Shown here one piece after another: positions 1-61,278 of a stretch of 61,278 nucleotides of DNA (positions are counted from its first letter, which is position 1; the number at the start of each line of letters is the position of its first letter). The notes under the pieces are model-generated. The model searched no databases. It saw nothing but the letters and a program-made list of their open reading frames with translations, and was not told the origin of the DNA. The translations under genes were made by a program, and so were the position numbers. The DNA is from an uncultured Sutterella sp. (GTDB lineage Bacteria; Pseudomonadota; Gammaproteobacteria; Burkholderiales; Burkholderiaceae_F). The stretch lies in contig UPZS01000008.1 of assembly GCA_900538905.1 (NCBI GenBank), positions 1-61,278 on the forward strand, read 5' to 3'.

Positions 1-85
1 TCATCCAGATAAAACTGCTTCAAAAAGCACCTTAAAATTCGCACATCGAATCTGTCCAGAATTTTCATACCAGTTCAGACTGATC

Positions 86-125
86 GAATTCCGATTGAGG
101 AGAGAGGAGAGGGCAATCGGAATTC
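86..125 (-). other. 12-bp inverted repeat downstream of cytochrome c gene
   Basis: GAATTCCGATTG (86-97) pairs perfectly with CAATCGGAATTC (114-125) across a 16-nt purine-rich loop. It sits just past the stop of the tetraheme cytochrome gene on the minus strand. No U-run follows, so it may be an mRNA 3'-end stem rather than a full intrinsic terminator. I see no gene in bases 1-134. Confidence 0.5.
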
Positions 126-134
126 GGAAGATGA

Positions 135-479
135 TTAAGGCACCTTCGGGAAATTGAATTTGTGGCACTGTTCGCAGTAGTTCACTGTGGGTTCGTGCTG
201 CATGTGGCACAGCGTGCAGTCTCCGTTGTGCGGAGCGGCGTGCGGATTGGGCTGAAGCTTTTCAGTTTTCTTGGCCATGGCAGCCTTCGGATGGCACTTG
301 ATGCAGGTGTTTTCATCCGGATACACGGGGTTCTTCATGTCGGGACCGTGGCACATTTGGCAAGAAACACCGCGGGCGACGTGACGGTCCGAGCCGAACT
401 TTTCCGCTGCGCTAACCGTGCCGCAGGCGATCAAAGAAGCCAGACCGAGCGAAATCAAAAGTGTCTTCGAAAAAGACAT
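135..479 (-). CDS. periplasmic tetraheme cytochrome c (flavocytochrome c heme subunit)
   Basis: The 114-aa product has a Sec signal peptide (about residues 1-24, cleavage after VSA) and four CxxCH heme motifs at residues 40-44, 59-63, 88-92 and 102-106. Size and heme spacing resemble the N-terminal tetraheme domain of Shewanella fumarate reductase Fcc3, here as a separate polypeptide. Its expected role is to carry electrons from a quinol-oxidising membrane cytochrome to the flavoprotein encoded just upstream (618-2132). The ATG has a good AGGAG ribosome site. It is probably the second gene of a flavoprotein-cytochrome operon, with two stem-loops in the 138-bp gap. The membrane quinol dehydrogenase (CymA/NrfH type) is not in the window. 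Confidence 0.9.
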   Translation of the reverse strand: MSFSKTLLISLGLASLIACGTVSAAEKFGSDRHVARGVSCQMCHGPDMKNPVYPDENTCIKCHPKAAMAKKTEKLQPNPHAAPHNGDCTLCHMQHEPTVNYCEQCHKFNFPKVP

Positions 480-528
480 CGTGAGCTCCTGATACGTTGG
501 TTCTTTTTGTTGGGGAAAAATTCTCTCT

Positions 529-552
529 GACCCGGCACGTCCGTGCCGGGTC
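529..552 (-). other. perfect 11-bp stem-loop between flavoprotein and cytochrome genes
   Basis: GACCCGGCACG (529-539) and CGTGCCGGGTC (542-552) are separated by 2 nt. It lies between the flavoprotein stop and the cytochrome start. There is no immediate U-run, so partial termination or mRNA stabilisation is more likely than full termination. Confidence 0.6.
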
Positions 553-578
553 TAAGAAAACACTCTTATAGGAGATTG

Positions 579-603
579 GAGGGCCGAAAGAAGACCGGCC
601 CTC
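579..603 (-). other. second intercistronic stem-loop
   Basis: GAGGGCCG (579-586) pairs with CGGCCCTC (596-603) across a 9-nt loop, directly after the flavoprotein stop codon on the minus strand. It is in tandem with the 529-552 stem-loop. Confidence 0.5.
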
Positions 604-617
604 TGGGAAAAACCGGA

Positions 618-2132
618 TTACTTGCCGGCAGCCGTACGGGCAGCGGTACGACCGAAGATGATGCAGTCGGCCACAGCAACGGTACCGAGACGAACCATGC
701 CGTGCACGCCGCCGGTGATTTCACCAGCTGCGTAGAGACCCGGGATCACCTGGCCGCGGGCGTTTTCAACCTGGGCCTTGTTGTTGATCACGAGACCGCC
801 CATGCAGTGGTGCACACGCGGCCACAGGCGCACAACGTAGAAGGGGCCGTCGCCGTTCTGGACAGCGTCCTTGAACATCATGCAGTTGAAGTCCGGATCC
901 TTCTGAGCCTTGATGTAGCTGTCGAACTTCTCGTTGGTCTTCTTCAGTTCGTCGTACGGGATCTTGTACGTATCAGCGAGTTCCTTCAGGTTGGCGACCT
1001 TCTTGATCACGCCGTTCTTCATGGCGCGGTCAAACAGTTCCGGCGTCATGTTCTTGCCGATGATCTTGTTTTCTGCGTTCTTGACGCAGGTGTAGATCAG
1101 GGTCGGATGGCCGATGGCAACGATGGCGTCGGCGCGAACCTTACGGTTGCCGGTTTCCTGAATGAAGCGCTTGCCGGTAGCCGGATCAATCATCGGGCCG
1201 TAACCGACAGCGGATTCCACAAAGAGCGGAGCCAGACCGAAGCCGTTTTCATCGGGGCTGGTCCACGGGCCGAGCTGAATCCAGTCCATCTGGATGGTGT
1301 TGGCACCGATCATCTGAGCAGCCTGCAGAGCGTCGCCCGTAGCACCCGGATGGTTGGTGGAGCCGAACTTCTCGTTCAGACGCGGATCGTGTTCCATACG
1401 CATCTGGACGTTCTGGCTGAAGCCGCCGGCGGCGAGCAGAACACCTTTGGTGGCGCGGTAGTAGGCAACCTTGCCGGACTTTTCACGGCCGAAGCGATAG
1501 TTTTCGCGGACCTTGACGCCGAGCACAGCGCCCTTGTCGTCAACAACGAGGTCATCGACGATCGTGCGCAACTGCACGGGGATGCCGTATTCCTGGCACT
1601 TCTTGTACATCGGGTTGATGAAGCCGGAACCGGAGTTATTGGTCACGGCATGGCTACGGGGTACGGAGTGACCGCCGTGGAAGGTGACGGCCTTGAACTG
1701 AACACCGACCTTCTTGAGCCATTCGTAGTTTTCAACGGAGCTGTCGGCGATGTGGCGTGCGAGTTCGGGGTGAGCCAGACCGCCGCCTGCCTTCATGATG
1801 TCCTTGTAGAGGAGATCGGGATTGTCCTTGATACCGGCAGCCTTCTGCATGTCGGTACCGGCAGCAGCCACGGCGCCGCCGTTGATGATGGAGTTGCCGC
1901 CGTAGGAAGGCATCTTGTCGATGACGAGGACGTTCTTGATGCCTTGTTCGTGGGCTTCAATGGCAGCGCCCAAACCGGCAAAACCCGTACCGACAATCAG
2001 GAAGTCAACTGTTTTGTCCCACTTGGCGGGAACCTTCACGGTCTGCGCAAGAACGGGGGCAGACACAACGCCGGCGGCACCGGCGGCAGCCAGAGAGCCG
2101 AGGAAGCTGCGGCGGGAAAGACTATTGGTCAC
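618..2132 (-). CDS. Tat-exported FAD-dependent reductase (flavocytochrome c / fumarate-reductase superfamily), substrate unknown
   Basis: The 504-aa protein begins with a Tat signal (SRRSFLG, residues 5-11, then a hydrophobic stretch to about 30). It continues with an FAD-binding GTGFAGLGAA motif near 48-57 and an FAD_binding_2 domain. Aligned by eye to Fcc3, the catalytic arginine is kept (R330, in GNRKVR), as are the paired histidines (441-442) and the RLG arginine (R481). The substrate-clamping histidine of fumarate reductases (QAHPT) is replaced by LGP (G288), and the Thr-Glu pair reads V-E (305-306). It is therefore unlikely to be a plain fumarate reductase; an unsaturated monocarboxylate (methacrylate, acrylate or cinnamate type) is possible. 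There is no heme domain; electrons should come from the neighbouring tetraheme cytochrome. The start is GTG with an AAGGAG site. Confidence 0.85.
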   Translation of the reverse strand: MTNSLSRRSFLGSLAAAGAAGVVSAPVLAQTVKVPAKWDKTVDFLIVGTGFAGLGAAIEAHEQGIKNVLVIDKMPSYGGNSIINGGAVAAAGTDMQKAAGIKDNPDLLYKDIMKAGGGLAHPELARHIADSSVENYEWLKKVGVQFKAVTFHGGHSVPRSHAVTNNSGSGFINPMYKKCQEYGIPVQLRTIVDDLVVDDKGAVLGVKVRENYRFGREKSGKVAYYRATKGVLLAAGGFSQNVQMRMEHDPRLNEKFGSTNHPGATGDALQAAQMIGANTIQMDWIQLGPWTSPDENGFGLAPLFVESAVGYGPMIDPATGKRFIQETGNRKVRADAIVAIGHPTLIYTCVKNAENKIIGKNMTPELFDRAMKNGVIKKVANLKELADTYKIPYDELKKTNEKFDSYIKAQKDPDFNCMMFKDAVQNGDGPFYVVRLWPRVHHCMGGLVINNKAQVENARGQVIPGLYAAGEITGGVHGMVRLGTVAVADCIIFGRTAARTAAGK

Positions 2133-2179
2133 TTTGTTTCTCCTTCACTTTGAACAAGTGTTTCGTAGTTTGGTCGAAC

Positions 2180-2196
2180 GGTTGATTTTGACAACC
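2180..2196. promoter_or_regulatory. candidate operator upstream of flavoprotein gene
   Basis: GGTTG-N7-CAACC lies about 50-65 bp before the GTG start of the flavoprotein gene. Its left half, TTGAT, resembles an FNR half-site but the right half is poor. It could be a site for the nearby Crp/Fnr-type regulator; this is only a position-based guess. Confidence 0.3.
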
Positions 2197-2373
2197 TCTT
2201 CAACCTTCTGACGGTCAGTTTAGGACTAGTCAAAAAGGAGAGATACCCCTCTGCAAATAGGCTTAAACTAGGGTTTTTACGGACCAAAAATGGCGTTAAA
2301 CCTCGGTTTTAAAAAGGTTTTTCTAAGGCTTAGGTGAACAATTGATCGGAGGTACGTCACAGTATGTACCTAC

Positions 2374-2407
2374 AAAAACGCACACCCCCGAAACGAAGAT
2401 GTGCGTT
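2374..2407 (-). terminator. intrinsic terminator of the porin gene
   Basis: AACGCACA (2377-2384) and TGTGCGTT (2400-2407) form an 8-bp stem. On the minus strand the stem is followed by a short U-run. It is about 40 bp past the porin stop codon. Confidence 0.7.
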
Positions 2408-2447
2408 GATCATCGGTCATGCGTTCATACCGAACGCAAGAGACGGA

Positions 2448-3629
2448 TTAGAAGCGATGCAGGATGCCGGCGGTGAATTCAAAGCCGTACGGCGTGGCTT
2501 CTTTGTTAGTGCGATTGTTTTCAACCTTTTCCTGAGTGAAACCGGTCATCGCAAAGAGGCTCGTACGCTTGGAGAGCGGATAGTCGTAACCCAGAGCCAC
2601 GAACCAACGGCTGAAGTCGACATCCTTCGTGTTGTCCATGTCGCGGTAGGCGACCTGACCCTTAATGGTGCCGCCGCCCAACGGATAGTTGGCGCCGAGG
2701 CTCAAGCCGTAGCCATCCACGAAGCCGTATCCATCGCTACCGTTTTCGATGTTACCTTGCTTGGCGGTTATCCAGTTCACGCCATCCAGAGTGACACCGG
2801 CACGAGCGTTGGTGTTGAGCCACTGATCCTTGAAGTACTGCGCAAAAGCGATCAGTTTGAAACCGTTGCTGAATTCGTAGTTGCCGCCGAGGGTGACGGT
2901 AAAGCCGTTGTCGACATCTTCTGTTTCATGATCGGGATTATCCACAGAACCATATATCGTCATGTCAGCCACCAGGACAGCTTCCAGACCGCCGTTCTGG
3001 TAACGCAGGGCGAGAGAAGCATAACGGTTTGACTCAGCTTCACTTTCTTCTGCATCCGTTGTGCCATCGTTCTTGAACGAGTACATCGCATAGCCCGTCA
3101 AGCCGGCAAATGTCGGGGTGACGTAGCTGATGGCGTTATCGACGCGCGTCCAGTCGGAGGCGGTGACGGAACCGGAGCCAAATGCGAAGGTGTAGTTGGC
3201 AAAGAGCGGGTCAATGGCGCGGAACAGGCCGTCGGCACCGAGCACGCTGCCGAACAGCGGCATGCGGCCGAACTGGAACTTACCGAACTTGGTGTGCAGG
3301 TCGATATGCGATTCGCGGTCGAAGATACGGCCGGTGTCGCGGGCTGCGCCCAGAGCACCGGTATCGGAACGGAAGCCGGATTCAAGCACGAAGCCGACCT
3401 TGAAGTCCGGGCTGATTTCTTCCATGCCGCGCAGACCCCAACGGGAACCGAATTCCTTGCCTTCTTCCATCGAGAACTGGTTCTTCGTTTCAGCTCCGTC
3501 GTAGTCGCCGTTGCTGCTCGTGAACATCAGAGCGGGGTTGATCAAACCGTAGATTTCGACATTGGCCGCAGTCGCAGAGCCGGCAACGAACGCGCCGAGC
3601 ACCGACATGGCGATCAAAGACTTTTTCAT
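2448..3629 (-). CDS. outer-membrane general porin (Gram-negative porin family)
   Basis: The 393-aa protein has a Sec signal peptide (1-21), a mature start ANVEIYGLINPAL typical of betaproteobacterial trimeric porins, alternating beta-strand texture, and a C-terminal phenylalanine (GILHRF) as required for BAM-mediated insertion. It should form a 16-strand diffusion channel. It lies between two periplasmic-reductase genes and next to a Crp/Fnr regulator, so it may admit their anionic substrates; that link is inferred. The promoter region has a clear -10 and two AAGGGGTAAA repeats. The ATG has an AAAGGAG ribosome site. Confidence 0.9.
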   Translation of the reverse strand: MKKSLIAMSVLGAFVAGSATAANVEIYGLINPALMFTSSNGDYDGAETKNQFSMEEGKEFGSRWGLRGMEEISPDFKVGFVLESGFRSDTGALGAARDTGRIFDRESHIDLHTKFGKFQFGRMPLFGSVLGADGLFRAIDPLFANYTFAFGSGSVTASDWTRVDNAISYVTPTFAGLTGYAMYSFKNDGTTDAEESEAESNRYASLALRYQNGGLEAVLVADMTIYGSVDNPDHETEDVDNGFTVTLGGNYEFSNGFKLIAFAQYFKDQWLNTNARAGVTLDGVNWITAKQGNIENGSDGYGFVDGYGLSLGANYPLGGGTIKGQVAYRDMDNTKDVDFSRWFVALGYDYPLSKRTSLFAMTGFTQEKVENNRTNKEATPYGFEFTAGILHRF

Positions 3630-3675
3630 TTGTTGTTTCTCCTTTGGGTAGAGGATTTATGACTCCACGGATTTG

Positions 3676-3758
3676 AGTATATGCGCCGAAGGAACGAGCA
3701 AATACATTAACCGTAAGGGGTAAAAACTGGCATAAACCCGTAATTCCAAAGGGGTAAA
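3676..3758 (-). promoter_or_regulatory. porin promoter with two direct repeats AAGGGGTAAA
   Basis: On the minus strand TATACT (complement of 3676-3681) is a good -10 about 45 nt before the start codon; no convincing -35 is visible. Two identical 10-mers, AAGGGGTAAA at 3715-3724 and 3749-3758 on the plus strand, lie upstream, 34 bp apart (about three helical turns). A weak -35 with phased upstream repeats suggests an activator-dependent promoter. Confidence 0.5.
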
Positions 3759-3794
3759 TTTCAGGAGGATCGCCGTTTGGCCCGTGTTGCGCGT

Positions 3795-4634
3795 CTACTT
3801 TGGATGCGTTTCCGCAAGGATCTTTTTGAGCGGATTGCGGTACAGATCGCTGGAGCGTTCTTCAATGTTTCGTAGCCAGCGATGCACCGGCAACATGCAT
3901 TCGAGCTTGATCAGAGCGCTGTCGTTTTGCGGGATGTAGTTACCGGAACTCTTGAGATTTCCCAGAGCGCGCTCAAGCGCGGCTGCCGAACAGTTGACGA
4001 CGAACTGCAGCGCTTCGCCGCGCAGCGGCGCCGGCACGCGAATCCACGAGGTCCCGTCGATGACCTCTTCGCGACCGAACGCAACCGTCCAGGTGATGAA
4101 ATAGGCCAGTAAACGATCTTCAACGCCAAGCATCGTATGCACACCGAATCCCAGACGATCCGACAGATTCATCAATTCGAATTCTCGGGCCACAATCATC
4201 AGCATTTCCGGGTCTTTTTCGCAAAGACTGTAGAGAAGCGACTGGGGAACACTGATGACAACGCTTGGCACAAGGGCGTAGTAGCTGCCGACACAGGGGC
4301 GATGCGAAAAGAAATTAAGGTTGCCGCATGCCAGGCGTCCGGGAATGGAAAACGCCATGCCGGGCTGTTTGACGCCGTAAATGGAACCGAAGCAGCGTCC
4401 GGTAATGCCGGATTTAACCATGACAAGCTTGTCGACTTTGTCGCTGACGTGTCCGAGCACGGGTTCGTTGGCTCCTAATTCCGTTTCTACACCCCAGCGT
4501 TCGATCAGGGAACGAATTCGGGAGTGCAGCGGCGGGGCGAGCCACGGATAGGAAGGAATAGAGTAAGTATCGTCTGTCAGACGATTTCTAAAAACCCCGA
4601 TTTCCTTGAGCCAGCTAGAGGAAGGCGGACGCAT
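3795..4634 (-). CDS. Crp/Fnr-type transcriptional regulator (divergent)
   Basis: The 279-aa product (from the ATG at 4634, preceded by AAAAGG; a TTG at 4664 would add 10 residues) looks like a Crp/Fnr protein. A beta-rich effector domain covers about residues 45-150, a long dimerisation helix about 150-200, and an HTH-like segment about 205-255. The FNR N-terminal cysteine cluster is absent, so it should not hold an oxygen-sensing [4Fe-4S] cluster of FNR type, and I could not see a clean cAMP pocket. It is divergent from urdA and next to the porin, which makes these genes the likeliest targets. The family call rests on overall shape rather than a strong motif. Confidence 0.7.
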   Translation of the reverse strand: MRPPSSSWLKEIGVFRNRLTDDTYSIPSYPWLAPPLHSRIRSLIERWGVETELGANEPVLGHVSDKVDKLVMVKSGITGRCFGSIYGVKQPGMAFSIPGRLACGNLNFFSHRPCVGSYYALVPSVVISVPQSLLYSLCEKDPEMLMIVAREFELMNLSDRLGFGVHTMLGVEDRLLAYFITWTVAFGREEVIDGTSWIRVPAPLRGEALQFVVNCSAAALERALGNLKSSGNYIPQNDSALIKLECMLPVHRWLRNIEERSSDLYRNPLKKILAETHPK

Positions 4635-4696
4635 GTTTGGCCTTTTGTTGTTAAAAAACTTCAAAGATTCCTGCGGTAAGAAATCGAAAAATCATC

Positions 4697-4728
4697 GACT
4701 AATACCGAGTGAGCCAAAAGAATTAGTC
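4697..4728. promoter_or_regulatory. inverted repeat upstream of the Crp/Fnr-type regulator gene
   Basis: GACTAAT (4697-4703) and ATTAGTC (4722-4728) form a 7-bp inverted repeat with an 18-nt spacer, about 65-95 bp upstream of the regulator start. It could be an autoregulatory operator. There is no direct evidence beyond symmetry and position. Confidence 0.3.
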
Positions 4729-4974
4729 AGGGCATTTTCACAGAAAATCAATGGGTTCTCAAGAGTTCAGAACTAAAAATTGGGGAAGAGGTTGCCTGAA
4801 TCGAGAGGTTGAAATTTTGGAAAGGACCGAATAAAGCGCAGTTTTTGATGACTATCCGCTCTAAGTAGAATTGCCTAAAATGCCGAGGAGCCAGCTCAAA
4901 AAGACGGCATGGTCGCTTTTGCGTCTGTATCAGCTGGTTTTCTTTGAAGATTGCGATCAAAAGTCGACAAAATC

Positions 4975-4990
4975 AGACAATTTACTGTCT
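4975..4990. promoter_or_regulatory. candidate operator upstream of urdA
   Basis: AGACA-N6-TGTCT (4975-4979/4986-4990) lies 52-67 bp before the urdA start. A further TGTCT copy is at 5013-5017. The position suits a site overlapping the urdA promoter. Confidence 0.35.
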
Positions 4991-5041
4991 TTTGTTGCTA
5001 ACTGCATCAAACTGTCTGTTTACTACAGAGGGGAAATAGAT

Positions 5042-6799
5042 ATGCGTTTTTCTCGCGCTTTGGTTGCCGGGTTGGTTTGCTTGGCTTTTGCAGCCACCGT
5101 ATCGGCAAGTCCTGTGACGACACAGGGTTCCGGTGTTGGCAAGCACGGCGACGTGACTGTTGCCGTGACTTTTGACGGCGGCAAGATCAAGGACATCAAG
5201 ATCGTCAAGCAGCAGGAAAATCCTGTGCTCGCCGCTAAGGTCTTCACGGATCTCAAGCAGCACGTCATTGACACGAATTCCGTGCAGCTCGACGCCATTT
5301 CCGGCGCTACTTTCTCGTCTAAGGGGTTCCTGGACGCTGTGGCCGATGCCGCCAAGAAGGCCGGCGTAACGCTCAGCAAGGCCGATAAGAAGGCGATCAA
5401 GAAGGTTGTCAAGGCTTTGCCGAAGGAGTCGTCCTATGACGTGGTCGTGATCGGTGCGGGCGGTGCAGGTTTCTCCGCTGCGATTGAAGCTAAGAATGCC
5501 GGCGCCAATGTCGTCCTGTTGGAAAAGATGCCCGCTGTCGGCGGCAACTCTTTGATTTCCGGCGCTGAAATGAACGCAGCTAAGAATTGGGTTCAGCCTA
5601 AGCTCGGCATCAACGACGACTCGCCGGAACTGCACGCCAAGGACACCTATCTCGGCGGTGACAAGAAGGGCGATCCCAAGGTGATCAATGTGTTGACGCA
5701 CAACGCCCTTGACGCTGCCAAGTGGTGCCGTGACTACCTCGGCGTTCGCTTTGAAGACGACAATCTCTTCTTCTTCGGCGGGCACTCCCGTAAACGCGCT
5801 CTGATTCCGATTGGTCACACTGGTACGGAATTCATCACCAAGTTCCAGGCTAAGGCTGATGAATTGGGCATTCCCGTCATCACCAACATGAAGGCTGAAG
5901 AACTCATTAAGGATAAGAGCGGTCGTGTCGTTGGCGTCAAGGCGACGATGAACGGGGCTTCCTACACCTTTAACGCCAAGGGTGGCGTGGTGCTTGCAAC
6001 GGGCGGCTTCGGTGCCAATCCTGAGATGGTCAAAAAGTACAACCCGAAGATTGACGAGCGCTTCAAGACGACGGATGCTCCGGGCACAACGGGTGAAGCT
6101 CTCTATATGGCCGAGCGCGCGGGTGCCCAACTTGTCAACATGGGTTACATCCAGACCTATCCGATCTGCGACCCGATTTCGGGTGTAATCGAACTGATTG
6201 CGGACGCTCGCTTTGACGGTGCCATCATGCTCAATCAGGAAGGCAAGCGCTTTGTGGAAGAACTGCAGCGCCGTGATGTTCTGTCCGAAGCCATCCTGAA
6301 GCAGACCGGCGGCTACTGCTGGGTGCTCTGGAATGACAAGATCGGCTCGATTTCCAATACCGTCAAGGAACATCCGACGGAATACGAAGCCTTCACCAAG
6401 CAGGGCATTATGGCAACCTGCGACGATCTGAAGTGCGTGGCCGACTTCACGAAGATTCCGTTTGACAGCCTCAAGGGCACGATTGATCGCGTGAGTTCCA
6501 TGACGGGCAAGGGCAACGATAAGGATTTCAACCATCGTTCCGGCTTGCTCGACATGACGCAGGGCAAGTACTACGTCATCAAGGCCGTGCCGAGTGTGCA
6601 CCACACAATGGGCGGCGTGCGCATCAATGAGAAGGCTCAGGCTCTGACGGCCGAAGGCAAGGCGATTCCGGGTCTTTGGGCGGCCGGTGAGGTCACGGGC
6701 GTAACGCACGGTACGAACCGCCTCGGCGGCAATGCATATACTGACATCATCGTGTTCGGTCGCATTGCCGGTAAGGCAGCGGCCGAAGCGGCGAAGTAA
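5042..6799 (+). CDS. urdA: urocanate reductase UrdA
   Basis: The 585-aa flavoprotein has a Sec signal (1-22), an FMN_bind domain (about 25-110) with the ApbE flavinylation motif DAISGAT (84-90; T90 is the expected covalent FMN site), and an FAD_binding_2 reductase domain (132-585, GAGGAGFSAA near 138). Fumarate reductases have QAHPT; this protein has QTYP with Y373. It also has D388, R411, H520 and R560, matching in identity and number the active-site residues I recall for Shewanella UrdA. It should reduce urocanate to imidazole propionate as a terminal electron acceptor in the periplasm. There is no heme domain, so electrons must come from another cytochrome or an FMN-domain donor. The ATG at 5042 was chosen for its signal peptide and AGAGGGGAAA site. 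Confidence 0.92.
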   Translation: MRFSRALVAGLVCLAFAATVSASPVTTQGSGVGKHGDVTVAVTFDGGKIKDIKIVKQQENPVLAAKVFTDLKQHVIDTNSVQLDAISGATFSSKGFLDAVADAAKKAGVTLSKADKKAIKKVVKALPKESSYDVVVIGAGGAGFSAAIEAKNAGANVVLLEKMPAVGGNSLISGAEMNAAKNWVQPKLGINDDSPELHAKDTYLGGDKKGDPKVINVLTHNALDAAKWCRDYLGVRFEDDNLFFFGGHSRKRALIPIGHTGTEFITKFQAKADELGIPVITNMKAEELIKDKSGRVVGVKATMNGASYTFNAKGGVVLATGGFGANPEMVKKYNPKIDERFKTTDAPGTTGEALYMAERAGAQLVNMGYIQTYPICDPISGVIELIADARFDGAIMLNQEGKRFVEELQRRDVLSEAILKQTGGYCWVLWNDKIGSISNTVKEHPTEYEAFTKQGIMATCDDLKCVADFTKIPFDSLKGTIDRVSSMTGKGNDKDFNHRSGLLDMTQGKYYVIKAVPSVHHTMGGVRINEKAQALTAEGKAIPGLWAAGEVTGVTHGTNRLGGNAYTDIIVFGRIAGKAAAEAAK

Positions 6800-6826
6800 T
6801 ACGTTCTTTCCGATTTAGCCGATCAT

Positions 6827-6867
6827 TTTCGCCTCGGGGTTCTGATGAACGTCGGGGCGAAATTTTT
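6827..6867 (+). terminator. urdA intrinsic terminator
   Basis: TTTCGCC (6827-6833) pairs with GGCGAAA (6856-6862), followed by TTTTT (6863-6867), 28 bp after the urdA stop. Confidence 0.75.
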
Positions 6868-6874
6868 GGTGATA

Positions 6875-6910
6875 AAAAAGCGCAGTGTGAATGTGCCACC
6901 TGCGCTTTTT
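6875..6910. terminator. bidirectional terminator between urdA and pyrE
   Basis: AAAAAGCGCAG (6875-6885) and CTGCGCTTTTT (6900-6910) form an 11-bp stem with A/T arms on both sides. It can end both the rightward urdA and the leftward pyrE transcripts. Confidence 0.8.
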
Positions 6911-6930
6911 GTTGAAGGTGCCAGAGGAAG

Positions 6931-7608
6931 TTAGGCGCCGTACTGTTCGCGATAGGCTTTCACGGCTTCACGGTACTGCGCGGCGGCCTTGGCAGCGGGC
7001 GAGTCGCCGTCCATGAAGCTCAGCAGATCCTTGAGGTTGGCGATGCTCACGACGGGCATGTTGAAGGTCTTTTCAACATCCTGAGCTGCGGACGTGGCCG
7101 TCAGATTGACGGCGTCTCCGCCTTTTTCCATGCGGTCCAGGGCGATCAGAACGCCGGCGGGCGTAGCACCGTTGGCGGTGATGAGTGCGACGGATTCACG
7201 CACGGAGGTACCGGCGCTGATCACGTCGTCGATGATGACGACGCGGCCTTTCAGGGGGGCGCCGATGACTGTGCCGCCTTCACCGTGATCCTTGGCTTCC
7301 TTGCGGTTGAATGCGTAGGGACAGTCACAGCCCATGCGGGCAAGATTCATGGCGACGGTGCTCACCAGCGGAATACCCTTATAGGCAGGCCCGAAGAGCA
7401 TGTCGAACTCAATGCGACCGGCATCACGCGCAGCCAGAAGCGCCTTGGCGTAAAACGCGCCGAGCGTATCGAGCATCTGGCCGGTGGAGAACAGACCCGC
7501 GTTGAAGAAGTACGGGCTCATGCGGCCTGCTTTGGTTTTATAGCTGCCAAAGCGGAGAACGTCGGAAGCAAGGGCAAATTCAATGAACTGAGACTGAATG
7601 CTGGGCAT
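6931..7608 (-). CDS. pyrE: orotate phosphoribosyltransferase
   Basis: The 225-aa protein converts orotate and PRPP to OMP in pyrimidine biosynthesis. The PRPP-binding motif VVIIDDVISAGTSVRES is intact, as are FGPAYKGIPL and the catalytic-loop segment YAFNRKEAKDHGEGG. The length suits the 213-230 aa family norm. I start it at ATG 7608; a GTG at 7617 would add three residues. It is monocistronic, divergent from xthA. Confidence 0.95.
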   Translation of the reverse strand: MPSIQSQFIEFALASDVLRFGSYKTKAGRMSPYFFNAGLFSTGQMLDTLGAFYAKALLAARDAGRIEFDMLFGPAYKGIPLVSTVAMNLARMGCDCPYAFNRKEAKDHGEGGTVIGAPLKGRVVIIDDVISAGTSVRESVALITANGATPAGVLIALDRMEKGGDAVNLTATSAAQDVEKTFNMPVVSIANLKDLLSFMDGDSPAAKAAAQYREAVKAYREQYGA

Positions 7609-7728
7609 GATGGGCACAAAACGAAAAGAAAATTCAAAGGTAATGCGCGGCAGGCCAATTGCACGCGCAAGCTAAAATTCTACGGCATTTCCATTGTCTC
7701 TATTTCCCCGAAAAAGGAACTCAACCGC

Positions 7729-8505
7729 ATGCTTCGCGTCGTGACTTTTAACGCCAACGGCATTCGTTCGGCCGCCAACAAAGGCTTTTGGAACTGGTTT
7801 GATCAGATCGACGCGCAGGTGCTGTGCGTGCAGGAACTCAAAGCCCAGGAATCTGACATTGAAAACGAAGTTCGCCATCGCACCGGCTACAACTCTTGGG
7901 TTCACTGCGCGCAGAAAAAAGGATATTCGGGCGTCGGATTGTGGTCGAAGGTGGAGCCTGACAATGTCGTGATCGGTTTTGACGGCGGCGAATTCGACGA
8001 CGAAGGCCGTTATGTTCAGGCTGACTTCAAGAATTTGTCGATTGTCTCCGTGTATTTCCCGTCGGGCAGTTCTAGTGATGACCGGCAGCTTGCTAAGTAT
8101 CGCTTTTTGGACGCTTTTGAAAAGCACATGGAAAAACTGCAGGCAAGCGGCCGCGATATTCTGATCTGCGGCGACGTCAATATCGCACACAAGGAAATCG
8201 ACCTGAAAAACTGGAAAGGAAACCTGCAGAACTCAGGCTTTTTGCCAGAAGAGCGTCAGTGGGTGACGGATCGACTCGAATGCGACGGCTGGCACGATAT
8301 CTTCCGTGAGCTTGAACCCGGAGCGGAGCAGTACACCTGGTGGAGTCAGCGAGGCCAGGCCAGAGCCAAGAACGTCGGTTGGCGCATTGATTACATGTTC
8401 GGTACCGAAGGCATTGCCCGCGACGCGAGAAGTACGTTCATCTACAAAGACGAGAAATTCTCGGATCATGCGCCGCTTGTGATTGATTTTGAACGAGAAA
8501 TTTGA
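7729..8505 (+). CDS. xthA: exodeoxyribonuclease III (AP endonuclease)
   Basis: The 258-aa Mg-dependent exonuclease III/AP endonuclease acts in base-excision repair. The start MLRVVTFNANGIRSA, the catalytic glutamate in CVQELKAQ, GDVNIAH, and the C-terminal SDHAPLVIDFE His-Asp pair are all present. The ATG is preceded by AAAGGAA. Its TGA overlaps the rsuA start (TGATG), so the two are translationally coupled, and ampG follows with another overlap. Confidence 0.93.
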   Translation: MLRVVTFNANGIRSAANKGFWNWFDQIDAQVLCVQELKAQESDIENEVRHRTGYNSWVHCAQKKGYSGVGLWSKVEPDNVVIGFDGGEFDDEGRYVQADFKNLSIVSVYFPSGSSSDDRQLAKYRFLDAFEKHMEKLQASGRDILICGDVNIAHKEIDLKNWKGNLQNSGFLPEERQWVTDRLECDGWHDIFRELEPGAEQYTWWSQRGQARAKNVGWRIDYMFGTEGIARDARSTFIYKDEKFSDHAPLVIDFEREI

Positions 8506-9206
8506 TGCGTCTGGAGCAAATTCTTTTTTCTCAGGGGTTTGGCACGCGTCATGAATGCCGAGGTTTGATCGCGCTCGGACAAGTTGCTGTTAAAGGCGAA
8601 GTCGTTGATGATCCCGACGCGGACATTGATGTCGAGTCGCTTGACTTTACGGTCAAGGGCGAAACGTGGCCGTATCGGGAAAAGGCTCTCCTGATGATGA
8701 ATAAGCCTGCGGGCTACGAGTGCTCGCAAAAGCCGATTCACCATCCGAGCATCATGCAGCTGCTACCGCCTCCGCTGCGCTGCCGCGGTGTACAGCCGGT
8801 GGGAAGGCTAGACGCGGACACCACGGGACTTTTGATTTTTACCGACGACGGCGCTTTGCTGCATCGTTTGACGCACCCCAAGCGGCATGTACCCAAGCGA
8901 TATCGCGTGACCTGCAAGCATGCGCCGAGCGACAAGATGCTTGAGGATTTGGTCGTGGGCGTTAAGCTCAAAGACGAAAAGGAGACGCTTGCTGCCGACG
9001 ATATCGTGCGTGTGGATGAATACACCATTGACATGACGATCACCAGTGGCAAATATCATCAGGTCAAGCGCATGGTTGCCGCAGCCGGCAATCGCGTCGA
9101 AGCGCTGCAGCGCATTGCGTTCGGCGCTTTGAGGCTTCCCGAGGATTTGGCCTGTGGTAAATGGCGCTGGCTTTCCGGCCCGGACGTTTTTTACGACAAG
9201 AAATGA
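8505..9206 (+). CDS. rsuA: 16S rRNA pseudouridine(516) synthase
   Basis: The 233-aa RsuA/RluB-family protein has an S4-like RNA-binding N-terminus (MRLEQILFSQGFGTRHECR). The catalytic domain carries the aspartate motif GRLDADTTGLLIFTDDG and the RYRV and KYHQVKRM motifs typical of RsuA. The start overlaps the xthA stop, and the stop overlaps the ampG start by ATGA. RluB/E/F paralogues cannot be fully excluded, but the length and compact form fit RsuA. Confidence 0.88.
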   Translation: MRLEQILFSQGFGTRHECRGLIALGQVAVKGEVVDDPDADIDVESLDFTVKGETWPYREKALLMMNKPAGYECSQKPIHHPSIMQLLPPPLRCRGVQPVGRLDADTTGLLIFTDDGALLHRLTHPKRHVPKRYRVTCKHAPSDKMLEDLVVGVKLKDEKETLAADDIVRVDEYTIDMTITSGKYHQVKRMVAAAGNRVEALQRIAFGALRLPEDLACGKWRWLSGPDVFYDKK

Positions 9207-10561
9207 CACCCGAGAAGAGCTCTAAAAGAGAAGGCGGTGCACTATCCTGGCTTGCGATTTATCGTGAGCCGGTTGTTTTGCGCATGTTCTTTTTGGGGTT
9301 CAGTTCGGGGCTGCCGCTTTTGTTGGTTCTGGGAACTCTTTCGTTTTGGATGCGCGAAGTTGGCGTTGACCTTAAAAGCATCGGTTTCATGAGTTGGGTC
9401 GGGTTGTGCTGGGGCATGAAGTGGCTCTGGTCGCCGCTTGTTGACAAATTGCGCATTCCGCTGTTGTCGTCTCGACTCGGACAGCGCCGGGCATGGCTTC
9501 TGACGGCGCAAATCGGACTCATCGTTTCGCTTGCTCTGATGGCTTTTGCGGATCCGGCCAAAAGCCTGACGCTGACAGCCGCTCTGGCGCTCTCGACGGC
9601 GTTTTTTGGCGCTACGCAGGACATTGCGCTTGACGCCTTTCGCATTGAAAGCGGTTCGGAAGAAAAACAGGCGGCCTTTGCCGCCACCTATCAGACGGGG
9701 TACCGACTGGCGATGATTTGGGCGGGGGCCGGCGCTCTGGCGATTGCCGCCTTTTTCGAAACGCAGTTCGGGACGGCCGTCGGTTGGAGATCAGCGTATC
9801 TTGTGATGTCCGCGAGTATGTTGGTGGGCGTTGTCACGGTGCTTTTGAGCCCTGAGCCGGAGCAAAGCCGGCGAGTGCATGCACAGACCTATGCAAGTAA
9901 GCGCGAGTGGATTTTCGAAGCGATCTGTAAGCCATTTTTGGATTTCTTCTCGCGTTTTGGCTGGGGTGCGGCGGTGATTTTGACGTTGATTGCCACCTAC
10001 CGCATCAGCGATGTGGTGATGGGCGTCATGGCCAATCCCTTCTATGCGGATTTGGGCTTTTCCAAAGAGGAAGTGGCGGCCGTAAGCAAAGTCTTCGGCT
10101 TGATCATGACATTGGTGGGCGCCTTTGCGGGCGGCGCGATTGCCTCGCGCATCGGTGTCATGCGAACGCTCTTTTTGGGCGGCCTGTTGTCGGCTGCGAC
10201 CAATTTGCTTTTCTCGGCTTTGGCTTTGCGCGGACACGACACGGCGTTTCTGGTTCTGACGGTGAGTGCCGATAACTTTGCGGGAGGTCTGGCTTCTGCG
10301 GCTTTCGTGGCCTATCTCTCGGGGTTGACCAATGTGGCTTACAGCGCCACACAGTACGCGCTATTTTCGTCCGTGATGCTGATTCTGCCCAAGTTTCTGG
10401 CGGGCTTTTCCGGTGTGGCGGTGCAATCGGTCGGTTACGCGACTTTCTTTACGGCAACCGCTGCCATTGGCGTGCCGGTTTTGATTTTGGTGGTGTTGGC
10501 TGGCGTTGTTCGCAAAAAGAAAACGCCGCACGAGGCGGCGTCCGGAACAGTTCAAGACTGA
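9203..10561 (+). CDS. ampG: AmpG-family muropeptide permease (MFS)
   Basis: The 452-aa inner-membrane protein has about 12-14 hydrophobic segments. The N-terminal FLGFSSGLPLLLVLGTLSFW and the following WGMKWLWSPLVDK and RRAWLL segments are typical of AmpG. The family imports GlcNAc-anhydroMurNAc peptides for peptidoglycan recycling. It is the last gene of the xthA-rsuA-ampG overlapping set. Its final codons also encode the terminator of the opposing leftward operon. Confidence 0.88.
   Translation: MTPEKSSKREGGALSWLAIYREPVVLRMFFLGFSSGLPLLLVLGTLSFWMREVGVDLKSIGFMSWVGLCWGMKWLWSPLVDKLRIPLLSSRLGQRRAWLLTAQIGLIVSLALMAFADPAKSLTLTAALALSTAFFGATQDIALDAFRIESGSEEKQAAFAATYQTGYRLAMIWAGAGALAIAAFFETQFGTAVGWRSAYLVMSASMLVGVVTVLLSPEPEQSRRVHAQTYASKREWIFEAICKPFLDFFSRFGWGAAVILTLIATYRISDVVMGVMANPFYADLGFSKEEVAAVSKVFGLIMTLVGAFAGGAIASRIGVMRTLFLGGLLSAATNLLFSALALRGHDTAFLVLTVSADNFAGGLASAAFVAYLSGLTNVAYSATQYALFSSVMLILPKFLAGFSGVAVQSVGYATFFTATAAIGVPVLILVVLAGVVRKKKTPHEAASGTVQD
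10512..10541 (-). terminator. terminator of the pts-UPF0149 operon, inside the ampG 3' end
   Basis: On the minus strand ACGCCGC and GCGGCGT (10523-10529/10535-10541) flank a 5-nt loop, followed by TTTCTTTTTG. It lies 23 bp beyond the UPF0149 stop and wholly inside the ampG coding sequence. Confidence 0.75.
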
Positions 10562-10563
10562 GG

Positions 10564-11211
10564 TTAACGGCGCTTTTTTGCGAAGGCAGGTTTCTTCGCG
10601 GGAGCTTTCTTGATGTCATCCTTGCGGGTGACTTCCGCAATTTCCTGCACGCAGGCTTCGACGTCTTCCAACGCTTCGTCTAGGTTGGCGAAACGAACTT
10701 CCTCTGCTGCATCCACAGCTTCGGTTTCCTCTTCTTCACCATCTTCGTCGGGTGACTCGTGACGCAGAATGCCGACCAGAGCAGCTTGCACGGCTTTGTT
10801 CTGAGACTTCATCAACTCCGGCCACAAACTGCAGGCAAAGGCAAAACCGTCGGCAAAGGGGGCGAGTGCAGCCAATTCGCCTTCGGGATCGTCCTCGTCA
10901 ATGTCTTCGTCGTAGATGATGGGATCTACGGGTTTTTCGTGCAGGATGCGAGATTCGATGTCGGCACCGCGCGCCAGTACCAAGCGGCGCAGCTCGGCTT
11001 GTTCGGCGGGATCGGCCAGTTTGGCGCGGCGGTTGCCCGAAGCGTCGAGTACGTAGACGAACCAATCGTCAATGGCGGGCGGCACTTTCAGCAGACACAG
11101 CGCCGTGAGAAAGCCGTCGAGCTGATCGGCTTCCATCGGTACGAAGGGATCGGGTACGGCGGCGAGCAATTCGCCCAAGCGTGCGATGTCGTTGAGAGTC
11201 AAAGGTTTCAT
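10564..11211 (-). CDS. UPF0149 (YgfB/YecA) family protein
   Basis: The 215-aa protein matches the UPF0149 pattern: an N-terminal helical domain with the signature MEADQLDGFLTAL (about residues 26-38), then an acidic middle and a Lys/Ala/Pro-rich tail (KKAPAKKPAFAKKRR). It lacks the C-terminal Zn-binding SEC-C motif seen in some YecA proteins. The molecular function is unknown. It starts 9 bp after the ptsI stop and is probably co-transcribed with the PTS genes. Confidence 0.8.
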   Translation of the reverse strand: MKPLTLNDIARLGELLAAVPDPFVPMEADQLDGFLTALCLLKVPPAIDDWFVYVLDASGNRRAKLADPAEQAELRRLVLARGADIESRILHEKPVDPIIYDEDIDEDDPEGELAALAPFADGFAFACSLWPELMKSQNKAVQAALVGILRHESPDEDGEEEETEAVDAAEEVRFANLDEALEDVEACVQEIAEVTRKDDIKKAPAKKPAFAKKRR

Positions 11212-11220
11212 TTGTTTCTT

Positions 11221-13209
11221 TTAGGAGGCCTTAAAGCTTTGCCAAGGACGCGTGCACAGCACCTGACTTGCCGCAAAGCCGGCAGCCAATTCGTCGTGAT
11301 CGGCAAAGTATTCCAGAGTATGTTTGCGAATGTCCTGAATCGTATGCGCTCGGTGAATGCGGCGCATGAGCGCGGCAGCATCCTTTGCGTTGGAGGCAAG
11401 CAGAAATTCTTTGATTGGCAGAATACGCGCACTCTCCATAGAGAAGTGACGAAGGCCCATTCCCAAGAGCAGAAAAGCAAAGACTGGATCGGCAGCTGCT
11501 TCGCCGCAGACGCTGATTTCTTTGCCGGCGCGGTGAGCCGTATTGATGCAGTTGTAGAGCATGGAAAGCACGGCCGGATGAAGCGGATCGTACAGGTAAC
11601 TTACGTCCGGATCCTCTCGATCAACGGCAAGCAGATATTGAATCAGATCGTTCGTGCCGACCGAAACGAAGTCCAGACGCTTGAGGAACTGCTTTAAGCA
11701 GAGCGCGGCTGAGGGCACCTCCACCATACCGCCGATTTGGATGTTTTCGGCATATTTGACGCCGCGATCCTTGAGCTCTTCTTGCGCGCGTTTGACGTAG
11801 CTCAGCACGATGTCGGCTTCCGTCATCCAGGAAAGCATGGGAACCATTAAGCGCACACGACCGGTGGCGCCGGCACGCAAAATAGCGCGCAGCTGCGTCA
11901 GAAACAGGTCAGTGTGACTCAGACTGAAGCGAATGGCTCGACGTCCCAATGCCGGATTGGCAACGGCCTTGTCCGGGTCTTCGCCGATGGATTCAAGCGC
12001 TTCTCGAGAGGGCAACTTGTCGCCGCCCAGGTCCATGGTGCGAATTGTGACGATCTTGCCGCGCATGGCCTTGACCACGCGTGTATACGTTTCAAACTGT
12101 TCATCTTCGCTCGGAAAACTCGGGCGGTTCATGAACAAGAACTCGGAGCGAAAGAGCCCGACACCGTCGGCACCGTTTGACATCGCTTCCTTGGCGTCCT
12201 CGGGCAATGCCAGATTGGCCAAAAGACTCACGGCGCAGCCGTCAGATGTCACGCAGTGGGTCGTCTTGAGCTTGCGTTGACGCAGACGTATCGCATTCAT
12301 CTTACGGATGCGCTCGGACATCTGCGGCATACCGTCTTTGAGCGGATTGACGATGACGATGCCCTTGTCAGCGTCCATGAGCAGCACATCGTCGGTCTGG
12401 ATCACCTCACAGGCGCCTCCGACGTTAACCAGAGTCGGAATTTCGAGCGAACGCGCCAAAATGGAAGAGTGCGATGTGGCCGCGCCCTTTTCGATGATCA
12501 AACCCGTGATGGAAATGTCCTGACGGCGTTTCAGAATCAGAATATCGGCCGGGCTGAAGTCTTCGGCCACCAAAATGACCGAACTTTCGCTCATCATGCG
12601 CGAAACGGTATCGGCCGGACGGCGGCGGCCGCTCAAAACGCGTTGTACGCGCTCAATGACTTGTGCAATGTCGTCGATACGATCGGCTAGATAATCGTCG
12701 TCAATTTCTTCGAAACTGCGACGAATATCCTCGAGTTTGAGCGACAGGGCCCATTCGGCGTTGATCAAGCGCTCCCGAATAATGTCCTGCGTTTCCGTAA
12801 TGATCGACTCGTCGTTGAGAAGCTGACGGTGCAGTTCCAGAAAAGCGATGGCTTCCGTCGGCGCATCTTCTTCTAGACTCAACTCCTCAATCAGTTCGCC
12901 GAACTCTTTGTCAACCGTGTGCACGGCAGCGCGCAAGCGAGTGAATTCGGCGCGAGTTTGCGTTTTTTCGATTGTAAAGTGAGGAATTTCAAGTTCGCCT
13001 TCGGCAAACATTTGCGCGTGTCCGAACGCGGCGCCCGGACTCACGGCCGTACCGCCCAGCGTTACGGGCTCTGGTTCGGCAATTTGGGAGTCGGTCGCCT
13101 GCGTCTCGTCGGCATTGCGTTCCGCGATTTTGTCAATCTCTTCGTTGTCGGACTCGGCAGTCGGAGTTGCCGGTGCTGCGGGGGCGGCGTCTTTGAGCAG
13201 TTCGTCCAT
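11221..13209 (-). CDS. ptsI: phosphoenolpyruvate-protein phosphotransferase (EI)
   Basis: The 662-aa Enzyme I transfers phosphate from PEP to HPr. The phospho-histidine motif GAATSHSSILAR (H247), the PEP-binding barrel (MDLGGDKLP) and the C-terminal active cysteine in ISVCGEAAADP are present. A 50-residue Ala/Pro/Asp/Glu-rich extension precedes the usual start (LGGTAVSPGAAFGHA at about 51); E. coli EI has 575 aa. The ATG overlaps the ptsH stop (TAATG), which fixes the start. No EIIB or EIIC is nearby, so the relay may be regulatory. Confidence 0.93.
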   Translation of the reverse strand: MDELLKDAAPAAPATPTAESDNEEIDKIAERNADETQATDSQIAEPEPVTLGGTAVSPGAAFGHAQMFAEGELEIPHFTIEKTQTRAEFTRLRAAVHTVDKEFGELIEELSLEEDAPTEAIAFLELHRQLLNDESIITETQDIIRERLINAEWALSLKLEDIRRSFEEIDDDYLADRIDDIAQVIERVQRVLSGRRRPADTVSRMMSESSVILVAEDFSPADILILKRRQDISITGLIIEKGAATSHSSILARSLEIPTLVNVGGACEVIQTDDVLLMDADKGIVIVNPLKDGMPQMSERIRKMNAIRLRQRKLKTTHCVTSDGCAVSLLANLALPEDAKEAMSNGADGVGLFRSEFLFMNRPSFPSEDEQFETYTRVVKAMRGKIVTIRTMDLGGDKLPSREALESIGEDPDKAVANPALGRRAIRFSLSHTDLFLTQLRAILRAGATGRVRLMVPMLSWMTEADIVLSYVKRAQEELKDRGVKYAENIQIGGMVEVPSAALCLKQFLKRLDFVSVGTNDLIQYLLAVDREDPDVSYLYDPLHPAVLSMLYNCINTAHRAGKEISVCGEAAADPVFAFLLLGMGLRHFSMESARILPIKEFLLASNAKDAAALMRRIHRAHTIQDIRKHTLEYFADHDELAAGFAASQVLCTRPWQSFKAS

Positions 13210-13478
13210 TATTCGTCCTCGCCGAACTTCGACTGAAAGAGAGCCACGATGGCTTCGAGCGCCTCTTTGTCGTTGCGCCCGTTGGTGATGATCGTGATTT
13301 CGTCGCCGCATTTGGCGGCCATTGTCATGACGGCAAGGATGGATTTGGCATCAATGCGCTTGCCTTTTTTGTCGAGGATGACGGAACAATCAAACAAACC
13401 GGCGGTTTTGGTGATCAGTCCGGCCGGACGGGCATGCACGCCCAGTTTGTTGGTGACGGTGATAGTTCTGGACTGCAT
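13209..13478 (-). CDS. ptsH: phosphocarrier protein HPr
   Basis: The 89-aa HPr has the phospho-acceptor H15 in GVHARPAG and a serine at the regulatory position (S46 in AKSILAV), so HPr kinase regulation is possible. It lies between EIIA-Man and EI in a typical betaproteobacterial order. Its stop overlaps the ptsI start. Confidence 0.95.
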   Translation of the reverse strand: MQSRTITVTNKLGVHARPAGLITKTAGLFDCSVILDKKGKRIDAKSILAVMTMAAKCGDEITIITNGRNDKEALEAIVALFQSKFGEDE

Positions 13479-13510
13479 GAGTGTTGATTTTTACCTCGTG
13501 TTGCAGCGGA

Positions 13511-13912
13511 TTAATCTTTGCGTAGTGCGGGTTTGGCCGCCGAGGCAATGCCGGCTTCGCTGACGGCACGTACCACATCGGAGAGAGGCTCGTCCCGGTG
13601 CACGAGAGCGGTGAGCACCATGGGAAGATTCAGACCCGAGAGGACTGCCGTGTTGTCTGCCTGCAACATGGATTCGGCAATGTTTGAGGGCGTAGCCCCC
13701 ACAATATCCGTGAGAATCAGGCAGCTGTCGGGAGCTTTGGGAAGTTTTTCGGCAATCTGAGTTCGCCACTCATCCGCATCGGAATCGGCTGGAATGTCGA
13801 ACGCTTCCACACGGTCGGCAACGCGGTCGTCGTGCGAGAAGACGTGCTCGGCACACTGCTTGAGGGCTCCTGCAAGCGGGGCATGAGCGATAATAAACAG
13901 ATATGTGGTCAC
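13511..13912 (-). CDS. PTS EIIA component, mannose family
   Basis: The 133-aa EIIA-Man domain has the active histidine in IIAHAPLAGAL (H10) and the ILTDIVGATPSNIA segment. It stands alone without EIIB/C/D domains, as in the incomplete, probably regulatory PTS of many betaproteobacteria. It uses a GTG start with no strong ribosome site. It is the first gene of the EIIA-HPr-EI-UPF0149 operon. Confidence 0.9.
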   Translation of the reverse strand: MTTYLFIIAHAPLAGALKQCAEHVFSHDDRVADRVEAFDIPADSDADEWRTQIAEKLPKAPDSCLILTDIVGATPSNIAESMLQADNTAVLSGLNLPMVLTALVHRDEPLSDVVRAVSEAGIASAAKPALRKD

Positions 13913-14056
13913 AATAGACGCTCGAAAAGAACAAAGAGGCAGAAGTCTAGCGCAGGTTGTGTCGTGTTCGGACAGCCGAACCCGAGAACTAGCCTCATTT
14001 TAAGATGGACCGAGATCTAATGGACTGAAAAAACTCAAACTTTTCTGAGGAAAACC

Positions 14057-14428
14057 ATGGCAGTACTTGAGTTTCGTTCTCCCGCCAGCGGCGGTTTTTT
14101 CATGATGCCGACAACATTTCAGGGTATTTGCGAGGTGCTTGAGCGTCCCTATGCAGAATCAGGTTGTTGGTTGCCGGAAGATCTGCCCGGCGTGATTGAA
14201 AAGCTGCAGACGGCTGTGGACAGGGAAAAGGACATGATTGAACAAGGAAAACGTCGCGAACGGGAGCGTGAGCTCAAGGGGTACCCCGGTAGCAACCCAT
14301 GGCCTGATGAAGAAGAGGAAAAGAAAGCTCTTGAGCACGTGACCTTTTCCATGCGCGTCTACCCGCTCTTGGAAATGCTGCGTGCAGCCCAGAAAAAAGG
14401 AAAGAAAGTGATGTGGGGTGTCCCTTAA
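14057..14428 (+). CDS. DUF1840 domain protein
   Basis: The 123-aa soluble protein matches DUF1840: an N-terminal FRSPASGGFFMMPTTFQ block, a charged helical middle and the C-terminal MRVYPLLEMLRAAQKKG motif. Its function is unknown and the family is largely betaproteobacterial. The ATG has a GAGGA site. It is convergent with trkH, and the two stop codons overlap by 4 bp. Confidence 0.8.
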   Translation: MAVLEFRSPASGGFFMMPTTFQGICEVLERPYAESGCWLPEDLPGVIEKLQTAVDREKDMIEQGKRRERERELKGYPGSNPWPDEEEEKKALEHVTFSMRVYPLLEMLRAAQKKGKKVMWGVP

Positions 14429-15897
14429 GCGCTCCAGAATGAGCGCGTAAAGAGCACAAAGACAGTCACCAACTCCAAGCGGCCGATCAACATACAGAAG
14501 GTGCACAGCCATAGTTGTGCATCGGTAAGAACCGAGAAGTTGGCATTGGGGCCAACTTCTCCCAGTCCCGGGCCGATATTGCAGATGCAACCGAGCACGG
14601 CACCGAAAGCTGTGGTGGCGTCTAGACCGCTCAGGAGCAAACCTAGAAAGGCAAGGACCGTTGTTGCGAGCCACAGCAACATGAAGCTCAGTGCCGAAAG
14701 CACGGTTTTGTCCTGAAGCACCAGGCCGTTTAAGACCATCGGACGCACTACACGGGGCTGAGCCGTGGTGACGAGCTGCAGCGAAGTGTATTTGACGAGC
14801 ATTACCACGCGCAGCATCTTCATACCGCCGCCGGTGCTCCCGCCACAGGTGGCAAAGCAGGCCACCACGAACATCAGGATGTAGATGGAAGCGGGCCATT
14901 GCGCGAAATCCTGGCTCGCGTAACCTGTCGTTGAGATGACGCTGATGACGTTGAAGGCGGCCAGACGCAGGGCGTGCAGCGGTTCGAGTGAAGCGTTGTT
15001 CGCAAGGAGCAGTCCTGTGGCACAGGCTGTCGTGAGCACGGCGACACCTAGCCACGAAAGACACTCAATGTTTTTGAAATAGGCGGCAATCGAACGCTTT
15101 TTCCAAGCCAGGAAGTGAAGCGAAAAGCTCACGCCGCAGATGAGCATAAAGAGCATCGCGACGGCTTCAATATTGGGATTGTTCCAATGGGCAAAACTCT
15201 CGTCGTAGGAGGAAAATCCACCGAGGCTTACCGTTGTGAACATGTGAATGACGCTTTCGAAGGTATTCATTCCCGCCAGCCGATAGCTGATAAAACACGC
15301 AAACGAGAGCGCGATGTAGATACCCCACAGCCCCTTGGCCGTATCGGCGATACGAGGTGTCAGCCGCGACTCTTTCATGGGGCCGGAAAATTCCGCACGA
15401 AAGATCTGCGAGCCGCCTACGCCGAGCATTGGCAGAATGGCAACGGCGAGCACCAGAATACCCATACCGCCAATCCAACTCATTAGACAGCGCCAGAAAT
15501 TGATGGATTCCGGCAATTGACTCAAGCCCGATAGCACGGTTGCGCATGTTGTGGTAATGCCGCTCATGGACTCGAAGTAGGCGTGCGTGAAGGAAATGCC
15601 CGGAATTTCGAGCATCAGAGGAATAGCACCGAAAAGCGGTGTGACGGTCCAAATGATGGTGGCTAGCAAAAAACCGTCACGCGGCAACAGTTCGCGCCGA
15701 TGGCGCTTTGTAAAGACGTAGAGCAATAGGCCGGTAACTAGACACAGTACACAAGCGATCTCAAAACCGAAGGCGGCGCCGTCGTTGTATAGGTTCGAAA
15801 CGAAAACCGGCAACAAAAGCAGACACGCGAAGGCAATCAGCACAGGACCGGTGATGTTGAGGACAGGCAACAGAAAGTAGCGAAGGTTCGCAAACAT
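14425..15897 (-). CDS. trkH: Trk potassium uptake channel subunit
   Basis: The 490-aa integral membrane protein has four pore-loop repeats: SMSGITTTCATVL, TVSLGGFSSYD, STTGYASQDF and the last around LGCICNIGPGLG. These are the K+ selectivity loops of TrkH/KtrB. The ATG at 15897 has a GGAGG site inside the trkA 3' end. It should pair with TrkA (15908-17317) to form a nucleotide-gated K+ importer. Confidence 0.93.
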   Translation of the reverse strand: MFANLRYFLLPVLNITGPVLIAFACLLLLPVFVSNLYNDGAAFGFEIACVLCLVTGLLLYVFTKRHRRELLPRDGFLLATIIWTVTPLFGAIPLMLEIPGISFTHAYFESMSGITTTCATVLSGLSQLPESINFWRCLMSWIGGMGILVLAVAILPMLGVGGSQIFRAEFSGPMKESRLTPRIADTAKGLWGIYIALSFACFISYRLAGMNTFESVIHMFTTVSLGGFSSYDESFAHWNNPNIEAVAMLFMLICGVSFSLHFLAWKKRSIAAYFKNIECLSWLGVAVLTTACATGLLLANNASLEPLHALRLAAFNVISVISTTGYASQDFAQWPASIYILMFVVACFATCGGSTGGGMKMLRVVMLVKYTSLQLVTTAQPRVVRPMVLNGLVLQDKTVLSALSFMLLWLATTVLAFLGLLLSGLDATTAFGAVLGCICNIGPGLGEVGPNANFSVLTDAQLWLCTFCMLIGRLELVTVFVLFTRSFWSA

Positions 15898-15907
15898 GTT
15901 GCCTCCG

Positions 15908-17317
15908 TCAGAAGAAGCCCACGTCGACCGCAAAGAGCTTTTCGACCTGTGCAATCACGCGTTTGCCTGGCACGAAGACGATGACGCGGTCTTCGGGTTC
16001 GACAATGACATCTTTTTGCGCAATGAGTACCTGAGGCTCTTCAATGTCATCGGTATCACGCACCAAAGCGGCAATTTCCACACCTTCCGGAAGATCGATG
16101 TCGGCGATGCGTTTGCCCACCACTCGAGAACTTTTCTTATTGCCGTGCGCCACGATTTCAAGCGCCTCGGCAACGCCACGCCGCAGACTGTGGGCGGCTA
16201 GAACGTCACCGCGACGCACGTGGCGCAGCAATTCGCCGATGGTCGCCTGGGTGGACGAGACGGTGACGTCGATCTGCGTTCCTTGCATCAGGGCGCTGAA
16301 TGTGTCGCTGTCGGTGAGCGCAATCACGCGGCGAGCTCCCAGCTTTTTAGCCAGAAGTGCGCCCATGATGTTGTTTTCATCGCGGGCAGAAAGCGAAATG
16401 AAGAGGTCGCAGCGATCAACACACAGTTCCGTGAGTACTTCTTCATTGGTCAGGCTGCCTGTCACCAATTCGGTGTCCTTCGGAACGGCTGCAGCAAGTG
16501 ATGTGGACAGTGCCGTGTCTTCGTCGAGAATGGTGATGGTATAGCCGCGACGGCCTTCGGGGCCGTTTAAAAGCCCTGCCAGCTGGACACCCAGACGGGC
16601 GTTGCCTGCAATCATGATGCGGCGGATGCGTTCTTCATGCTGACGCAGTTCGCTGATGACGCGCCGCACGTCACGGCCGGAGGAAAGCGCAATGACTTCA
16701 TCGCCGCTTTCGATGACGGTTTCAGAAGAGATGTCCAGACGACGGTTACGACGAAACACCGAAACGATGCGTGCAGGAACATACGGCAGGTGTACGGCCA
16801 AATCACCGATCGGACGCCCCACCAAGGGACTGCCTGCAACGGCTCGCACGCAAAAAAGAACGGCTTTTCCTTCGGCAAAATCAATGATCTGGAGCGCTTC
16901 CGGAAATTCGATCAGACGCAGAAGACTTTCATTGAGAGCCTGCTCGGGCCAGATGGTGCTGGTGATTTGAAAGCCTTCTTCGGCGAGCAGGCGCGGGTAC
17001 TGGCGCAATTCTTGATTGCGTACACGAGCGATGCGTGTGGGGATGTTGAAAAGTTGCGAAGCAAGAAGACAAACCGCCATGTTGGTTTCATCGTTGGCGG
17101 TAACCGCAAGGATCATGTCGGCATCGTTGGCGCCTGCGCTCTCCAATACGGAAGGAGAGAGGGCATTTCCGGTCACCCCGCGCAAATCCAGACGAGTTTC
17201 GAGCGCATTGACTCGCTCGGCATCGTGATCCACGATCGTGATGTCGTTGGATTCATTGACGAGGTTTTCGGCAACCGACCTTCCGATGCGGCCGGCACCG
17301 ATGATGAGGATATGCAT
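15908..17317 (-). CDS. trkA: Trk system NAD-binding regulatory subunit
   Basis: The 469-aa cytosolic protein has two RCK units. Each has a Rossmann fold (IIGAGRIGRSVAENL at 4-18, and a second, degenerate one near IAGNARLGVQLAGLL) followed by a TrkA_C domain. It binds NAD(H)/nucleotides and gates TrkH. It is 10 bp upstream of trkH and downstream of the ntrYX-like pair. Confidence 0.94.
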   Translation of the reverse strand: MHILIIGAGRIGRSVAENLVNESNDITIVDHDAERVNALETRLDLRGVTGNALSPSVLESAGANDADMILAVTANDETNMAVCLLASQLFNIPTRIARVRNQELRQYPRLLAEEGFQITSTIWPEQALNESLLRLIEFPEALQIIDFAEGKAVLFCVRAVAGSPLVGRPIGDLAVHLPYVPARIVSVFRRNRRLDISSETVIESGDEVIALSSGRDVRRVISELRQHEERIRRIMIAGNARLGVQLAGLLNGPEGRRGYTITILDEDTALSTSLAAAVPKDTELVTGSLTNEEVLTELCVDRCDLFISLSARDENNIMGALLAKKLGARRVIALTDSDTFSALMQGTQIDVTVSSTQATIGELLRHVRRGDVLAAHSLRRGVAEALEIVAHGNKKSSRVVGKRIADIDLPEGVEIAALVRDTDDIEEPQVLIAQKDVIVEPEDRVIVFVPGKRVIAQVEKLFAVDVGFF

Positions 17318-17363
17318 AAATTGCCGCTGGCTCGAACGGGTGAAATAAACGTGTCGCCGGAGC

Positions 17364-18107
17364 TTACAAGTGGTCAGTATCCGACGAAACGTTCGTCGCA
17401 AGGGGTTCTTTCAAGGACGCGTGCTTGTGCATATCACCGCCGAGACGTGGAATTTCCAAATTCAGCAACTTCAGTTTGCGGTACAGATGCGTACGCTCAA
17501 GTCCTGCATGACGGGCGACTTTCGTCATCTGACAGTTTTCGTAAGACATCAGACAGGAAAGATACGCCTTTTCAAAGTCGTCGCGAAGTTCCTTGAGGGG
17601 GCGATTGAAGTCGAGCGTGATGTCTGTGCCGGGAATCTTCAACACGGGCAGCGATTCGAGCCGCTGGACCGTCGGAGCAATGACGGCGGGTTCCTGCGTT
17701 TTTTCTTTTTGCTGCTGGTAGCGGGCAAAGGTGTTCTGACGTTGCCCTACGACCAAAGCGTGTTCAACGGTCGAGAGCAGCTTTTGCATGGAAATCGGCT
17801 TCTCAAGGAAGGACAGAGCTCCGAAGCGAATGGCCTCAACGGCGTTTTCGATAGTGCCGTGTCCGCTCATCATGACGACCGGGCAGTGCAGTAACTTGCG
17901 CTGCCCCCACTCCTTGAGCAGAGTGATGCCGTCTGTATCTGGCATCCAAATGTCCAGCAAAATCAGGTCGTACTTATCCTGCAGCACAAAAACGCGAGCC
18001 GCTTCGGCGCTGTCGGCTGTGTAGACGGTATGGCCTTCATCAGTGAGAATGTCCGAGAGCATTTCTCGGATACCAAGTTCGTCATCGACGATAAGGATTT
18101 TTGACAT
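17364..18107 (-). CDS. NtrX-like response regulator lacking the AAA+ domain
   Basis: The 247-aa protein has a receiver domain (1-120; D8/D9, phospho-acceptor D52, S81, K103), a charged linker (about 120-165), and a Fis-type HTH (about 168-220, ending GLERTHLYRKLKLL) very like the end of NtrX. The sigma54-interacting AAA+ ATPase that normally lies between them is missing, so it should not activate sigma54 promoters. It lies directly downstream of the NtrY-like kinase, its likely partner. Confidence 0.85.
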   Translation of the reverse strand: MSKILIVDDELGIREMLSDILTDEGHTVYTADSAEAARVFVLQDKYDLILLDIWMPDTDGITLLKEWGQRKLLHCPVVMMSGHGTIENAVEAIRFGALSFLEKPISMQKLLSTVEHALVVGQRQNTFARYQQQKEKTQEPAVIAPTVQRLESLPVLKIPGTDITLDFNRPLKELRDDFEKAYLSCLMSYENCQMTKVARHAGLERTHLYRKLKLLNLEIPRLGGDMHKHASLKEPLATNVSSDTDHL

Positions 18108-18152
18108 ACTGCTTGCTTTTCAAACTTCCAAAAGCGTGCCCTAGTTCAAATT

Positions 18153-20429
18153 TCAGGACGGCGACTCCACAATGTTACGCACCTTTTGCTCTGCAGGCAC
18201 GTTTTTGTCCTCAGGGTTTGCATTTCGGGAGACTTCAGAGAATTGATTTTCTGTTTCCTCGGTGGTTTGACGGCGATTGAGCGGGAACACCAACGTAATT
18301 TTTGCGCCGATCACCTGGCCGTTGACCTCTGTACGGTTATCGAGTGAAATGCGGGCGTGATGCTCATCCATGATCTTTTTGACCATTGGTAGTCCCAGCC
18401 CCGTTCCGGTCGGTTTGGTTGTGATATAGGGTTCGAAGGCCTTGGCAAGGACCGACGACGAGAAACCTCCGCCGTTATCTTTGAGCGTGACGCGCACGCC
18501 AGTCGCGGTGCCGTTTTGCATTTGTAGGCTCGCCGACAGACAAATGTACGGATTGGGGCTGTTGCGACCGATCGCTTCGACTGAGTTGCTGATGAGGTTG
18601 TGGAAAACCTGACGCAACTGATTGGCATCCCCACTGATTTCGGGCAGATTTCCTTCGCAGTGCAATTCCACTTTGGTGCCGGCGCTGTGGTAGAAGTCGA
18701 CGACTTCCTCGAGGAAAAATTTCAGATTCAATGGTTTCAAAACAGCTTCAGGGAGCTTGGCAAAGTCTCGGAAGTCATTGACCATCTGCTTCATGGCGTC
18801 GACCTGCGTGACAATGGTTCCGGTAGTGCGATGCAGCAGCGCTTCGTTCTTTTCGTCGAGTTTACCGCTGAGCTTCATTTCCAGCCGTTCGGCCGCCAGA
18901 CGGATGGGAGTGAGAGGATTTTTGATCTCATGGGCCAGACGGCGGGCGACCTCACCCCATGCAACGGCACGTTGGGCATCCAGAATGCGGGTGATGTCAT
19001 CGAAAATGATGACGAAACCGGGGCCGAGCTCTAAATGCAGGCGTGAAGCGCGGACGAAAAGCGTTACGTCGGTATGAACCTCAGCTCCGGTCAGGGGCAG
19101 TTCAAAAGAAGTGGGCGTATCGTCGTCGGTCAGTGCAATTTTTTGTGAAAGCGTTCCGGCAAGCGTGGGAGAGACGTCTTGAACCGAGGTGCCGGGCCTA
19201 ATTTCGTCAACATGGAGAATGCTGACGGCCGCCGCGTTACTCATCGTGATGCGCAATTTGTCATCGGTGACCAATACACCAGAGGAGAGATTGGCGAGAA
19301 TCAACTCGAGTTGAGAGCGGGCCTGCTCGGCCTCTTGACGTCGACGTTCCACATTTTCTCGGGCTTCGGCGACCTGAGAGATCATGGTGTTAAAGGATTT
19401 GGTGAGCGAATTGATTTCACTGTCGCCAGAAAACTCTTTAATGGGTCGCAGATCGCCCTCGGCAACCTTGCGGGTGCCGCGGGCCAGTTGCAGTACGGGC
19501 GCCGTTGTGGCACTGGCAAACACAAAGGCGACGGCCACCGCAACCAGGACGGCGAGCAACATGGTAAGCGTGAGCGTGATCGTATACATGTCACGCAGGG
19601 CGGAGCGAGACAGCACCAACTCCTGATAGTTTCTGTAACCGTTGAGCAAATCAATGGTGTGACTGGCCATAGCTTTGGGCACAACCTGCGTGAGCTGCAG
19701 GTAGGTTGTGGGCTGCAGGGCGGCATAGGCGTCCATCGGCACAATACTGCGGATGCGCAAGGATCCTTCGCTTTCGGGTTGTTCTCCCTCGAGAAGATAA
19801 ATGCCGTATTCGGTGCGCGCTTTCTGCAATTGAGAGGCAGTTGGCCGATCAATCACAGCCGTGACGGTGGGCGAGAAAGAACTTAAAAGAATTTCGCCGG
19901 AAGAAGAGAAGACGATGGCTGAAGCCGCATCCGATGTCTCGCGCATTCGATCCAGTGTCAGGGCGCGCTCGCCCTTGGAGGTGGCATTCAGGATAGAGGC
20001 GATGCGTCGGGCCGTTTGCAGTAACTGATGCTGTTCGCGCGTAATTACTTCGCTTGAAAGGGCTACACCTGAGTCAAGCGCTTGCTCTACGCGGACATCA
20101 AACCACGAATCAATGGAGCGACCGATAAATTGACTCGAAACAAAGTAAAGCAGCAAACAAGGGATAACGGCTGCTAGCGCGAGCACGAGCGCAAGGTTGA
20201 TTGTCATGCGAGCGCCAAAAACTTTGTTGCGGCGCTGTTTAAACAGACGGTAGACGACGGCTCCGATGAAGGCCAGGAGGGCGATCGTAGCGAAGGAGTC
20301 GACGATCAGAAGGATGGGGAAATAGCGCTCAAAGATGACCGAGTTAGCGCCACCGGCAGCCAGAATAACCAAAAGAACGGCCGCGATGATGATTGCGACG
20401 GCCAGCGGAATGCGAAGCCAACGAATCAT
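18153..20429 (-). CDS. ntrY: NtrY-like sensor histidine kinase
   Basis: The 758-aa kinase has three N-terminal membrane segments (about 7-28, 37-60, 78-100), a periplasmic region, a fourth segment (about 283-306), HAMP (about 307-360), PAS (about 375-480), HisKA with H500 in RRLAHEIKNPLTPIR, and HATPase_c with NLISNSVEAI, DNGGGF and GTGLGLPMVKK. This is the NtrY layout. Its start overlaps the DUF4390 stop (ATGA). The stimulus is unknown; NtrY in relatives is tied to nitrogen or redox control. Confidence 0.9.
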   Translation of the reverse strand: MIRWLRIPLAVAIIIAAVLLVILAAGGANSVIFERYFPILLIVDSFATIALLAFIGAVVYRLFKQRRNKVFGARMTINLALVLALAAVIPCLLLYFVSSQFIGRSIDSWFDVRVEQALDSGVALSSEVITREQHQLLQTARRIASILNATSKGERALTLDRMRETSDAASAIVFSSSGEILLSSFSPTVTAVIDRPTASQLQKARTEYGIYLLEGEQPESEGSLRIRSIVPMDAYAALQPTTYLQLTQVVPKAMASHTIDLLNGYRNYQELVLSRSALRDMYTITLTLTMLLAVLVAVAVAFVFASATTAPVLQLARGTRKVAEGDLRPIKEFSGDSEINSLTKSFNTMISQVAEARENVERRRQEAEQARSQLELILANLSSGVLVTDDKLRITMSNAAAVSILHVDEIRPGTSVQDVSPTLAGTLSQKIALTDDDTPTSFELPLTGAEVHTDVTLFVRASRLHLELGPGFVIIFDDITRILDAQRAVAWGEVARRLAHEIKNPLTPIRLAAERLEMKLSGKLDEKNEALLHRTTGTIVTQVDAMKQMVNDFRDFAKLPEAVLKPLNLKFFLEEVVDFYHSAGTKVELHCEGNLPEISGDANQLRQVFHNLISNSVEAIGRNSPNPYICLSASLQMQNGTATGVRVTLKDNGGGFSSSVLAKAFEPYITTKPTGTGLGLPMVKKIMDEHHARISLDNRTEVNGQVIGAKITLVFPLNRRQTTEETENQFSEVSRNANPEDKNVPAEQKVRNIVESPS

Positions 20430-21031
20430 AGTCGCGATGGATCCGGAAAGAGTTTGGCTTCAAGTGCTTGCTTGATATCGATCGTGATCCAGTCGCTGTC
20501 AAGCGCCCAATCGGAATTGCCCCCGACGACGACTTGCAGGGGTTTGGGCAGGCGTGAGGTATCCAACCGCATACGCACTTCCAGTTCCAGCGAAGAATCA
20601 TCAAGCACTGAGGCTTCGGCGATTCGCCAGCCAATCAAGTGCCGCGTAATCGGCAGTATTTGCTCAAGCGTGTCGTAGGTCTGAGAGAGACCGCCTCGGG
20701 AAAAGCGGTATTGTCGGGTGAGCGGACTGAAGCTCACGCGCTGAACGAGTTCAAGATGGCCTAAATCCTTGTCAAACCAGAGCATACGTTTGCTCTGTAG
20801 TTTCACCTCACAGACAAAGTAAAGCGCAATGCCGCGACGCAGACTATCAATGAGCGTTTCAGGCAGGTCGTATTCCCAGCTCAGCGACAAAAACAGGTCG
20901 TTTCCTTGCGGTTCAAGCACGGCCTGCATGAGCTGCATCTCGGGGGTGTCGGCCGAAGCGACGCGAGGCACAAGCGCCGCGATGGGAAAGGCGGCGGCGG
21001 CAACGCAAAGTTGGCGGCGAGTGACAGTCAT
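20426..21031 (-). CDS. DUF4390 exported protein
   Basis: The 201-aa protein has an N-terminal export signal (TRRQLCVAAAAFPIAALVP; the twin arginine followed by a hydrophobic stretch could be Tat or Sec). A beta-rich domain with LSLSWEYDLPE and YFVCEVKL fits DUF4390. Members sit between rsmB and ntrY in many betaproteobacteria, as here. A periplasmic role next to the sensor kinase is plausible but unproven. Confidence 0.8.
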   Translation of the reverse strand: MTVTRRQLCVAAAAFPIAALVPRVASADTPEMQLMQAVLEPQGNDLFLSLSWEYDLPETLIDSLRRGIALYFVCEVKLQSKRMLWFDKDLGHLELVQRVSFSPLTRQYRFSRGGLSQTYDTLEQILPITRHLIGWRIAEASVLDDSSLELEVRMRLDTSRLPKPLQVVVGGNSDWALDSDWITIDIKQALEAKLFPDPSRL

Positions 21032-21038
21032 ACCGAGA

Positions 21039-22346
21039 TCAGCGTTTTTGCAGAAGTGAATAGAAAAATCCGTCGTGCGGCCCGTTGATTAACTCGGGCA
21101 TGTCAGGATTGTCGCACGGCATTAGGCGCAGTTGTGCACAGGAGCACTTCGGAAGTGCAACGGCTTGTGCATCTGCATGCGTTTCGAGAAAGGCCGTGAT
21201 TTGCTGCGAACCTTCTTCAGCAAACACCGAACAGACGGCATAAAGGAGTCTGCCGCCGGATTTGACGACAGGCCAAAGAGCTTCCAGAAGCCGTTTTTGT
21301 TGTTGCGCGAGGGCAACAATATCGTCAGGGCGACGGGAAAACACGATCTCAGGATGCCGGCGCACGATGCCGCTTGCCGTGCAGGGGGCATCAAGCAGTA
21401 CGGCATCAAACGGTTTGCCGTCCCACCAGCGTGCTATATCGGCCGCATCGCACACGCCGACATCGGCTTTAAGCGCTAGACGCGAAAGATTTTCATTGAT
21501 GCGGGGAGCGCGCTGTGGGTCGGATTCCAGGGCTGTAACCGAACAATCGGCCAGCTCAAGCAGGTGTGCCGTTTTGCCGCCGGGGGCGGCGCAGGCGTCA
21601 AGGATGCGCTCTCCAGAGCGGGGGGCCAGAAACAGGCCAGCCAACTGCGCGCCGGCGTCCTGCACACTCACAAGTCCTTCGGCAAAGCCGGGAATTCGAT
21701 TTACGGGACGTGCTTTTTCCAGCAAAACGGCCTGCCCGCCCAGCGCACGGGCAGGACAGCCTGCGGCCTGCGCATCGGCCAGCCATTTTTCAACCGTGGT
21801 TTTACGCACATTGACGCGCAGCGTCATCGGCGGTTTTTTGTGCAGTGTTTCAAAGAGAGCTTCGAGGTTTTCGGCGCCGAATTCTTTGCGCATGCGATCG
21901 ATCCACCAGCCCGGTGCGTTGAAGCGAGCGACGCGATCGGAAAGGATGGTTTTGTCAAGCGATGATTTTTCGCGGAGATAGCGGCGCAGACAAGCGTTGA
22001 CAAGACCGCTGGCGCGGGCAGTTGCCTTGCTCAGACGCGCTGCATTAATGGCCTCGTTGACGACGACGTAGGGCTTGTCGGGTTGCTCGTTGAGTTCGGA
22101 CAAAGCAACGCAAAGCAGGGCTGTTACTTCGGGAGTGGGGCGTCGGGTCACGAGTTTGGCAACAAGCCGCTCCAAAAAAACGGCGCGGCGTAGAGCGCAG
22201 TACAGAATCGAGCGAACGGCCGCTTTTTCATCCGGCGTTGCGTTTTCGCACCGAACTTCAATCGTGCGATCAAAGGCCGCCTGTTCAGAAAGCTCCATCC
22301 AGCAGACGGAAGCAAGCCAGAGTGATCGACTGAGAGTGGCGCTCAT
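21039..22346 (-). CDS. rsmB: 16S rRNA m5C967 methyltransferase
   Basis: The 435-aa protein has a NusB-like N-terminal RNA-binding domain (about 1-140) and a Rossmann methyltransferase domain. The latter shows the SAM loop DACAAPGGKTAHLLEL, the DAPCTASGIVRRHPE motif and the catalytic YAVCSVFAEE cysteine, all typical of RsmB/Sun. The length matches E. coli (429 aa). The start overlaps the fmt stop by 4 bp. Confidence 0.94.
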   Translation of the reverse strand: MSATLSRSLWLASVCWMELSEQAAFDRTIEVRCENATPDEKAAVRSILYCALRRAVFLERLVAKLVTRRPTPEVTALLCVALSELNEQPDKPYVVVNEAINAARLSKATARASGLVNACLRRYLREKSSLDKTILSDRVARFNAPGWWIDRMRKEFGAENLEALFETLHKKPPMTLRVNVRKTTVEKWLADAQAAGCPARALGGQAVLLEKARPVNRIPGFAEGLVSVQDAGAQLAGLFLAPRSGERILDACAAPGGKTAHLLELADCSVTALESDPQRAPRINENLSRLALKADVGVCDAADIARWWDGKPFDAVLLDAPCTASGIVRRHPEIVFSRRPDDIVALAQQQKRLLEALWPVVKSGGRLLYAVCSVFAEEGSQQITAFLETHADAQAVALPKCSCAQLRLMPCDNPDMPELINGPHDGFFYSLLQKR

Positions 22347-23299
22347 TGCAGCTTATCTCCGACGGTAAGTCCCGTGCTCTGCACGAAGGCGGTAGCCGGC
22401 ATGGCGGGTTTGCCGGCGCGCTGAAGTTCCAGACAGTCGATGGCGCCGTAGCCGCAGGCTACGACCAAACGATGTCCGGCTTCCAGAACTTGACCGGGTC
22501 TGCCGGAAGCGTCAATGGCCACGGCATTGCGGATTTTGACGGTTTCGCCTTTGCAGACAGCCGTGGCATACGGAAACGGGTTGAAGGCGCGGATGCGGCG
22601 GGCAACAGCGGCTGCGGGCAGGGACCAGTCGATCGGTGCTTCTGACTTGAGGATTTTTTCGGCGTACGTCACGCCCTCCTCGGGCTGTGCTTCCCAGGTA
22701 AGTGCATCGGCTGCTTCGAGCGCTTTGACGATAAGTTCGGCGCCCATTTCAGTCAGTCGTTCAAAGAGCGTGGCCGATGTATCAGTCTCGGTGATGGCCG
22801 TTTCGGCTTTCAGGATCATGGGACCTGTATCGAGCCCGGCTTCCATTTTCATGAGCGTGATTCCGGTGACGGCATCGCCCGCTTCAATGGCTCGCTGTAC
22901 GGGAGCTGCGCCGCGCCAGCGCGGCAGAATCGAGCCATGAATATTCATGCTTTTGATGTCACCGTCACGGCCAATGCCACGGGCGGCGTCAAGCGCGCGC
23001 TGCGGCAGGATCAAGCCGTAAGCGGCCACGATCAGAACCTCAGCACCGGCGTTTTCGAGGGCGGCGAGCGCTTCTTCTGCTTCCTGCGGAGCTCTCTTTA
23101 CGGAGAGCGAGATCGGTGTCAGAACGGGAATGCCATGCGCCAGCGCTACTTCCTTGACGGCCGAAGGTTTGAGCTTCATGCCGCGGCCGCTCGGTCGATC
23201 GGGCTGAGTGAGAACAAGACAGACTTCGTGCCCGGCGTTAATCAGAGCGCTCAGGGCGGCAGCGGCAAAGGCGGGAGTACCGGCAAAAGCAATACGCAT
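22343..23299 (-). CDS. fmt: methionyl-tRNA formyltransferase
   Basis: The 318-aa protein starts MRIAFAGTPAFAAAAL, contains the folate-binding NIHGSILPRWRGAAPVQRAI with the catalytic Asn/His, and ITLMKMEAGLDTGPM. It formylates initiator Met-tRNA. ATG 23299 is the family-typical start; longer in-frame sequence upstream is ignored. It heads the long leftward cluster down to trkH. Confidence 0.95.
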   Translation of the reverse strand: MRIAFAGTPAFAAAALSALINAGHEVCLVLTQPDRPSGRGMKLKPSAVKEVALAHGIPVLTPISLSVKRAPQEAEEALAALENAGAEVLIVAAYGLILPQRALDAARGIGRDGDIKSMNIHGSILPRWRGAAPVQRAIEAGDAVTGITLMKMEAGLDTGPMILKAETAITETDTSATLFERLTEMGAELIVKALEAADALTWEAQPEEGVTYAEKILKSEAPIDWSLPAAAVARRIRAFNPFPYATAVCKGETVKIRNAVAIDASGRPGQVLEAGHRLVVACGYGAIDCLELQRAGKPAMPATAFVQSTGLTVGDKLQ

Positions 23300-23409
23300 A
23301 GAAACTTTTGAAGAAGCGGGAAAAATAGTGTGTTGCGCGGTATTGTAGCGGCTTGGTCGGAAAGGCTGAGTAGAATCGGTGAGGCTGCCGTGCAAGCGTC
23401 GGCTCGCTC

Positions 23410-24342
23410 ATGAGGTCAAATACAAATCGGATTCATACCATGCAAAAGATGCTTCTTACTCGTCGCGGTCGTTTCGGATGCTGTCTATACGGTGATCCGG
23501 TCATGCCGCCGCTTGTACTGTTGATGGGTTTGGGGATGAATGCTGCCTCTTGGCCGGAACCTTTTCTGACGCGTCTGGTGCGCAAGGGACTCTATGTCAT
23601 CGCACCGGATAATCGGGACAGCGGTTCGAGCATGCTCGGTACGGAACCCGTAAGCAAAACGCGCATGTTTGCAAGTATTGCCAAATACATTGCAGGCGGC
23701 TCCGTTCATGCGGAGTACCGTCTAGAAGACATGGCCGCCGACACGGAAAGTATCTTGGACGAGCTGGGAGTGGAGCGTGCGCACATTGCCGGTATTTCCA
23801 TGGGCGGCATGATTGCACAGGTGTTTGCGTGTCGTGCGCCGCATCGCACGGTGAGTCTGACGAGTATTTCCTCGGCAACGGGCAACGTCATTACCGGCGT
23901 GGGAAATCCTGTTGCCATTCGCTCAGCACTGCAACCGGCGCCGACCACAAAGGATCGACTGGCGTGGCGCAACTATCTGCGCAACGTGATGACGTCCATT
24001 GGCACGAAAAACGAGATCTACAGCGATGAAGCGCTCGATAAGATCATTGACGTGGAATTCGAGTACGAGGTTCCGCCGCATGCCAAAATGCGCCAGTTGA
24101 TGGCGATTTTGGCTTCGGGCGATCGGCGGGAGCAGCTGCGTCAGCTGACGGTTCCGACGTTGGTGATCCACGGCACAGCTGATCCCTTGCTACCGCTTCG
24201 AGCCGGAAAAGAAACGGCCGAGTGCATTGAAGGCGCACGCTTTATGCCGATGGAAGGGATGGGACACGATTTGGCTGCATCCCGACAGCAGGAAATTGCC
24301 GACGCAATTGCCGCGCACTGCTATGGCACGACATTGCGTTAG
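23410..24342 (+). CDS. alpha/beta hydrolase
   Basis: The 310-aa (or 300-aa from ATG 23440) protein has an alpha/beta-hydrolase fold: LLMGLGMNAASW oxyanion region, APDNRDSGSS, the nucleophile elbow GISMGG, the acid in HGTADPLLPL and the histidine in EGMGHDLAA. The triad looks complete, so it should be an active esterase/lipase-type hydrolase. The substrate cannot be told. It sits between fmt and def, which are usually adjacent. Confidence 0.8.
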   Translation: MRSNTNRIHTMQKMLLTRRGRFGCCLYGDPVMPPLVLLMGLGMNAASWPEPFLTRLVRKGLYVIAPDNRDSGSSMLGTEPVSKTRMFASIAKYIAGGSVHAEYRLEDMAADTESILDELGVERAHIAGISMGGMIAQVFACRAPHRTVSLTSISSATGNVITGVGNPVAIRSALQPAPTTKDRLAWRNYLRNVMTSIGTKNEIYSDEALDKIIDVEFEYEVPPHAKMRQLMAILASGDRREQLRQLTVPTLVIHGTADPLLPLRAGKETAECIEGARFMPMEGMGHDLAASRQQEIADAIAAHCYGTTLR

Positions 24343-24348
24343 ACCAAA

Positions 24349-24885
24349 TCAGCGGTTTTCTCGCTTGGCCTTTTCTTCGCGGGCCTTTTCCTTGCGGCGT
24401 TTGGCCAACTTGGTGACGGCGCGGGATTTTTTGAGCTGGCTCAGGTGATCAATGAAAACAATGCCGTCTAGGTGATCAAGTTCGTGTTGCACGCACACGC
24501 TCATGAGTTCGTCGCACTGCATTTCGAAGAATTCACCTTTCAGATCCTGAGCCTTGACCGTGACGAAAGACGGGCGCTTGACCTTTTCATAGAGGCCCGG
24601 AAGGGACAGGCAACCTTCTTCGCACTCTTTGATTTCTTCGGAGCGAGAGGTGATTTCTGGGTTGACCAAAACGTGAAGGTCGTTTTTTTCTTCGGAAATG
24701 TCAATCACGACCATGCGGATGAGCTTTCCCACTTGAGTGGCGGCAAGCCCCACTCCGGGAGCGGCATACATGGTTTCGGCCATGTCGACGGCAAGTTGCT
24801 TGAGTGCGTCATCGAACACAGTGACGGGCTCAGCCTTGGTGGCCAGACGAGGATCGGGATACTGAACGATGGGCAGAAGTGCCAC
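24349..24885 (-). CDS. def: peptide deformylase
   Basis: The 178-aa metalloenzyme removes N-formyl groups from new proteins. All three motifs are present: GVGLAATQVG, EGCLSLPG (metal cysteine) and HELDHLDG. The start is GTG with a strong GGAGG site. A lysine/glutamate-rich tail follows residue 155. It is divergent from dprA. Confidence 0.95.
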   Translation of the reverse strand: MALLPIVQYPDPRLATKAEPVTVFDDALKQLAVDMAETMYAAPGVGLAATQVGKLIRMVVIDISEEKNDLHVLVNPEITSRSEEIKECEEGCLSLPGLYEKVKRPSFVTVKAQDLKGEFFEMQCDELMSVCVQHELDHLDGIVFIDHLSQLKKSRAVTKLAKRRKEKAREEKAKRENR

Positions 24886-25010
24886 AGTGAAGACCTCCGG
24901 AAAAATATCTCGAAATGCACGGGCCGATAAAATCAGCCGGGTAAGCGCGCTATTGTAGGCGTCAAATCTGGAAAAACGCTGAATCTACGGAAATTTTCGG
25001 GAAAAACAAA

Positions 25011-25913
25011 GTGTTTGACAAGCAAACGGACGGTACGGATAGCCGTTGGCTGATGTTGATGATGAAAGCCGGCGATATAGGGCCGGCGCGCTTGCGTCGA
25101 CTTCTGGAGGCATACGGAGACGCTGATCGAATTTTTGATGCCGGACGCAGGGCTTGCGCCGACATCATTGGGGAGGTGGCTTCGCGTCGACTTTTTGACA
25201 AGGAAACCGAACAGCAAGCGCACGAAGTCGAACAATGGCTTCGGGATACGCCTCGGGCCGACTTCGTTTGTTGGGCAGATCCGGATTTTCCAAAGGAGGT
25301 CTTGGCCTACGAAGGTGCGCCCTCTTTTTTCCTATTGAGGGGCAAAAGAGAGATTCTTAAAAGCCGCCGTATCGCACTGGCGGGAGCTATGCGCCCGGAT
25401 GCAGAAGGGCTGCAAAATGCCGAAGCTTTTGCGGGTGCATTGGTGCGCAGCGGTCGGACAGTGGTGTCGTTTTTGGAAAACGAGACAGATGCGCAGGTGG
25501 CTCGATCGATTCTGAATCTCGAGGGAGAATCTCAAGCCGGACTGCTTGTGCTGAGTGCGACGGGGCCGGATCGTCTGTATCCGCCGGCTATGCGCGACCT
25601 TTATCATTTGGCGGCCGATCGGGGCTTGATTCTGACACCCTTAATGCCGGGGATCGGCGTGTCGGAACAAACGCTTGAGCAGCGCAGCGTTGTGTGCGCG
25701 TATCTGTGTCCGGATCTTTTGGTGCTACAAGCCGAGTTGCCCGGGCAAGCTCATACGCTGGCCAGACTTTTTGCCGACAACAATCGGGATGTTTATGCGA
25801 TTCCGGGCAGCATCCATTCGTCGCTTTACAAGGGCAGCCATAAGCTGTTGCGCGAAGGAGCCAGGCTGACGGAGACCGTGGCCGACATTGTTCAGGTTGC
25901 GACAAAAAACTGA
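25011..25913 (+). CDS. dprA: DprA/Smf-family protein with degenerate Rossmann motifs
   Basis: The 300-aa protein aligns along its length with DprA, which loads RecA on ssDNA in transformation. The C-terminal part is well kept (VYAIPGSIHSSLYKGSHKLLREGARLTETVADIV). The phosphate-binding motifs are lost: the usual GSR reads GAMR (125-128), SGxAxGID reads SFLENETD (153-160), and the RNxxIxGLS segment reads QRSVVCAYL. The length is shorter than most (about 360-400 aa; no C-terminal winged helix). The GTG start has no strong ribosome site. It may be non-functional or repurposed. Confidence 0.75.
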   Translation: MFDKQTDGTDSRWLMLMMKAGDIGPARLRRLLEAYGDADRIFDAGRRACADIIGEVASRRLFDKETEQQAHEVEQWLRDTPRADFVCWADPDFPKEVLAYEGAPSFFLLRGKREILKSRRIALAGAMRPDAEGLQNAEAFAGALVRSGRTVVSFLENETDAQVARSILNLEGESQAGLLVLSATGPDRLYPPAMRDLYHLAADRGLILTPLMPGIGVSEQTLEQRSVVCAYLCPDLLVLQAELPGQAHTLARLFADNNRDVYAIPGSIHSSLYKGSHKLLREGARLTETVADIVQVATKN

Positions 25914-26080
25914 AGCCTGCTGGGCAGCCCGTTGACTAAAAACCTTGCCAATTCAAGCGATTGTGCAAAACAAGACAGAAAATAAGGACGTTTTTTGGCG
26001 AAAAACTTTGCCGGACAAGAGTGAAAACGCAAGTTTCGCGGTTGCAAACCGACGGATTTTGCGGCTATCCTGAAAAAAGA

Positions 26081-26112
26081 AGACGCGCGCTCAGTTTTTT
26101 TTCGGCGCGTCT
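26081..26112 (+). other. stem-loop in the dprA-topB gap
   Basis: AGACGCGC (26081-26088) pairs with GCGCGTCT (26105-26112) across a 16-nt loop that contains the T-run. It is 23 bp before the topB ATG, so it may affect topB translation or end dprA transcription. Confidence 0.4.
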
Positions 26113-26135
26113 CGTGGAAATTTTGTAAAGGTGCT

Positions 26136-28634
26136 ATGAAGACACTGATTATCGCGGAGAAGCCGTCAGTTGCTGTTGACATCGCGAAAGTTATCGGCGG
26201 ATTGAAGAAAACTGGAGACTATTACGAGGGCGAAGACTACATTGTAGGAAACGCCCTCGGTCATCTTCTGGAGCTGGCATGTCCCGAGGCTTATGAGGTC
26301 AAACGCGGCAAATGGACGTTTGCGCATTTGCCGGTTCTACCGCCTTATTTTGATTTGAAGCCGATTGCCAAGGCGGGTGAAAAGCTCAAAAGCCTTAAAA
26401 AGCTCATTCACCGCAAGGATGTCAGCCTTGTCATCAATGCATGCGACGCGGGGCGTGAAGGTGAATTGATCTTCCGCTACATCATGCAGGCGACAAAAAA
26501 CGACAAACCCATCAAGCGTTTGTGGTTGCAATCCATGACGCCGGCGGCTATTCGCGAGGCTTTTGCGCACCTGCGTACCGATGAGGAAATGCAGACGCTT
26601 GCCGATGCCGCCCGCAGCCGTTCTGAGGCCGACTGGCTCGTCGGCATCAACGGTACGCGAGCCATGACGGCGTTTAACAGTTCCGACGGCGGCTTTTTCC
26701 TGACCACCGTCGGTCGAGTGCAGACGCCGACGCTTGCCATCGTGGTGCGCCGCGAAAACGAAATTCGCGCTTTCCGTCCGCGTGACTACTGGGAAGTCAA
26801 AGCGCAGTTTGCCGTGCCGAGCGGCAGTTACGAAGGCCGTTGGTTTGATCCCAAATTCAAGAAGAATCCCAACGACAACGCCTTGCGCGCCGAACGTTTG
26901 TTTGACGAACAGGCCGCTAAGGATGTGGTCGAACGCGTCAAGGGCAAGGTGGCGGTTGTTACCGAAACCTCCAAGCGTACGACGCAGCTCTCGCCTCAGC
27001 TCTTTGACCTGACAAGTCTTCAGCGCGAAGCCAATAACAAGTTTGGTTTTTCAGCCAAGACAACGCTTGCCATTGCACAGGCACTCTATGAAAAGCACAA
27101 GTTGTTGACATATCCGCGTACCGATTCCCGCGCGTTGCCCGAGGACTACCTCGGTACGGTGCAGGAAACGCTGCGTTTGCTTTCCGGCACGCAGGCATAT
27201 CAGCCTTATGCGGAAGAGATTTTGCAAAAGAACTGGGTCAAGCCCAATCGCCGCATTTTTGACAATGCCAAAATCAGCGACCACTTTGCCATTATTCCGA
27301 CGCTGCAGACGGTGAAAACGGGGCTCTCCGAGGCCGAGCTCAAGGTTTATGACCTGGTGGTGCGCCGCTTCATGGCGGTGTTCTATCCCGCTGCACAGTT
27401 TGATGTGACGACGCGCATCTCCAAAGTGGACGGAGATCATTTCAAAACTGAAGGCAAGGTGTTGATTGAACCCGGTTGGATGGCGGTTTACGGCCGCGAA
27501 GCGACTCAGGACGCCGCGTTGGTGCCGCTGAAAGGAGCCGATTCTGCGGACGTGATTGACGCTAAGCTAGAAAAGCTACAGACCCGTCCGCCGGTTCGAT
27601 ACAACGAAGCCACACTCCTCTCCGCGATGGAAGGTGCGGGAAAACTCGTTGAAGACGAAGAACTGCGCGAAGCTATGGCAGAAAAGGGGCTGGGGACGCC
27701 AGCCACGCGCGCGGCCATCATCGAAAACCTGATTGAGCAAAAGTACATTCAGCGCGATGGTCGCGATTTGCGAGCTACGGCTAAGGCGCAGCAGTTGCTG
27801 TCACTGATTGAAGGCTTAAACATCAAGGCTCTATCGGATCCGGCATTGACGGGCGAGTGGGAATACAAGCTGGCTCAAATCGCCAAGGGCAATTTGCCGC
27901 GCGAATCGTTCATGCACGAAATCCGTGACATGACCAACGTGATTGTCGCTGCGGCTAAAAACTACGAGGGAAACACCGTGCCTCTCGAAAATCCGCAGCA
28001 CTTCAAGACGCCCTGTCCGAAGTGCGGCGGGGAGGTGGTGGAAAACTATCGCCGTTATGCCTGCACAACGCCGGGGTGCGACTTCAGTCTCACGAAGCAT
28101 CCGGCCGGCCGCATGTTTGAGCCAGAGGAAGTCGAAGAACTGTTGGCCACTCGCCATGTCGGTCCGCTTTCGGGGTTCATCAGCAAAATGGGCCGTCCCT
28201 TTGAGGCCGAACTCAAACTAACGGATGATTACAAACTTGAATTCGACTTCGGCGACAAGCCCGAAGAGGCTGAACAGCCGGTTGATCCGGCTACGCTCGA
28301 AGAAATTGGTGTGTGTCCGAAGTGCGGGGGACGGGTTCTGGTCAGTCCCAATGCGTACGTCTGCGAACACACAATGGGTGACAAGAAGTGCGATTTCCGA
28401 ATTAGTCGCACAATTCTGCAACAGGAAGTCAATCCGGAACAGGTTCGTCTGATCCTTACGCAGGGAAAGAGCGGCCTGATGACGGACTTTGTATCGGCTC
28501 GAACCAAGCGCAAGTTCAAGGCGTTTTTGGTGTGGGACGCCAAGAGTAAGAAGCTCGGTTTTGAATTCCCGCCGCGAGAGGAGGGAACCAAAAGCGCAAC
28601 AAGCAAAACAACGCCGCGCAAGAAAGTTTCTTAG
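26136..28634 (+). CDS. topB: DNA topoisomerase III (type IA)
   Basis: The 832-aa type IA topoisomerase has a TOPRIM domain (MKTLIIAEKPSVA, and INACDAGREGELIF for the DxD/E site), then the catalytic tyrosine Y326 in LTYPRTDSRALP (E. coli TopB uses Y328). Two C-terminal zinc-finger units follow (CPKCGGEVVENYRRYAC...C and CPKCGGRVLVSPNAYVC...C), making it longer than E. coli TopB (653 aa). It relaxes and decatenates DNA. dprA followed by topB is common in Burkholderiales. Confidence 0.93.
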   Translation: MKTLIIAEKPSVAVDIAKVIGGLKKTGDYYEGEDYIVGNALGHLLELACPEAYEVKRGKWTFAHLPVLPPYFDLKPIAKAGEKLKSLKKLIHRKDVSLVINACDAGREGELIFRYIMQATKNDKPIKRLWLQSMTPAAIREAFAHLRTDEEMQTLADAARSRSEADWLVGINGTRAMTAFNSSDGGFFLTTVGRVQTPTLAIVVRRENEIRAFRPRDYWEVKAQFAVPSGSYEGRWFDPKFKKNPNDNALRAERLFDEQAAKDVVERVKGKVAVVTETSKRTTQLSPQLFDLTSLQREANNKFGFSAKTTLAIAQALYEKHKLLTYPRTDSRALPEDYLGTVQETLRLLSGTQAYQPYAEEILQKNWVKPNRRIFDNAKISDHFAIIPTLQTVKTGLSEAELKVYDLVVRRFMAVFYPAAQFDVTTRISKVDGDHFKTEGKVLIEPGWMAVYGREATQDAALVPLKGADSADVIDAKLEKLQTRPPVRYNEATLLSAMEGAGKLVEDEELREAMAEKGLGTPATRAAIIENLIEQKYIQRDGRDLRATAKAQQLLSLIEGLNIKALSDPALTGEWEYKLAQIAKGNLPRESFMHEIRDMTNVIVAAAKNYEGNTVPLENPQHFKTPCPKCGGEVVENYRRYACTTPGCDFSLTKHPAGRMFEPEEVEELLATRHVGPLSGFISKMGRPFEAELKLTDDYKLEFDFGDKPEEAEQPVDPATLEEIGVCPKCGGRVLVSPNAYVCEHTMGDKKCDFRISRTILQQEVNPEQVRLILTQGKSGLMTDFVSARTKRKFKAFLVWDAKSKKLGFEFPPREEGTKSATSKTTPRKKVS

Positions 28635-28660
28635 AGCATAGCGCAGTCTCAGCGGAAAAG

Positions 28661-28697
28661 AGGTGCTTTCCGGAAGGCGGACGGCACCTTTTTTTTG
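28661..28697 (+). terminator. topB intrinsic terminator
   Basis: AGGTGC (28661-28666) pairs with GCACCT (28684-28689), followed by a run of about eight T. It is 27 bp after the topB stop. Confidence 0.75.
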
Positions 28698-28705
28698 AAT
28701 TATTT

Positions 28706-28753
28706 GTTCGCCGTCGAACAAAATTTGTGCTAGCATTCCGTTCGATGTCGAAC
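28706..28753. promoter_or_regulatory. two palindromic operators upstream of marR
   Basis: GTTCG-CCGT-CGAAC (28706-28719) and GTTCG-ATGT-CGAAC (28740-28753) are two copies of the same 14-bp palindrome, 34 bp apart. The second ends 17 bp before the marR start. This is the expected layout for MarR autoregulation, with the promoter between or overlapping the sites. Confidence 0.7.
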
Positions 28754-28770
28754 GAATAAGGAAATTCATA

Positions 28771-29247
28771 ATGCAGTTACCTAACCAGACCATGGTGCCT
28801 TTTCTTGCCGGTCTACTGCTGGCAGGAACAAGTGCGTTTGTCGCCGAGGAGATGCGCAAGCGCGGTATCGAGGATCTCATTCCTTCGCACGGTAATTTGC
28901 TAGTGCATCTTTTTGGGGGCGAAGCCTTGACGGTGACTGAGTTGGCACAGCGTACCGGACGCACCAAGTCGACGATTTCAGTGCTTGCCGGAAAATTGGA
29001 AAAAGCCGGCTATTTGCGCCGTGAACCTGATCCTGCTGATGCGCGTCTGTTGCGGTTGCGGCTAACTAAAAAAGGCGAGGCACTCGAAGACGCCTTTGCC
29101 GAAATCACAGCTGAAATGCACCGCAAGATCAGCGAAGGACTCGGCGAGCAGGAACTTGCTGTATTGGAAGCGCTTCTTGCCAAGAGCGCTCAGATCTTCA
29201 ATCCGCAACCCGACAGCGTATACCGTGGCCCGGTTGCCAATGCCTAA
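28771..29247 (+). CDS. MarR-family transcriptional regulator
   Basis: The 158-aa winged-helix protein has the MarR DNA-binding core (LTVTELAQRTGRTKSTISVLAGKLEKAGYLRREPDPADARLLRLRLTKKG, about residues 50-100) with the DxR wing. An AAGGAAA site precedes the ATG. It is 20 bp upstream of a cupin gene and has two palindromes in front, so autoregulation and control of the cupin are likely. The ligand is unknown. Confidence 0.88.
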   Translation: MQLPNQTMVPFLAGLLLAGTSAFVAEEMRKRGIEDLIPSHGNLLVHLFGGEALTVTELAQRTGRTKSTISVLAGKLEKAGYLRREPDPADARLLRLRLTKKGEALEDAFAEITAEMHRKISEGLGEQELAVLEALLAKSAQIFNPQPDSVYRGPVANA

Positions 29248-29267
29248 GTATGAAAAAGGAGAAAATT

Positions 29268-29648
29268 ATGACGGAAAACTTCAAATTGGTTTCTGTAGCC
29301 CAGGCGCCTCGTACCGAACTGCATGATCAGTTGGGATTGACCGGTTGCGAAGTGTCGATCAATAGCCTTCCCGCGGGCGCAGCCGTTCCTTTTGTGCATG
29401 CACACAAGCAAAACGAAGAACTCTACGGTGTGTTGAGCGGTTGTGGTGAAATTTGGATTGACGACGAAATTCACGGCATCAAGGCCGGAGACTGGTTCCG
29501 TGTTAGCCCTGCTGGCAAGCGTGCGATTCGTGCAGCCGAGACAGAAGGCATCACGTTTATCTGCGTGCAGACCAAGGCAGGAAGCCTTGAGAACTACACG
29601 ATGACCGATGGTGTGATGTGTGAAGAAAAGGCACCTTGGTTGAAGTAA
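29268..29648 (+). CDS. small cupin-domain protein
   Basis: The 126-aa single-domain cupin has metal-binding HAHKQNEELY (cupin motif 1, about residues 45-55) and a weaker second motif around GDWFRVSPAGKR, where the usual histidine is not obvious. The function is unknown. It is probably co-transcribed with marR. ATG 29268 has a strong AAAGGAGA site. Confidence 0.82.
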   Translation: MTENFKLVSVAQAPRTELHDQLGLTGCEVSINSLPAGAAVPFVHAHKQNEELYGVLSGCGEIWIDDEIHGIKAGDWFRVSPAGKRAIRAAETEGITFICVQTKAGSLENYTMTDGVMCEEKAPWLK

Positions 29649-29663
29649 GCATCCCGTTTTTTC

Positions 29664-30974
29664 TTAGCTTGCCGAGCGCGTATCGGCGTCGGCAATGCGC
29701 TGAACCAGCACTTGGTCGATCTTGTTGGCGTCAACGTCAATCACTTCAAAGCGGTAACCGCCCCAGTCGAAGCGGTCCGTGCGTTTGGGGATCTTTCGCA
29801 ACATATACATCATGAAGCCCGCCACAGTTTCGTAGTTCTGCGAATCGGGAAGTTCGTCCAGATCGAGTGTGTAGACCAGGTCTACCGTGGGCGTGGCGCC
29901 GTCGACAAGCCAACTGTGATCGTCACGCTCAATGATCTGGCTTTCTTCAGGTGTTAGCACCAGATCGCCCATCACCGTACTCATCACATCCTTTAAGGTC
30001 ACGATGCCCACCACCAGAGCGTATTCATTGAGCACCACAGCAAAGTCGCCGCGCGAGCGCTGGAACATTTCCAGAATTTCCGAAAGCGTAAGCGTATCGG
30101 GGACAAATTGCACTTGTTGCACAAGACCTTGCTCAGTGATGGAAATGGGTTTGCCTTCCAGAAGGCGTCGAAGGACATTTTTGCTGTCGATAAAGCCGAT
30201 GACGTGATCAATGTCACCGTCACAGACTAGGAAGTAGTTGTGCGGGTTTTGGCTGATTTGCTTGCGAATTTCCGCTTCGCTTTCGTCAAGAGTGAAATAG
30301 ACGATGGATTCGCGCGCCGTCATGGCGGTGGTGACGGGACGATTTTCCATATTGAAAACGTTTTCGATCACCGCTTGTTCATTGGCATCAATGATGCCCT
30401 GATCGCTGCCGGCGCTTACCGTGGCGAGAATGTCATCGGACGTGAGCTTGTCTTTGGGAGCCAGAGGGATATTGAGCAGGCGCAGCACCGCATTGGCCAG
30501 ATTGTCGAAAATCCAAACAAAGGGGCTGATGATGGTGCCGAAGATATGCATGGGCATGGACACCAAAATGGCGTTGCGCTCGGGATTGTTCATAGCCAGG
30601 CGCTTGGGCAGAAGGTCTGACAACAGCACCACGGCGCATGTGATCAGCAGAAACGAACAGATAAAGCCCAGTTGTGCGGCGGTTTCAGGGGACAGCACGT
30701 ATCGAAACGCCGCTGTGAAGTAGGGGGAAAAGGCTGATTCGCCGACTATGCCGCCCATGATGGCGGCCATGTTGTTGCCGATCTGAATGACGGAGAAATA
30801 ACGTCCCGGGTTTTCTTTTGTTTTGAGTGTTCGCGCGGCTCCCCGAACACCTTCTTCTGTCATGGCTCGGAGTCGGAGCTTGCGTGCGGCTGCAAGACTG
30901 ATTTCCGAAAACGAAAAGAATCCACCGATACAGACGAGAAGAAGGAGACAAAAAATTTGAACGCCGAGCGACAT
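29664..30974 (-). CDS. paeA: CNNM/HlyC-CorC family exporter (PaeA/YtfL-like)
   Basis: The 436-aa protein has an N-terminal membrane domain (DUF21/CNNM, about 1-180), two CBS domains (about 205-330) and a CorC_HlyC C-terminal domain (about 345-430). Many blocks match E. coli YtfL/PaeA as I recall it (FFSFSEISLAAARKLRLRAM, VPDTLTLSEILEMF, MNEYALVVGI-like, GFMMYMLRKIPKRTDRF). PaeA is linked to cadaverine/putrescine export. It is monocistronic, divergent from aapJ. Confidence 0.85.
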   Translation of the reverse strand: MSLGVQIFCLLLLVCIGGFFSFSEISLAAARKLRLRAMTEEGVRGAARTLKTKENPGRYFSVIQIGNNMAAIMGGIVGESAFSPYFTAAFRYVLSPETAAQLGFICSFLLITCAVVLLSDLLPKRLAMNNPERNAILVSMPMHIFGTIISPFVWIFDNLANAVLRLLNIPLAPKDKLTSDDILATVSAGSDQGIIDANEQAVIENVFNMENRPVTTAMTARESIVYFTLDESEAEIRKQISQNPHNYFLVCDGDIDHVIGFIDSKNVLRRLLEGKPISITEQGLVQQVQFVPDTLTLSEILEMFQRSRGDFAVVLNEYALVVGIVTLKDVMSTVMGDLVLTPEESQIIERDDHSWLVDGATPTVDLVYTLDLDELPDSQNYETVAGFMMYMLRKIPKRTDRFDWGGYRFEVIDVDANKIDQVLVQRIADADTRSAS

Positions 30975-31151
30975 AAAAATCCAAAATAATCAATACACTC
31001 GGCGCATTTTATCAGAGCCCGCGAAGCGTCATTTGAATGGATACCAGACCTGGAGAAAGTGCTCAGACGGATTGATTTGAGCCAAGAATTGGGGAATCAG
31101 CGGACAATCAAGGTGGAGAACAAAAGCGCTGGAGGATAAACTTTTTAAAGT

Positions 31152-31170
31152 TGGGTGCATCTAGCACCCA
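31152..31170. promoter_or_regulatory. inverted repeat upstream of aapJ
   Basis: TGGGTGC-ATCTA-GCACCCA is a perfect 7-bp inverted repeat with a 5-nt centre, 74 bp before the aapJ start. It could be an operator or a short leader hairpin. Confidence 0.4.
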
Positions 31171-31243
31171 GCGACAAACAGACCGTTTTAATGAGAAAAA
31201 GTGAGCGTGCCGCCTGACGGACGCCGCAAAGGGAATAAAAGAA

Positions 31244-32260
31244 ATGAACATCAAGACAGTTTGTGCAGTGGGAGCTTTGCTTGCACTTTGCTCGGCCGCC
31301 AATGCCGGTCCCGTTTTGGACGCCGTCAAGGCGCGCGGGCAGGTGATCTGCGGTGTCAATACCGCCGCCCCTGGTTTTGCAAGTGCCGACAGCAAAGGTC
31401 AGTGGACCGGTCTTGATGTCGACACCTGCCGCGCTGTGGCTGCAGCCGTACTCGGCGACGCTCAGAAGGTAAAGTTCGTGCCGCTTTCTTCTCCGCAGCG
31501 CTTTACGGCGCTGCAGTCGGGCGAGATTGACATTTTGTCGCGCAATACCACCTGGACGCTTACCCGTGACGCTTCTCAGGGCGCTGTCTTTGCAGCCATC
31601 AACTACTACGATGGTCAGGGCTTCATGGTTCCCAAGAAGCTCGGTGTCAAGAGCGCCAAACAGCTCAACGGCGCCACGGTTTGCCTGCAGTCGGGCACCA
31701 GTTCCGTTCAGGCTATGGCCGACTACTTTGCCGCCAATAACATGAAATACAAGCCGGTCATGTTTGACACGACGGAAGCCACGCAAAGCGCTTTTATTTC
31801 CGGTCGCTGCCAGGTTTACACGACCGACATGAGCGATCTTGCAGGCGCCCGAACACGCGCCCGCAATCCGGCTGATTTTGAAATTCTGCCGGAAACCATT
31901 TCCAAGGAACCGCTTGGCCCCTCCGTGCGCCGCGGTGACGACGAATGGTTCCAGATCGTCCGCTGGTCCTTCTACGCTATGGTTGAAGCCGAAGAAAACG
32001 GCATCACCAAGGCCAATGTTGATCAGATCCGCGCTTCGAGCAAGGTGCCTCAGGTGATGCGCCTGGTTGGCACGGGTGACGATACGGGCAAGCTTCTGGG
32101 CCTTGACAAGGACTGGTCATATCGCATCATTAAGCAAGTCGGCAACTACGGCGAAAGCTGGACGGCTAATTTTGGTCCGAGCACCAAACTGAACCTGCCC
32201 CGCGGTCTCAACAACTTGTGGACCAAGGGCGGCGTGATGTACGTGCCCCCGATCCGCTAA
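31244..32260 (+). CDS. aapJ: general L-amino-acid ABC transporter, substrate-binding protein
   Basis: The 338-aa periplasmic protein has a Sec signal (1-21) and a family-3 solute-binding fold. It matches AapJ in VICGVNTAAPGFASAD, LDVDTCRAVAAAV and DILSRNTTWTLTRDA near the N-terminus and YTTDMSDLAGAR in the second lobe. It binds polar L-amino acids. A stem-loop separates it from the permease genes, consistent with higher expression of the binding protein. Confidence 0.93.
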   Translation: MNIKTVCAVGALLALCSAANAGPVLDAVKARGQVICGVNTAAPGFASADSKGQWTGLDVDTCRAVAAAVLGDAQKVKFVPLSSPQRFTALQSGEIDILSRNTTWTLTRDASQGAVFAAINYYDGQGFMVPKKLGVKSAKQLNGATVCLQSGTSSVQAMADYFAANNMKYKPVMFDTTEATQSAFISGRCQVYTTDMSDLAGARTRARNPADFEILPETISKEPLGPSVRRGDDEWFQIVRWSFYAMVEAEENGITKANVDQIRASSKVPQVMRLVGTGDDTGKLLGLDKDWSYRIIKQVGNYGESWTANFGPSTKLNLPRGLNNLWTKGGVMYVPPIR

Positions 32261-32337
32261 GCAAACGTCAACTAGCGCTTTTTTGACGAAGCGCATGCCC
32301 GAGTAGGCAAGATAGCTCGCTTCTTTCGGGCATTTGA

Positions 32338-32380
32338 GCCGCGGTAAGACGGCCTGGAAAACAGGCCGGCCGCGGCTTTT
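32338..32380 (+). other. intercistronic stem-loop between aapJ and aapQ
   Basis: Two nested stems, GCCGCGG/CCGCGGC and CGGCCTG/CAGGCCG with loop GAAAA, are followed by TTTT. This partial terminator or 3' stabiliser is typical between a binding-protein gene and its permease genes. Confidence 0.7.
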
Positions 32381-32433
32381 GCATTTAAAATGCAAATCTT
32401 ATTCATTCGATCACCCCTAAGCGGAAAGAAAAA

Positions 32434-33600
32434 ATGCAAAGCGAAGAGCAGCGCGGAGATGCTGCCTATCAACGAAGGGAGAGCGCCAAACGGAGACGGC
32501 AGTGGACCATTCAGCTCGTGGTACTTGTCGTGCTTGTGGCCTTTGTATGGCTTTTGGTGCACAACGTCTCAAGCAACTTGGCCGAACGCAGTATTCGCAG
32601 CGGCTTCGATTTCTTGAAAGGCGCAGCCAATTTTGAAATTGGTGAGGTGTTGCTTCCGTTTGACTCAAGTCAACCCGTCTGGCTTGCGTTTTTAAACGGC
32701 GTTCTCAACACGATTCGCGTGGCGGTATTTGCAATCATTACCTCGATGGTGCTCGGTGCCGTTGTGGGCATCATGCGTCTGTCCAATCACCCGATTTTGC
32801 GTTTTTTGGGGACGGCGCACGTTGAGGTGTATCGCAATATTCCGCTCATCATTCAGCTTTTTGCGGTGTACATGCTCATCACCGAACTGTTGCCGGCAAG
32901 TACTGAGCCGTTGCATGCGGGGTCTTGGGCGCTGCTCTCGAAAGCGGGCTTGCAGTTTGCCGTGCCGGCCCAAACGGGGCTGGCTGCGATGGCAGCGTTC
33001 ATCGCAGGCGTTTTGACGGCGCTTTTGGTACGTGAAATTCAACGGCGGCGCGTTACCGATTTGGTGGCTGGACTTTTAGGTTTTGTGGCCGGCATCTTGG
33101 TGGCATTGGTTGTTTGGGTGATCTTCGGTTTTTACAGCGGCTGGAGTAAGCCGGTTGTTTCGGGTTTCATGATTGAGGGCGGTGCCGCGCTTTCTCCCGA
33201 ATTTCTGGCGCTTTGGTTGGGGCTCACGTTTTTCACATCGGCGGCGATTGCCGAGATTGTTCGTGCCGGTGTTCTCGCTGTCAAGCAAGGTCAGTGGAAT
33301 GCGGGTTTGGCGCTTGGTTTGACGCGCTCTCAGGTGGTGAGCTACATCGTGTTCCCGCAGTCAATGCGATTGGCGATTCCGCCGCTCACGAGTCAGTTCA
33401 TGAATCTCACGAAGAACTCGTCACTTGCCGTGGTGATCGGCTACCCCGACATCGTGGCTGTGGGCAACTCGTCGATCAACATCACGGGACAGGCACTGGA
33501 GGTGATCGTGATCATCATGGCCGTCTATTTGTTTCTGAATCTCATCATCAGCGTACTCATGAATGCGCTCAACACTCGCGTCATGCGCGCGCCCCGCTAA
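32434..33600 (+). CDS. aapQ: polar amino-acid ABC transporter permease
   Basis: The 388-aa inner-membrane protein has a charged N-terminus, a first membrane helix at about 25-45, and a BPD_transp_1 domain with the EAA loop near VLAVKQGQWNAGLALGLTRSQ. LAERSIRSGFDFLKGAANFEIGE marks AapQ specifically. It pairs with AapM (next gene, 13 bp on) to form the channel. Confidence 0.92.
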   Translation: MQSEEQRGDAAYQRRESAKRRRQWTIQLVVLVVLVAFVWLLVHNVSSNLAERSIRSGFDFLKGAANFEIGEVLLPFDSSQPVWLAFLNGVLNTIRVAVFAIITSMVLGAVVGIMRLSNHPILRFLGTAHVEVYRNIPLIIQLFAVYMLITELLPASTEPLHAGSWALLSKAGLQFAVPAQTGLAAMAAFIAGVLTALLVREIQRRRVTDLVAGLLGFVAGILVALVVWVIFGFYSGWSKPVVSGFMIEGGAALSPEFLALWLGLTFFTSAAIAEIVRAGVLAVKQGQWNAGLALGLTRSQVVSYIVFPQSMRLAIPPLTSQFMNLTKNSSLAVVIGYPDIVAVGNSSINITGQALEVIVIIMAVYLFLNLIISVLMNALNTRVMRAPR

Positions 33601-33613
33601 AGGAGACATAATA

Positions 33614-34699
33614 ATGGAAACGACTCCTGCGGGATTGAAGAAAACGATTTTTGAGCAAATCCGCGAACGCTTTTTCTATTCGAGTCAGGCCACGGGCATC
33701 ACGGTGGTTGCCTGCTTTGTGCTGGCGCTGATCTTGTGGCGTCTGGTGGACTGGGCTGTTCTCGATGCGGTATTCCGTGCAGATCCCAATGCGTGTTATC
33801 AGGCCAGTGGCGCATGCTGGGGTTTTGTGGCGGAAAAGTGGCGTCTGATTATCTTCGGGCGCTTCCCGTATGATGAACAGTGGCGACCGGCTATTGCGAC
33901 AGCTGCTATTGTGCTGATGCTGGTTCTCTCGGCTTGGCCGGGACTGTGGAATCGCAGAGGTTCGCGTATTTTGGCAGCGGGTTGGATTGCTGGATTTGCT
34001 GTCTTTTTCGGGCTGATGTATGGCGGTTTTGCCGGTATGACGGCCGTGCCGACCGACAGCTGGGGCGGTTTGCCCCTGACGGTCATATTGACGCTCTTGG
34101 GTATCGGGGTCTCAACGCCGATCGGCATTTTGTTGGCACTCGGTCGCCGCAGTAATCTGAGCCTTGTGCGGGTGCTTTCAACGGGCTATATCGAACTCGT
34201 GCGCGGCGTGCCGCTGATTACGGTTCTTTTTGTGGCAAGTTTCGTTTTCCCGCTGCTGCTTCCGAGCGGCGTGCGCATTGATCCGTTTTGGCGCGTGGCG
34301 GGCGGCATCATTCTCTTTCAGGCAGCTTACATGGCTGAAACGGTGCGCGGTGGACTGCAGACGGTGCCGGCCGGCCAATTCCTGGCAGCTGATTCGCTGG
34401 GTCTGACGACGGTTCAGCGCTATGTCTATGTGATTCTGCCGCAGGCTCTGGTGGCGGTGATTCCGGCCTTCGTCAACAATCTGCTTTCCATGTTCATGGA
34501 CACGTCGCTTGTAACGGTTGTTTCTATGTTTGACCTGACTGGCAGTCTGCAGTTGGCGCTCGGTGACGCCAATTGGCGCGACTTCTTCCGCGAAGGATAC
34601 ATCTTTGTGGCAGCCATTTATTTTGTGAGCTCGTTTGTAATGAGCCGCTACAGTCAGTGGCTTGAAAAACGCATCGGCTCGGGTGCCAAAACCCGCTGA
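33614..34699 (+). CDS. aapM: polar amino-acid ABC transporter permease
   Basis: The 361-aa permease has several membrane helices and the EAA-loop region GLQTVPAGQFLAADSLGLTT. The long N-terminal part with WGFVAEKWRLIIFGRFPYDEQWRP fits AapM. The ATG is preceded by AGGAGA. In the usual operon aapP (ATPase) follows, but the next gene is a DUF1857 protein, so no ATPase is encoded here. Confidence 0.92.
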   Translation: METTPAGLKKTIFEQIRERFFYSSQATGITVVACFVLALILWRLVDWAVLDAVFRADPNACYQASGACWGFVAEKWRLIIFGRFPYDEQWRPAIATAAIVLMLVLSAWPGLWNRRGSRILAAGWIAGFAVFFGLMYGGFAGMTAVPTDSWGGLPLTVILTLLGIGVSTPIGILLALGRRSNLSLVRVLSTGYIELVRGVPLITVLFVASFVFPLLLPSGVRIDPFWRVAGGIILFQAAYMAETVRGGLQTVPAGQFLAADSLGLTTVQRYVYVILPQALVAVIPAFVNNLLSMFMDTSLVTVVSMFDLTGSLQLALGDANWRDFFREGYIFVAAIYFVSSFVMSRYSQWLEKRIGSGAKTR

Positions 34700-34744
34700 G
34701 TAACACTAACGGAACGATGCCTGATGACGAAAAGCGACGAGGCA

Positions 34745-35218
34745 ATGAAAAAGCTATATTCGCACATTCAAATTCTTACGCAGGAAGCAGCCAAAACGGT
34801 TAATGAGGATGTGCTCTGGGAAGGGTTGATGCGGTTTGTGCGTGAACCCGAAAAGTTCAATGAACAGATCAGTTCCAGCACTGTGACGCCTGGAGCGGCT
34901 GACAGAGCAGGAACGGTGTTTGAACGTACGCTTGACTTTGGCACGCACCGTGTCAAAGAAACGGTGTACCTGAATAAGAATGCACGGCTGTTGGAATTTC
35001 ATGTGCAGGAAACGAAAGACTACCCGTCGTCGTGTCTGCGTATGGAAATTTCTCGCACTCCGCAGCAGTTGCCCGCCGTCACATTCTCCTATTTTGCGAC
35101 CAGTGAGCCGAAGGTTCCGGATTCGCTGCGCCCGTTGATTGAAAAAGCCTGGGAAGAAAAAGACAAAGCCATCCTTGAACGCATTCTTCTGGATGCGCTT
35201 GAGTCCGACGAACATTGA
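34745..35218 (+). CDS. DUF1857 (AtaL-like, SRPBCC fold) protein
   Basis: The 157-aa protein resembles the DUF1857/AtaL-like family of START/Bet v1 folds, with an N-terminal LWEGLMRFVREPEKF block and a basic-acidic beta-sheet body. The function is unknown. ATG 34745 has a GAGG site; an upstream ATG at 34724 would add seven residues. It is 45 bp after aapM and may be transcribed with it. Confidence 0.65.
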   Translation: MKKLYSHIQILTQEAAKTVNEDVLWEGLMRFVREPEKFNEQISSSTVTPGAADRAGTVFERTLDFGTHRVKETVYLNKNARLLEFHVQETKDYPSSCLRMEISRTPQQLPAVTFSYFATSEPKVPDSLRPLIEKAWEEKDKAILERILLDALESDEH

Positions 35219-35288
35219 TTGACATCGACGCTCTGCCGGCGAGTCGCTTTTGCGGCTGATTCGCAGCAGAGCTTTCCTTTTTTGCACT

Positions 35289-37616
35289 ATGACCGAACTT
35301 ACGAGTGACGTGCGCGCCGCCATTGAGACGCGCATTGCCAAAACGGTCGGCGCCCGCGTCGACCAAGTCCGAGCTGCCGTTACTTTGCTTGATGAAGGCG
35401 CAACGGTTCCGTTTATCGCTCGCTACCGTAAGGAAGCGACAGGAGGTCTTGACGACACACAGTTGCGCGATCTGCAGGAACAACTGATTTATCAGCGTGA
35501 ACTCGAAGAGCGCCGCGCTGCCATTCTGACTGCGTTGTCCGAGTCGGGCAAACTGACCGAAGAGCTCGAGCGAGACATTTGGGGGGCCGACACCAAGCAA
35601 CGTCTGGAAGACTTGTATCTGCCGTATAAGCCTAAGCGTCGAACTCGTGCGCAAATTGCCCGCGAGGCCGGTCTAGAGCCGTTGGCTAAATTACTGTGGG
35701 AAGACCCGTTGCGCGATCCCGAAACGGAAGCCGAGGCATTTGTCAACGCGGACAAGGGGGTGGCCGACGTACGTGCTGCACTTGACGGTGCTCGGGACAT
35801 CCTGGCTGAAATGTTCTATGAAAACGCCGATATGCTCGAAGAATTGCGCGAATTCCTCTGGAAGAAGGCGTATCTGGTGAGCAAGGTTGTGCCGGAAAAG
35901 GAGACTGATCCGGCAGCAGCCAAGTACAGCGACTATTTTGACTACGATGAACCGATCGAAACCGTGCCGTCGCACCGAGCGCTTGCTGTGTTCCGCGGCC
36001 GTCAGGAAGGGCTTCTGACGGTAAAGGTGCTTCTTACTGAGGAAGAGGAAGCGCTTCCCGTGCATCCTTGTCAGGAACTCATCGCGCGTGCCCACGGCAT
36101 CAAAAACCTGGGACGCCCGGCTGACGTTTGGCTGGCAAGTGTTGTGCGCTGGTGCTGGCGCGTTAAGTGTCTGGCTTCCGTTGAGGGAGATTTGCTTACT
36201 CGCTTGCGCGAGCGTGCCGAAACAGAGGCTATTGGCGTTTTCGGTACCAATCTGAAGGATTTGCTTTTGGCCGCTCCGGCCGGTCATAAAGGTGTGATCG
36301 GTCTGGATCCGGGCATTCGTACCGGCGTGAAGGTGGCGGTGATTTCGGATACCGGCGCGGTTTTGGATACGACGGTGATCTATCCGCACGAGCCTCGACG
36401 CGATTGGGAGGGCTCGATTCAGACGCTGGCGCAACTGGCACGGAAACACGGCTCAAAACTCATCTCCATCGGCAATGGGACAGCCAGCCGTGAAACCGAT
36501 AAGCTTGCCGGCGACTTGATTGCACGTCACCCCGAACTGGGTCTTACGAAGATTGTGGTAAGCGAAGCCGGTGCGTCCGTGTATTCAGCTTCTGCGGCGG
36601 CTGCCGCCGAACTGCCTGATTTGGATGTGAGCTACCGCGGCGCTGTGTCCATTGCGCGACGTTTGCAGGATCCGCTTGCCGAACTCGTCAAAATCGATCC
36701 CAAAGCGATCGGCGTAGGACAGTATCAGCATGATGTCAATCAGTTGGAACTGGCTCGCAAGCTCGACGCAGTGGTGGAAGACTGCGTCAATGCTGTTGGC
36801 GTGGATGTCAACACGGCCTCCGCCGCCCTTTTGGTGCGTGTTGCCGGTCTTTCCTCACTGCAGGCCAAGTCGATCGTGAGCTGGCGCGAGAAAAACGGTG
36901 CTTTTGCCGCACGCAAGGCGCTTTTGGATGTACCTCGTTTAGGTCCCAAAACCTTTGAGCAGGCTGCGGGCTTTCTGCGCATTCCCGATGCCGCCGATCC
37001 GCTTGACGCTTCGGGCGTTCACCCGGAGGCCTATCCGGTTGTTCAGCGCATCGTGGAAAAGACAGGGTTGTCCGTCAATAAACTGATCGGCAATCACGAA
37101 GTCCTTTCACGCCTGAAGGCTTCGGACTACACAGACGAGCAGTTCGGCGTACCGACGGTAACGGACATTCTCAAGGAACTGGAAAAACCCGGTCGCGATC
37201 CTCGTCCCGAATTCAAAACCGCCAAGTTCCAGGAAGGAGTGCATGAGATCAGGGATTTGGTGCCCGGCATGACGCTCGAAGGTGTTGTTTCCAACGTGGC
37301 GGCCTTCGGTGCCTTTGTGGACATCGGCGTGCATCAGGACGGGCTTATCCATGTCTCTGAATTGTCCGATCGTTTCGTGCGGGACCCTAGAGAGGTTGTC
37401 AAAGTGGGCGATATCGTGCGTGTTCGCGTTCTTGATGTGGATGTGGCGCGCAAGCGTATCAGCCTGTCCATGCGAAGCCGTGAGAAGACGGGTAAAACCA
37501 GTACTCAGGCAGCCGACAAGCGCCCCAACCCCAACGCGCGTCCGATCAACCGGCTGCCGAAGTCGCCCTCGGGGACCATGGCGGCGGCTTTTGCGGGCTT
37601 AAAGCTCGGACGATGA
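35289..37616 (+). CDS. tex: Tex-family RNA-binding transcription accessory protein
   Basis: The 775-aa protein has the Tex layout: N-terminal helical Tex_N ([20 protein letters not shown]), a YqgF/RNase-H-like domain ([15 protein letters not shown]), a helix-hairpin-helix region ([20 protein letters not shown]) and a C-terminal S1 domain (about 640-715, [20 protein letters not shown]). It ends with a basic tail. Tex binds nucleic acid and affects transcription and toxin expression in Bordetella. Confidence 0.94.
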
Positions 37617-37776
37617 GCTCAACGTAGGACAAGCACAAACGGTGCGAGGTCGACTAAGGACGGCGGCGCAACGTTTTTTATTTTGGGTTTGCAACAGACA
37701 TATTCCGACAAAGGCAAAATCGATTGATCTGGGCTAGAGTTTGTGCGTCATTGGTTTCATATTGGAGAGAATGATC

Positions 37777-39045
37777 ATGGATCCTAAACAGCTGGCTCCG
37801 GTGCTTTCGAACGTGACGGCTTCGGCCGACAAATTGGCGGCCTGCCCGACGGTCAAGGAAGCCCTTGCAGCGATTCTGCGCGATGAAAAAATCACGCTTG
37901 CCGATCAGATCGCCATTACGGAAGTGGAAGCGCCGCCCTTTCATGAAGACGAACGCGCCAAGGATTTGGTGCGTCGCTTTCAGGCGCTTGGCCTCACCGA
38001 CGTCACGATTGATCAGGAAGGTAACGTCATTGCGCGCCGTCCCGGTACCGGCAATGGTCCTACGCTGGTTCTCGGAGCGCATCTCGATACGGTGTTTCCG
38101 GCAGGAACGGACGTGCGCGTTCGCGAGGAAAACGGCATTTATCACGCGCCCGGCATCAGTGACGACGCTCGCGGTCTGGCGGTGATTCTGCAGGTGCTTC
38201 GCACGATGCAGGAAAAGAACATTCAGACGATCGGCGATATTTGCTTTGTCTGTACGGTCGGCGAAGAAGGTAACGGTGACCTGCGTGGTTCCAAGTATCT
38301 CTTCCTGAAGTCGGGCATGAAGATTGACGGTTTTATCTCTGTTGACGGTGTCGATGTCGGTCGGCTTCTGTGTGCTGCCACGGGTTCCAAGCGCTACCGC
38401 GTGCACTTTGACGGTCCAGGCGGACACTCCTGGAAGAATTTCGGCTACGCTTCGGCCATTCACGCCATGGGGCGCGCGATTGCCAAGATTGCCGACGTGC
38501 ATCCCTGCGAAGAGCCGAGAACAACGTTTACCTGCGGTACGATTGGCGGCGGCACGACCGTCAACTCCATTGCGGCGCACTGCGAGATGGAACTCGACAT
38601 GCGCAGTGCCGGCGGTAAGGAGCTCGAAGAGATCGAAGCGCAAATTCTGCCCCTGATCCAAGCGGCTTGCGATGAAGAAAATGCCCGCTGGGGCGCCGAA
38701 GGCGACTTGGCCGTGAAGCTCACACTTGAGCCCATCGGTCACCGTCCGGGTGGTCAGCAGTCCGACGAGTCGAGCGTCTTGCAGGCTGCTCGCGCCGCGA
38801 TGAACGAACTGGGTATCGAACTCAAGAAGTACGATGCGGCTTCGACCGACCACAACATTGCCATCCACTGCGGCATTCCTGCCACGACCCTGGGCGGCGG
38901 AGGAGCCGAAGGGTTCAACCATAACGTCAAGGAATGGTATGACCCTAGGGACGGATATCTAGGCGCGCAGCTTGCGTTTTTGACCTCTCTGTTGCTCGTC
39001 GGCATGCAGGGTGTCGCCGATCCGCTTTTGCCCAAGCGCGACTGA
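37777..39045 (+). CDS. M20-family metallopeptidase
   Basis: The 422-aa peptidase has the M20 metal ligands: GAHLDTVF (H, catalytic D), SDDARG (bridging D), GEEGNGD (catalytic E and metal ligand) and a late histidine in GGGGAEGFNHN. The dimerisation insert begins near GPGGHSWKNFG. It is closest to PepT-like/tripeptidase or amidohydrolase members; the substrate is not clear. ATG 37777 is best placed after GGAGAG. Confidence 0.85.
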   Translation: MDPKQLAPVLSNVTASADKLAACPTVKEALAAILRDEKITLADQIAITEVEAPPFHEDERAKDLVRRFQALGLTDVTIDQEGNVIARRPGTGNGPTLVLGAHLDTVFPAGTDVRVREENGIYHAPGISDDARGLAVILQVLRTMQEKNIQTIGDICFVCTVGEEGNGDLRGSKYLFLKSGMKIDGFISVDGVDVGRLLCAATGSKRYRVHFDGPGGHSWKNFGYASAIHAMGRAIAKIADVHPCEEPRTTFTCGTIGGGTTVNSIAAHCEMELDMRSAGGKELEEIEAQILPLIQAACDEENARWGAEGDLAVKLTLEPIGHRPGGQQSDESSVLQAARAAMNELGIELKKYDAASTDHNIAIHCGIPATTLGGGGAEGFNHNVKEWYDPRDGYLGAQLAFLTSLLLVGMQGVADPLLPKRD

Positions 39046-39154
39046 AGCTCTGAAAAGTGTCTAACGCCTTGAAGCAGCCTGAAAAAACGGTGTTTGCCGT
39101 TTGGCAGGAAAGCTGGAAATAGGCGAAAATAGCGCACCTTTCAAAAATAAAACT

Positions 39155-39227
39155 CGGCCCGTACGGGAGCTTTGACAAAAAGATCACCCGACGGGCCGTT
39201 GTTTGCGCGTGCGGCACACGGCCGCAC
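39155..39227 (+). terminator. tandem stem-loops between the M20 gene and prfC
   Basis: CGGCCCGT/ACGGGCCG (39155-39162/39191-39198, then TTGTTT) and GTGCGG/CCGCAC (39209-39214/39222-39227, then CGTTTCTTT) are two consecutive stems. Either could end the M20 transcript, or the second may be a prfC leader element. Confidence 0.5.
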
Positions 39228-39255
39228 CGTTTCTTTCGACTGATATTTCTCATCC

Positions 39256-40854
39256 ATGTCCAAGCAAGCGCTTTTACGAGAAGTGCGCCGTCGTCGCACT
39301 TTTGCCATTATTTCTCACCCTGACGCGGGTAAAACGACCTTGACGGAAAAACTATTACTCTTTGGCGGCGCCATTCAGATGGCCGGTGCTGTCAAGGGGC
39401 GCAAGGCTGCGCGCCATGCCACAAGCGACTGGATGGAAGTGGAAAAGCAGCGCGGCATCTCGGTGACGAGTTCCGTGATGCAGTTCGAGTACAAGGATCA
39501 CATTGTTAATTTGCTCGACACTCCTGGGCACGAAGACTTCTCGGAAGACACGTATCGTGTGCTCACGGCCGTGGATGCCGCCGTTATGGTCATTGACGCC
39601 GCCAAGGGTGTGGAAGCGCAGACGATCAAGCTTTTGAACGTTTGCCGTATGCGCAATACGCCGATCATCACGTTCATCAACAAACTTGACCGTGAAGTAC
39701 GCGATCCGTTGGATTTGCTCGGTGAAATCGAATCGGTTCTCAAGTTGCAGTGTGTACCGATCACCTGGCCGATCGGTATGGGCAAGACGTTCCGCGGTGT
39801 CTTCAATTTGCGTAAGAACCATCTTGTGCGCTTTGAACCGGGAACCGAAAAGCTCGCAAAGGAAACCGAACTCATTGAGGGACTGGACAATCCGCGTCTC
39901 GACGAGCTTTTCCCGATGGAAATGCCGCCGGTACGCGAGGCTGTGGAACTTGTACAGGGAGCAACGGAACCGTTCTCGCTCGACGCCTTCTTGGCCGGTC
40001 AGCAAAGTCCGGTGTTCTTTGGCTCGGGTGTGAACAATTTCGGTGTGGAGGACGTTCTGGAAGCGTTGCTTGAATGGGCGCCGCAGCCTCAGCCGCGCGA
40101 TGCTGGTACGCGTACCGTCGATCCTCTGGAAGAACCCTTTACGGGCTTTGTTTTCAAGATCCAGGCCAATATGGATCCGCGCCACCGCGACCGTATTGCA
40201 TTCTTCCGCGTATGCTCCGGCGTGTACCAGCCCGGCATGAAGGTGCGTCATGTGCGCGAAGGCCGTGAAATGAAGATTGCCAATGCGCTGACCTTCATGG
40301 CCAACGAACGCGTACACATGCAGGAAGCTTACGCGGGCGATATCATCGGCATTTACAACCACGGTCAGTTGCATATCGGCGATACGCTTACCGAAGGCGA
40401 GACGCTGGGCTTTACCGGCATTCCGTACTTTGCTCCGGAACTTTTCCGCTCGGCTCGTGCGCGCGACCCATTAAAGGGAAAGCAGCTTCACCAGGGTCTC
40501 AAGGAGCTCGGTGAAGAAGGCGCCATTCAGGTGTTTGAAGGCGAATTCGGCAATCTGATGCTCGGCGCCGTGGGTCAATTGCAGTTTGAAATCGTGGCGC
40601 AGCGTTTGGCGACCGAATATAAAGTGGACGCCATCTACGAGTCCACCGACGTATCAACGGCTCGCTGGCTGGTGTTCCCGGACGAAAAAACCAAGAAGGA
40701 CTTCTGTGAAGAGCAGGCGGCCCGTTTGGCGCGTGACAGTGAAGGCAACATTTGCTACATGGCCACAAGTATTTACAACCTGATGACTACGCAGAAGCAC
40801 TGGCCGCAGGTGCAGTTCCTGACTACGCGCGAGCAGGGTCAGAAGTTTGAATGA
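39256..40854 (+). CDS. prfC: peptide chain release factor 3
   Basis: The 532-aa GTPase recycles RF1/RF2. It has the G1 motif [36 protein letters not shown] and NKLDRE. Its domain layout and length match RF3 (529 aa in E. coli). It is 11 bp upstream of a GNAT-HAD gene. Confidence 0.96.
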
Positions 40855-40865
40855 GGTAAAACAGC

Positions 40866-42083
40866 ATGCAGGAAAACGATCAGAACGTGCGCATTCGCAA
40901 GGCGACGATCCAGGATGCGGCACTGCTCACGCAGATTGAAGCCGCTTGCTTCCCGGCCGCAGAAGCGGCTACGCGTGATCGTTTTGATGCGCGTCTGGCG
41001 GCGTTTGCCGATCACTTTCTGATCTGCGAAGTCGACGGTCAGGCGGTGGGCTTTGTCGATGGAATGGTGATCGACAGTCCCTATATTGAAGACGTGATGT
41101 TTGAGAAAGCCGATATGCACTGTCCTGACGGTGCATGGCAGAGCATTTTCGGGCTCAATACGCTACCCGAGCATCGCCGTCACGGCTATGCGGCGCTCTT
41201 GATGCAAGCGCTCATTGCACAGGCCAAAGAAGAGGGTCGCCGCGGTGTGACGCTCACCTGCAAGGAGCACATGTTGCACTACTACGCCAAGTTCGGTTTT
41301 GTGCCGCTTGGCGCTTCCGATTCACAGCACGGCGGAGCCCGCTGGTTTGACATGGTGCTCGAGTTCAAGCCAGAGATTGCCGTCCAGCCGCCGGTGAAGG
41401 CTGTCCTGTTTGATTTGGACGGCACGTTGGTCGACTCGGTGCCGATGCTGACCGAAGCGGTCAATCGTGTGATGCGTGCCAACGGCTGCCCGGAATTTAC
41501 CGAAGCTCAGATTGCCGCTATGGTCGGTAAGGGTGCAAAGGCGCTTATTGAAAGCGTCTGTGCGGCGCAGGGTATTGTTCCGTCCCCTGAAAATGTGCAG
41601 CGTTTTCTGAAGTCCTACGCCTCGGCCATGATGGGTAGCGACATGCCGGAAGAAAAGTTTTATCCCGGTGCCCGAGAAGCTGTGGCCGCATTGCAGGCGG
41701 CAGGCTTTAAGACGGCTCTTGTCACCAACAAGATGCGCATGGTGACGGAGGCGTTTGTTCAACGTACCGGTTTGAATGTGGACTTGAATGCTTTGGTGGC
41801 CGGGGACGATACTGATCATCCCAAACCTGCCCCCGATATGTTGCTGTTGGCTTGCAAAAAGCTCGGTGTAAGTTCTGCCGAAGCTGTCATGGTGGGTGAT
41901 TCGGAAAACGACGCATTGGCAGCCAGAGCCGCAGGCATCCGCGCTATGCTCGTGAGTACCGGCTACAACGGCACGATACCCATGACGCAGTGGGCTGCAG
42001 AAAACGGTTTCTCCCTGGTTTTCGGCAGTGTTGCCGGCATCAAGGACTACATCTTTGCTTGTGAAGGCAAATTTGGAAATTGA
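40866..42083 (+). CDS. fusion of GNAT acetyltransferase and HAD phosphatase (phosphoglycolate-phosphatase-like)
   Basis: The 405-aa protein joins two enzymes. Residues about 8-168 are a GNAT domain with the acetyl-CoA loop PEHRRHGYAALLM (101-113) and a YYAKFGF motif. Residues about 177-400 are a HAD hydrolase with motif I LFDLDGTLVDS (181-191; D183, D185), LVTNK, KPAPD and GDSENDALAA. The HAD half resembles Gph, and the GNAT half resembles AANAT/RimI-like enzymes. Both halves look catalytically complete. No stop or frameshift separates them. It may be co-transcribed with prfC. Confidence 0.85.
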   Translation: MQENDQNVRIRKATIQDAALLTQIEAACFPAAEAATRDRFDARLAAFADHFLICEVDGQAVGFVDGMVIDSPYIEDVMFEKADMHCPDGAWQSIFGLNTLPEHRRHGYAALLMQALIAQAKEEGRRGVTLTCKEHMLHYYAKFGFVPLGASDSQHGGARWFDMVLEFKPEIAVQPPVKAVLFDLDGTLVDSVPMLTEAVNRVMRANGCPEFTEAQIAAMVGKGAKALIESVCAAQGIVPSPENVQRFLKSYASAMMGSDMPEEKFYPGAREAVAALQAAGFKTALVTNKMRMVTEAFVQRTGLNVDLNALVAGDDTDHPKPAPDMLLLACKKLGVSSAEAVMVGDSENDALAARAAGIRAMLVSTGYNGTIPMTQWAAENGFSLVFGSVAGIKDYIFACEGKFGN

Positions 42084-42084
42084 G

Positions 42085-42100
42085 AAAAGGCGAGCCTTTT
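42085..42100. terminator. short bidirectional terminator between the GNAT-HAD gene and hydE
   Basis: AAAAGGC-GA-GCCTTTT lies in the 33-bp gap between the two convergent stop codons. The arms give U-tracts on both strands, but the stem is short. Confidence 0.5.
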
Positions 42101-42116
42101 GGCGCGCTTTGCCCTA

Positions 42117-43247
42117 TTAGTGAGCCGGCAAGCCGTTGCGGCTTCTGTAATGCAGTGACGAGCCGAAGTGATGCCGTCCGATGACGCGCCCTGTGACGGC
42201 TTCCAATTCTTGCTCAAGCAGGATATTGCTGTCGGGTTCGGACTCGGTGCCTTGCTTATTGTCGTAGAGCTGATAACTTGCGCGCGTACGTTGCGGCGTG
42301 ACGTTGGGCATGATCACGTTGCAGCCGGAGAGAACACCAAGCGACCGGCCTCCGGTGACCAACGTTTCCAGGGCTGTGGCGGCAGCCATATTGACGGTGG
42401 GAAGCGCCAGGCGCGTTGCGGCGAGCATGTTGCGAGTGAGCGTGAGGAGCGCATCTTTTTGCATCATGCCGTCAGCCACCATGTCTCCGCCGTGACTTAC
42501 CAGATAGGGCCCCATGCCGAGCATGTCGGCGTCAAGTTCCTCAAAGGTGCGGATATCTCGAACTAAATCTTCCAAACTCTGGCCTGGAATGCCGATCATT
42601 ACGCCCGTGCCGACTTGATAGCCGAGCTTGCGAAGCGTCGCCAGCGCTTCAAGTCGAGCGGGCCATGTTTTTTGGGCACCGCCTTTGCCCGAGTGCAGAT
42701 AGTTAAAGAGCTTGAGATTGCTTGTTTCGATGCGAAGCAGATAGCGCAAAGCCTTACGGTTGCCTGCCGCTTGCGCCCAACGCTCATAGGTTTCTTCGGT
42801 TTGTTCGCCGAAACTGAGAGTCACGCCGCAACCCTCGGCAATGCCTTCTTTAACGCTCATACGGTGGATGCGACGCAAAACATCTTCGACAAAGGCGATG
42901 AATTTTTCATCCGTGCGCTCGCCCGCCTGCAGTGCGACGGATCCGTAACCTGCACGAACCGCATAACGAGCCGCTTCGACGATTTCCTCTGGAGTCAGGG
43001 TATAGCGCTGTGCAAGGCGGTTTCCCTTGCGGATTCCACAGTAACGGCAGTCGTAGATACAGTAGTTGCTGATTTCAATGAGGCCTCGAAACCACAGTGC
43101 GTTGCCGTGAACACGGGTCGTGCGGTCATAGGCTTCGCGCCACAGACGAGAACAACACTCAGCATCGGTTAGTGACAAAAAGGCCAGCAGTTCTTCGTCG
43201 GAGAAAGTGTCTTTGGCAAGAACGGATTCAAGCGTTTGTAAGTTCAT
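42117..43247 (-). CDS. hydE: [FeFe] hydrogenase maturase HydE (radical SAM)
   Basis: The 376-aa radical SAM enzyme has the CxxxCxxC cluster in NYCIYDCRYCG (C63, C67, C70), RGLIEISNYC before it, and QAGERTDE and GIPGQSLEDLVRDI as in HydE/biotin-synthase-like proteins. HydE helps build the dithiomethylamine-bridged diiron site. It starts 9 bp after the hydF stop, so hydF-hydE form an operon. Confidence 0.92.
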   Translation of the reverse strand: MNLQTLESVLAKDTFSDEELLAFLSLTDAECCSRLWREAYDRTTRVHGNALWFRGLIEISNYCIYDCRYCGIRKGNRLAQRYTLTPEEIVEAARYAVRAGYGSVALQAGERTDEKFIAFVEDVLRRIHRMSVKEGIAEGCGVTLSFGEQTEETYERWAQAAGNRKALRYLLRIETSNLKLFNYLHSGKGGAQKTWPARLEALATLRKLGYQVGTGVMIGIPGQSLEDLVRDIRTFEELDADMLGMGPYLVSHGGDMVADGMMQKDALLTLTRNMLAATRLALPTVNMAAATALETLVTGGRSLGVLSGCNVIMPNVTPQRTRASYQLYDNKQGTESEPDSNILLEQELEAVTGRVIGRHHFGSSLHYRSRNGLPAH

Positions 43248-43256
43248 ACGGCACGA

Positions 43257-44576
43257 TCAGAAATGGTTGGCGAAGATTTCGCGAGCTTCATGAAATGCCT
43301 TCAGGGCTTTGGGGTGCAGTTCAAGCGCACGTTCGAGTACGCCTTGCAGGTGGCTGATTGCTACGCCGTAGTTGGTCATAGGGATGTTTTGACGCTTGGC
43401 CTGAGCCAAACGCGTGAGCATATGGCGGCGAGTGACGACGCAGCCGCCGCATTGCAGAATGAGTTTGTAAGGCGTGAGGTCCACGGGGAAGTCTTTGCCG
43501 ACTACAACTTCAATGTCGAGTTCTCCGCCGACTTTTTTAGCGAGCCAGCGAGGTAGTTTTTTACGGCCGATGTCATCTGGCTGAGGATGGTGAGAGCACG
43601 TCTCGCAGATCATCACTTTGTCGCCGGGACGCAGAAAGTCGATCATGGCTGCGCCGCGTGCCATCTCAACAAGGTCACATTTGCTGTAGGCCATCTGAAT
43701 CGAGAAGGTCGTTACCGGAATAGTTTTCGGCGTTTGCGCAACGACCGACTGCACCACCTGACTGTCGGTTACGACAAAGGCGGGCGGTTCTTTTTCGTTG
43801 GTCAATGTTTCGGCCAGACGGTTTTCACGCACAACGATACATTTGGCGTCGGCATCGAGTACTTCGCGTATGGCTTGTACTTGAGGAAGAATCATGCGCC
43901 CTTTGGGTGCGCCGGTGTCGATTGGGGTGACAAGCATCACGGTATCGCCCGGATGCACTAGATCACCCAACAATGGAAGGTCCGGCTCCACGGCATTTTG
44001 CGCGAGCTTTACGATGGCTTCACGCACGGCATCGATATTGAGCTTTTGACTGGCGCACACGGTAACCGGCTCATAACCCAATGAACGTACCTGCTCCTGC
44101 GTGGCGATCAGTTCTTTGGCATCGGCCGTATCGGCTTTGTTTAAGACAACGACGGTGGGCGTAGCCGTGCTTTTGACGGTTCGAATGAGTTCAAGTTCGC
44201 TTTCAGTAAGTGCTTTGGCGTCACAGACGATTAGTGCCACATCAACCCAACCCAGTACGGCCAAGGATCGCTCCGTACGAAGTCCGCCTAGTTCGCCAAC
44301 GTCATCGACACCTGCGGTATCAATGAAGACAACCGGTCCGATCGGTGCCAGCTCGCAGGCCTTTTCGACTGGGTCGGTAGTGGTTCCGGGCACATCGCTC
44401 ACAATGGCGATTTTTTGATTAGTTAGCGCATTGATAAGAGAACTTTTGCCGGCGTTGCGTCGACCGAAAAGGCCGATGTGAAGACGAAGTCCCTTGGGTG
44501 TTTGAGTGCGGGAAGCGATGCCGATGACCGGAGCAGACATATCTGTAAGGGAGAGTGGAAGGTTAGAAAATTTCAT
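43257..44576 (-). CDS. hydF: [FeFe] hydrogenase maturation GTPase HydF
   Basis: The 439-aa scaffold protein has the GTPase P-loop FGRRNAGKSSLINAL, DVPGTTTDPVEKA, IDTAGVDDVGELG and LNKADTAD. The C-terminal cluster region shows CETCSHHPQPDDIG and LQCGGC as [4Fe-4S] ligands. ATG 44576 has a weak AAGG; ATG 44540 (427 aa) is an alternative. The open frame continues upstream to 44918, but that stretch crosses the terminator and overlaps the cytochrome b gene, so it is not used. Confidence 0.92.
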   Translation of the reverse strand: MKFSNLPLSLTDMSAPVIGIASRTQTPKGLRLHIGLFGRRNAGKSSLINALTNQKIAIVSDVPGTTTDPVEKACELAPIGPVVFIDTAGVDDVGELGGLRTERSLAVLGWVDVALIVCDAKALTESELELIRTVKSTATPTVVVLNKADTADAKELIATQEQVRSLGYEPVTVCASQKLNIDAVREAIVKLAQNAVEPDLPLLGDLVHPGDTVMLVTPIDTGAPKGRMILPQVQAIREVLDADAKCIVVRENRLAETLTNEKEPPAFVVTDSQVVQSVVAQTPKTIPVTTFSIQMAYSKCDLVEMARGAAMIDFLRPGDKVMICETCSHHPQPDDIGRKKLPRWLAKKVGGELDIEVVVGKDFPVDLTPYKLILQCGGCVVTRRHMLTRLAQAKRQNIPMTNYGVAISHLQGVLERALELHPKALKAFHEAREIFANHF

Positions 44577-44613
44577 CCGTTTGAAGGCCTTGATTGTAGA
44601 GCCGCCAGACAGG

Positions 44614-44656
44614 TAAAAAAAATCCCGCTCGAAGGATTTTCTGTCTTTCGAGCGGG
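44614..44656 (-). terminator. terminator of the hydrogenase structural operon
   Basis: CCCGCTCGAA (44624-44633) pairs with TTCGAGCGGG (44647-44656). On the minus strand a run of eight U follows. It separates the structural genes from hydF-hydE, which must then have their own promoter. Confidence 0.85.
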
Positions 44657-44666
44657 CTATCGGACG

Positions 44667-44690
44667 GCAAGCCTGACAAATCAGGCTTGC
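44667..44690 (-). other. second stem-loop after the cytochrome b gene
   Basis: GCAAGCCTGA-CAAA-TCAGGCTTGC is a perfect 10-bp stem with a 4-nt loop, between the cytochrome b stop and the terminator at 44614-44656. Confidence 0.6.
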
Positions 44691-44703
44691 TGCAAGCGCA
44701 ACC

Positions 44704-45378
44704 TTACTTTTCGATGTTGGTGCGGATGACGTCCTTTTCGAGCCACACGGGCGAGTGGTGTTCAGCAGCTTCCCAGCTGATGTCACCGGTGCCGATGCGC
44801 CAGATGCCGAGGAAGTGAGACATCGACAGCAGGGCGAGCGGGATGTGAGCGCAGACCACGAGCACGGTGATGAGGAGCGAACCCCAGACGTGGAGGTACC
44901 ACATCGTAAGGAAGGCATCCTTACCGATGGCCGGAGCGAACACCCACAGCAGCCAGCCGGTGACGATGAGCATCACGATGGCAGCGGTGAAGAGCAGGTA
45001 AGAAGCTTTCTGGCCGGCGTTGTAGCGGCCCTGCGGCGTAACCTCAACCGGACCGAACGGGATCTTGAAGAAGCGACGCGGGTAGCCGCCGAAGTTGCGG
45101 AACCACAGGATCGTGTTCTTATCCCAGATCAAGCAGGCATTGATCATCAGCGCAAAGCGTTCGGGGGCGAACAGGAGATAGCCCACGAGGTTGAGCGTGA
45201 AGACGATGCCGAGGCCGACGTGCCAAGCCATGAGGCTTTCACCCGTAGCAGCTTCGGGCTTGCAGAGGTAGACGATAGCGCCGGTAATGACGAGCGCAAA
45301 CCAAAGAATTGCGTTAAGACCGTGGAAGACCTTATCGGCAACATGGAAGCGCAAAATGCGGTCGTTGTGATTGGCCAT
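44704..45378 (-). CDS. cytochrome b subunit of hydrogenase/formate-dehydrogenase type
   Basis: The 224-aa membrane protein has four hydrophobic helices (about 20-38, 52-70, 127-148, 160-185). Histidines suited to bis-heme ligation are H12/H19 near helix 1, H53, and H163 or H178. It is of the FdoI/HydC class that carries electrons between a periplasmic enzyme and menaquinone. It lies 18 bp downstream of the hydrogenase small-subunit gene with an AAGGAGG site, so it likely anchors the hydrogenase to the membrane and quinone pool. Confidence 0.85.
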   Translation of the reverse strand: MANHNDRILRFHVADKVFHGLNAILWFALVITGAIVYLCKPEAATGESLMAWHVGLGIVFTLNLVGYLLFAPERFALMINACLIWDKNTILWFRNFGGYPRRFFKIPFGPVEVTPQGRYNAGQKASYLLFTAAIVMLIVTGWLLWVFAPAIGKDAFLTMWYLHVWGSLLITVLVVCAHIPLALLSMSHFLGIWRIGTGDISWEAAEHHSPVWLEKDVIRTNIEK

Positions 45379-45396
45379 GATTGCGACCTCCTTTAA

Positions 45397-45732
45397 TTAG
45401 TGGTGAGCGGAAAGCTGCGTACGCTGGAAGTAGTGCGTGTGCAGCAGACCGTACATGGTGTTGTCCATCGGAGCGGCGCCAAGATCAACATAGATCTGAC
45501 GCACGACGGGGTTCTGATGCGAGCTTGTCAGATTCATCTTCTGGCAGAGCTTGTCATCGGCGTAAAGCCCCTTCTGACGGGCAAGCAAAACGGAGTTGCG
45601 GTTCGCGAGCAGATCGCCGACAGCCCAACCGGTGGCACCAGCGGCGACAGCGCAAAGACCCACAACCTTAAACAGACCGCGGCGGCCGAGAATGACACTC
45701 GCCGGGCGTTCTTCAAACTGGTAAACGGACAT
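45397..45732 (-). CDS. periplasmic [FeFe] hydrogenase small subunit (Tat signal)
   Basis: The 111-aa protein has a Tat signal (GRRGLFKVVG at about 16-25 with hydrophobic AVAAGATGWAVG) and a short helical body (LYADDKLCQKM...NPVVRQIYVDLGAAPM). This is the Desulfovibrio-type small subunit (Fe_hyd_SSU) that wraps the catalytic subunit. The catalytic subunit lacks a signal, so it is probably carried through Tat with this one. It lies between hydA and the cytochrome b gene. Confidence 0.88.
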   Translation of the reverse strand: MSVYQFEERPASVILGRRGLFKVVGLCAVAAGATGWAVGDLLANRNSVLLARQKGLYADDKLCQKMNLTSSHQNPVVRQIYVDLGAAPMDNTMYGLLHTHYFQRTQLSAHH

Positions 45733-45761
45733 TTGTGTGTTCCTTTCTATCGGCTAATGGG

Positions 45762-47120
45762 TTAGAGGCTCACGGGGAGCGGGAACAAGGGCTTGAGCCA
45801 GCCGGTGCCGGTGCCCTGGACAGGCTGACCGCCGCCGTTGACGCAACCGCCCGGGCAGTTCATCACTTCGATGAAGTGCCAACGATTCGGATTGCCACGC
45901 AGTTCGTCAAGAACGTGTTCGAGAGCCTGGTTGGCGCCGTTAACCACACAAACGCGCAACTCGAAGGTCTTGCCGTTCAATTCGGGCAGAGCAAGCGGAA
46001 TCTTGGCTTCAACGTAGCTGTTGTCGAGGCCGCGCACCGGGATGATGTCGGCGTTGTCGAGTTCCTTGCCCATCAGGACGCGGTAGGCCGTACGCAGAGC
46101 AGCTTCCATCACGCCGCCGGAGCAGCCGAAAATGGTACCGGCGCCGGTGTAGACGTCGAGATTTTCGCGCTTGCGTTCCTTCGGGAGCGTGAGCGGATTG
46201 ATATTGTGACGACGCAGCAGTTCGGCAATGTCACGGGCGGTGAGCACGGCGTCAACGTCAGGGAAGCGCGGCGTGTCGGCAGGAATCGTGCCGGCCTTGA
46301 TGTGATGGCGCCAAGCGGTGTCCATTTCGGGACGGCTGGCTTCGAGGATCTTGGCCGTGCAGGGGGTGATAGCCACAACCTTGACGTTGCGAGGATCTGT
46401 GTTGTAGAGGAACTTCGGAGCCCACACCTTGGCGAGCACGCCGCCCATCTGAATCGGGCTCTTGGCCGTGGACAGATGCGGTAAGAAGTCGGCGTTGAAA
46501 GTTTCGGCGTTGCGAACCCAAGCCGGGCAGCAGCTCGTGAAGTGCGGCAGCGGATGGTGAGCAGCGCGTTCGAATTCGGGACCGCGCTTGCCGAGCACCC
46601 AGTACTGAACCTTGCGCACGAATTCCGTGCCTTCTTCCATGATGGTCTGGTCAGCGGAGCTGTTGACGTCGTAGGTCTTGAAGCCCAGTTTTTCAAAGGC
46701 GTTCATCATCTGATCGGTGGTGAGATCGCCGGGCTTGCCGCCGAATTCTTCGGCAATAGACACGCGAACGGCCGGGGAGGGGTGAGCCACCACGACGTTG
46801 CTCTTGTCAGCGAGCATTTTGTCGACCGTGTCCACAAAGCTCATCTGTTCGATGGCATTGAACGGGCAGCTGATCAAGCACTGACCGCAGGTCACACAGC
46901 GCTGATCGTCAATCTTGTGCTTGGCGCCAAGATGACCCTGAATGGCATCGACCGGGCAGACCTTGCGGCAAGTATCGCAGGCTTCGCACAGGTCTTGATT
47001 GATTTTGATGATGCCGCGCAACTCGCCTTTGCGGATGTTGCCGACAAAATCGGGGCCGTTCAAACCGAAGGAATCTGCCGTCGGATTGAACGTCTTGATT
47101 CTGATGGTTTTTGCACTCAT
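45762..47120 (-). CDS. hydA: [FeFe] hydrogenase catalytic (large) subunit
   Basis: The 452-aa group-A type enzyme has two [4Fe-4S] ferredoxin motifs (CEACDTCRKVCP at 45-56, CVTCGQCLISCP at 75-86), then the H-domain. H-cluster cysteines are C198 (TSCCP), C254 (TPC), C422 and C426 (NCPGGC). The proton-path residues C197, E162/E163/E166 and S217 are present. The usual MPC motif reads TPC (T252), and FGATGG reads FGCSGG. It has no signal of its own; export with the Tat small subunit is expected. The ATG has an AGGAGA site. The direction (uptake or evolution) is not fixed by sequence; the cytochrome b partner favours uptake. Confidence 0.93.
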   Translation of the reverse strand: MSAKTIRIKTFNPTADSFGLNGPDFVGNIRKGELRGIIKINQDLCEACDTCRKVCPVDAIQGHLGAKHKIDDQRCVTCGQCLISCPFNAIEQMSFVDTVDKMLADKSNVVVAHPSPAVRVSIAEEFGGKPGDLTTDQMMNAFEKLGFKTYDVNSSADQTIMEEGTEFVRKVQYWVLGKRGPEFERAAHHPLPHFTSCCPAWVRNAETFNADFLPHLSTAKSPIQMGGVLAKVWAPKFLYNTDPRNVKVVAITPCTAKILEASRPEMDTAWRHHIKAGTIPADTPRFPDVDAVLTARDIAELLRRHNINPLTLPKERKRENLDVYTGAGTIFGCSGGVMEAALRTAYRVLMGKELDNADIIPVRGLDNSYVEAKIPLALPELNGKTFELRVCVVNGANQALEHVLDELRGNPNRWHFIEVMNCPGGCVNGGGQPVQGTGTGWLKPLFPLPVSL

Positions 47121-47574
47121 CTTTAGGGATCTCCTGTTCTTTTAAAAAGGGCGCAGAGCCTGATTCGAGACAGAGCTGTCAAACGCCGCTTTCGCTGGTG
47201 CCGAGAAACCGAAACGAACCCATCCGCGGCAATTACAACAATTGCCTCGGACAAAACACAGAAAATCAAAACAGGGTTGTCGCGGCTTAGGGGAGGAACA
47301 CAAAGAGACGGCTTCGCGTTCCGGCACTCGCGCGGGTCGATTTTATAGGCAACAGACGCGAAAAACTAGGCATTTCAGAAGATGGACGGTAAAGAAAAAG
47401 GATAGGAAGGAAGGAGATCGGAGGGTCATCCGAAAGTTTGATTTAGAACAAATTGCTTGCGAACAGAAAGATTTCGTAAAGGAAAAAAGCTTTAAAAACA
47501 AAAGGATGACCTTTATTTGTCATGAGTTCTGCCTATGAAATTGAGAAAAACCGGAAAAAGGACCTGAAAACTAT

Positions 47575-47590
47575 TACTCCCAAAGGGGTA
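47575..47590. promoter_or_regulatory. TACTCCC-AA-AGGGGTA element (NarL-type 7-2-7 geometry)
   Basis: Two inverted heptamers separated by 2 bp resemble the NarL/NarP 7-2-7 arrangement (one half, AGGGGTA, fits exactly). It lies about +22 to +37 of the proposed hydA transcript. The same AGGGGTA word occurs twice in front of the porin. Confidence 0.35.
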
Positions 47591-47617
47591 GATTGAGCTA
47601 GGGCAGAAGTAGCAATC

Positions 47618-47660
47618 AGTCTATTTTGGCGCGGTGTGGCAAAAGTTTGATTTATGTCAA
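47618..47660 (-). promoter_or_regulatory. candidate FNR-dependent class II promoter for the hydrogenase operon
   Basis: TTGATTTATGTCAA (47647-47660) matches the FNR consensus TTGAT-N4-ATCAA at 9 of 10 positions. On the minus strand TAGACT (complement of 47618-47623) is a possible -10 whose centre is 33 bp from the box centre, the spacing of a site at about -41.5. Transcription would start near 47612, leaving a leader of about 490 nt. Confidence 0.55.
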
Positions 47661-47726
47661 AAATGCTGCAAAGTTTCAGCGCAACGGAGTGTTAGGTCAA
47701 GAACCGTTTCAATGTGGAAACGTGCA

Positions 47727-47754
47727 AGAAAAAGGCCGCCTAAAAGAGGCGGCC
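47727..47754 (-). terminator. terminator of the radical SAM gene
   Basis: GGCCGCC (47734-47740) and GGCGGCC (47748-47754) flank a 7-nt loop. On the minus strand a U-rich tract follows (TTTTTCTTG). It is 22 bp after the gene's stop codon. Confidence 0.8.
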
Positions 47755-47775
47755 ACAGAGCAGGTGCGCAAATAA

Positions 47776-49086
47776 TCAGCAATCGATATCACGAAGCGGT
47801 TTTCTGAGTTCGGCGCGAACGTTATCCATACCGGAGTAGAAGGCTTTCATCATGACGAGCCCCAGGAATTTTCCCGCGTCGGTCACAATCAGGTTGTCGG
47901 GATCTTCCGGGTTGTCCTTGATAGCGCCGGCGATGCGGAGTCCGAGCATTTCCTTAAAAAGCGCCTTGTCGAGATCAACGCCGTGAACTTCACGGAAATA
48001 CTTGCGGGACAGGCGAGCCGAGAAGAGTCCCAGAAGCAGGCGATACTGCAGTACGGCGTGCTTGTCGAATTGGCGACGGCGCTCTACACCGGTTTTCCCT
48101 TCTTTGATGCGCTCGTTGTAGCGGCGCAGGCTGAACGTGTTGACGTAGAGACTGCTGCCCAAGAACGAGAAAGCGCCGGAACCTACGCCCAGATATTCGT
48201 CGTGGTCGACCACGTACTCGTCAAAGCCTTCGTCGTGCGTGCGGCCAAATGTCCAACTCGTAAGCTGACGGTAGTGGTTGCCGAGCGTGTTCATGATCAC
48301 GGCATATTGATCGGCAAGCTCAATACCCTTGGCGGCGATTGTCTGCTTGACGCTCTTTCGAGTCTGGCTTGTGACCATCAGCGGATACGTCGTGATCTGG
48401 CGCGGATTGAGTTCCACAAGCAGATCCATGTCGCGCTGCAACATTTCGAGATCCTGACCGCGGAAGCCGAAGATCATGTCGACATTGGTCGTCGGGAAGA
48501 GCTCAAGCGCTTCCTGCAAACGCTCGTAGATCAGAGCGCCGGAACCGAACTTGTCGTAGCGCTCGGTCATCTTGAGAATGTCGTCGTTAAAGCTCTGCAC
48601 GCCGATGCTCATGCGGTCCACGAGCCCCTTGAGATTGCGGAACGTAGGGGTGGCAATTTGCAACGGATCGGTTTCGCACGACACTTCTTTGATGCTTGGG
48701 AAAAGCGTGCGGGCGTGTTCAATCGTGCGGATGAGCTCGTCTTCGAGAATCGTTGTCGTGCCCCCGCCGATGTACATACTCGTAAAGTCGTAGCCGAGCG
48801 CTTTGACATAGTCCATTTCCTTGCGCAGGTTCACAAAGTATTCGCGTGCCTTGTGTTCCTTAAACAGGAAGCGGTGGAAGGTACAGTATGAGCAAAGCGT
48901 CTTGCAGAACGGAATATGGGCGTAGAGCAGATATTGGTGACCGGGCTGCGGTTCCGGCGGTCGGTCGAGAACGACGGGATCGCAGTTGAGATAACGGTCG
49001 ATGTAGTACTGCATGATTCGGTCGGTGAGGTTGATCATCCAGTTGGGCATCAACTTGCCGATGCGAACCTGAGGCTGTTCAGTCAT
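47776..49086 (-). CDS. radical SAM protein, coproporphyrinogen III oxidase-like
   Basis: The 436-aa protein has the radical SAM cluster in IPFCKTLCSYCTF (C61, C65, C68), the GGGTTT motif for SAM binding and the SIGVQSFND segment of the HemN/HemW/HutW group. The fourth HemN cysteine is replaced by F (CTF). It could be an anaerobic coproporphyrinogen oxidase or dehydrogenase, a heme chaperone, or a heme-degrading enzyme. It is not HydG, despite lying beside the hydrogenase locus. ATG 49086 was preferred because ATG 49128 falls in the loop of the preceding terminator. Confidence 0.75.
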   Translation of the reverse strand: MTEQPQVRIGKLMPNWMINLTDRIMQYYIDRYLNCDPVVLDRPPEPQPGHQYLLYAHIPFCKTLCSYCTFHRFLFKEHKAREYFVNLRKEMDYVKALGYDFTSMYIGGGTTTILEDELIRTIEHARTLFPSIKEVSCETDPLQIATPTFRNLKGLVDRMSIGVQSFNDDILKMTERYDKFGSGALIYERLQEALELFPTTNVDMIFGFRGQDLEMLQRDMDLLVELNPRQITTYPLMVTSQTRKSVKQTIAAKGIELADQYAVIMNTLGNHYRQLTSWTFGRTHDEGFDEYVVDHDEYLGVGSGAFSFLGSSLYVNTFSLRRYNERIKEGKTGVERRRQFDKHAVLQYRLLLGLFSARLSRKYFREVHGVDLDKALFKEMLGLRIAGAIKDNPEDPDNLIVTDAGKFLGLVMMKAFYSGMDNVRAELRKPLRDIDC

Positions 49087-49099
49087 AACTTCGAAAAAC

Positions 49100-49134
49100 A
49101 GAAAAGACGGCTGCACGAGTTTTGTCATGCAGCC
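49100..49134 (-). terminator. terminator of the acyl-CoA synthetase gene
   Basis: On the minus strand GGCTGC and GCAGCC (complement of 49129-49134/49109-49114) flank a 14-nt loop and are followed by a U-rich tract. It begins 55 bp after the upstream gene's stop. Confidence 0.6.
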
Positions 49135-49188
49135 GGAAGGTAATGGTTAGGTTGAAGCAATTGTACGGATAAACACCACGTCCAAACC

Positions 49189-51060
49189 TTAAGCGCGGGC
49201 GTGTGAGAGGTACATCTCTTCGATCTGAGCGGCAAAACGCTCGGTGAGCGGCTTGCGTTTGAGCTTGAGCGTCGGTGTCAGCAAGCCGTTGTCGATGGTC
49301 CACGGCTCCAGTGTGAGCGCCACATTACGCGGCAACGCATAATGCGGGAAACCAGCGGCGGCAGCGCGAGCTCGCTTGAGCACAGCAGAACGTACCGCGT
49401 TACTTTGCAACGCGAGTTTGTCGTTGGGATCGACGCCGAGTTTGGCGGCCAGCTTTTTCCATTCTTCCGTATTGAGAACGGCGATGAAGGAAATGAAAGG
49501 ACGCGCTTCACCCACGACGAAAGTTTGAGCAAAGAGCGGGTCGGTTTCGAGCGCCAGCTCCAAATCGACGGGCGGTACTTTTTCGCCGGTACTTGTCACG
49601 ATAATTTCCTTGATGCGGCCGCGGATGCGCAGAAGGCCAGCATCGTTGAATTCACCGACGTCGCCTGTAGACAACCAACCGTCGGGCGAAAGTACTTTGG
49701 CTGTGTCTTCCGGACGGTTCCAATATCCTTTCATGACGGAAGGCGCACGTACCTGAATTTCATTGGTTTCGGGAGCCAGACGCAGTTCAACGTTTGGGAA
49801 CGGGTACCCAACGGTTTCCGGCTGATTGATCGTCAGTGAGTTGCCGGCAATGATGGGCGAGGCCTCAGTCATGCCGTAGCCCTGAATTGGCGGAATGCCC
49901 AGGCCGCAAAACATACGAGCCACTTTGTGATTGAGCGCGGCGCCGCCCGCAATGGCGACTTTGAGTTTGCCGCCGAACTGCATCGCGACCTTGTTTGCCA
50001 CCAGACGCTTGAGAATTGGCCAGACGATTGGATCGAGCCAGCTAAGGGTTCCGGATTCGACAGGCAAACGGTTGGCCTTGCAAAACCGTCGCCAGCCGAC
50101 GTCAACGCAGGCGTTAAAGAGCGCGCGGGTAATGGTCGACTGTTTCCCCAGTCGATCCAGAATGCGTGCGTAAATGCGCTCGTAGATGCGGGGTACGGAA
50201 ATGAGAACGTCAGGGTGTACCGTGCGGAAGTCTTCGCTCAAAAGCATGATCGAGCGGTTGAACACGATGGTGCATCCCATGCCAAGAGCCAGGTAGTAGC
50301 CTGCTGTGCGTTCAAATGTGTGCGAGAGCGGCAGGAAGGATAAAAAGACGTAACCGGGCTGAGGTGCCGGAGCAATATGTTCTAGCGTAGCGATGACGTT
50401 GGAGACGACATTGCCGTGCGTGAGCATGACGCCCTTGGGTTTGCCGGTGGTTCCGGAGGTATAGACGATGGCGGCAAGGTCTTCGGGAGTTGGACCTTCG
50501 GGCAACTGGTCGACTGCGTGGCCTAACGCCAAAAAATCATCGACACCGTAAATTTTTGGGCCGCCGCGCTTTTGTTTTGCCGGTGTCACTTCGTCGGTCA
50601 GGATGACCGTCTTGAGCGCAGGCAGTTTGGTTCCGATGGCTTCAATAGCAAGCCATCGCTCATACTTGTTTGTAATCAGACATTCGGCGCCGCTGTCGGC
50701 AAGAATGAAGGAGAGGGATCCTGGAGTGTCAATGGCGTGCAACGGCACGGGGATCAGGGCGTTGGCAAGTACGGACTGATCAGCCAGAACATGGTCGATC
50801 GAATTGTTAAGCAAAATGCTTACGCGTGCTCCGCGCGTCAGACCGAGCCCGGCAAGCGCTTTGCGCCACTCGACGATGCGGTCGTTGAGTTCCAGATAAC
50901 TCAACGGCTCCCAAGTGTTGGACGTACGGTCAAACTGCTTCAGGGCAATTTCGCCGCCCGTGAGCGAAGCTCGCACGGGAACGAATTGATCAAGCGTGGT
51001 GCATTGCTTCAGAGCTGCAAGACGCTGCGCGGAATTGTCAACGGTTCTCTGATTCGACAT
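49189..51060 (-). CDS. long-chain acyl-CoA synthetase (AMP-forming)
   Basis: The 623-aa ANL-superfamily enzyme has the P-loop YTSGTTGKPKGVMLTHGN, the A5 motif GYGMTEASPI, the TGDVGEFN motif and RIRGRIKEIIVTSTGEKV. It is of the FAA1/FadD15-like class (insertions and a C-terminal LTPTLKLKRKPL block). It activates fatty acids with CoA and ATP. ATG 51060 was chosen over TTG 51066. A separate transcript from cysK is likely, given the 113-bp gap. Confidence 0.9.
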   Translation of the reverse strand: MSNQRTVDNSAQRLAALKQCTTLDQFVPVRASLTGGEIALKQFDRTSNTWEPLSYLELNDRIVEWRKALAGLGLTRGARVSILLNNSIDHVLADQSVLANALIPVPLHAIDTPGSLSFILADSGAECLITNKYERWLAIEAIGTKLPALKTVILTDEVTPAKQKRGGPKIYGVDDFLALGHAVDQLPEGPTPEDLAAIVYTSGTTGKPKGVMLTHGNVVSNVIATLEHIAPAPQPGYVFLSFLPLSHTFERTAGYYLALGMGCTIVFNRSIMLLSEDFRTVHPDVLISVPRIYERIYARILDRLGKQSTITRALFNACVDVGWRRFCKANRLPVESGTLSWLDPIVWPILKRLVANKVAMQFGGKLKVAIAGGAALNHKVARMFCGLGIPPIQGYGMTEASPIIAGNSLTINQPETVGYPFPNVELRLAPETNEIQVRAPSVMKGYWNRPEDTAKVLSPDGWLSTGDVGEFNDAGLLRIRGRIKEIIVTSTGEKVPPVDLELALETDPLFAQTFVVGEARPFISFIAVLNTEEWKKLAAKLGVDPNDKLALQSNAVRSAVLKRARAAAAGFPHYALPRNVALTLEPWTIDNGLLTPTLKLKRKPLTERFAAQIEEMYLSHARA

Positions 51061-51173
51061 CTTCAATTCAAGTTAAGCAAGGCGGTTCCGTATCTTACGG
51101 AGCATGACGCGCGAAATTTTAGCGCAGAGCTAGTTGGCGGCGATAAGCCCTTTTTCGTTGATTTTGAACGAAG

Positions 51174-52103
51174 TTATTCGCTGAAAAGCCCAGTTGAGAG
51201 ATAACGCTCGCCCGAGTCGGGAAAAATGACGACGATGCGTCCATGATCATAGGGCGGTTTGCGGGCCAAACGAACGGCAGCCTCAAGAGCGCTGCCCGAA
51301 CTGATGCCTACGAAAACGCCGTCGGTTTTAAGAACCAGACGCGTCATTGCCGCCGCCTCTTCATTGCCGACTTGCATGACTTCATGGTAGACCGACGTAT
51401 CGAGTGTTCCCGGAACAAACCCTGCGCCGATACCTTGGATTTTGTGCGGACCGGCTTTACCGCCGGACAGGACGGGAGAGCCCTTGGGTTCGACCGCGAC
51501 GACGCGAATGCCGGGATCGCAGCGTCGCAAGAATTGGCCGGTGCCCGTGATCGTTCCACCCGACCCGACGGCGCTGACAAACGCATCGATGCGTCCTTGC
51601 ATATCGTCCCAGATTTCGGGTCCAGTGGTCTCGTAGTGCGCCTTGGCGTTGGCGGCATTGTCAAATTGGTTGGGCATGAAGGCACCCGGCGTGGAGGCAA
51701 CGATTTCCTTGGCTTTGTCGACGGCTCCGCTCATACCGAGCGAGGCCGGCGTAAGCACGATTTCCGCGCCGTAAGTTTTGAGCAGCATGCGGCGCTCCAC
51801 GCTCATTGATTCGGGCATGGTAAGAACGGTGCGAAAACCCAAGGCTCGTGCCACCAGCGCAAGACCGATGCCGGTGTTGCCGCTGGTCGGCTCCACGATG
51901 AGGCCGCCCGGCAGAAGTTTTCCTTCGGCCTGAGCCGTCTTGATCATAGAGAGTGCCGCACGGTCCTTGATGCTGCCGCCCGGGTTGAAGCATTCGAGCT
52001 TGGCGAAAATCTGGGCGGTCAAGCCGAGCTCTTTTTCAAGTCCTTTGAGTTCCAGAAGCGGCGTGCGCCCGATGGTTTCGGTGATGGATTGGCAAAGTGA
52101 CAT
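51174..52103 (-). CDS. cysK: cysteine synthase A (O-acetylserine sulfhydrylase)
   Basis: The 309-aa PLP enzyme has the lysine in GGSIKDRAA (K46), the substrate loop EPTSGNTGIG, the PLP phosphate loop GSGGTITGTG and the C-terminal FPDSGERYLS. It makes cysteine from O-acetylserine and sulfide. CysM cannot be ruled out entirely, but the loop and tail favour CysK. Confidence 0.92.
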   Translation of the reverse strand: MSLCQSITETIGRTPLLELKGLEKELGLTAQIFAKLECFNPGGSIKDRAALSMIKTAQAEGKLLPGGLIVEPTSGNTGIGLALVARALGFRTVLTMPESMSVERRMLLKTYGAEIVLTPASLGMSGAVDKAKEIVASTPGAFMPNQFDNAANAKAHYETTGPEIWDDMQGRIDAFVSAVGSGGTITGTGQFLRRCDPGIRVVAVEPKGSPVLSGGKAGPHKIQGIGAGFVPGTLDTSVYHEVMQVGNEEAAAMTRLVLKTDGVFVGISSGSALEAAVRLARKPPYDHGRIVVIFPDSGERYLSTGLFSE

Positions 52104-52139
52104 ACTGACCTCAAGTGGTGAGAAAACCGTGTGCCGTAC

Positions 52140-54812
52140 TTAGGGAATGATGTTTCCGGAAAGAGGTACGGGCTCGATGCGTCCGAGCAGATCCGTAAGA
52201 TGGATCGGATCGTTCGTGTAGCGGGAATACTGCACGGTGTTGGCGGTAACGCGCATCACGTAGTCACGGGTTTCCGAATAGGGAATTGTTTCGGCAAAAA
52301 GCGCTCCTTCGACTTCCTTGGTGAGCGTTGAGCGCCAAGCGGCGGCTTTGGATGGGCCTGCGTTGTAGCTTGCGGTAGCAAGCGTCACATTGGGGCTCAC
52401 GTTCTCTCTGACGAGGCGCAGATACTGCGTTCCCAGAAACAGATTGGTGTCAATGTCGGAGATTTTGCTGTTGTTATAACCTTCAAGTCCCGTCTGCTTG
52501 GCGACCCAGCGGGCCGTTGATGGCATGACCTGCATCAAGCCGCGTGCGCCCGCGGAACTGAGTGCCAGGCTGATAAAGCGCGACTCTTGACGAATAAGGC
52601 CGAAGATCAGATTTTGCGGCAGCTGTGCTTCGTCGGCAGCCCGATTGATCTTGTCGGCAAAAGGCTTCGGGTAGAGCTGGTTGAAGGCGGCAGCCCGGCC
52701 GGTGCTGGCGGCTGTGTTGATGCGGCGATGATCCAGACCGAGAGCGCCTGCGTATTCCGCAATTTCTAAGCGTTCGCGATTCTTCATGCCGATCAGGGCC
52801 CAGTTCCATTCGCGATGACCCTCGTAGGGTAGACCCAGCGCGTAAAAGCGCACCGCGCGTTGCACGGAAGGATTCTTGGAAAACTTGGCAAAACTTTCCT
52901 TTGAGGGCTCGGGCTTCATGCTTTCGGGACCTTTGTAATAAGGTTTCCCGAGGAAGTCTGCGGCCAGAAGGTTATAGAACTCATAGCCGCGCACGAGGCT
53001 TTGCATCAATTTGTCGGCCTGCGCTTTCTTGCCGACGGCCGCGAGCATGCGAGCCCGCCAATACGTCCAGTTGTCGGCTTTTTTCACGGAGGGAGAAAGC
53101 TGAGAAATCGCGGACAGAGCCTCTTGAGGCGTGCCGTTGCGCAATGCGGCGCGAGCCTGCCAGACCAGTACCGTGGCGCCGTTGACGATCAGTGTCGAGG
53201 AGGCAGCCGATTTCAATCCTTCGCCGGCAAGCTTGTAGTAACGCAGGCTGGCGGCGTCATGATCCACGGCCGCTTCATATCCGATGCGACCCCACAAAAG
53301 CGCTTTGGTGGATGAATTGATGCGGCCGTCAGTGGCATGCGCGATCGTGACAGCTGCGCCGATATCCTTTTGCACGATGCGAAGCGAAGCGGCGATCAAA
53401 AGGCGAACGGGTTTTTTCTTGAGCACCTTGCGGTTGCGCTGCAGCCAGCGCGACGGATTGGTCAGAATCTGCGAAAGCTCTTTCTTGTTAACCGGTAGGT
53501 ATTTGGCAGGCGTTTCCTTGACCAACTGCGTAGCCAGCGTGTAGCGCTTTTTCTGCAGCAAAATCAACAGGTACTGCCACGTCCAACTGCGGTCGGCCTC
53601 AAGTGTTCTGGCGGCAAGTTTCTTGCACGCGTCGATTTGCGGTGCCGTGGTGCGCAACAGCAGACTCTTGGCTTGTGCAAGTGCCTGCGCGGAGGGTTTG
53701 CCGCTTCCGAGCGCAAACGTTTGGCGCATGCACAGGATGTCGCGCTCTTCTCGATTCCACTTGAGTTTCGGATAAAGGGCGGCAAAGCGCTTGGCATCGT
53801 TGGCTTGAGCGGCATAGCGCAGCCAATCCGTGCGGGCGCGTTCGGCAAGGTATTCCGACTCATGCGCTTCGATGAAGCGTGCGTAGCGCTTTTCGACGGC
53901 GGCCGTGAGCTTCTTGTTTTTTTTGAGATCCTGCTCGGCTTGGGCGTTGATTTCCCAAAGTTCGACATAGCCGCCCAGTGGATGATTCTTGACGCGTGCT
54001 GCCAGGGTCTTCAATTGAGCAACGTCGTTTTTCTGCGCGGCCTTCCGGGCAGCCAAAATGTCTTCGTCGCCTTCGAGTTCTTCGCCGAAGTGCGCGGGAA
54101 GAAGGTTGCTCGAAAGCGTTGCAGGCGGAACGAGTGTGTAGTCGGCCTTGGAAACAGGTTCAATAACAAAGCCCTGCTGTGGGACGACTGGAGCGGGAGA
54201 ATAGGACGCAACCTGAGCGGCTTCGGATGTAGCAGTTGTGTCTGGCGTCAGCGGGGATGAGGGCAGAGTTTCGCCCGTGACAACGACGGCGACGCTCGGA
54301 TCGATCTTGAGGGTTTCCACCGGCTCGGTCTTTTCTGCCACGACAGGTTCGGACGCGGTTTCGGCTGCGGCAGGCGTAATGGGAGTGGGCGGTGTCAGAG
54401 GCTGCCCGGAAACCGTGATGGCGGTTTCTCGAATGCCGTCGGCCGATTCGGTGACGGTTGTTTCGCGAATGCTCCCGACAGGCTGAGGCGAGACGGCGGT
54501 CGGTTCTGCAACGACGGCAGACGGCTGAATTTCGGTTGGGTAGACAGGCTCGGAAACGGTTTCACGCACGGTTTGCGACGCGGGTGCCGCACCGCTCGGC
54601 GTTTCGGCCTGAGCGGCCGCTTCGATTTCCTGCGGCAACTCGCGGCCGTCAAACTGCGATTCGATGCGTTCAATGCGGCTTTCTTCGATCTGCGCGGCAA
54701 TTTCTTCTTCGGTGAGCTCCCGTTGACGAATGGCGGTTAGCTCTTCGATAGCCGGCGTCGTGATGGCCGAAGAGGCGAGCAAAAGCGAATAGACTGTAGC
54801 GGCAAATGGCAT
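52140..54812 (-). CDS. slt: soluble lytic murein transglycosylase (Slt70-like) with long N-terminal extension
   Basis: The 890-aa exported protein has a short hydrophobic N-terminal signal. A Pro/Thr/Val/Glu-rich low-complexity region of about 225 residues follows, then a helical U-superhelix domain (about 245-700), and a C-terminal SLT domain with catalytic E743 in GLIRQESRF, AGARGLMQVMPSTA and NAGPSKA. E. coli Slt70 has 645 aa. It cleaves glycan strands to anhydromuropeptides, which AmpG would import. ATG 54812 is preferred to TTG 54827. Confidence 0.9.
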   Translation of the reverse strand: MPFAATVYSLLLASSAITTPAIEELTAIRQRELTEEEIAAQIEESRIERIESQFDGRELPQEIEAAAQAETPSGAAPASQTVRETVSEPVYPTEIQPSAVVAEPTAVSPQPVGSIRETTVTESADGIRETAITVSGQPLTPPTPITPAAAETASEPVVAEKTEPVETLKIDPSVAVVVTGETLPSSPLTPDTTATSEAAQVASYSPAPVVPQQGFVIEPVSKADYTLVPPATLSSNLLPAHFGEELEGDEDILAARKAAQKNDVAQLKTLAARVKNHPLGGYVELWEINAQAEQDLKKNKKLTAAVEKRYARFIEAHESEYLAERARTDWLRYAAQANDAKRFAALYPKLKWNREERDILCMRQTFALGSGKPSAQALAQAKSLLLRTTAPQIDACKKLAARTLEADRSWTWQYLLILLQKKRYTLATQLVKETPAKYLPVNKKELSQILTNPSRWLQRNRKVLKKKPVRLLIAASLRIVQKDIGAAVTIAHATDGRINSSTKALLWGRIGYEAAVDHDAASLRYYKLAGEGLKSAASSTLIVNGATVLVWQARAALRNGTPQEALSAISQLSPSVKKADNWTYWRARMLAAVGKKAQADKLMQSLVRGYEFYNLLAADFLGKPYYKGPESMKPEPSKESFAKFSKNPSVQRAVRFYALGLPYEGHREWNWALIGMKNRERLEIAEYAGALGLDHRRINTAASTGRAAAFNQLYPKPFADKINRAADEAQLPQNLIFGLIRQESRFISLALSSAGARGLMQVMPSTARWVAKQTGLEGYNNSKISDIDTNLFLGTQYLRLVRENVSPNVTLATASYNAGPSKAAAWRSTLTKEVEGALFAETIPYSETRDYVMRVTANTVQYSRYTNDPIHLTDLLGRIEPVPLSGNIIP

Positions 54813-54876
54813 CGGAAAAAACCACAAGAAAAAAGGCGCGTGTCCATGAGTCGGACAAGCTCACACCCATAGCACC

Positions 54877-55524
54877 ATGATAACGGCAAATAACAGCGCT
54901 GATTTCAAAGCGATCTCGCGTCAATCGTTACGAAAATTAATGTTGGAGAAGCGCAGCCGCGTACAGGTTGAATGTCCGACGGCGGTGGAAAACCTTTCGG
55001 CGCACCTGTTGCAATGGCTCGCCGAGCGGGCGGTTTCCCGATTGGGGTTTTATCGGCCGATAAAAAACGAACCGGATCTTACGGAGCCGCTTTTGACTTG
55101 GAAACTCGGTTCCCCGCAGCGTTGCCTTTGCGTGCCGGTGGTCGATGACAGTCGAAGCAAGACCATGCACTACGCGCGCTGGGAGGCCGAACGCGTGCGT
55201 ATCGGATGCTACGGCATTGAGGAGCCGATCGAGGACATTCTTGTCGATCCCGAGGTGATTTTGGTTCCATGCGTGGGTGTGACGCGGGAAGGATTTCGTT
55301 TAGGCAACGGCGGCGGTTATTTTGATCGGTGGCTCGCCGAGCGGCAAAAAACGCCGGGGCTTGTAACGGTAGCCGTGGCGTTTGATTGCCTGGTGACGGA
55401 AGATTTTGTGCCGGAGATTTTTGACATTCCGTTGGATTGGATCTTGACGGAATCTGGGATGCGTCCGGCGGAAAAGAAAACGGGCCGCAACACGATGGAT
55501 GCAGCCCGTTTGATGCAACACTAA
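54877..55524 (+). CDS. 5-formyltetrahydrofolate cyclo-ligase family protein
   Basis: The 215-aa protein converts 5-formyl-THF to 5,10-methenyl-THF. It has the N-terminal RQSLRKLMLEKR, the mid motif IGFYRPI-like LGFYRPIKNEPDL, and the C-terminal LVPCVGVTREGFRLGNGGGYFDRWLA with the GxGGGYYD signature. It is convergent with ahcY with only 3 bp between, and both enzymes serve one-carbon metabolism. Confidence 0.93.
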   Translation: MITANNSADFKAISRQSLRKLMLEKRSRVQVECPTAVENLSAHLLQWLAERAVSRLGFYRPIKNEPDLTEPLLTWKLGSPQRCLCVPVVDDSRSKTMHYARWEAERVRIGCYGIEEPIEDILVDPEVILVPCVGVTREGFRLGNGGGYFDRWLAERQKTPGLVTVAVAFDCLVTEDFVPEIFDIPLDWILTESGMRPAEKKTGRNTMDAARLMQH

Positions 55525-55527
55525 CGA

Positions 55528-56928
55528 TTAATAGCGATAGTTTTCGCTCTTGTAGGGACCTTCGATCTTGACGCCGATGTAGTCAGCTTGCTTCTGCGTC
55601 AGAACGGAAAGTTCGGCGTTGAGCTTGGTGAGCTGCAGACGGGCAACTTTTTCGTCGAGAATCTTCGGAAGGATGTAGACGCCCACCGGATATTTGTCCG
55701 TGTTGGTGAAGAGTTCGATCTGAGCGAGAACCTGATTGGCAAAGGAGCTCGACATCACGTACGAGGGGTGCCCTGTGGCGCAACCGAGGTTCACGAGACG
55801 GCCTTCGGCCAGAAGAATGATGCGGTTGCCGGAGGGAAGTTCAATGTGGTCGACCTGCGGTTTGATGTTTTCCCACTTGTACTGTTTCATGGAGGCGACG
55901 TCAATTTCGCTGTCGAAATGGCCGATGTTGCAGACGATGGCCTGATCCTTCATGCGAATCATATGGTCGTGCGTGATCACGTGGTAGTTGCCGGTGGCTG
56001 TGACAAAAATGTCTGCCTTGTCGGCGGCCCATTCCATCGTGACGACGCGGTAGCCTTCCATGGCGGCCTGCAGGGCGCAGATCGGGTCGACTTCGGTAAC
56101 CCAGACCTGAGCTGAGAGTGCACGCAGTGCTTGAGCGCAGCCCTTACCGACGTCACCGTAACCGCACACCACGGCGATCTTGCCCGCGACCATCACGTCG
56201 GTGGCGCGCTTGATGCCGTCGACAAGCGATTCGCGGCAGCCGTAGAGGTTGTCGAACTTGCTCTTTGTCACAGAGTCGTTGACATTGATGGCGGGAATCT
56301 TGAGTTCGCCTTTGGCGGCCATTTGATAGAGGCGATGCACGCCGGTGGTCGTTTCTTCGCTCACACCCTTGATGTGAGCCAGGCGCTTGGAGTACCAGTG
56401 CGGATCTTCCTGCAGGTGAGCGCGGATGGAGGCAAAGAGCACTTCTTCTTCTTCGCTTTCAGGCTTGTCGAGCACGGATAGGTCGCTTTCGGCCTTGGTG
56501 CCGAGGTGTAGCAGCAGCGTGGCATCGCCGCCGTCGTCCAGAATCATGTTGGAGTAGCCGCCGTCGTCCCATTCGAAGATCTTGTGGGTGTAGTTCCAGT
56601 AATCGGTGATCGTTTCACCCTTGACGGCAAACACAGGGATGCCTTCGGCGGCAATGGCGGCTGCGGCGTGGTCCTGTGTGGAGAAGATGTTGCAGGAAGC
56701 CCAACGGACTTCAGCGCCCAGTGCCGTGAGCGTTTCAATCAGAACGGCCGTCTGAATGGTCATGTGCAGGCTACCGGAAATACGAGCGCCCTTTAAGGGC
56801 TGGGCGGCTGCGTATTCCTTGCGAATGGCCATCAAACCGGGCATTTCCGTTTCGGCAATGCGGATTTCCTTGCGACCCCAGTCGGCCAGACCGATGTCGG
56901 CGATGATGTAGTTTGCGGTTGCGCTCAT
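55528..56928 (-). CDS. ahcY: adenosylhomocysteinase
   Basis: The 466-aa NAD-dependent enzyme cleaves S-adenosylhomocysteine to adenosine and homocysteine. It contains [28 protein letters not shown], the NAD loop [15 protein letters not shown] and the C-terminal [12 protein letters not shown] 56928 has a strong AAAGGAGG site. Upstream lies an SAH riboswitch, which turns expression on when SAH builds up. Confidence 0.96.
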
Positions 56929-57029
56929 CTCGCGCACCTCCTTTAGAAAATGAGGATGAAAAAAGGAAAGGAAACGCGAGCGCCGTTGGAGTCTTTGCCG
57001 TCAACGGTGGTTGTGCGGCAGAGAAAAAT

Positions 57030-57105
57030 CGGAGCTTGTGCCCGAGCCTGGACGCAGACGGTCAAACGGGCTGACCCGCGCTTGCAGCGCTCCTCGAGCA
57101 AAGCC
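57030..57105 (-). ncRNA. SAH riboswitch controlling ahcY
   Basis: On the minus strand the conserved GAGGAGCGCTGC (complement of 57084-57095) is followed about 35 nt later by CCAGGCTCGG (complement of 57042-57051), the core of the SAH riboswitch aptamer. It starts right after the predicted transcription start and lies about 100 nt before the ahcY ATG. Binding of SAH is known to raise ahcY expression. Confidence 0.88.
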
Positions 57106-57111
57106 AGGCGC

Positions 57112-57117
57112 ATTATA
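57112..57117 (-). promoter_or_regulatory. ahcY -10 element
   Basis: TATAAT on the minus strand (complement of 57112-57117), about 7 nt before the riboswitch start. I see no good -35 at standard spacing. It lies about 100 bp before the aroK start on the other strand, so the two divergent promoters are close. Confidence 0.65.
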
Positions 57118-57216
57118 AAAGCCCTAATTTTTTCTTGGCTGACAATTCTGGTTGTGGTGAGCAGTTTGGGGCGCAGTCTTGCGCTATGCTTTTTCGGTTG
57201 CAGTTCGAGACAGCAT

Positions 57217-57774
57217 ATGATGGATAAAAAGCCCACATCTATTTTTCTGATCGGCATGATGGCTAGCGGCAAGTCGACCGTCGGTCGGCGGCTTGCGGAG
57301 CGGCTTGGTTGGGCGTTTTACGATGCCGACCGCGAAATTGAGGCGCGCTGTGGTGTGCCGATCTCCTATATCTTTGAAAAAGAAGGAGAGGCGGGATTTC
57401 GAGCTCGGGAAACGCAGATGCTGGCTGAGCTGACCGCCAAGCACCATGTTGTGGTGGCAACAGGTGGCGGAGCACCGATGTTTGAAATCAATCGAAAGCT
57501 TCTTGCCAGAGGCTTGGTGATCCAATTGGCTTCGAGTGTGTCTGACATCATTGAGCGCACGCGCTTTGATTCCGTTCGACCACTGCTTGCTGGCGACGAC
57601 CGTGCAGCGCGCATTCGATCAATCATGCTCGAAAGGGGGCCCGTATACGACGAGGTTTGCAATGAAAAGGTGATCACATCACGCAAACCGATTGATTTCG
57701 TGGTGGAAAAGATTCTGGCGTTGGAAAGCGTGCGAGAAGTGACGCAGCACAAACTCGAGGGAGGCGAGAAATGA
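57217..57774 (+). CDS. aroK: shikimate kinase
   Basis: The 185-aa kinase has the P-loop GMMASGKSTVGRRLA, FYDADREIEARCG (shikimate-binding D), RARETQML and TGGGAPM. It phosphorylates shikimate in aromatic amino-acid synthesis. Start at ATG 57217 or 57220. Its stop overlaps the aroB start by ATGA. The open frame runs upstream to 56950 across the ahcY leader, but that part is not kinase-like. Confidence 0.94.
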   Translation: MMDKKPTSIFLIGMMASGKSTVGRRLAERLGWAFYDADREIEARCGVPISYIFEKEGEAGFRARETQMLAELTAKHHVVVATGGGAPMFEINRKLLARGLVIQLASSVSDIIERTRFDSVRPLLAGDDRAARIRSIMLERGPVYDEVCNEKVITSRKPIDFVVEKILALESVREVTQHKLEGGEK

Positions 57775-58859
57775 AGGAACTGACAGTGGATTTGGGACAA
57801 AGGGCTTATCCGATTCATGTCGGAGAGGGCGCACTAGCGTTGCTCGGAGAAGAGCTCAAAAGACTGAAGGCGACACGCGTGCTTTTGGTGACTAATTCCA
57901 CCGTTGGGCCGCTCTACGAGAGGGCCGCACTTCAGAGTATCTGCAAGGCGCAGACGGACCTGCCTGTTGCAGTCGTGACGCTTCCTGACGGGGAATGCTT
58001 CAAGGATTTGCACCACATCGAAAAGATTCTCTCGGCAGCTGTGGACGCCGGACTCGACCGCAAGAGCTACATCGTGGCTCTTGGTGGCGGCGTGATCGGT
58101 GACATGGCAGGCTTTGCGGCAAGCATGTGGATGCGTGGCATTGATTTCATTCAAGTGCCCACAACGCTCTTGGCGCAGGTCGACAGCAGCGTGGGCGGCA
58201 AAACCGGCGTGAATTTGCCGGCCGGGAAAAATCTCATCGGCGCTTTTCATCAGCCGCGTTCTGTGATTGCCGATACGACAGTTCTAAAAACATTGCCGCA
58301 GCGTGAAGTCAGTGCGGGCGTTGCTGAAATCATCAAATACGGCATGCTTGGTGATGCGGAATTTTTTGCCTATCTCGAAGAGAACATGGCGGCATTGTGC
58401 GCCTTGGATGCCGATGTGGTGGCGACGGTTGTGGCGCGCTGTTGCGAAATGAAAAAGGAAATCGTGCGTGAGGACGAACGGGAGTCAGGCGTGCGAGCCA
58501 AACTTAATCTCGGACACACGTTTGGTCACGCCATTGAAAAGCTCACCGGGTATTCGACTTGGTTGCACGGCGAGGCCGTGGCAGCAGGTTGCGTGATGGC
58601 GGCGATGCTCTCTGAGGAACTGGGGTACTTGAGCGAAGAGGATGTAGCACGCGTGAAGGCGCTGTTTGAAGCGGCGGGGCTGCCGACCTGCATTTCAGGA
58701 CTTTCTATGGACGCTGCGATGAAGGCGATGGCTTCCGACAAAAAGTCCGTTGCAGGCGTCATCCGCTTTGTGCTGATGAAGAAAATCGGCACAAGCTTTG
58801 TTCAAGAGGCGCCTCGAGACAAGATTGAGAGCGTGATGATCCGCAGTGGTTGGTACTGA
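57771..58859 (+). CDS. aroB: 3-dehydroquinate synthase
   Basis: The 362-aa enzyme has the NAD-binding LPDGECFKDL and GGGVIGDMAGFAAS, the metal/catalytic QVPTTLLAQVDSSVGGKTGVN, and the zinc-binding E/H residues in GVAEIIKYG and NLGHTFGHAIE. It makes 3-dehydroquinate from DAHP. It overlaps aroK, as in most proteobacteria. Confidence 0.96.
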   Translation: MKELTVDLGQRAYPIHVGEGALALLGEELKRLKATRVLLVTNSTVGPLYERAALQSICKAQTDLPVAVVTLPDGECFKDLHHIEKILSAAVDAGLDRKSYIVALGGGVIGDMAGFAASMWMRGIDFIQVPTTLLAQVDSSVGGKTGVNLPAGKNLIGAFHQPRSVIADTTVLKTLPQREVSAGVAEIIKYGMLGDAEFFAYLEENMAALCALDADVVATVVARCCEMKKEIVREDERESGVRAKLNLGHTFGHAIEKLTGYSTWLHGEAVAAGCVMAAMLSEELGYLSEEDVARVKALFEAAGLPTCISGLSMDAAMKAMASDKKSVAGVIRFVLMKKIGTSFVQEAPRDKIESVMIRSGWY

Positions 58860-58864
58860 TCAAA

Positions 58865-58898
58865 GCGGCGCCCGAAATTTCTATTTCCAGGGCGCCGC
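58865..58898. terminator. stem-loop between aroB and the M61 peptidase gene
   Basis: GCGGCGCCC (58865-58873) pairs with GGGCGCCGC (58890-58898). It lies in the 52-bp gap between the convergent genes. U-tracts are short on both strands, so termination may be partial. Confidence 0.6.
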
Positions 58899-58911
58899 TT
58901 GTTGAAGAGCG

Positions 58912-60696
58912 TTAGCTCAGCCAATCCTTACCGAGCTTGGTGGGCTTGATGACCACTTTGCTCTGGAATGTCTTGGGCTTGCCCAGAAGAACGGCCCAAG
59001 CAAGTAATGCGTCGTCGCGGAAGGCGTGAATCAGAATTTCGTCGCCTTCTCCGTAACGGGCGAGCAGTTCGGGAAGGTTGCCGCCTTTGACCCGCACGCC
59101 GTCGAGCGCAATGATCACATCGCCTGGAGCAATACCGATCCACTGTGCCGTTTCTTTGTCATAAACCTGACGTACCGTAAAGCCGGCGTCATTGCCGAGG
59201 CCGCTGATGCCGAGAAGCTTGCGTTCGGCAGGCGTTTCCGACTCTTCTAGTGTGACGCCGAGCGGCTTGAGGAACTTGGCGTAATCAACCGGCATGGCCG
59301 TCTCAGTGAGATCGGCAATCAGGCCCGTGAGATCAAGTTCTGTGGCGCGTGCGACGATTTCCGGAACATCGTCGGAAGTGATGCCGCTGTAGTCGGCACC
59401 GGCAGCCTTGAAGTCTTCCCAGAGCAGGCGCAGCACGTCGTCGAGCGACTTCTTGGATTTTGTTTTGCGGCGGATTTCGGCGTCCAAAACCCAGGCGGCA
59501 AGTGCGCCCTGACGATAGTAGGAAACGTGAGCGTTGACGCTGTTGGCGCTGGGCTTGTAGAACTTTATCCAGGCGTCGAAGCTGGCCTGCGACAGGCTCT
59601 GCGCCATGTGAGCGGGTGTTTCGACAACGGCCTTGAGGTCCTTGGAGAGGAGCTTTCCTAAGACTTCGTCATCAATGAGTCCGGCGCGGCGCACTAGCAT
59701 GCTTTCGTAGTAACTCGTAAAGCCTTCAAAGAGCCAGAGCAGAGACGTATAGGCTTCTTCGGAGAAATCGGCATCGATGAAGGCCGCCGGCTTGATTCGC
59801 TTCACAAGCCACGTGTGGAAGTATTCGTGGGCAAACAGCGTGAGCAACTGCACATAGTTGTCGGTGCGCTTTTTGTCGTGCGTGCAGGGTAACCATTTGC
59901 GCGGTGCCGCGAGTGCCGTGCTGTTGGCGTGCTCCAAGCCGCCGGCCGCGTTCGAGGTGACATTGAGCAGGAAAGTGTATTCATCGCCGGCGGGACACTT
60001 TCCTTTCTTGGGTTCGAAAAAGCCTATCACGGTTTCGGTGATTTTTTTGACGTCGGCAGCCAGCTGTTTTTCATCGAAGTTGACCGGGACTTCGTTGATG
60101 AGAATATGGTGCTGGGTACCCTTTGCCTTGAAAGAGATAACCGAGAAGTCAGAGAGCTCGATGGGACAATCACACAACTGAGCGTAGTTTTCGGCTTCAT
60201 AGAGACCCCAACCGAAAGGTTCGGTATCGGCCGCACGCTTCAGTCCCGTCCCAACCTTCCAGGATTCGACGGCGAGGTGCAGTTCGTCGACCGGAGGAGT
60301 GAGATTGACGGCAAGGCGACCCTCGGTGCTGCCGAGCACTTCCATCAAAGCGGCTCCGGGATTGAAAAAGCCGCGGCAGTTGTCCAGGTAGCATCCGCGC
60401 ACCGAGGTGTCGAAAGCCCATACCTGGTAGTACACGAAGAGTTCTTCATCGGCTTTGCGGCCGACTGTACTTACGCGCCAAGTAGTTTTGTCGACCTTTT
60501 CAATCGGAACAGGAGTTTCTCCCAGAAAAGCTTGTTCGGCCTGAACGGTGGAGGCGAAGTCGCGGATGAGATAAGAGCCCGCAATCCAAGCGGGTAGACG
60601 CAGGTACTGTTCATCTGGCGTCGGATCGTCAATGGTGATACCGACGATGTAAAGATGAGCTTCCGGATCAAGCGGACTGATGTCGTAGCGGATCAT
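58912..60696 (-). CDS. M61-family glycyl aminopeptidase with PDZ domain
   Basis: The 594-aa protein has an N-terminal beta domain, a gluzincin catalytic domain with HEYFH (H290, E291, H294) and LWLFEGFTSYYE (third zinc ligand E), and a C-terminal PDZ domain (about 495-575, with GIAPGDVIIALDGVRVKGG). No signal peptide is visible, so it is probably cytoplasmic. Substrate preference of the family is N-terminal Gly/Ala. It is divergent from the rRNA operon. Confidence 0.9.
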   Translation of the reverse strand: MIRYDISPLDPEAHLYIVGITIDDPTPDEQYLRLPAWIAGSYLIRDFASTVQAEQAFLGETPVPIEKVDKTTWRVSTVGRKADEELFVYYQVWAFDTSVRGCYLDNCRGFFNPGAALMEVLGSTEGRLAVNLTPPVDELHLAVESWKVGTGLKRAADTEPFGWGLYEAENYAQLCDCPIELSDFSVISFKAKGTQHHILINEVPVNFDEKQLAADVKKITETVIGFFEPKKGKCPAGDEYTFLLNVTSNAAGGLEHANSTALAAPRKWLPCTHDKKRTDNYVQLLTLFAHEYFHTWLVKRIKPAAFIDADFSEEAYTSLLWLFEGFTSYYESMLVRRAGLIDDEVLGKLLSKDLKAVVETPAHMAQSLSQASFDAWIKFYKPSANSVNAHVSYYRQGALAAWVLDAEIRRKTKSKKSLDDVLRLLWEDFKAAGADYSGITSDDVPEIVARATELDLTGLIADLTETAMPVDYAKFLKPLGVTLEESETPAERKLLGISGLGNDAGFTVRQVYDKETAQWIGIAPGDVIIALDGVRVKGGNLPELLARYGEGDEILIHAFRDDALLAWAVLLGKPKTFQSKVVIKPTKLGKDWLS

Positions 60697-60784
60697 AAAA
60701 CCCCAAAAGCTAAAGAAAACAAACGGTTGGACTCAATTGTACGGAGGGGCAAAAAAGTTTTTTAAAAATATTTCACAAAAGGGC

Positions 60785-60813
60785 TTGACAACCTGAAAAA
60801 GCCACTTCATAAT
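60785..60813 (+). promoter_or_regulatory. promoter P1 upstream of rrn
   Basis: TTGACA (60785-60790), 17-bp spacer, CATAAT (60808-60813), with an A/T-rich tract just upstream. It matches a strong sigma70 rRNA promoter. Transcription would begin near 60820. Confidence 0.75.
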
Positions 60814-60844
60814 TCGCAACTTCGTTTGACGGGAAGCCAAAAAT

Positions 60845-60869
60845 GAGTCGCGAACAACGACTCTTTTTT
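60845..60869 (+). terminator. intrinsic terminator between P1 and P2
   Basis: GAGTCG (60845-60850) pairs with CGACTC (60858-60863) across a 7-nt loop, followed by TTTTTT; the preceding A-run also makes it able to act on the minus strand. A P1 transcript would be only about 50 nt if terminated here. Confidence 0.75.
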
Positions 60870-60923
60870 ATCGCCCGAAAAAGAGAAGAGCGAAAAGAAA
60901 AACAAAAATTTTTCGAAAAGCTC

Positions 60924-60951
60924 TTGACAAGACGAAATGAAGTTTTATAAA
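60924..60951 (+). promoter_or_regulatory. promoter P2 upstream of rrn
   Basis: TTGACA (60924-60929), 16-bp spacer, TATAAA (60946-60951), after an A/T-rich stretch. It has no terminator before 16S, so it is the likely main rRNA promoter. Confidence 0.75.
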
Positions 60952-60965
60952 ATTTCGATCTTGTC

Positions 60966-61000
60966 GCTGCTACGGCAGCAACGAAAAGTTCTTTAAAAAC
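60966..61000 (+). promoter_or_regulatory. rrn antitermination (boxB/boxA-like) leader element
   Basis: GCTGC-TACG-GCAGC (60966-60979) is a small stem-loop, followed by GTTCTTTAAAAAC (60988-61000), which resembles rRNA boxA. These allow Nus-factor antitermination. Confidence 0.55.
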
Positions 61001-61212
61001 TAGGCAACGAACCGATAAGCGTGAGCGCGGTGAGAGAAAGCGAAAACTGCAAAGCAGTGGTCTCGAAAACAAACGAGACAAAGCGATTTGTCCCGAGCTC
61101 ATGGCTTAAAGCAAAGGAAGATTGAGAAGGCTACAAAAGAGCCTGATCAATTCCGGCGAGAGTAATGAGCAAACCGGCCCCTTTTCACGAAGGGGCGAAA
61201 AAAACAGAGATT

Positions 61213-61278
61213 GAACTGAAGAGTTTGATCCTGGCTCAGATTGAACGCTGGCGGCATGCTTTACACATGCAAGTCGAA
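61213..61278 (+). rRNA. rrs: 16S rRNA, 5' end (partial, cut by the window edge)
   Basis: The universal AGAGTTTGATCCTGGCTCAG begins at 61220, corresponding to E. coli position 8, so the gene should start near 61213. The following GCGGCATGCTTTACACATGC is the betaproteobacterial variant. Only the first 66 nt are in the window. Confidence 0.95.

Follow-up and report, generated by a model that had tools for sequence, protein, structure and literature searches.

The gene at 5042-6799 on the forward strand of the window (the whole 61,278-nucleotide stretch of DNA that was analysed) very probably encodes UrdA, a periplasmic urocanate reductase; from the open reading frame, PDB match, Pfam domains, residues, alignment and tree we put this at roughly 0.9. 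The identification had been proposed in an earlier note made from the letters alone, and it was supported here by the active site, the domains, the similarity and the tree. With its 585 residues the product adds another member to an enzyme family already described. UrdA turned up in 25 of the 67 family genomes reached from G001 (E <= 1e-150); the family includes gut commensals. The product of the enzyme, imidazole propionate, is tied to type 2 diabetes (PMC7921117). The supplier of urocanate would decide how much of it forms, and a lyase without the MIO motif was found beside urdA in some of the relatives.

The urdA gene and its active site

A Shine-Dalgarno-like AGAGGGG (5027-5033) stood just 5' of the ATG. 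A Sec-type signal peptide of about 22 residues (5042-5107) was read by eye at the N-terminus of the translation, from which a periplasmic location is predicted. Pfam placed an FMN_bind domain at residues 33-104 (5138-5353; 3.1e-16) and the FAD_binding_2 catalytic domain at residues 133-564 (5438-6733; 2e-79), all on the forward strand, and found no haem domain in the 585-residue protein, as the earlier note had read it. The motif DAISGAT, which that note had also picked out, lay within FMN_bind at residues 84-90 (5291-5311) and is what we take to be the flavinylation motif, with the expected site of covalent FMN. Promoter and terminator scans of the window returned nothing above chance.

Using phmmer, the best PDB match was UrdA of S. 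oneidensis (6t85) at 587 bits, followed by the fumarate reductase Fcc3 at 299 bits. The protein scored 486.5 bits (cut-off 285.45) with NCBIfam TIGR01813 (flavo_cyto_c), a broad subfamily that also takes in the other flavin reductase of the window, so that membership alone does not mean UrdA. Alignment to the Shewanella enzyme, a check which the earlier note had suggested, gave 58.5% identity over 453 aligned residues, which excludes chance resemblance, and the pocket residues were all kept.

The structure paper on UrdA (PMC7921117) names Tyr373, Asp388, Arg411, His520 and Arg560, the same five residues, under the same numbering, that the earlier note had given, and all five were at those positions in the translation. 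It adds Glu177, Phe243, Phe245, Arg390, Phe391 and Gly563, and the window protein has every active-site residue named in the available parts of that paper; Shewanella Glu177 is matched by E176 in the window, the alignment being offset by one residue N-terminal to it. According to the same source, the carboxylate of urocanate is contacted by R560, G563, R411 and H520 and its imidazole by E177 and D388, under a lid formed by F243, F245 and F391. UrdA is set apart there by Y373, F391 and an alanine at the position of Fcc3 E377, the tyrosine at 373 in place of the fumarate-reductase histidine being its mark in both PMC7921117 and PMC7676231. In the window protein the substrate segment, residues 366-411 (6137-6274), holds Y373, A387 (at the Fcc3 E377 position), D388, R390, F391 and R411; it is followed by H520 (6599-6601), which binds the substrate carboxylate, and R560 (6719-6721), which forms a salt bridge with it (roles from PMC7921117). 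With G563, and with a motif-bearing FMN_bind domain joined to an FAD domain and no haem domain, the protein has the features by which UrdA was recognised here.

Twelve active-site positions (F243, F245, Y373, A387, D388, R390, F391, R411, H520, H521, R560 and G563) were compared with S. oneidensis UrdA at 20 named Sutterellaceae urdA loci (L001-L020, including the same-genome pairs L005/L014, L008/L015 and L016/L017) and were identical at all 20. Glu was present at 176 in every UrdA row displayed from Sutterellaceae. The twelve positions were also kept in each of 12 UrdA-like proteins picked among the matches listed (the best 120), and Glu176 in 11 of these, P0250 having Gln.

By homology with Shewanella UrdA, electrons would first reach the FMN attached covalently to the N-terminal domain and then FAD, and a hydride from FAD N5 together with a proton from Arg411 would convert urocanate to imidazole propionate. 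The carboxylate would be held by Arg560, Gly563 and His520 and the imidazole by Asp388 and Glu177, with the Phe243/Phe245/Phe391 lid over the urocanate and Tyr373 in the place of the fumarate-reductase histidine. Urocanate may in this way serve as a terminal electron acceptor.

Lyases beside urdA and the source of urocanate

HutH over the cut-off was found in nine of the 67 family genomes and UrdA in 25, and no genome had both. The search for hutH which the earlier note had called for was thus empty in all 25 UrdA-bearing relatives; HutH pieces below the cut-off occurred in G066 and G048, both without UrdA. Urocanate is therefore probably not supplied by a canonical HutH of the same cell. No hutU was found in 10 relatives.

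A gene of the histidine ammonia-lyase (HAL) family, here LY1, adjoined urdA in 10 of the 25 UrdA-bearing genomes (G001, G004, G008, G027, G052, G053, G055, G056, G059 and G060, the copies in G001 and G060 being broken), and an eleventh copy in G028 was cut by the contig end. The only HAL-family gene of the UrdA genome G006 belonged to a second group, LY2, and lay away from urdA; no HAL-family match at E <= 1e-3 was found in the other 14 UrdA genomes. At the 20 named urdA loci a lyase neighbour was present at five (L001, L007, L010, L012 and L014), partly from the same genomes as the ten; the upstream flank of urdA is missing from L011.

Eight full-length lyases adjoining urdA scored 248-291 bits with the HutH profile TIGR01225, against its cut-off of 539.15. 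The best PDB match of LY1 was ergothionase (265.7 bits; next HAL, 155.6). The LY1 protein P0188, counted in 1000 contigs and named histidine ammonia-lyase by one source, likewise matched ergothionase best (260.7 bits), ahead of a tyrosine aminomutase-type chain (146.8) and HAL (141.9), and one lyase of a third group, LY3, scored 191.4 bits with ergothionase versus 124.5 with the next. On alignment with ergothionase and HAL, the MIO residues Ala-Ser-Gly were absent in all nine readable LY1, in 9 of 9 LY2 and in both LY3 aligned (four LY3 were found), and present in all nine HutH over the cut-off. LY1, LY2 and LY3 show a one-residue deletion at the MIO site, as does ergothionase; P0188 and P0162 read GSIGDADITLASH at this stretch, which was not readable in the G060 copy or the G028 fragment. 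At the column we take to be HAL E414, LY1 has Glu and ergothionase Gln. In the lyase tree LY1, LY2, LY3 and ergothionase were split from HutH at 100/100, the ergothionase branch of 2.45 carrying a long-branch warning, and in the best tree LY2 was not monophyletic. Those LY1 and LY3 lyases of the relatives that were run against the PDB are of the ergothionase type in the sense that they belong to the HAL family, have no MIO and are nearest to 6s7j. LY1 itself (examples L116-L120, L125, L014, L010 and P0188) is MIO-free and ergothionase-like, with a signal peptide by eye. Two tandem LY3 lyases, also without Ala-Ser-Gly and reading GSEGANDL or GSQGVNDL at that stretch, follow an FAD reductase and a tetraheme cytochrome at L151:5866-9467 (G008:C13; also L044 and L045).

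Judged by these sequences, the "hutH" beside urdA in the relatives is unlikely to be a histidine ammonia-lyase of the textbook kind. In a 2026 preprint (PMC13320830), six species were tested and all urdA-encoding strains, Parasutterella excrementihominis included, converted urocanate to imidazole propionate. P. excrementihominis also formed it from labelled histidine, and hutH, called by BLASTp, is described there as co-localised with urdA in Burkholderiaceae. BLAST surveys counting hutH together with urdA could misassign these species. The UrdA protein P0325 (uncultured Parasutterella sp.) is that of G056 (100% over 478 residues; 74% to the window protein), and in G056 the MIO-free lyase beside urdA was the sole match to the HAL family. 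On the strength of this one named protein G056 belongs to Parasutterella, and G055 is placed there by similarity. If P. excrementihominis resembles G056, its conversion of histidine is unexplained by textbook HAL chemistry; the conversion also counts against a betaine-only substrate for LY1. Should P. excrementihominis follow its genus in this, an MIO-free enzyme deaminating histidine would be new enzymology. Alternatively, a betaine (hercynine or ergothioneine) may be the true substrate, in which case imidazole propionate would be linked to trimethylamine and histidine would be converted by another route. No report of MIO-free lyases beside urdA was found among the matches listed in the literature searched, within the portions of those papers available. 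This context is the new part of the present analysis, its newness being judged from that search alone, and it concerns the relatives and not the window.

The lyases also bear on the substrate of UrdA. Although the pocket, to go by its sequence, could accept thiourocanate or another imidazole acrylate, and anaerobes of the gut feed on thiourocanic acid (Zhou et al. 2025, cited in PMC13405746), it is unlikely that the natural substrate is thiourocanate formed from ergothioneine, or thiourocanate and urocanate together, instead of urocanate alone. The lyases adjoining urdA in 10 of the 25 genomes, MIO-free in the nine that could be read, and their closeness to ergothionase, the best solved relative of LY1, speak for such a substrate. 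The compared pocket positions, however, match those in the urocanate-bound crystal structure of S. oneidensis UrdA (PMC7921117), P. excrementihominis forms imidazole propionate whether given urocanate or histidine (PMC13320830), and the urdA-linked lyases keep Glu where ergothionase has Gln. Urocanate is retained as the most probable substrate.

In the window a lyase or lyase remnant was ruled out, the best tblastn match across the 61 kb having an E value of 2.5, and no HAL-family match at E <= 1e-3 was found in the syntenic relative G002. As no urocanate source was recognised in the window or in this relative, we infer that the lineage takes up urocanate from neighbours, diet or host. With reductases but no lyase, the window probably relies on urocanate from elsewhere; the lineage most likely uses what others make. 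Among the best 120 matches of each search, UrdA proteins of the 97%-identity cluster and LY1 proteins came from single contigs of the same size (4,637, 82,062 and 114,565 bases), which suggests indirectly that UrdA and the lyase share one contig in that cluster. Some close relatives may therefore produce the substrate themselves, and the presence of the lyase seems to vary among such relatives.

Neighbouring genes and a possible route of electrons

On the reverse strand before urdA lie a divergent 289-residue protein that is a probable regulator (3795-4664; Crp-like by eye only, with no Pfam match, and placed by synteny), a porin (2448-3629; Porin_4 by Pfam, and in the same place in L002), a second flavin reductase without an FMN domain (618-2132) and a tetraheme cytochrome c (135-479; Cytochrom_c3_2 by Pfam, four CXXCH by eye). 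The second reductase, recognised by NCBIfam, Pfam, alignment and tree, has an RRSF Tat-like start by eye and reads QLGPWTSPDE at the UrdA-373 segment, and is therefore not UrdA. The porin, Tat-type FAD reductase and tetraheme form a set without a lyase (135-3629) that is kept in L002.

The closest named urdA loci were those of Sutterella massiliensis (91%) and of L002, a Duodenibacillus MAG (90%). L002 was colinear with the window, all eight genes compared standing in unchanged order (tetraheme, FAD reductase, porin, regulator, urdA, pyrE, MFS, ptsI), the GC content being 0.553 in the window versus 0.602 in L002. Among the 20 named urdA loci, no other had a match to the regulator, which in L002 lies in the same place and is 79% identical. 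The window organism is accordingly taken as a Duodenibacillus-like member of the Sutterellaceae, and its relatives point to a gut habitat.

The tetraheme cytochrome had been put forward as a candidate electron donor for UrdA, and it does lie within 5 kb of urdA in a position kept in L002; its gene is nonetheless the last of the porin-FAD reductase-tetraheme set, on the opposite strand to urdA. A match to it (E <= 1e-8) was found at only 2 of the 20 named urdA loci, L002 and L014, in both beside such an FAD reductase. Eight lyase-linked UrdA loci (L116-L120, L125, L014 and L010) were examined, and no multihaem ORF was present in the fetched stretches of seven, the eighth being L014, where it stands beside such a reductase; an FAD reductase and a four-CXXCH ORF occurred together at 11 of the 12 LY2 and LY3 loci. 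Since the tetraheme recurs with the FAD reductase and is mostly absent at lyase-linked urdA loci, it was assigned to that reductase, of which it is likely the partner, and not to UrdA. It is a poor candidate for the UrdA donor, a role that we consider very doubtful.

The order FAD reductase, tetraheme, lyase was found at all nine LY2 loci (L146-L150 and L152-L155), with a window-like porin next in six. Of three LY3 loci, L151 and L156 had an FAD reductase and a four-CXXCH ORF (the L156 cytochrome being known from the CXXCH count only) and L157 had neither. As a control, no reductase was found in the four fetched stretches from the nine HutH loci. The LY2 partner reductases were 44-46% identical to the window FAD reductase and differed at several pocket positions, so that the latter probably has another substrate; its pocket differs from those of both the LY2 and the LY3 partners. 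These reductase-tetraheme-lyase clusters are probably other respiratory modules of elimination and reduction.

A cytochrome of the NapC/NrfH type (PF03264) was present in all 12 relatives searched, and ApbE, for which the earlier note had proposed a search, in 10 of 10. UrdA might accordingly receive electrons from quinol by way of the NapC/NrfH-type cytochrome, and its FMN might be attached by ApbE. Separately, Pfam identified a radical SAM gene, HydF, the large subunit of an iron-only hydrogenase and a second radical SAM gene at 42117-49128. The set resembles an [FeFe]-hydrogenase accompanied by its maturases, which is unusual in a betaproteobacterium, and is a possible source of electrons.

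Combining these observations, we would give about even odds to a broader reading, in which Sutterellaceae respire in two periplasmic steps, elimination followed by reduction. An MIO-free, ergothionase-like lyase would split off an amine from a derivative of histidine: most likely trimethylamine from hercynine or ergothioneine or, more radically, ammonia from histidine itself despite the missing MIO. The flavin reductase encoded beside it would then take the resulting (thio)urocanate as terminal acceptor. LY1 would be paired with UrdA, and LY2 and LY3 with an FAD reductase and tetraheme. The "hutH" of the preprint in Burkholderiaceae would be the MIO-free lyase, and the window lineage would have kept the reductase halves and live on the acids of others.

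Paralogues and comparison with known systems

Paralogues were taken from 18 fetched stretches together with L091 and L092. Five of them (UrdA2: L126, L127, L128, L091 and L092; 55-61% identity) have the UrdA pocket save for A387D and G563S; the other 15, of lower identity, have H at 373 in 14 cases and N in one. In a 54-row tree, from which the partial G064 was left out, UrdA and UrdA2 were split from the remainder (fumarate-reductase types) at 99/98. In the best tree UrdA without UrdA2 was not a single clade, UrdA2 joining the Sutterellaceae rows with weak support (84/62), and UrdA appeared as one group in 17% of 200 bootstrap trees. The earlier note had named a position outside the UrdA clade as an outcome that would tell against it; the window protein fell on the side of UrdA and UrdA2. 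Identity as a fumarate reductase was ruled out by the pocket residues and this split. That the protein merely resembles UrdA and reduces another acrylate (fumarate, cinnamate-type or similar) is highly improbable despite the size of the superfamily (14-47 matches at E <= 1e-30 in each of 10 relatives, mostly without assigned substrates), as the protein has D388, F391 and the Phe lid and not the H373 and G391 of fumarate reductases, and the tree separates the two at the support given.

Among known systems, ergothionase of Treponema denticola (6s7j) was the best-scoring PDB match for those LY1 and LY3 lyases that were compared, all from relatives and none from the window. They share with it the one-residue deletion that removes MIO and a Leu at the HutH Tyr column, and differ in the signal peptides of the Sutterellaceae lyases (by eye), in the long branch and in the Glu of LY1 in place of Gln at the E414 column. 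The Parasutterella UrdA, known from whole cells of P. excrementihominis (PMC13320830), is of the same family and has the same residues as that of the window; in G056, and in G055 (87% identical to P0325), an MIO-free lyase comes right after urdA, whereas the window is without one. Fcc3 shares the catalytic fold and the equivalents of R411, H520 and R560, but has H at 373 and is without D388, F391 and the Phe lid, all of which, with Y373, are present in the window protein; it also has a haem domain where UrdA has the FMN domain (PMC7921117). The closest counterpart is UrdA of S. oneidensis (PDB 6t85-6t88), a periplasmic enzyme with covalent FMN on its N-terminal domain (PMC7921117). Both have the FAD and clamp domains and all the named active-site residues, and they differ in the extent of sequence identity given above and in the Sutterellaceae host of the window enzyme.
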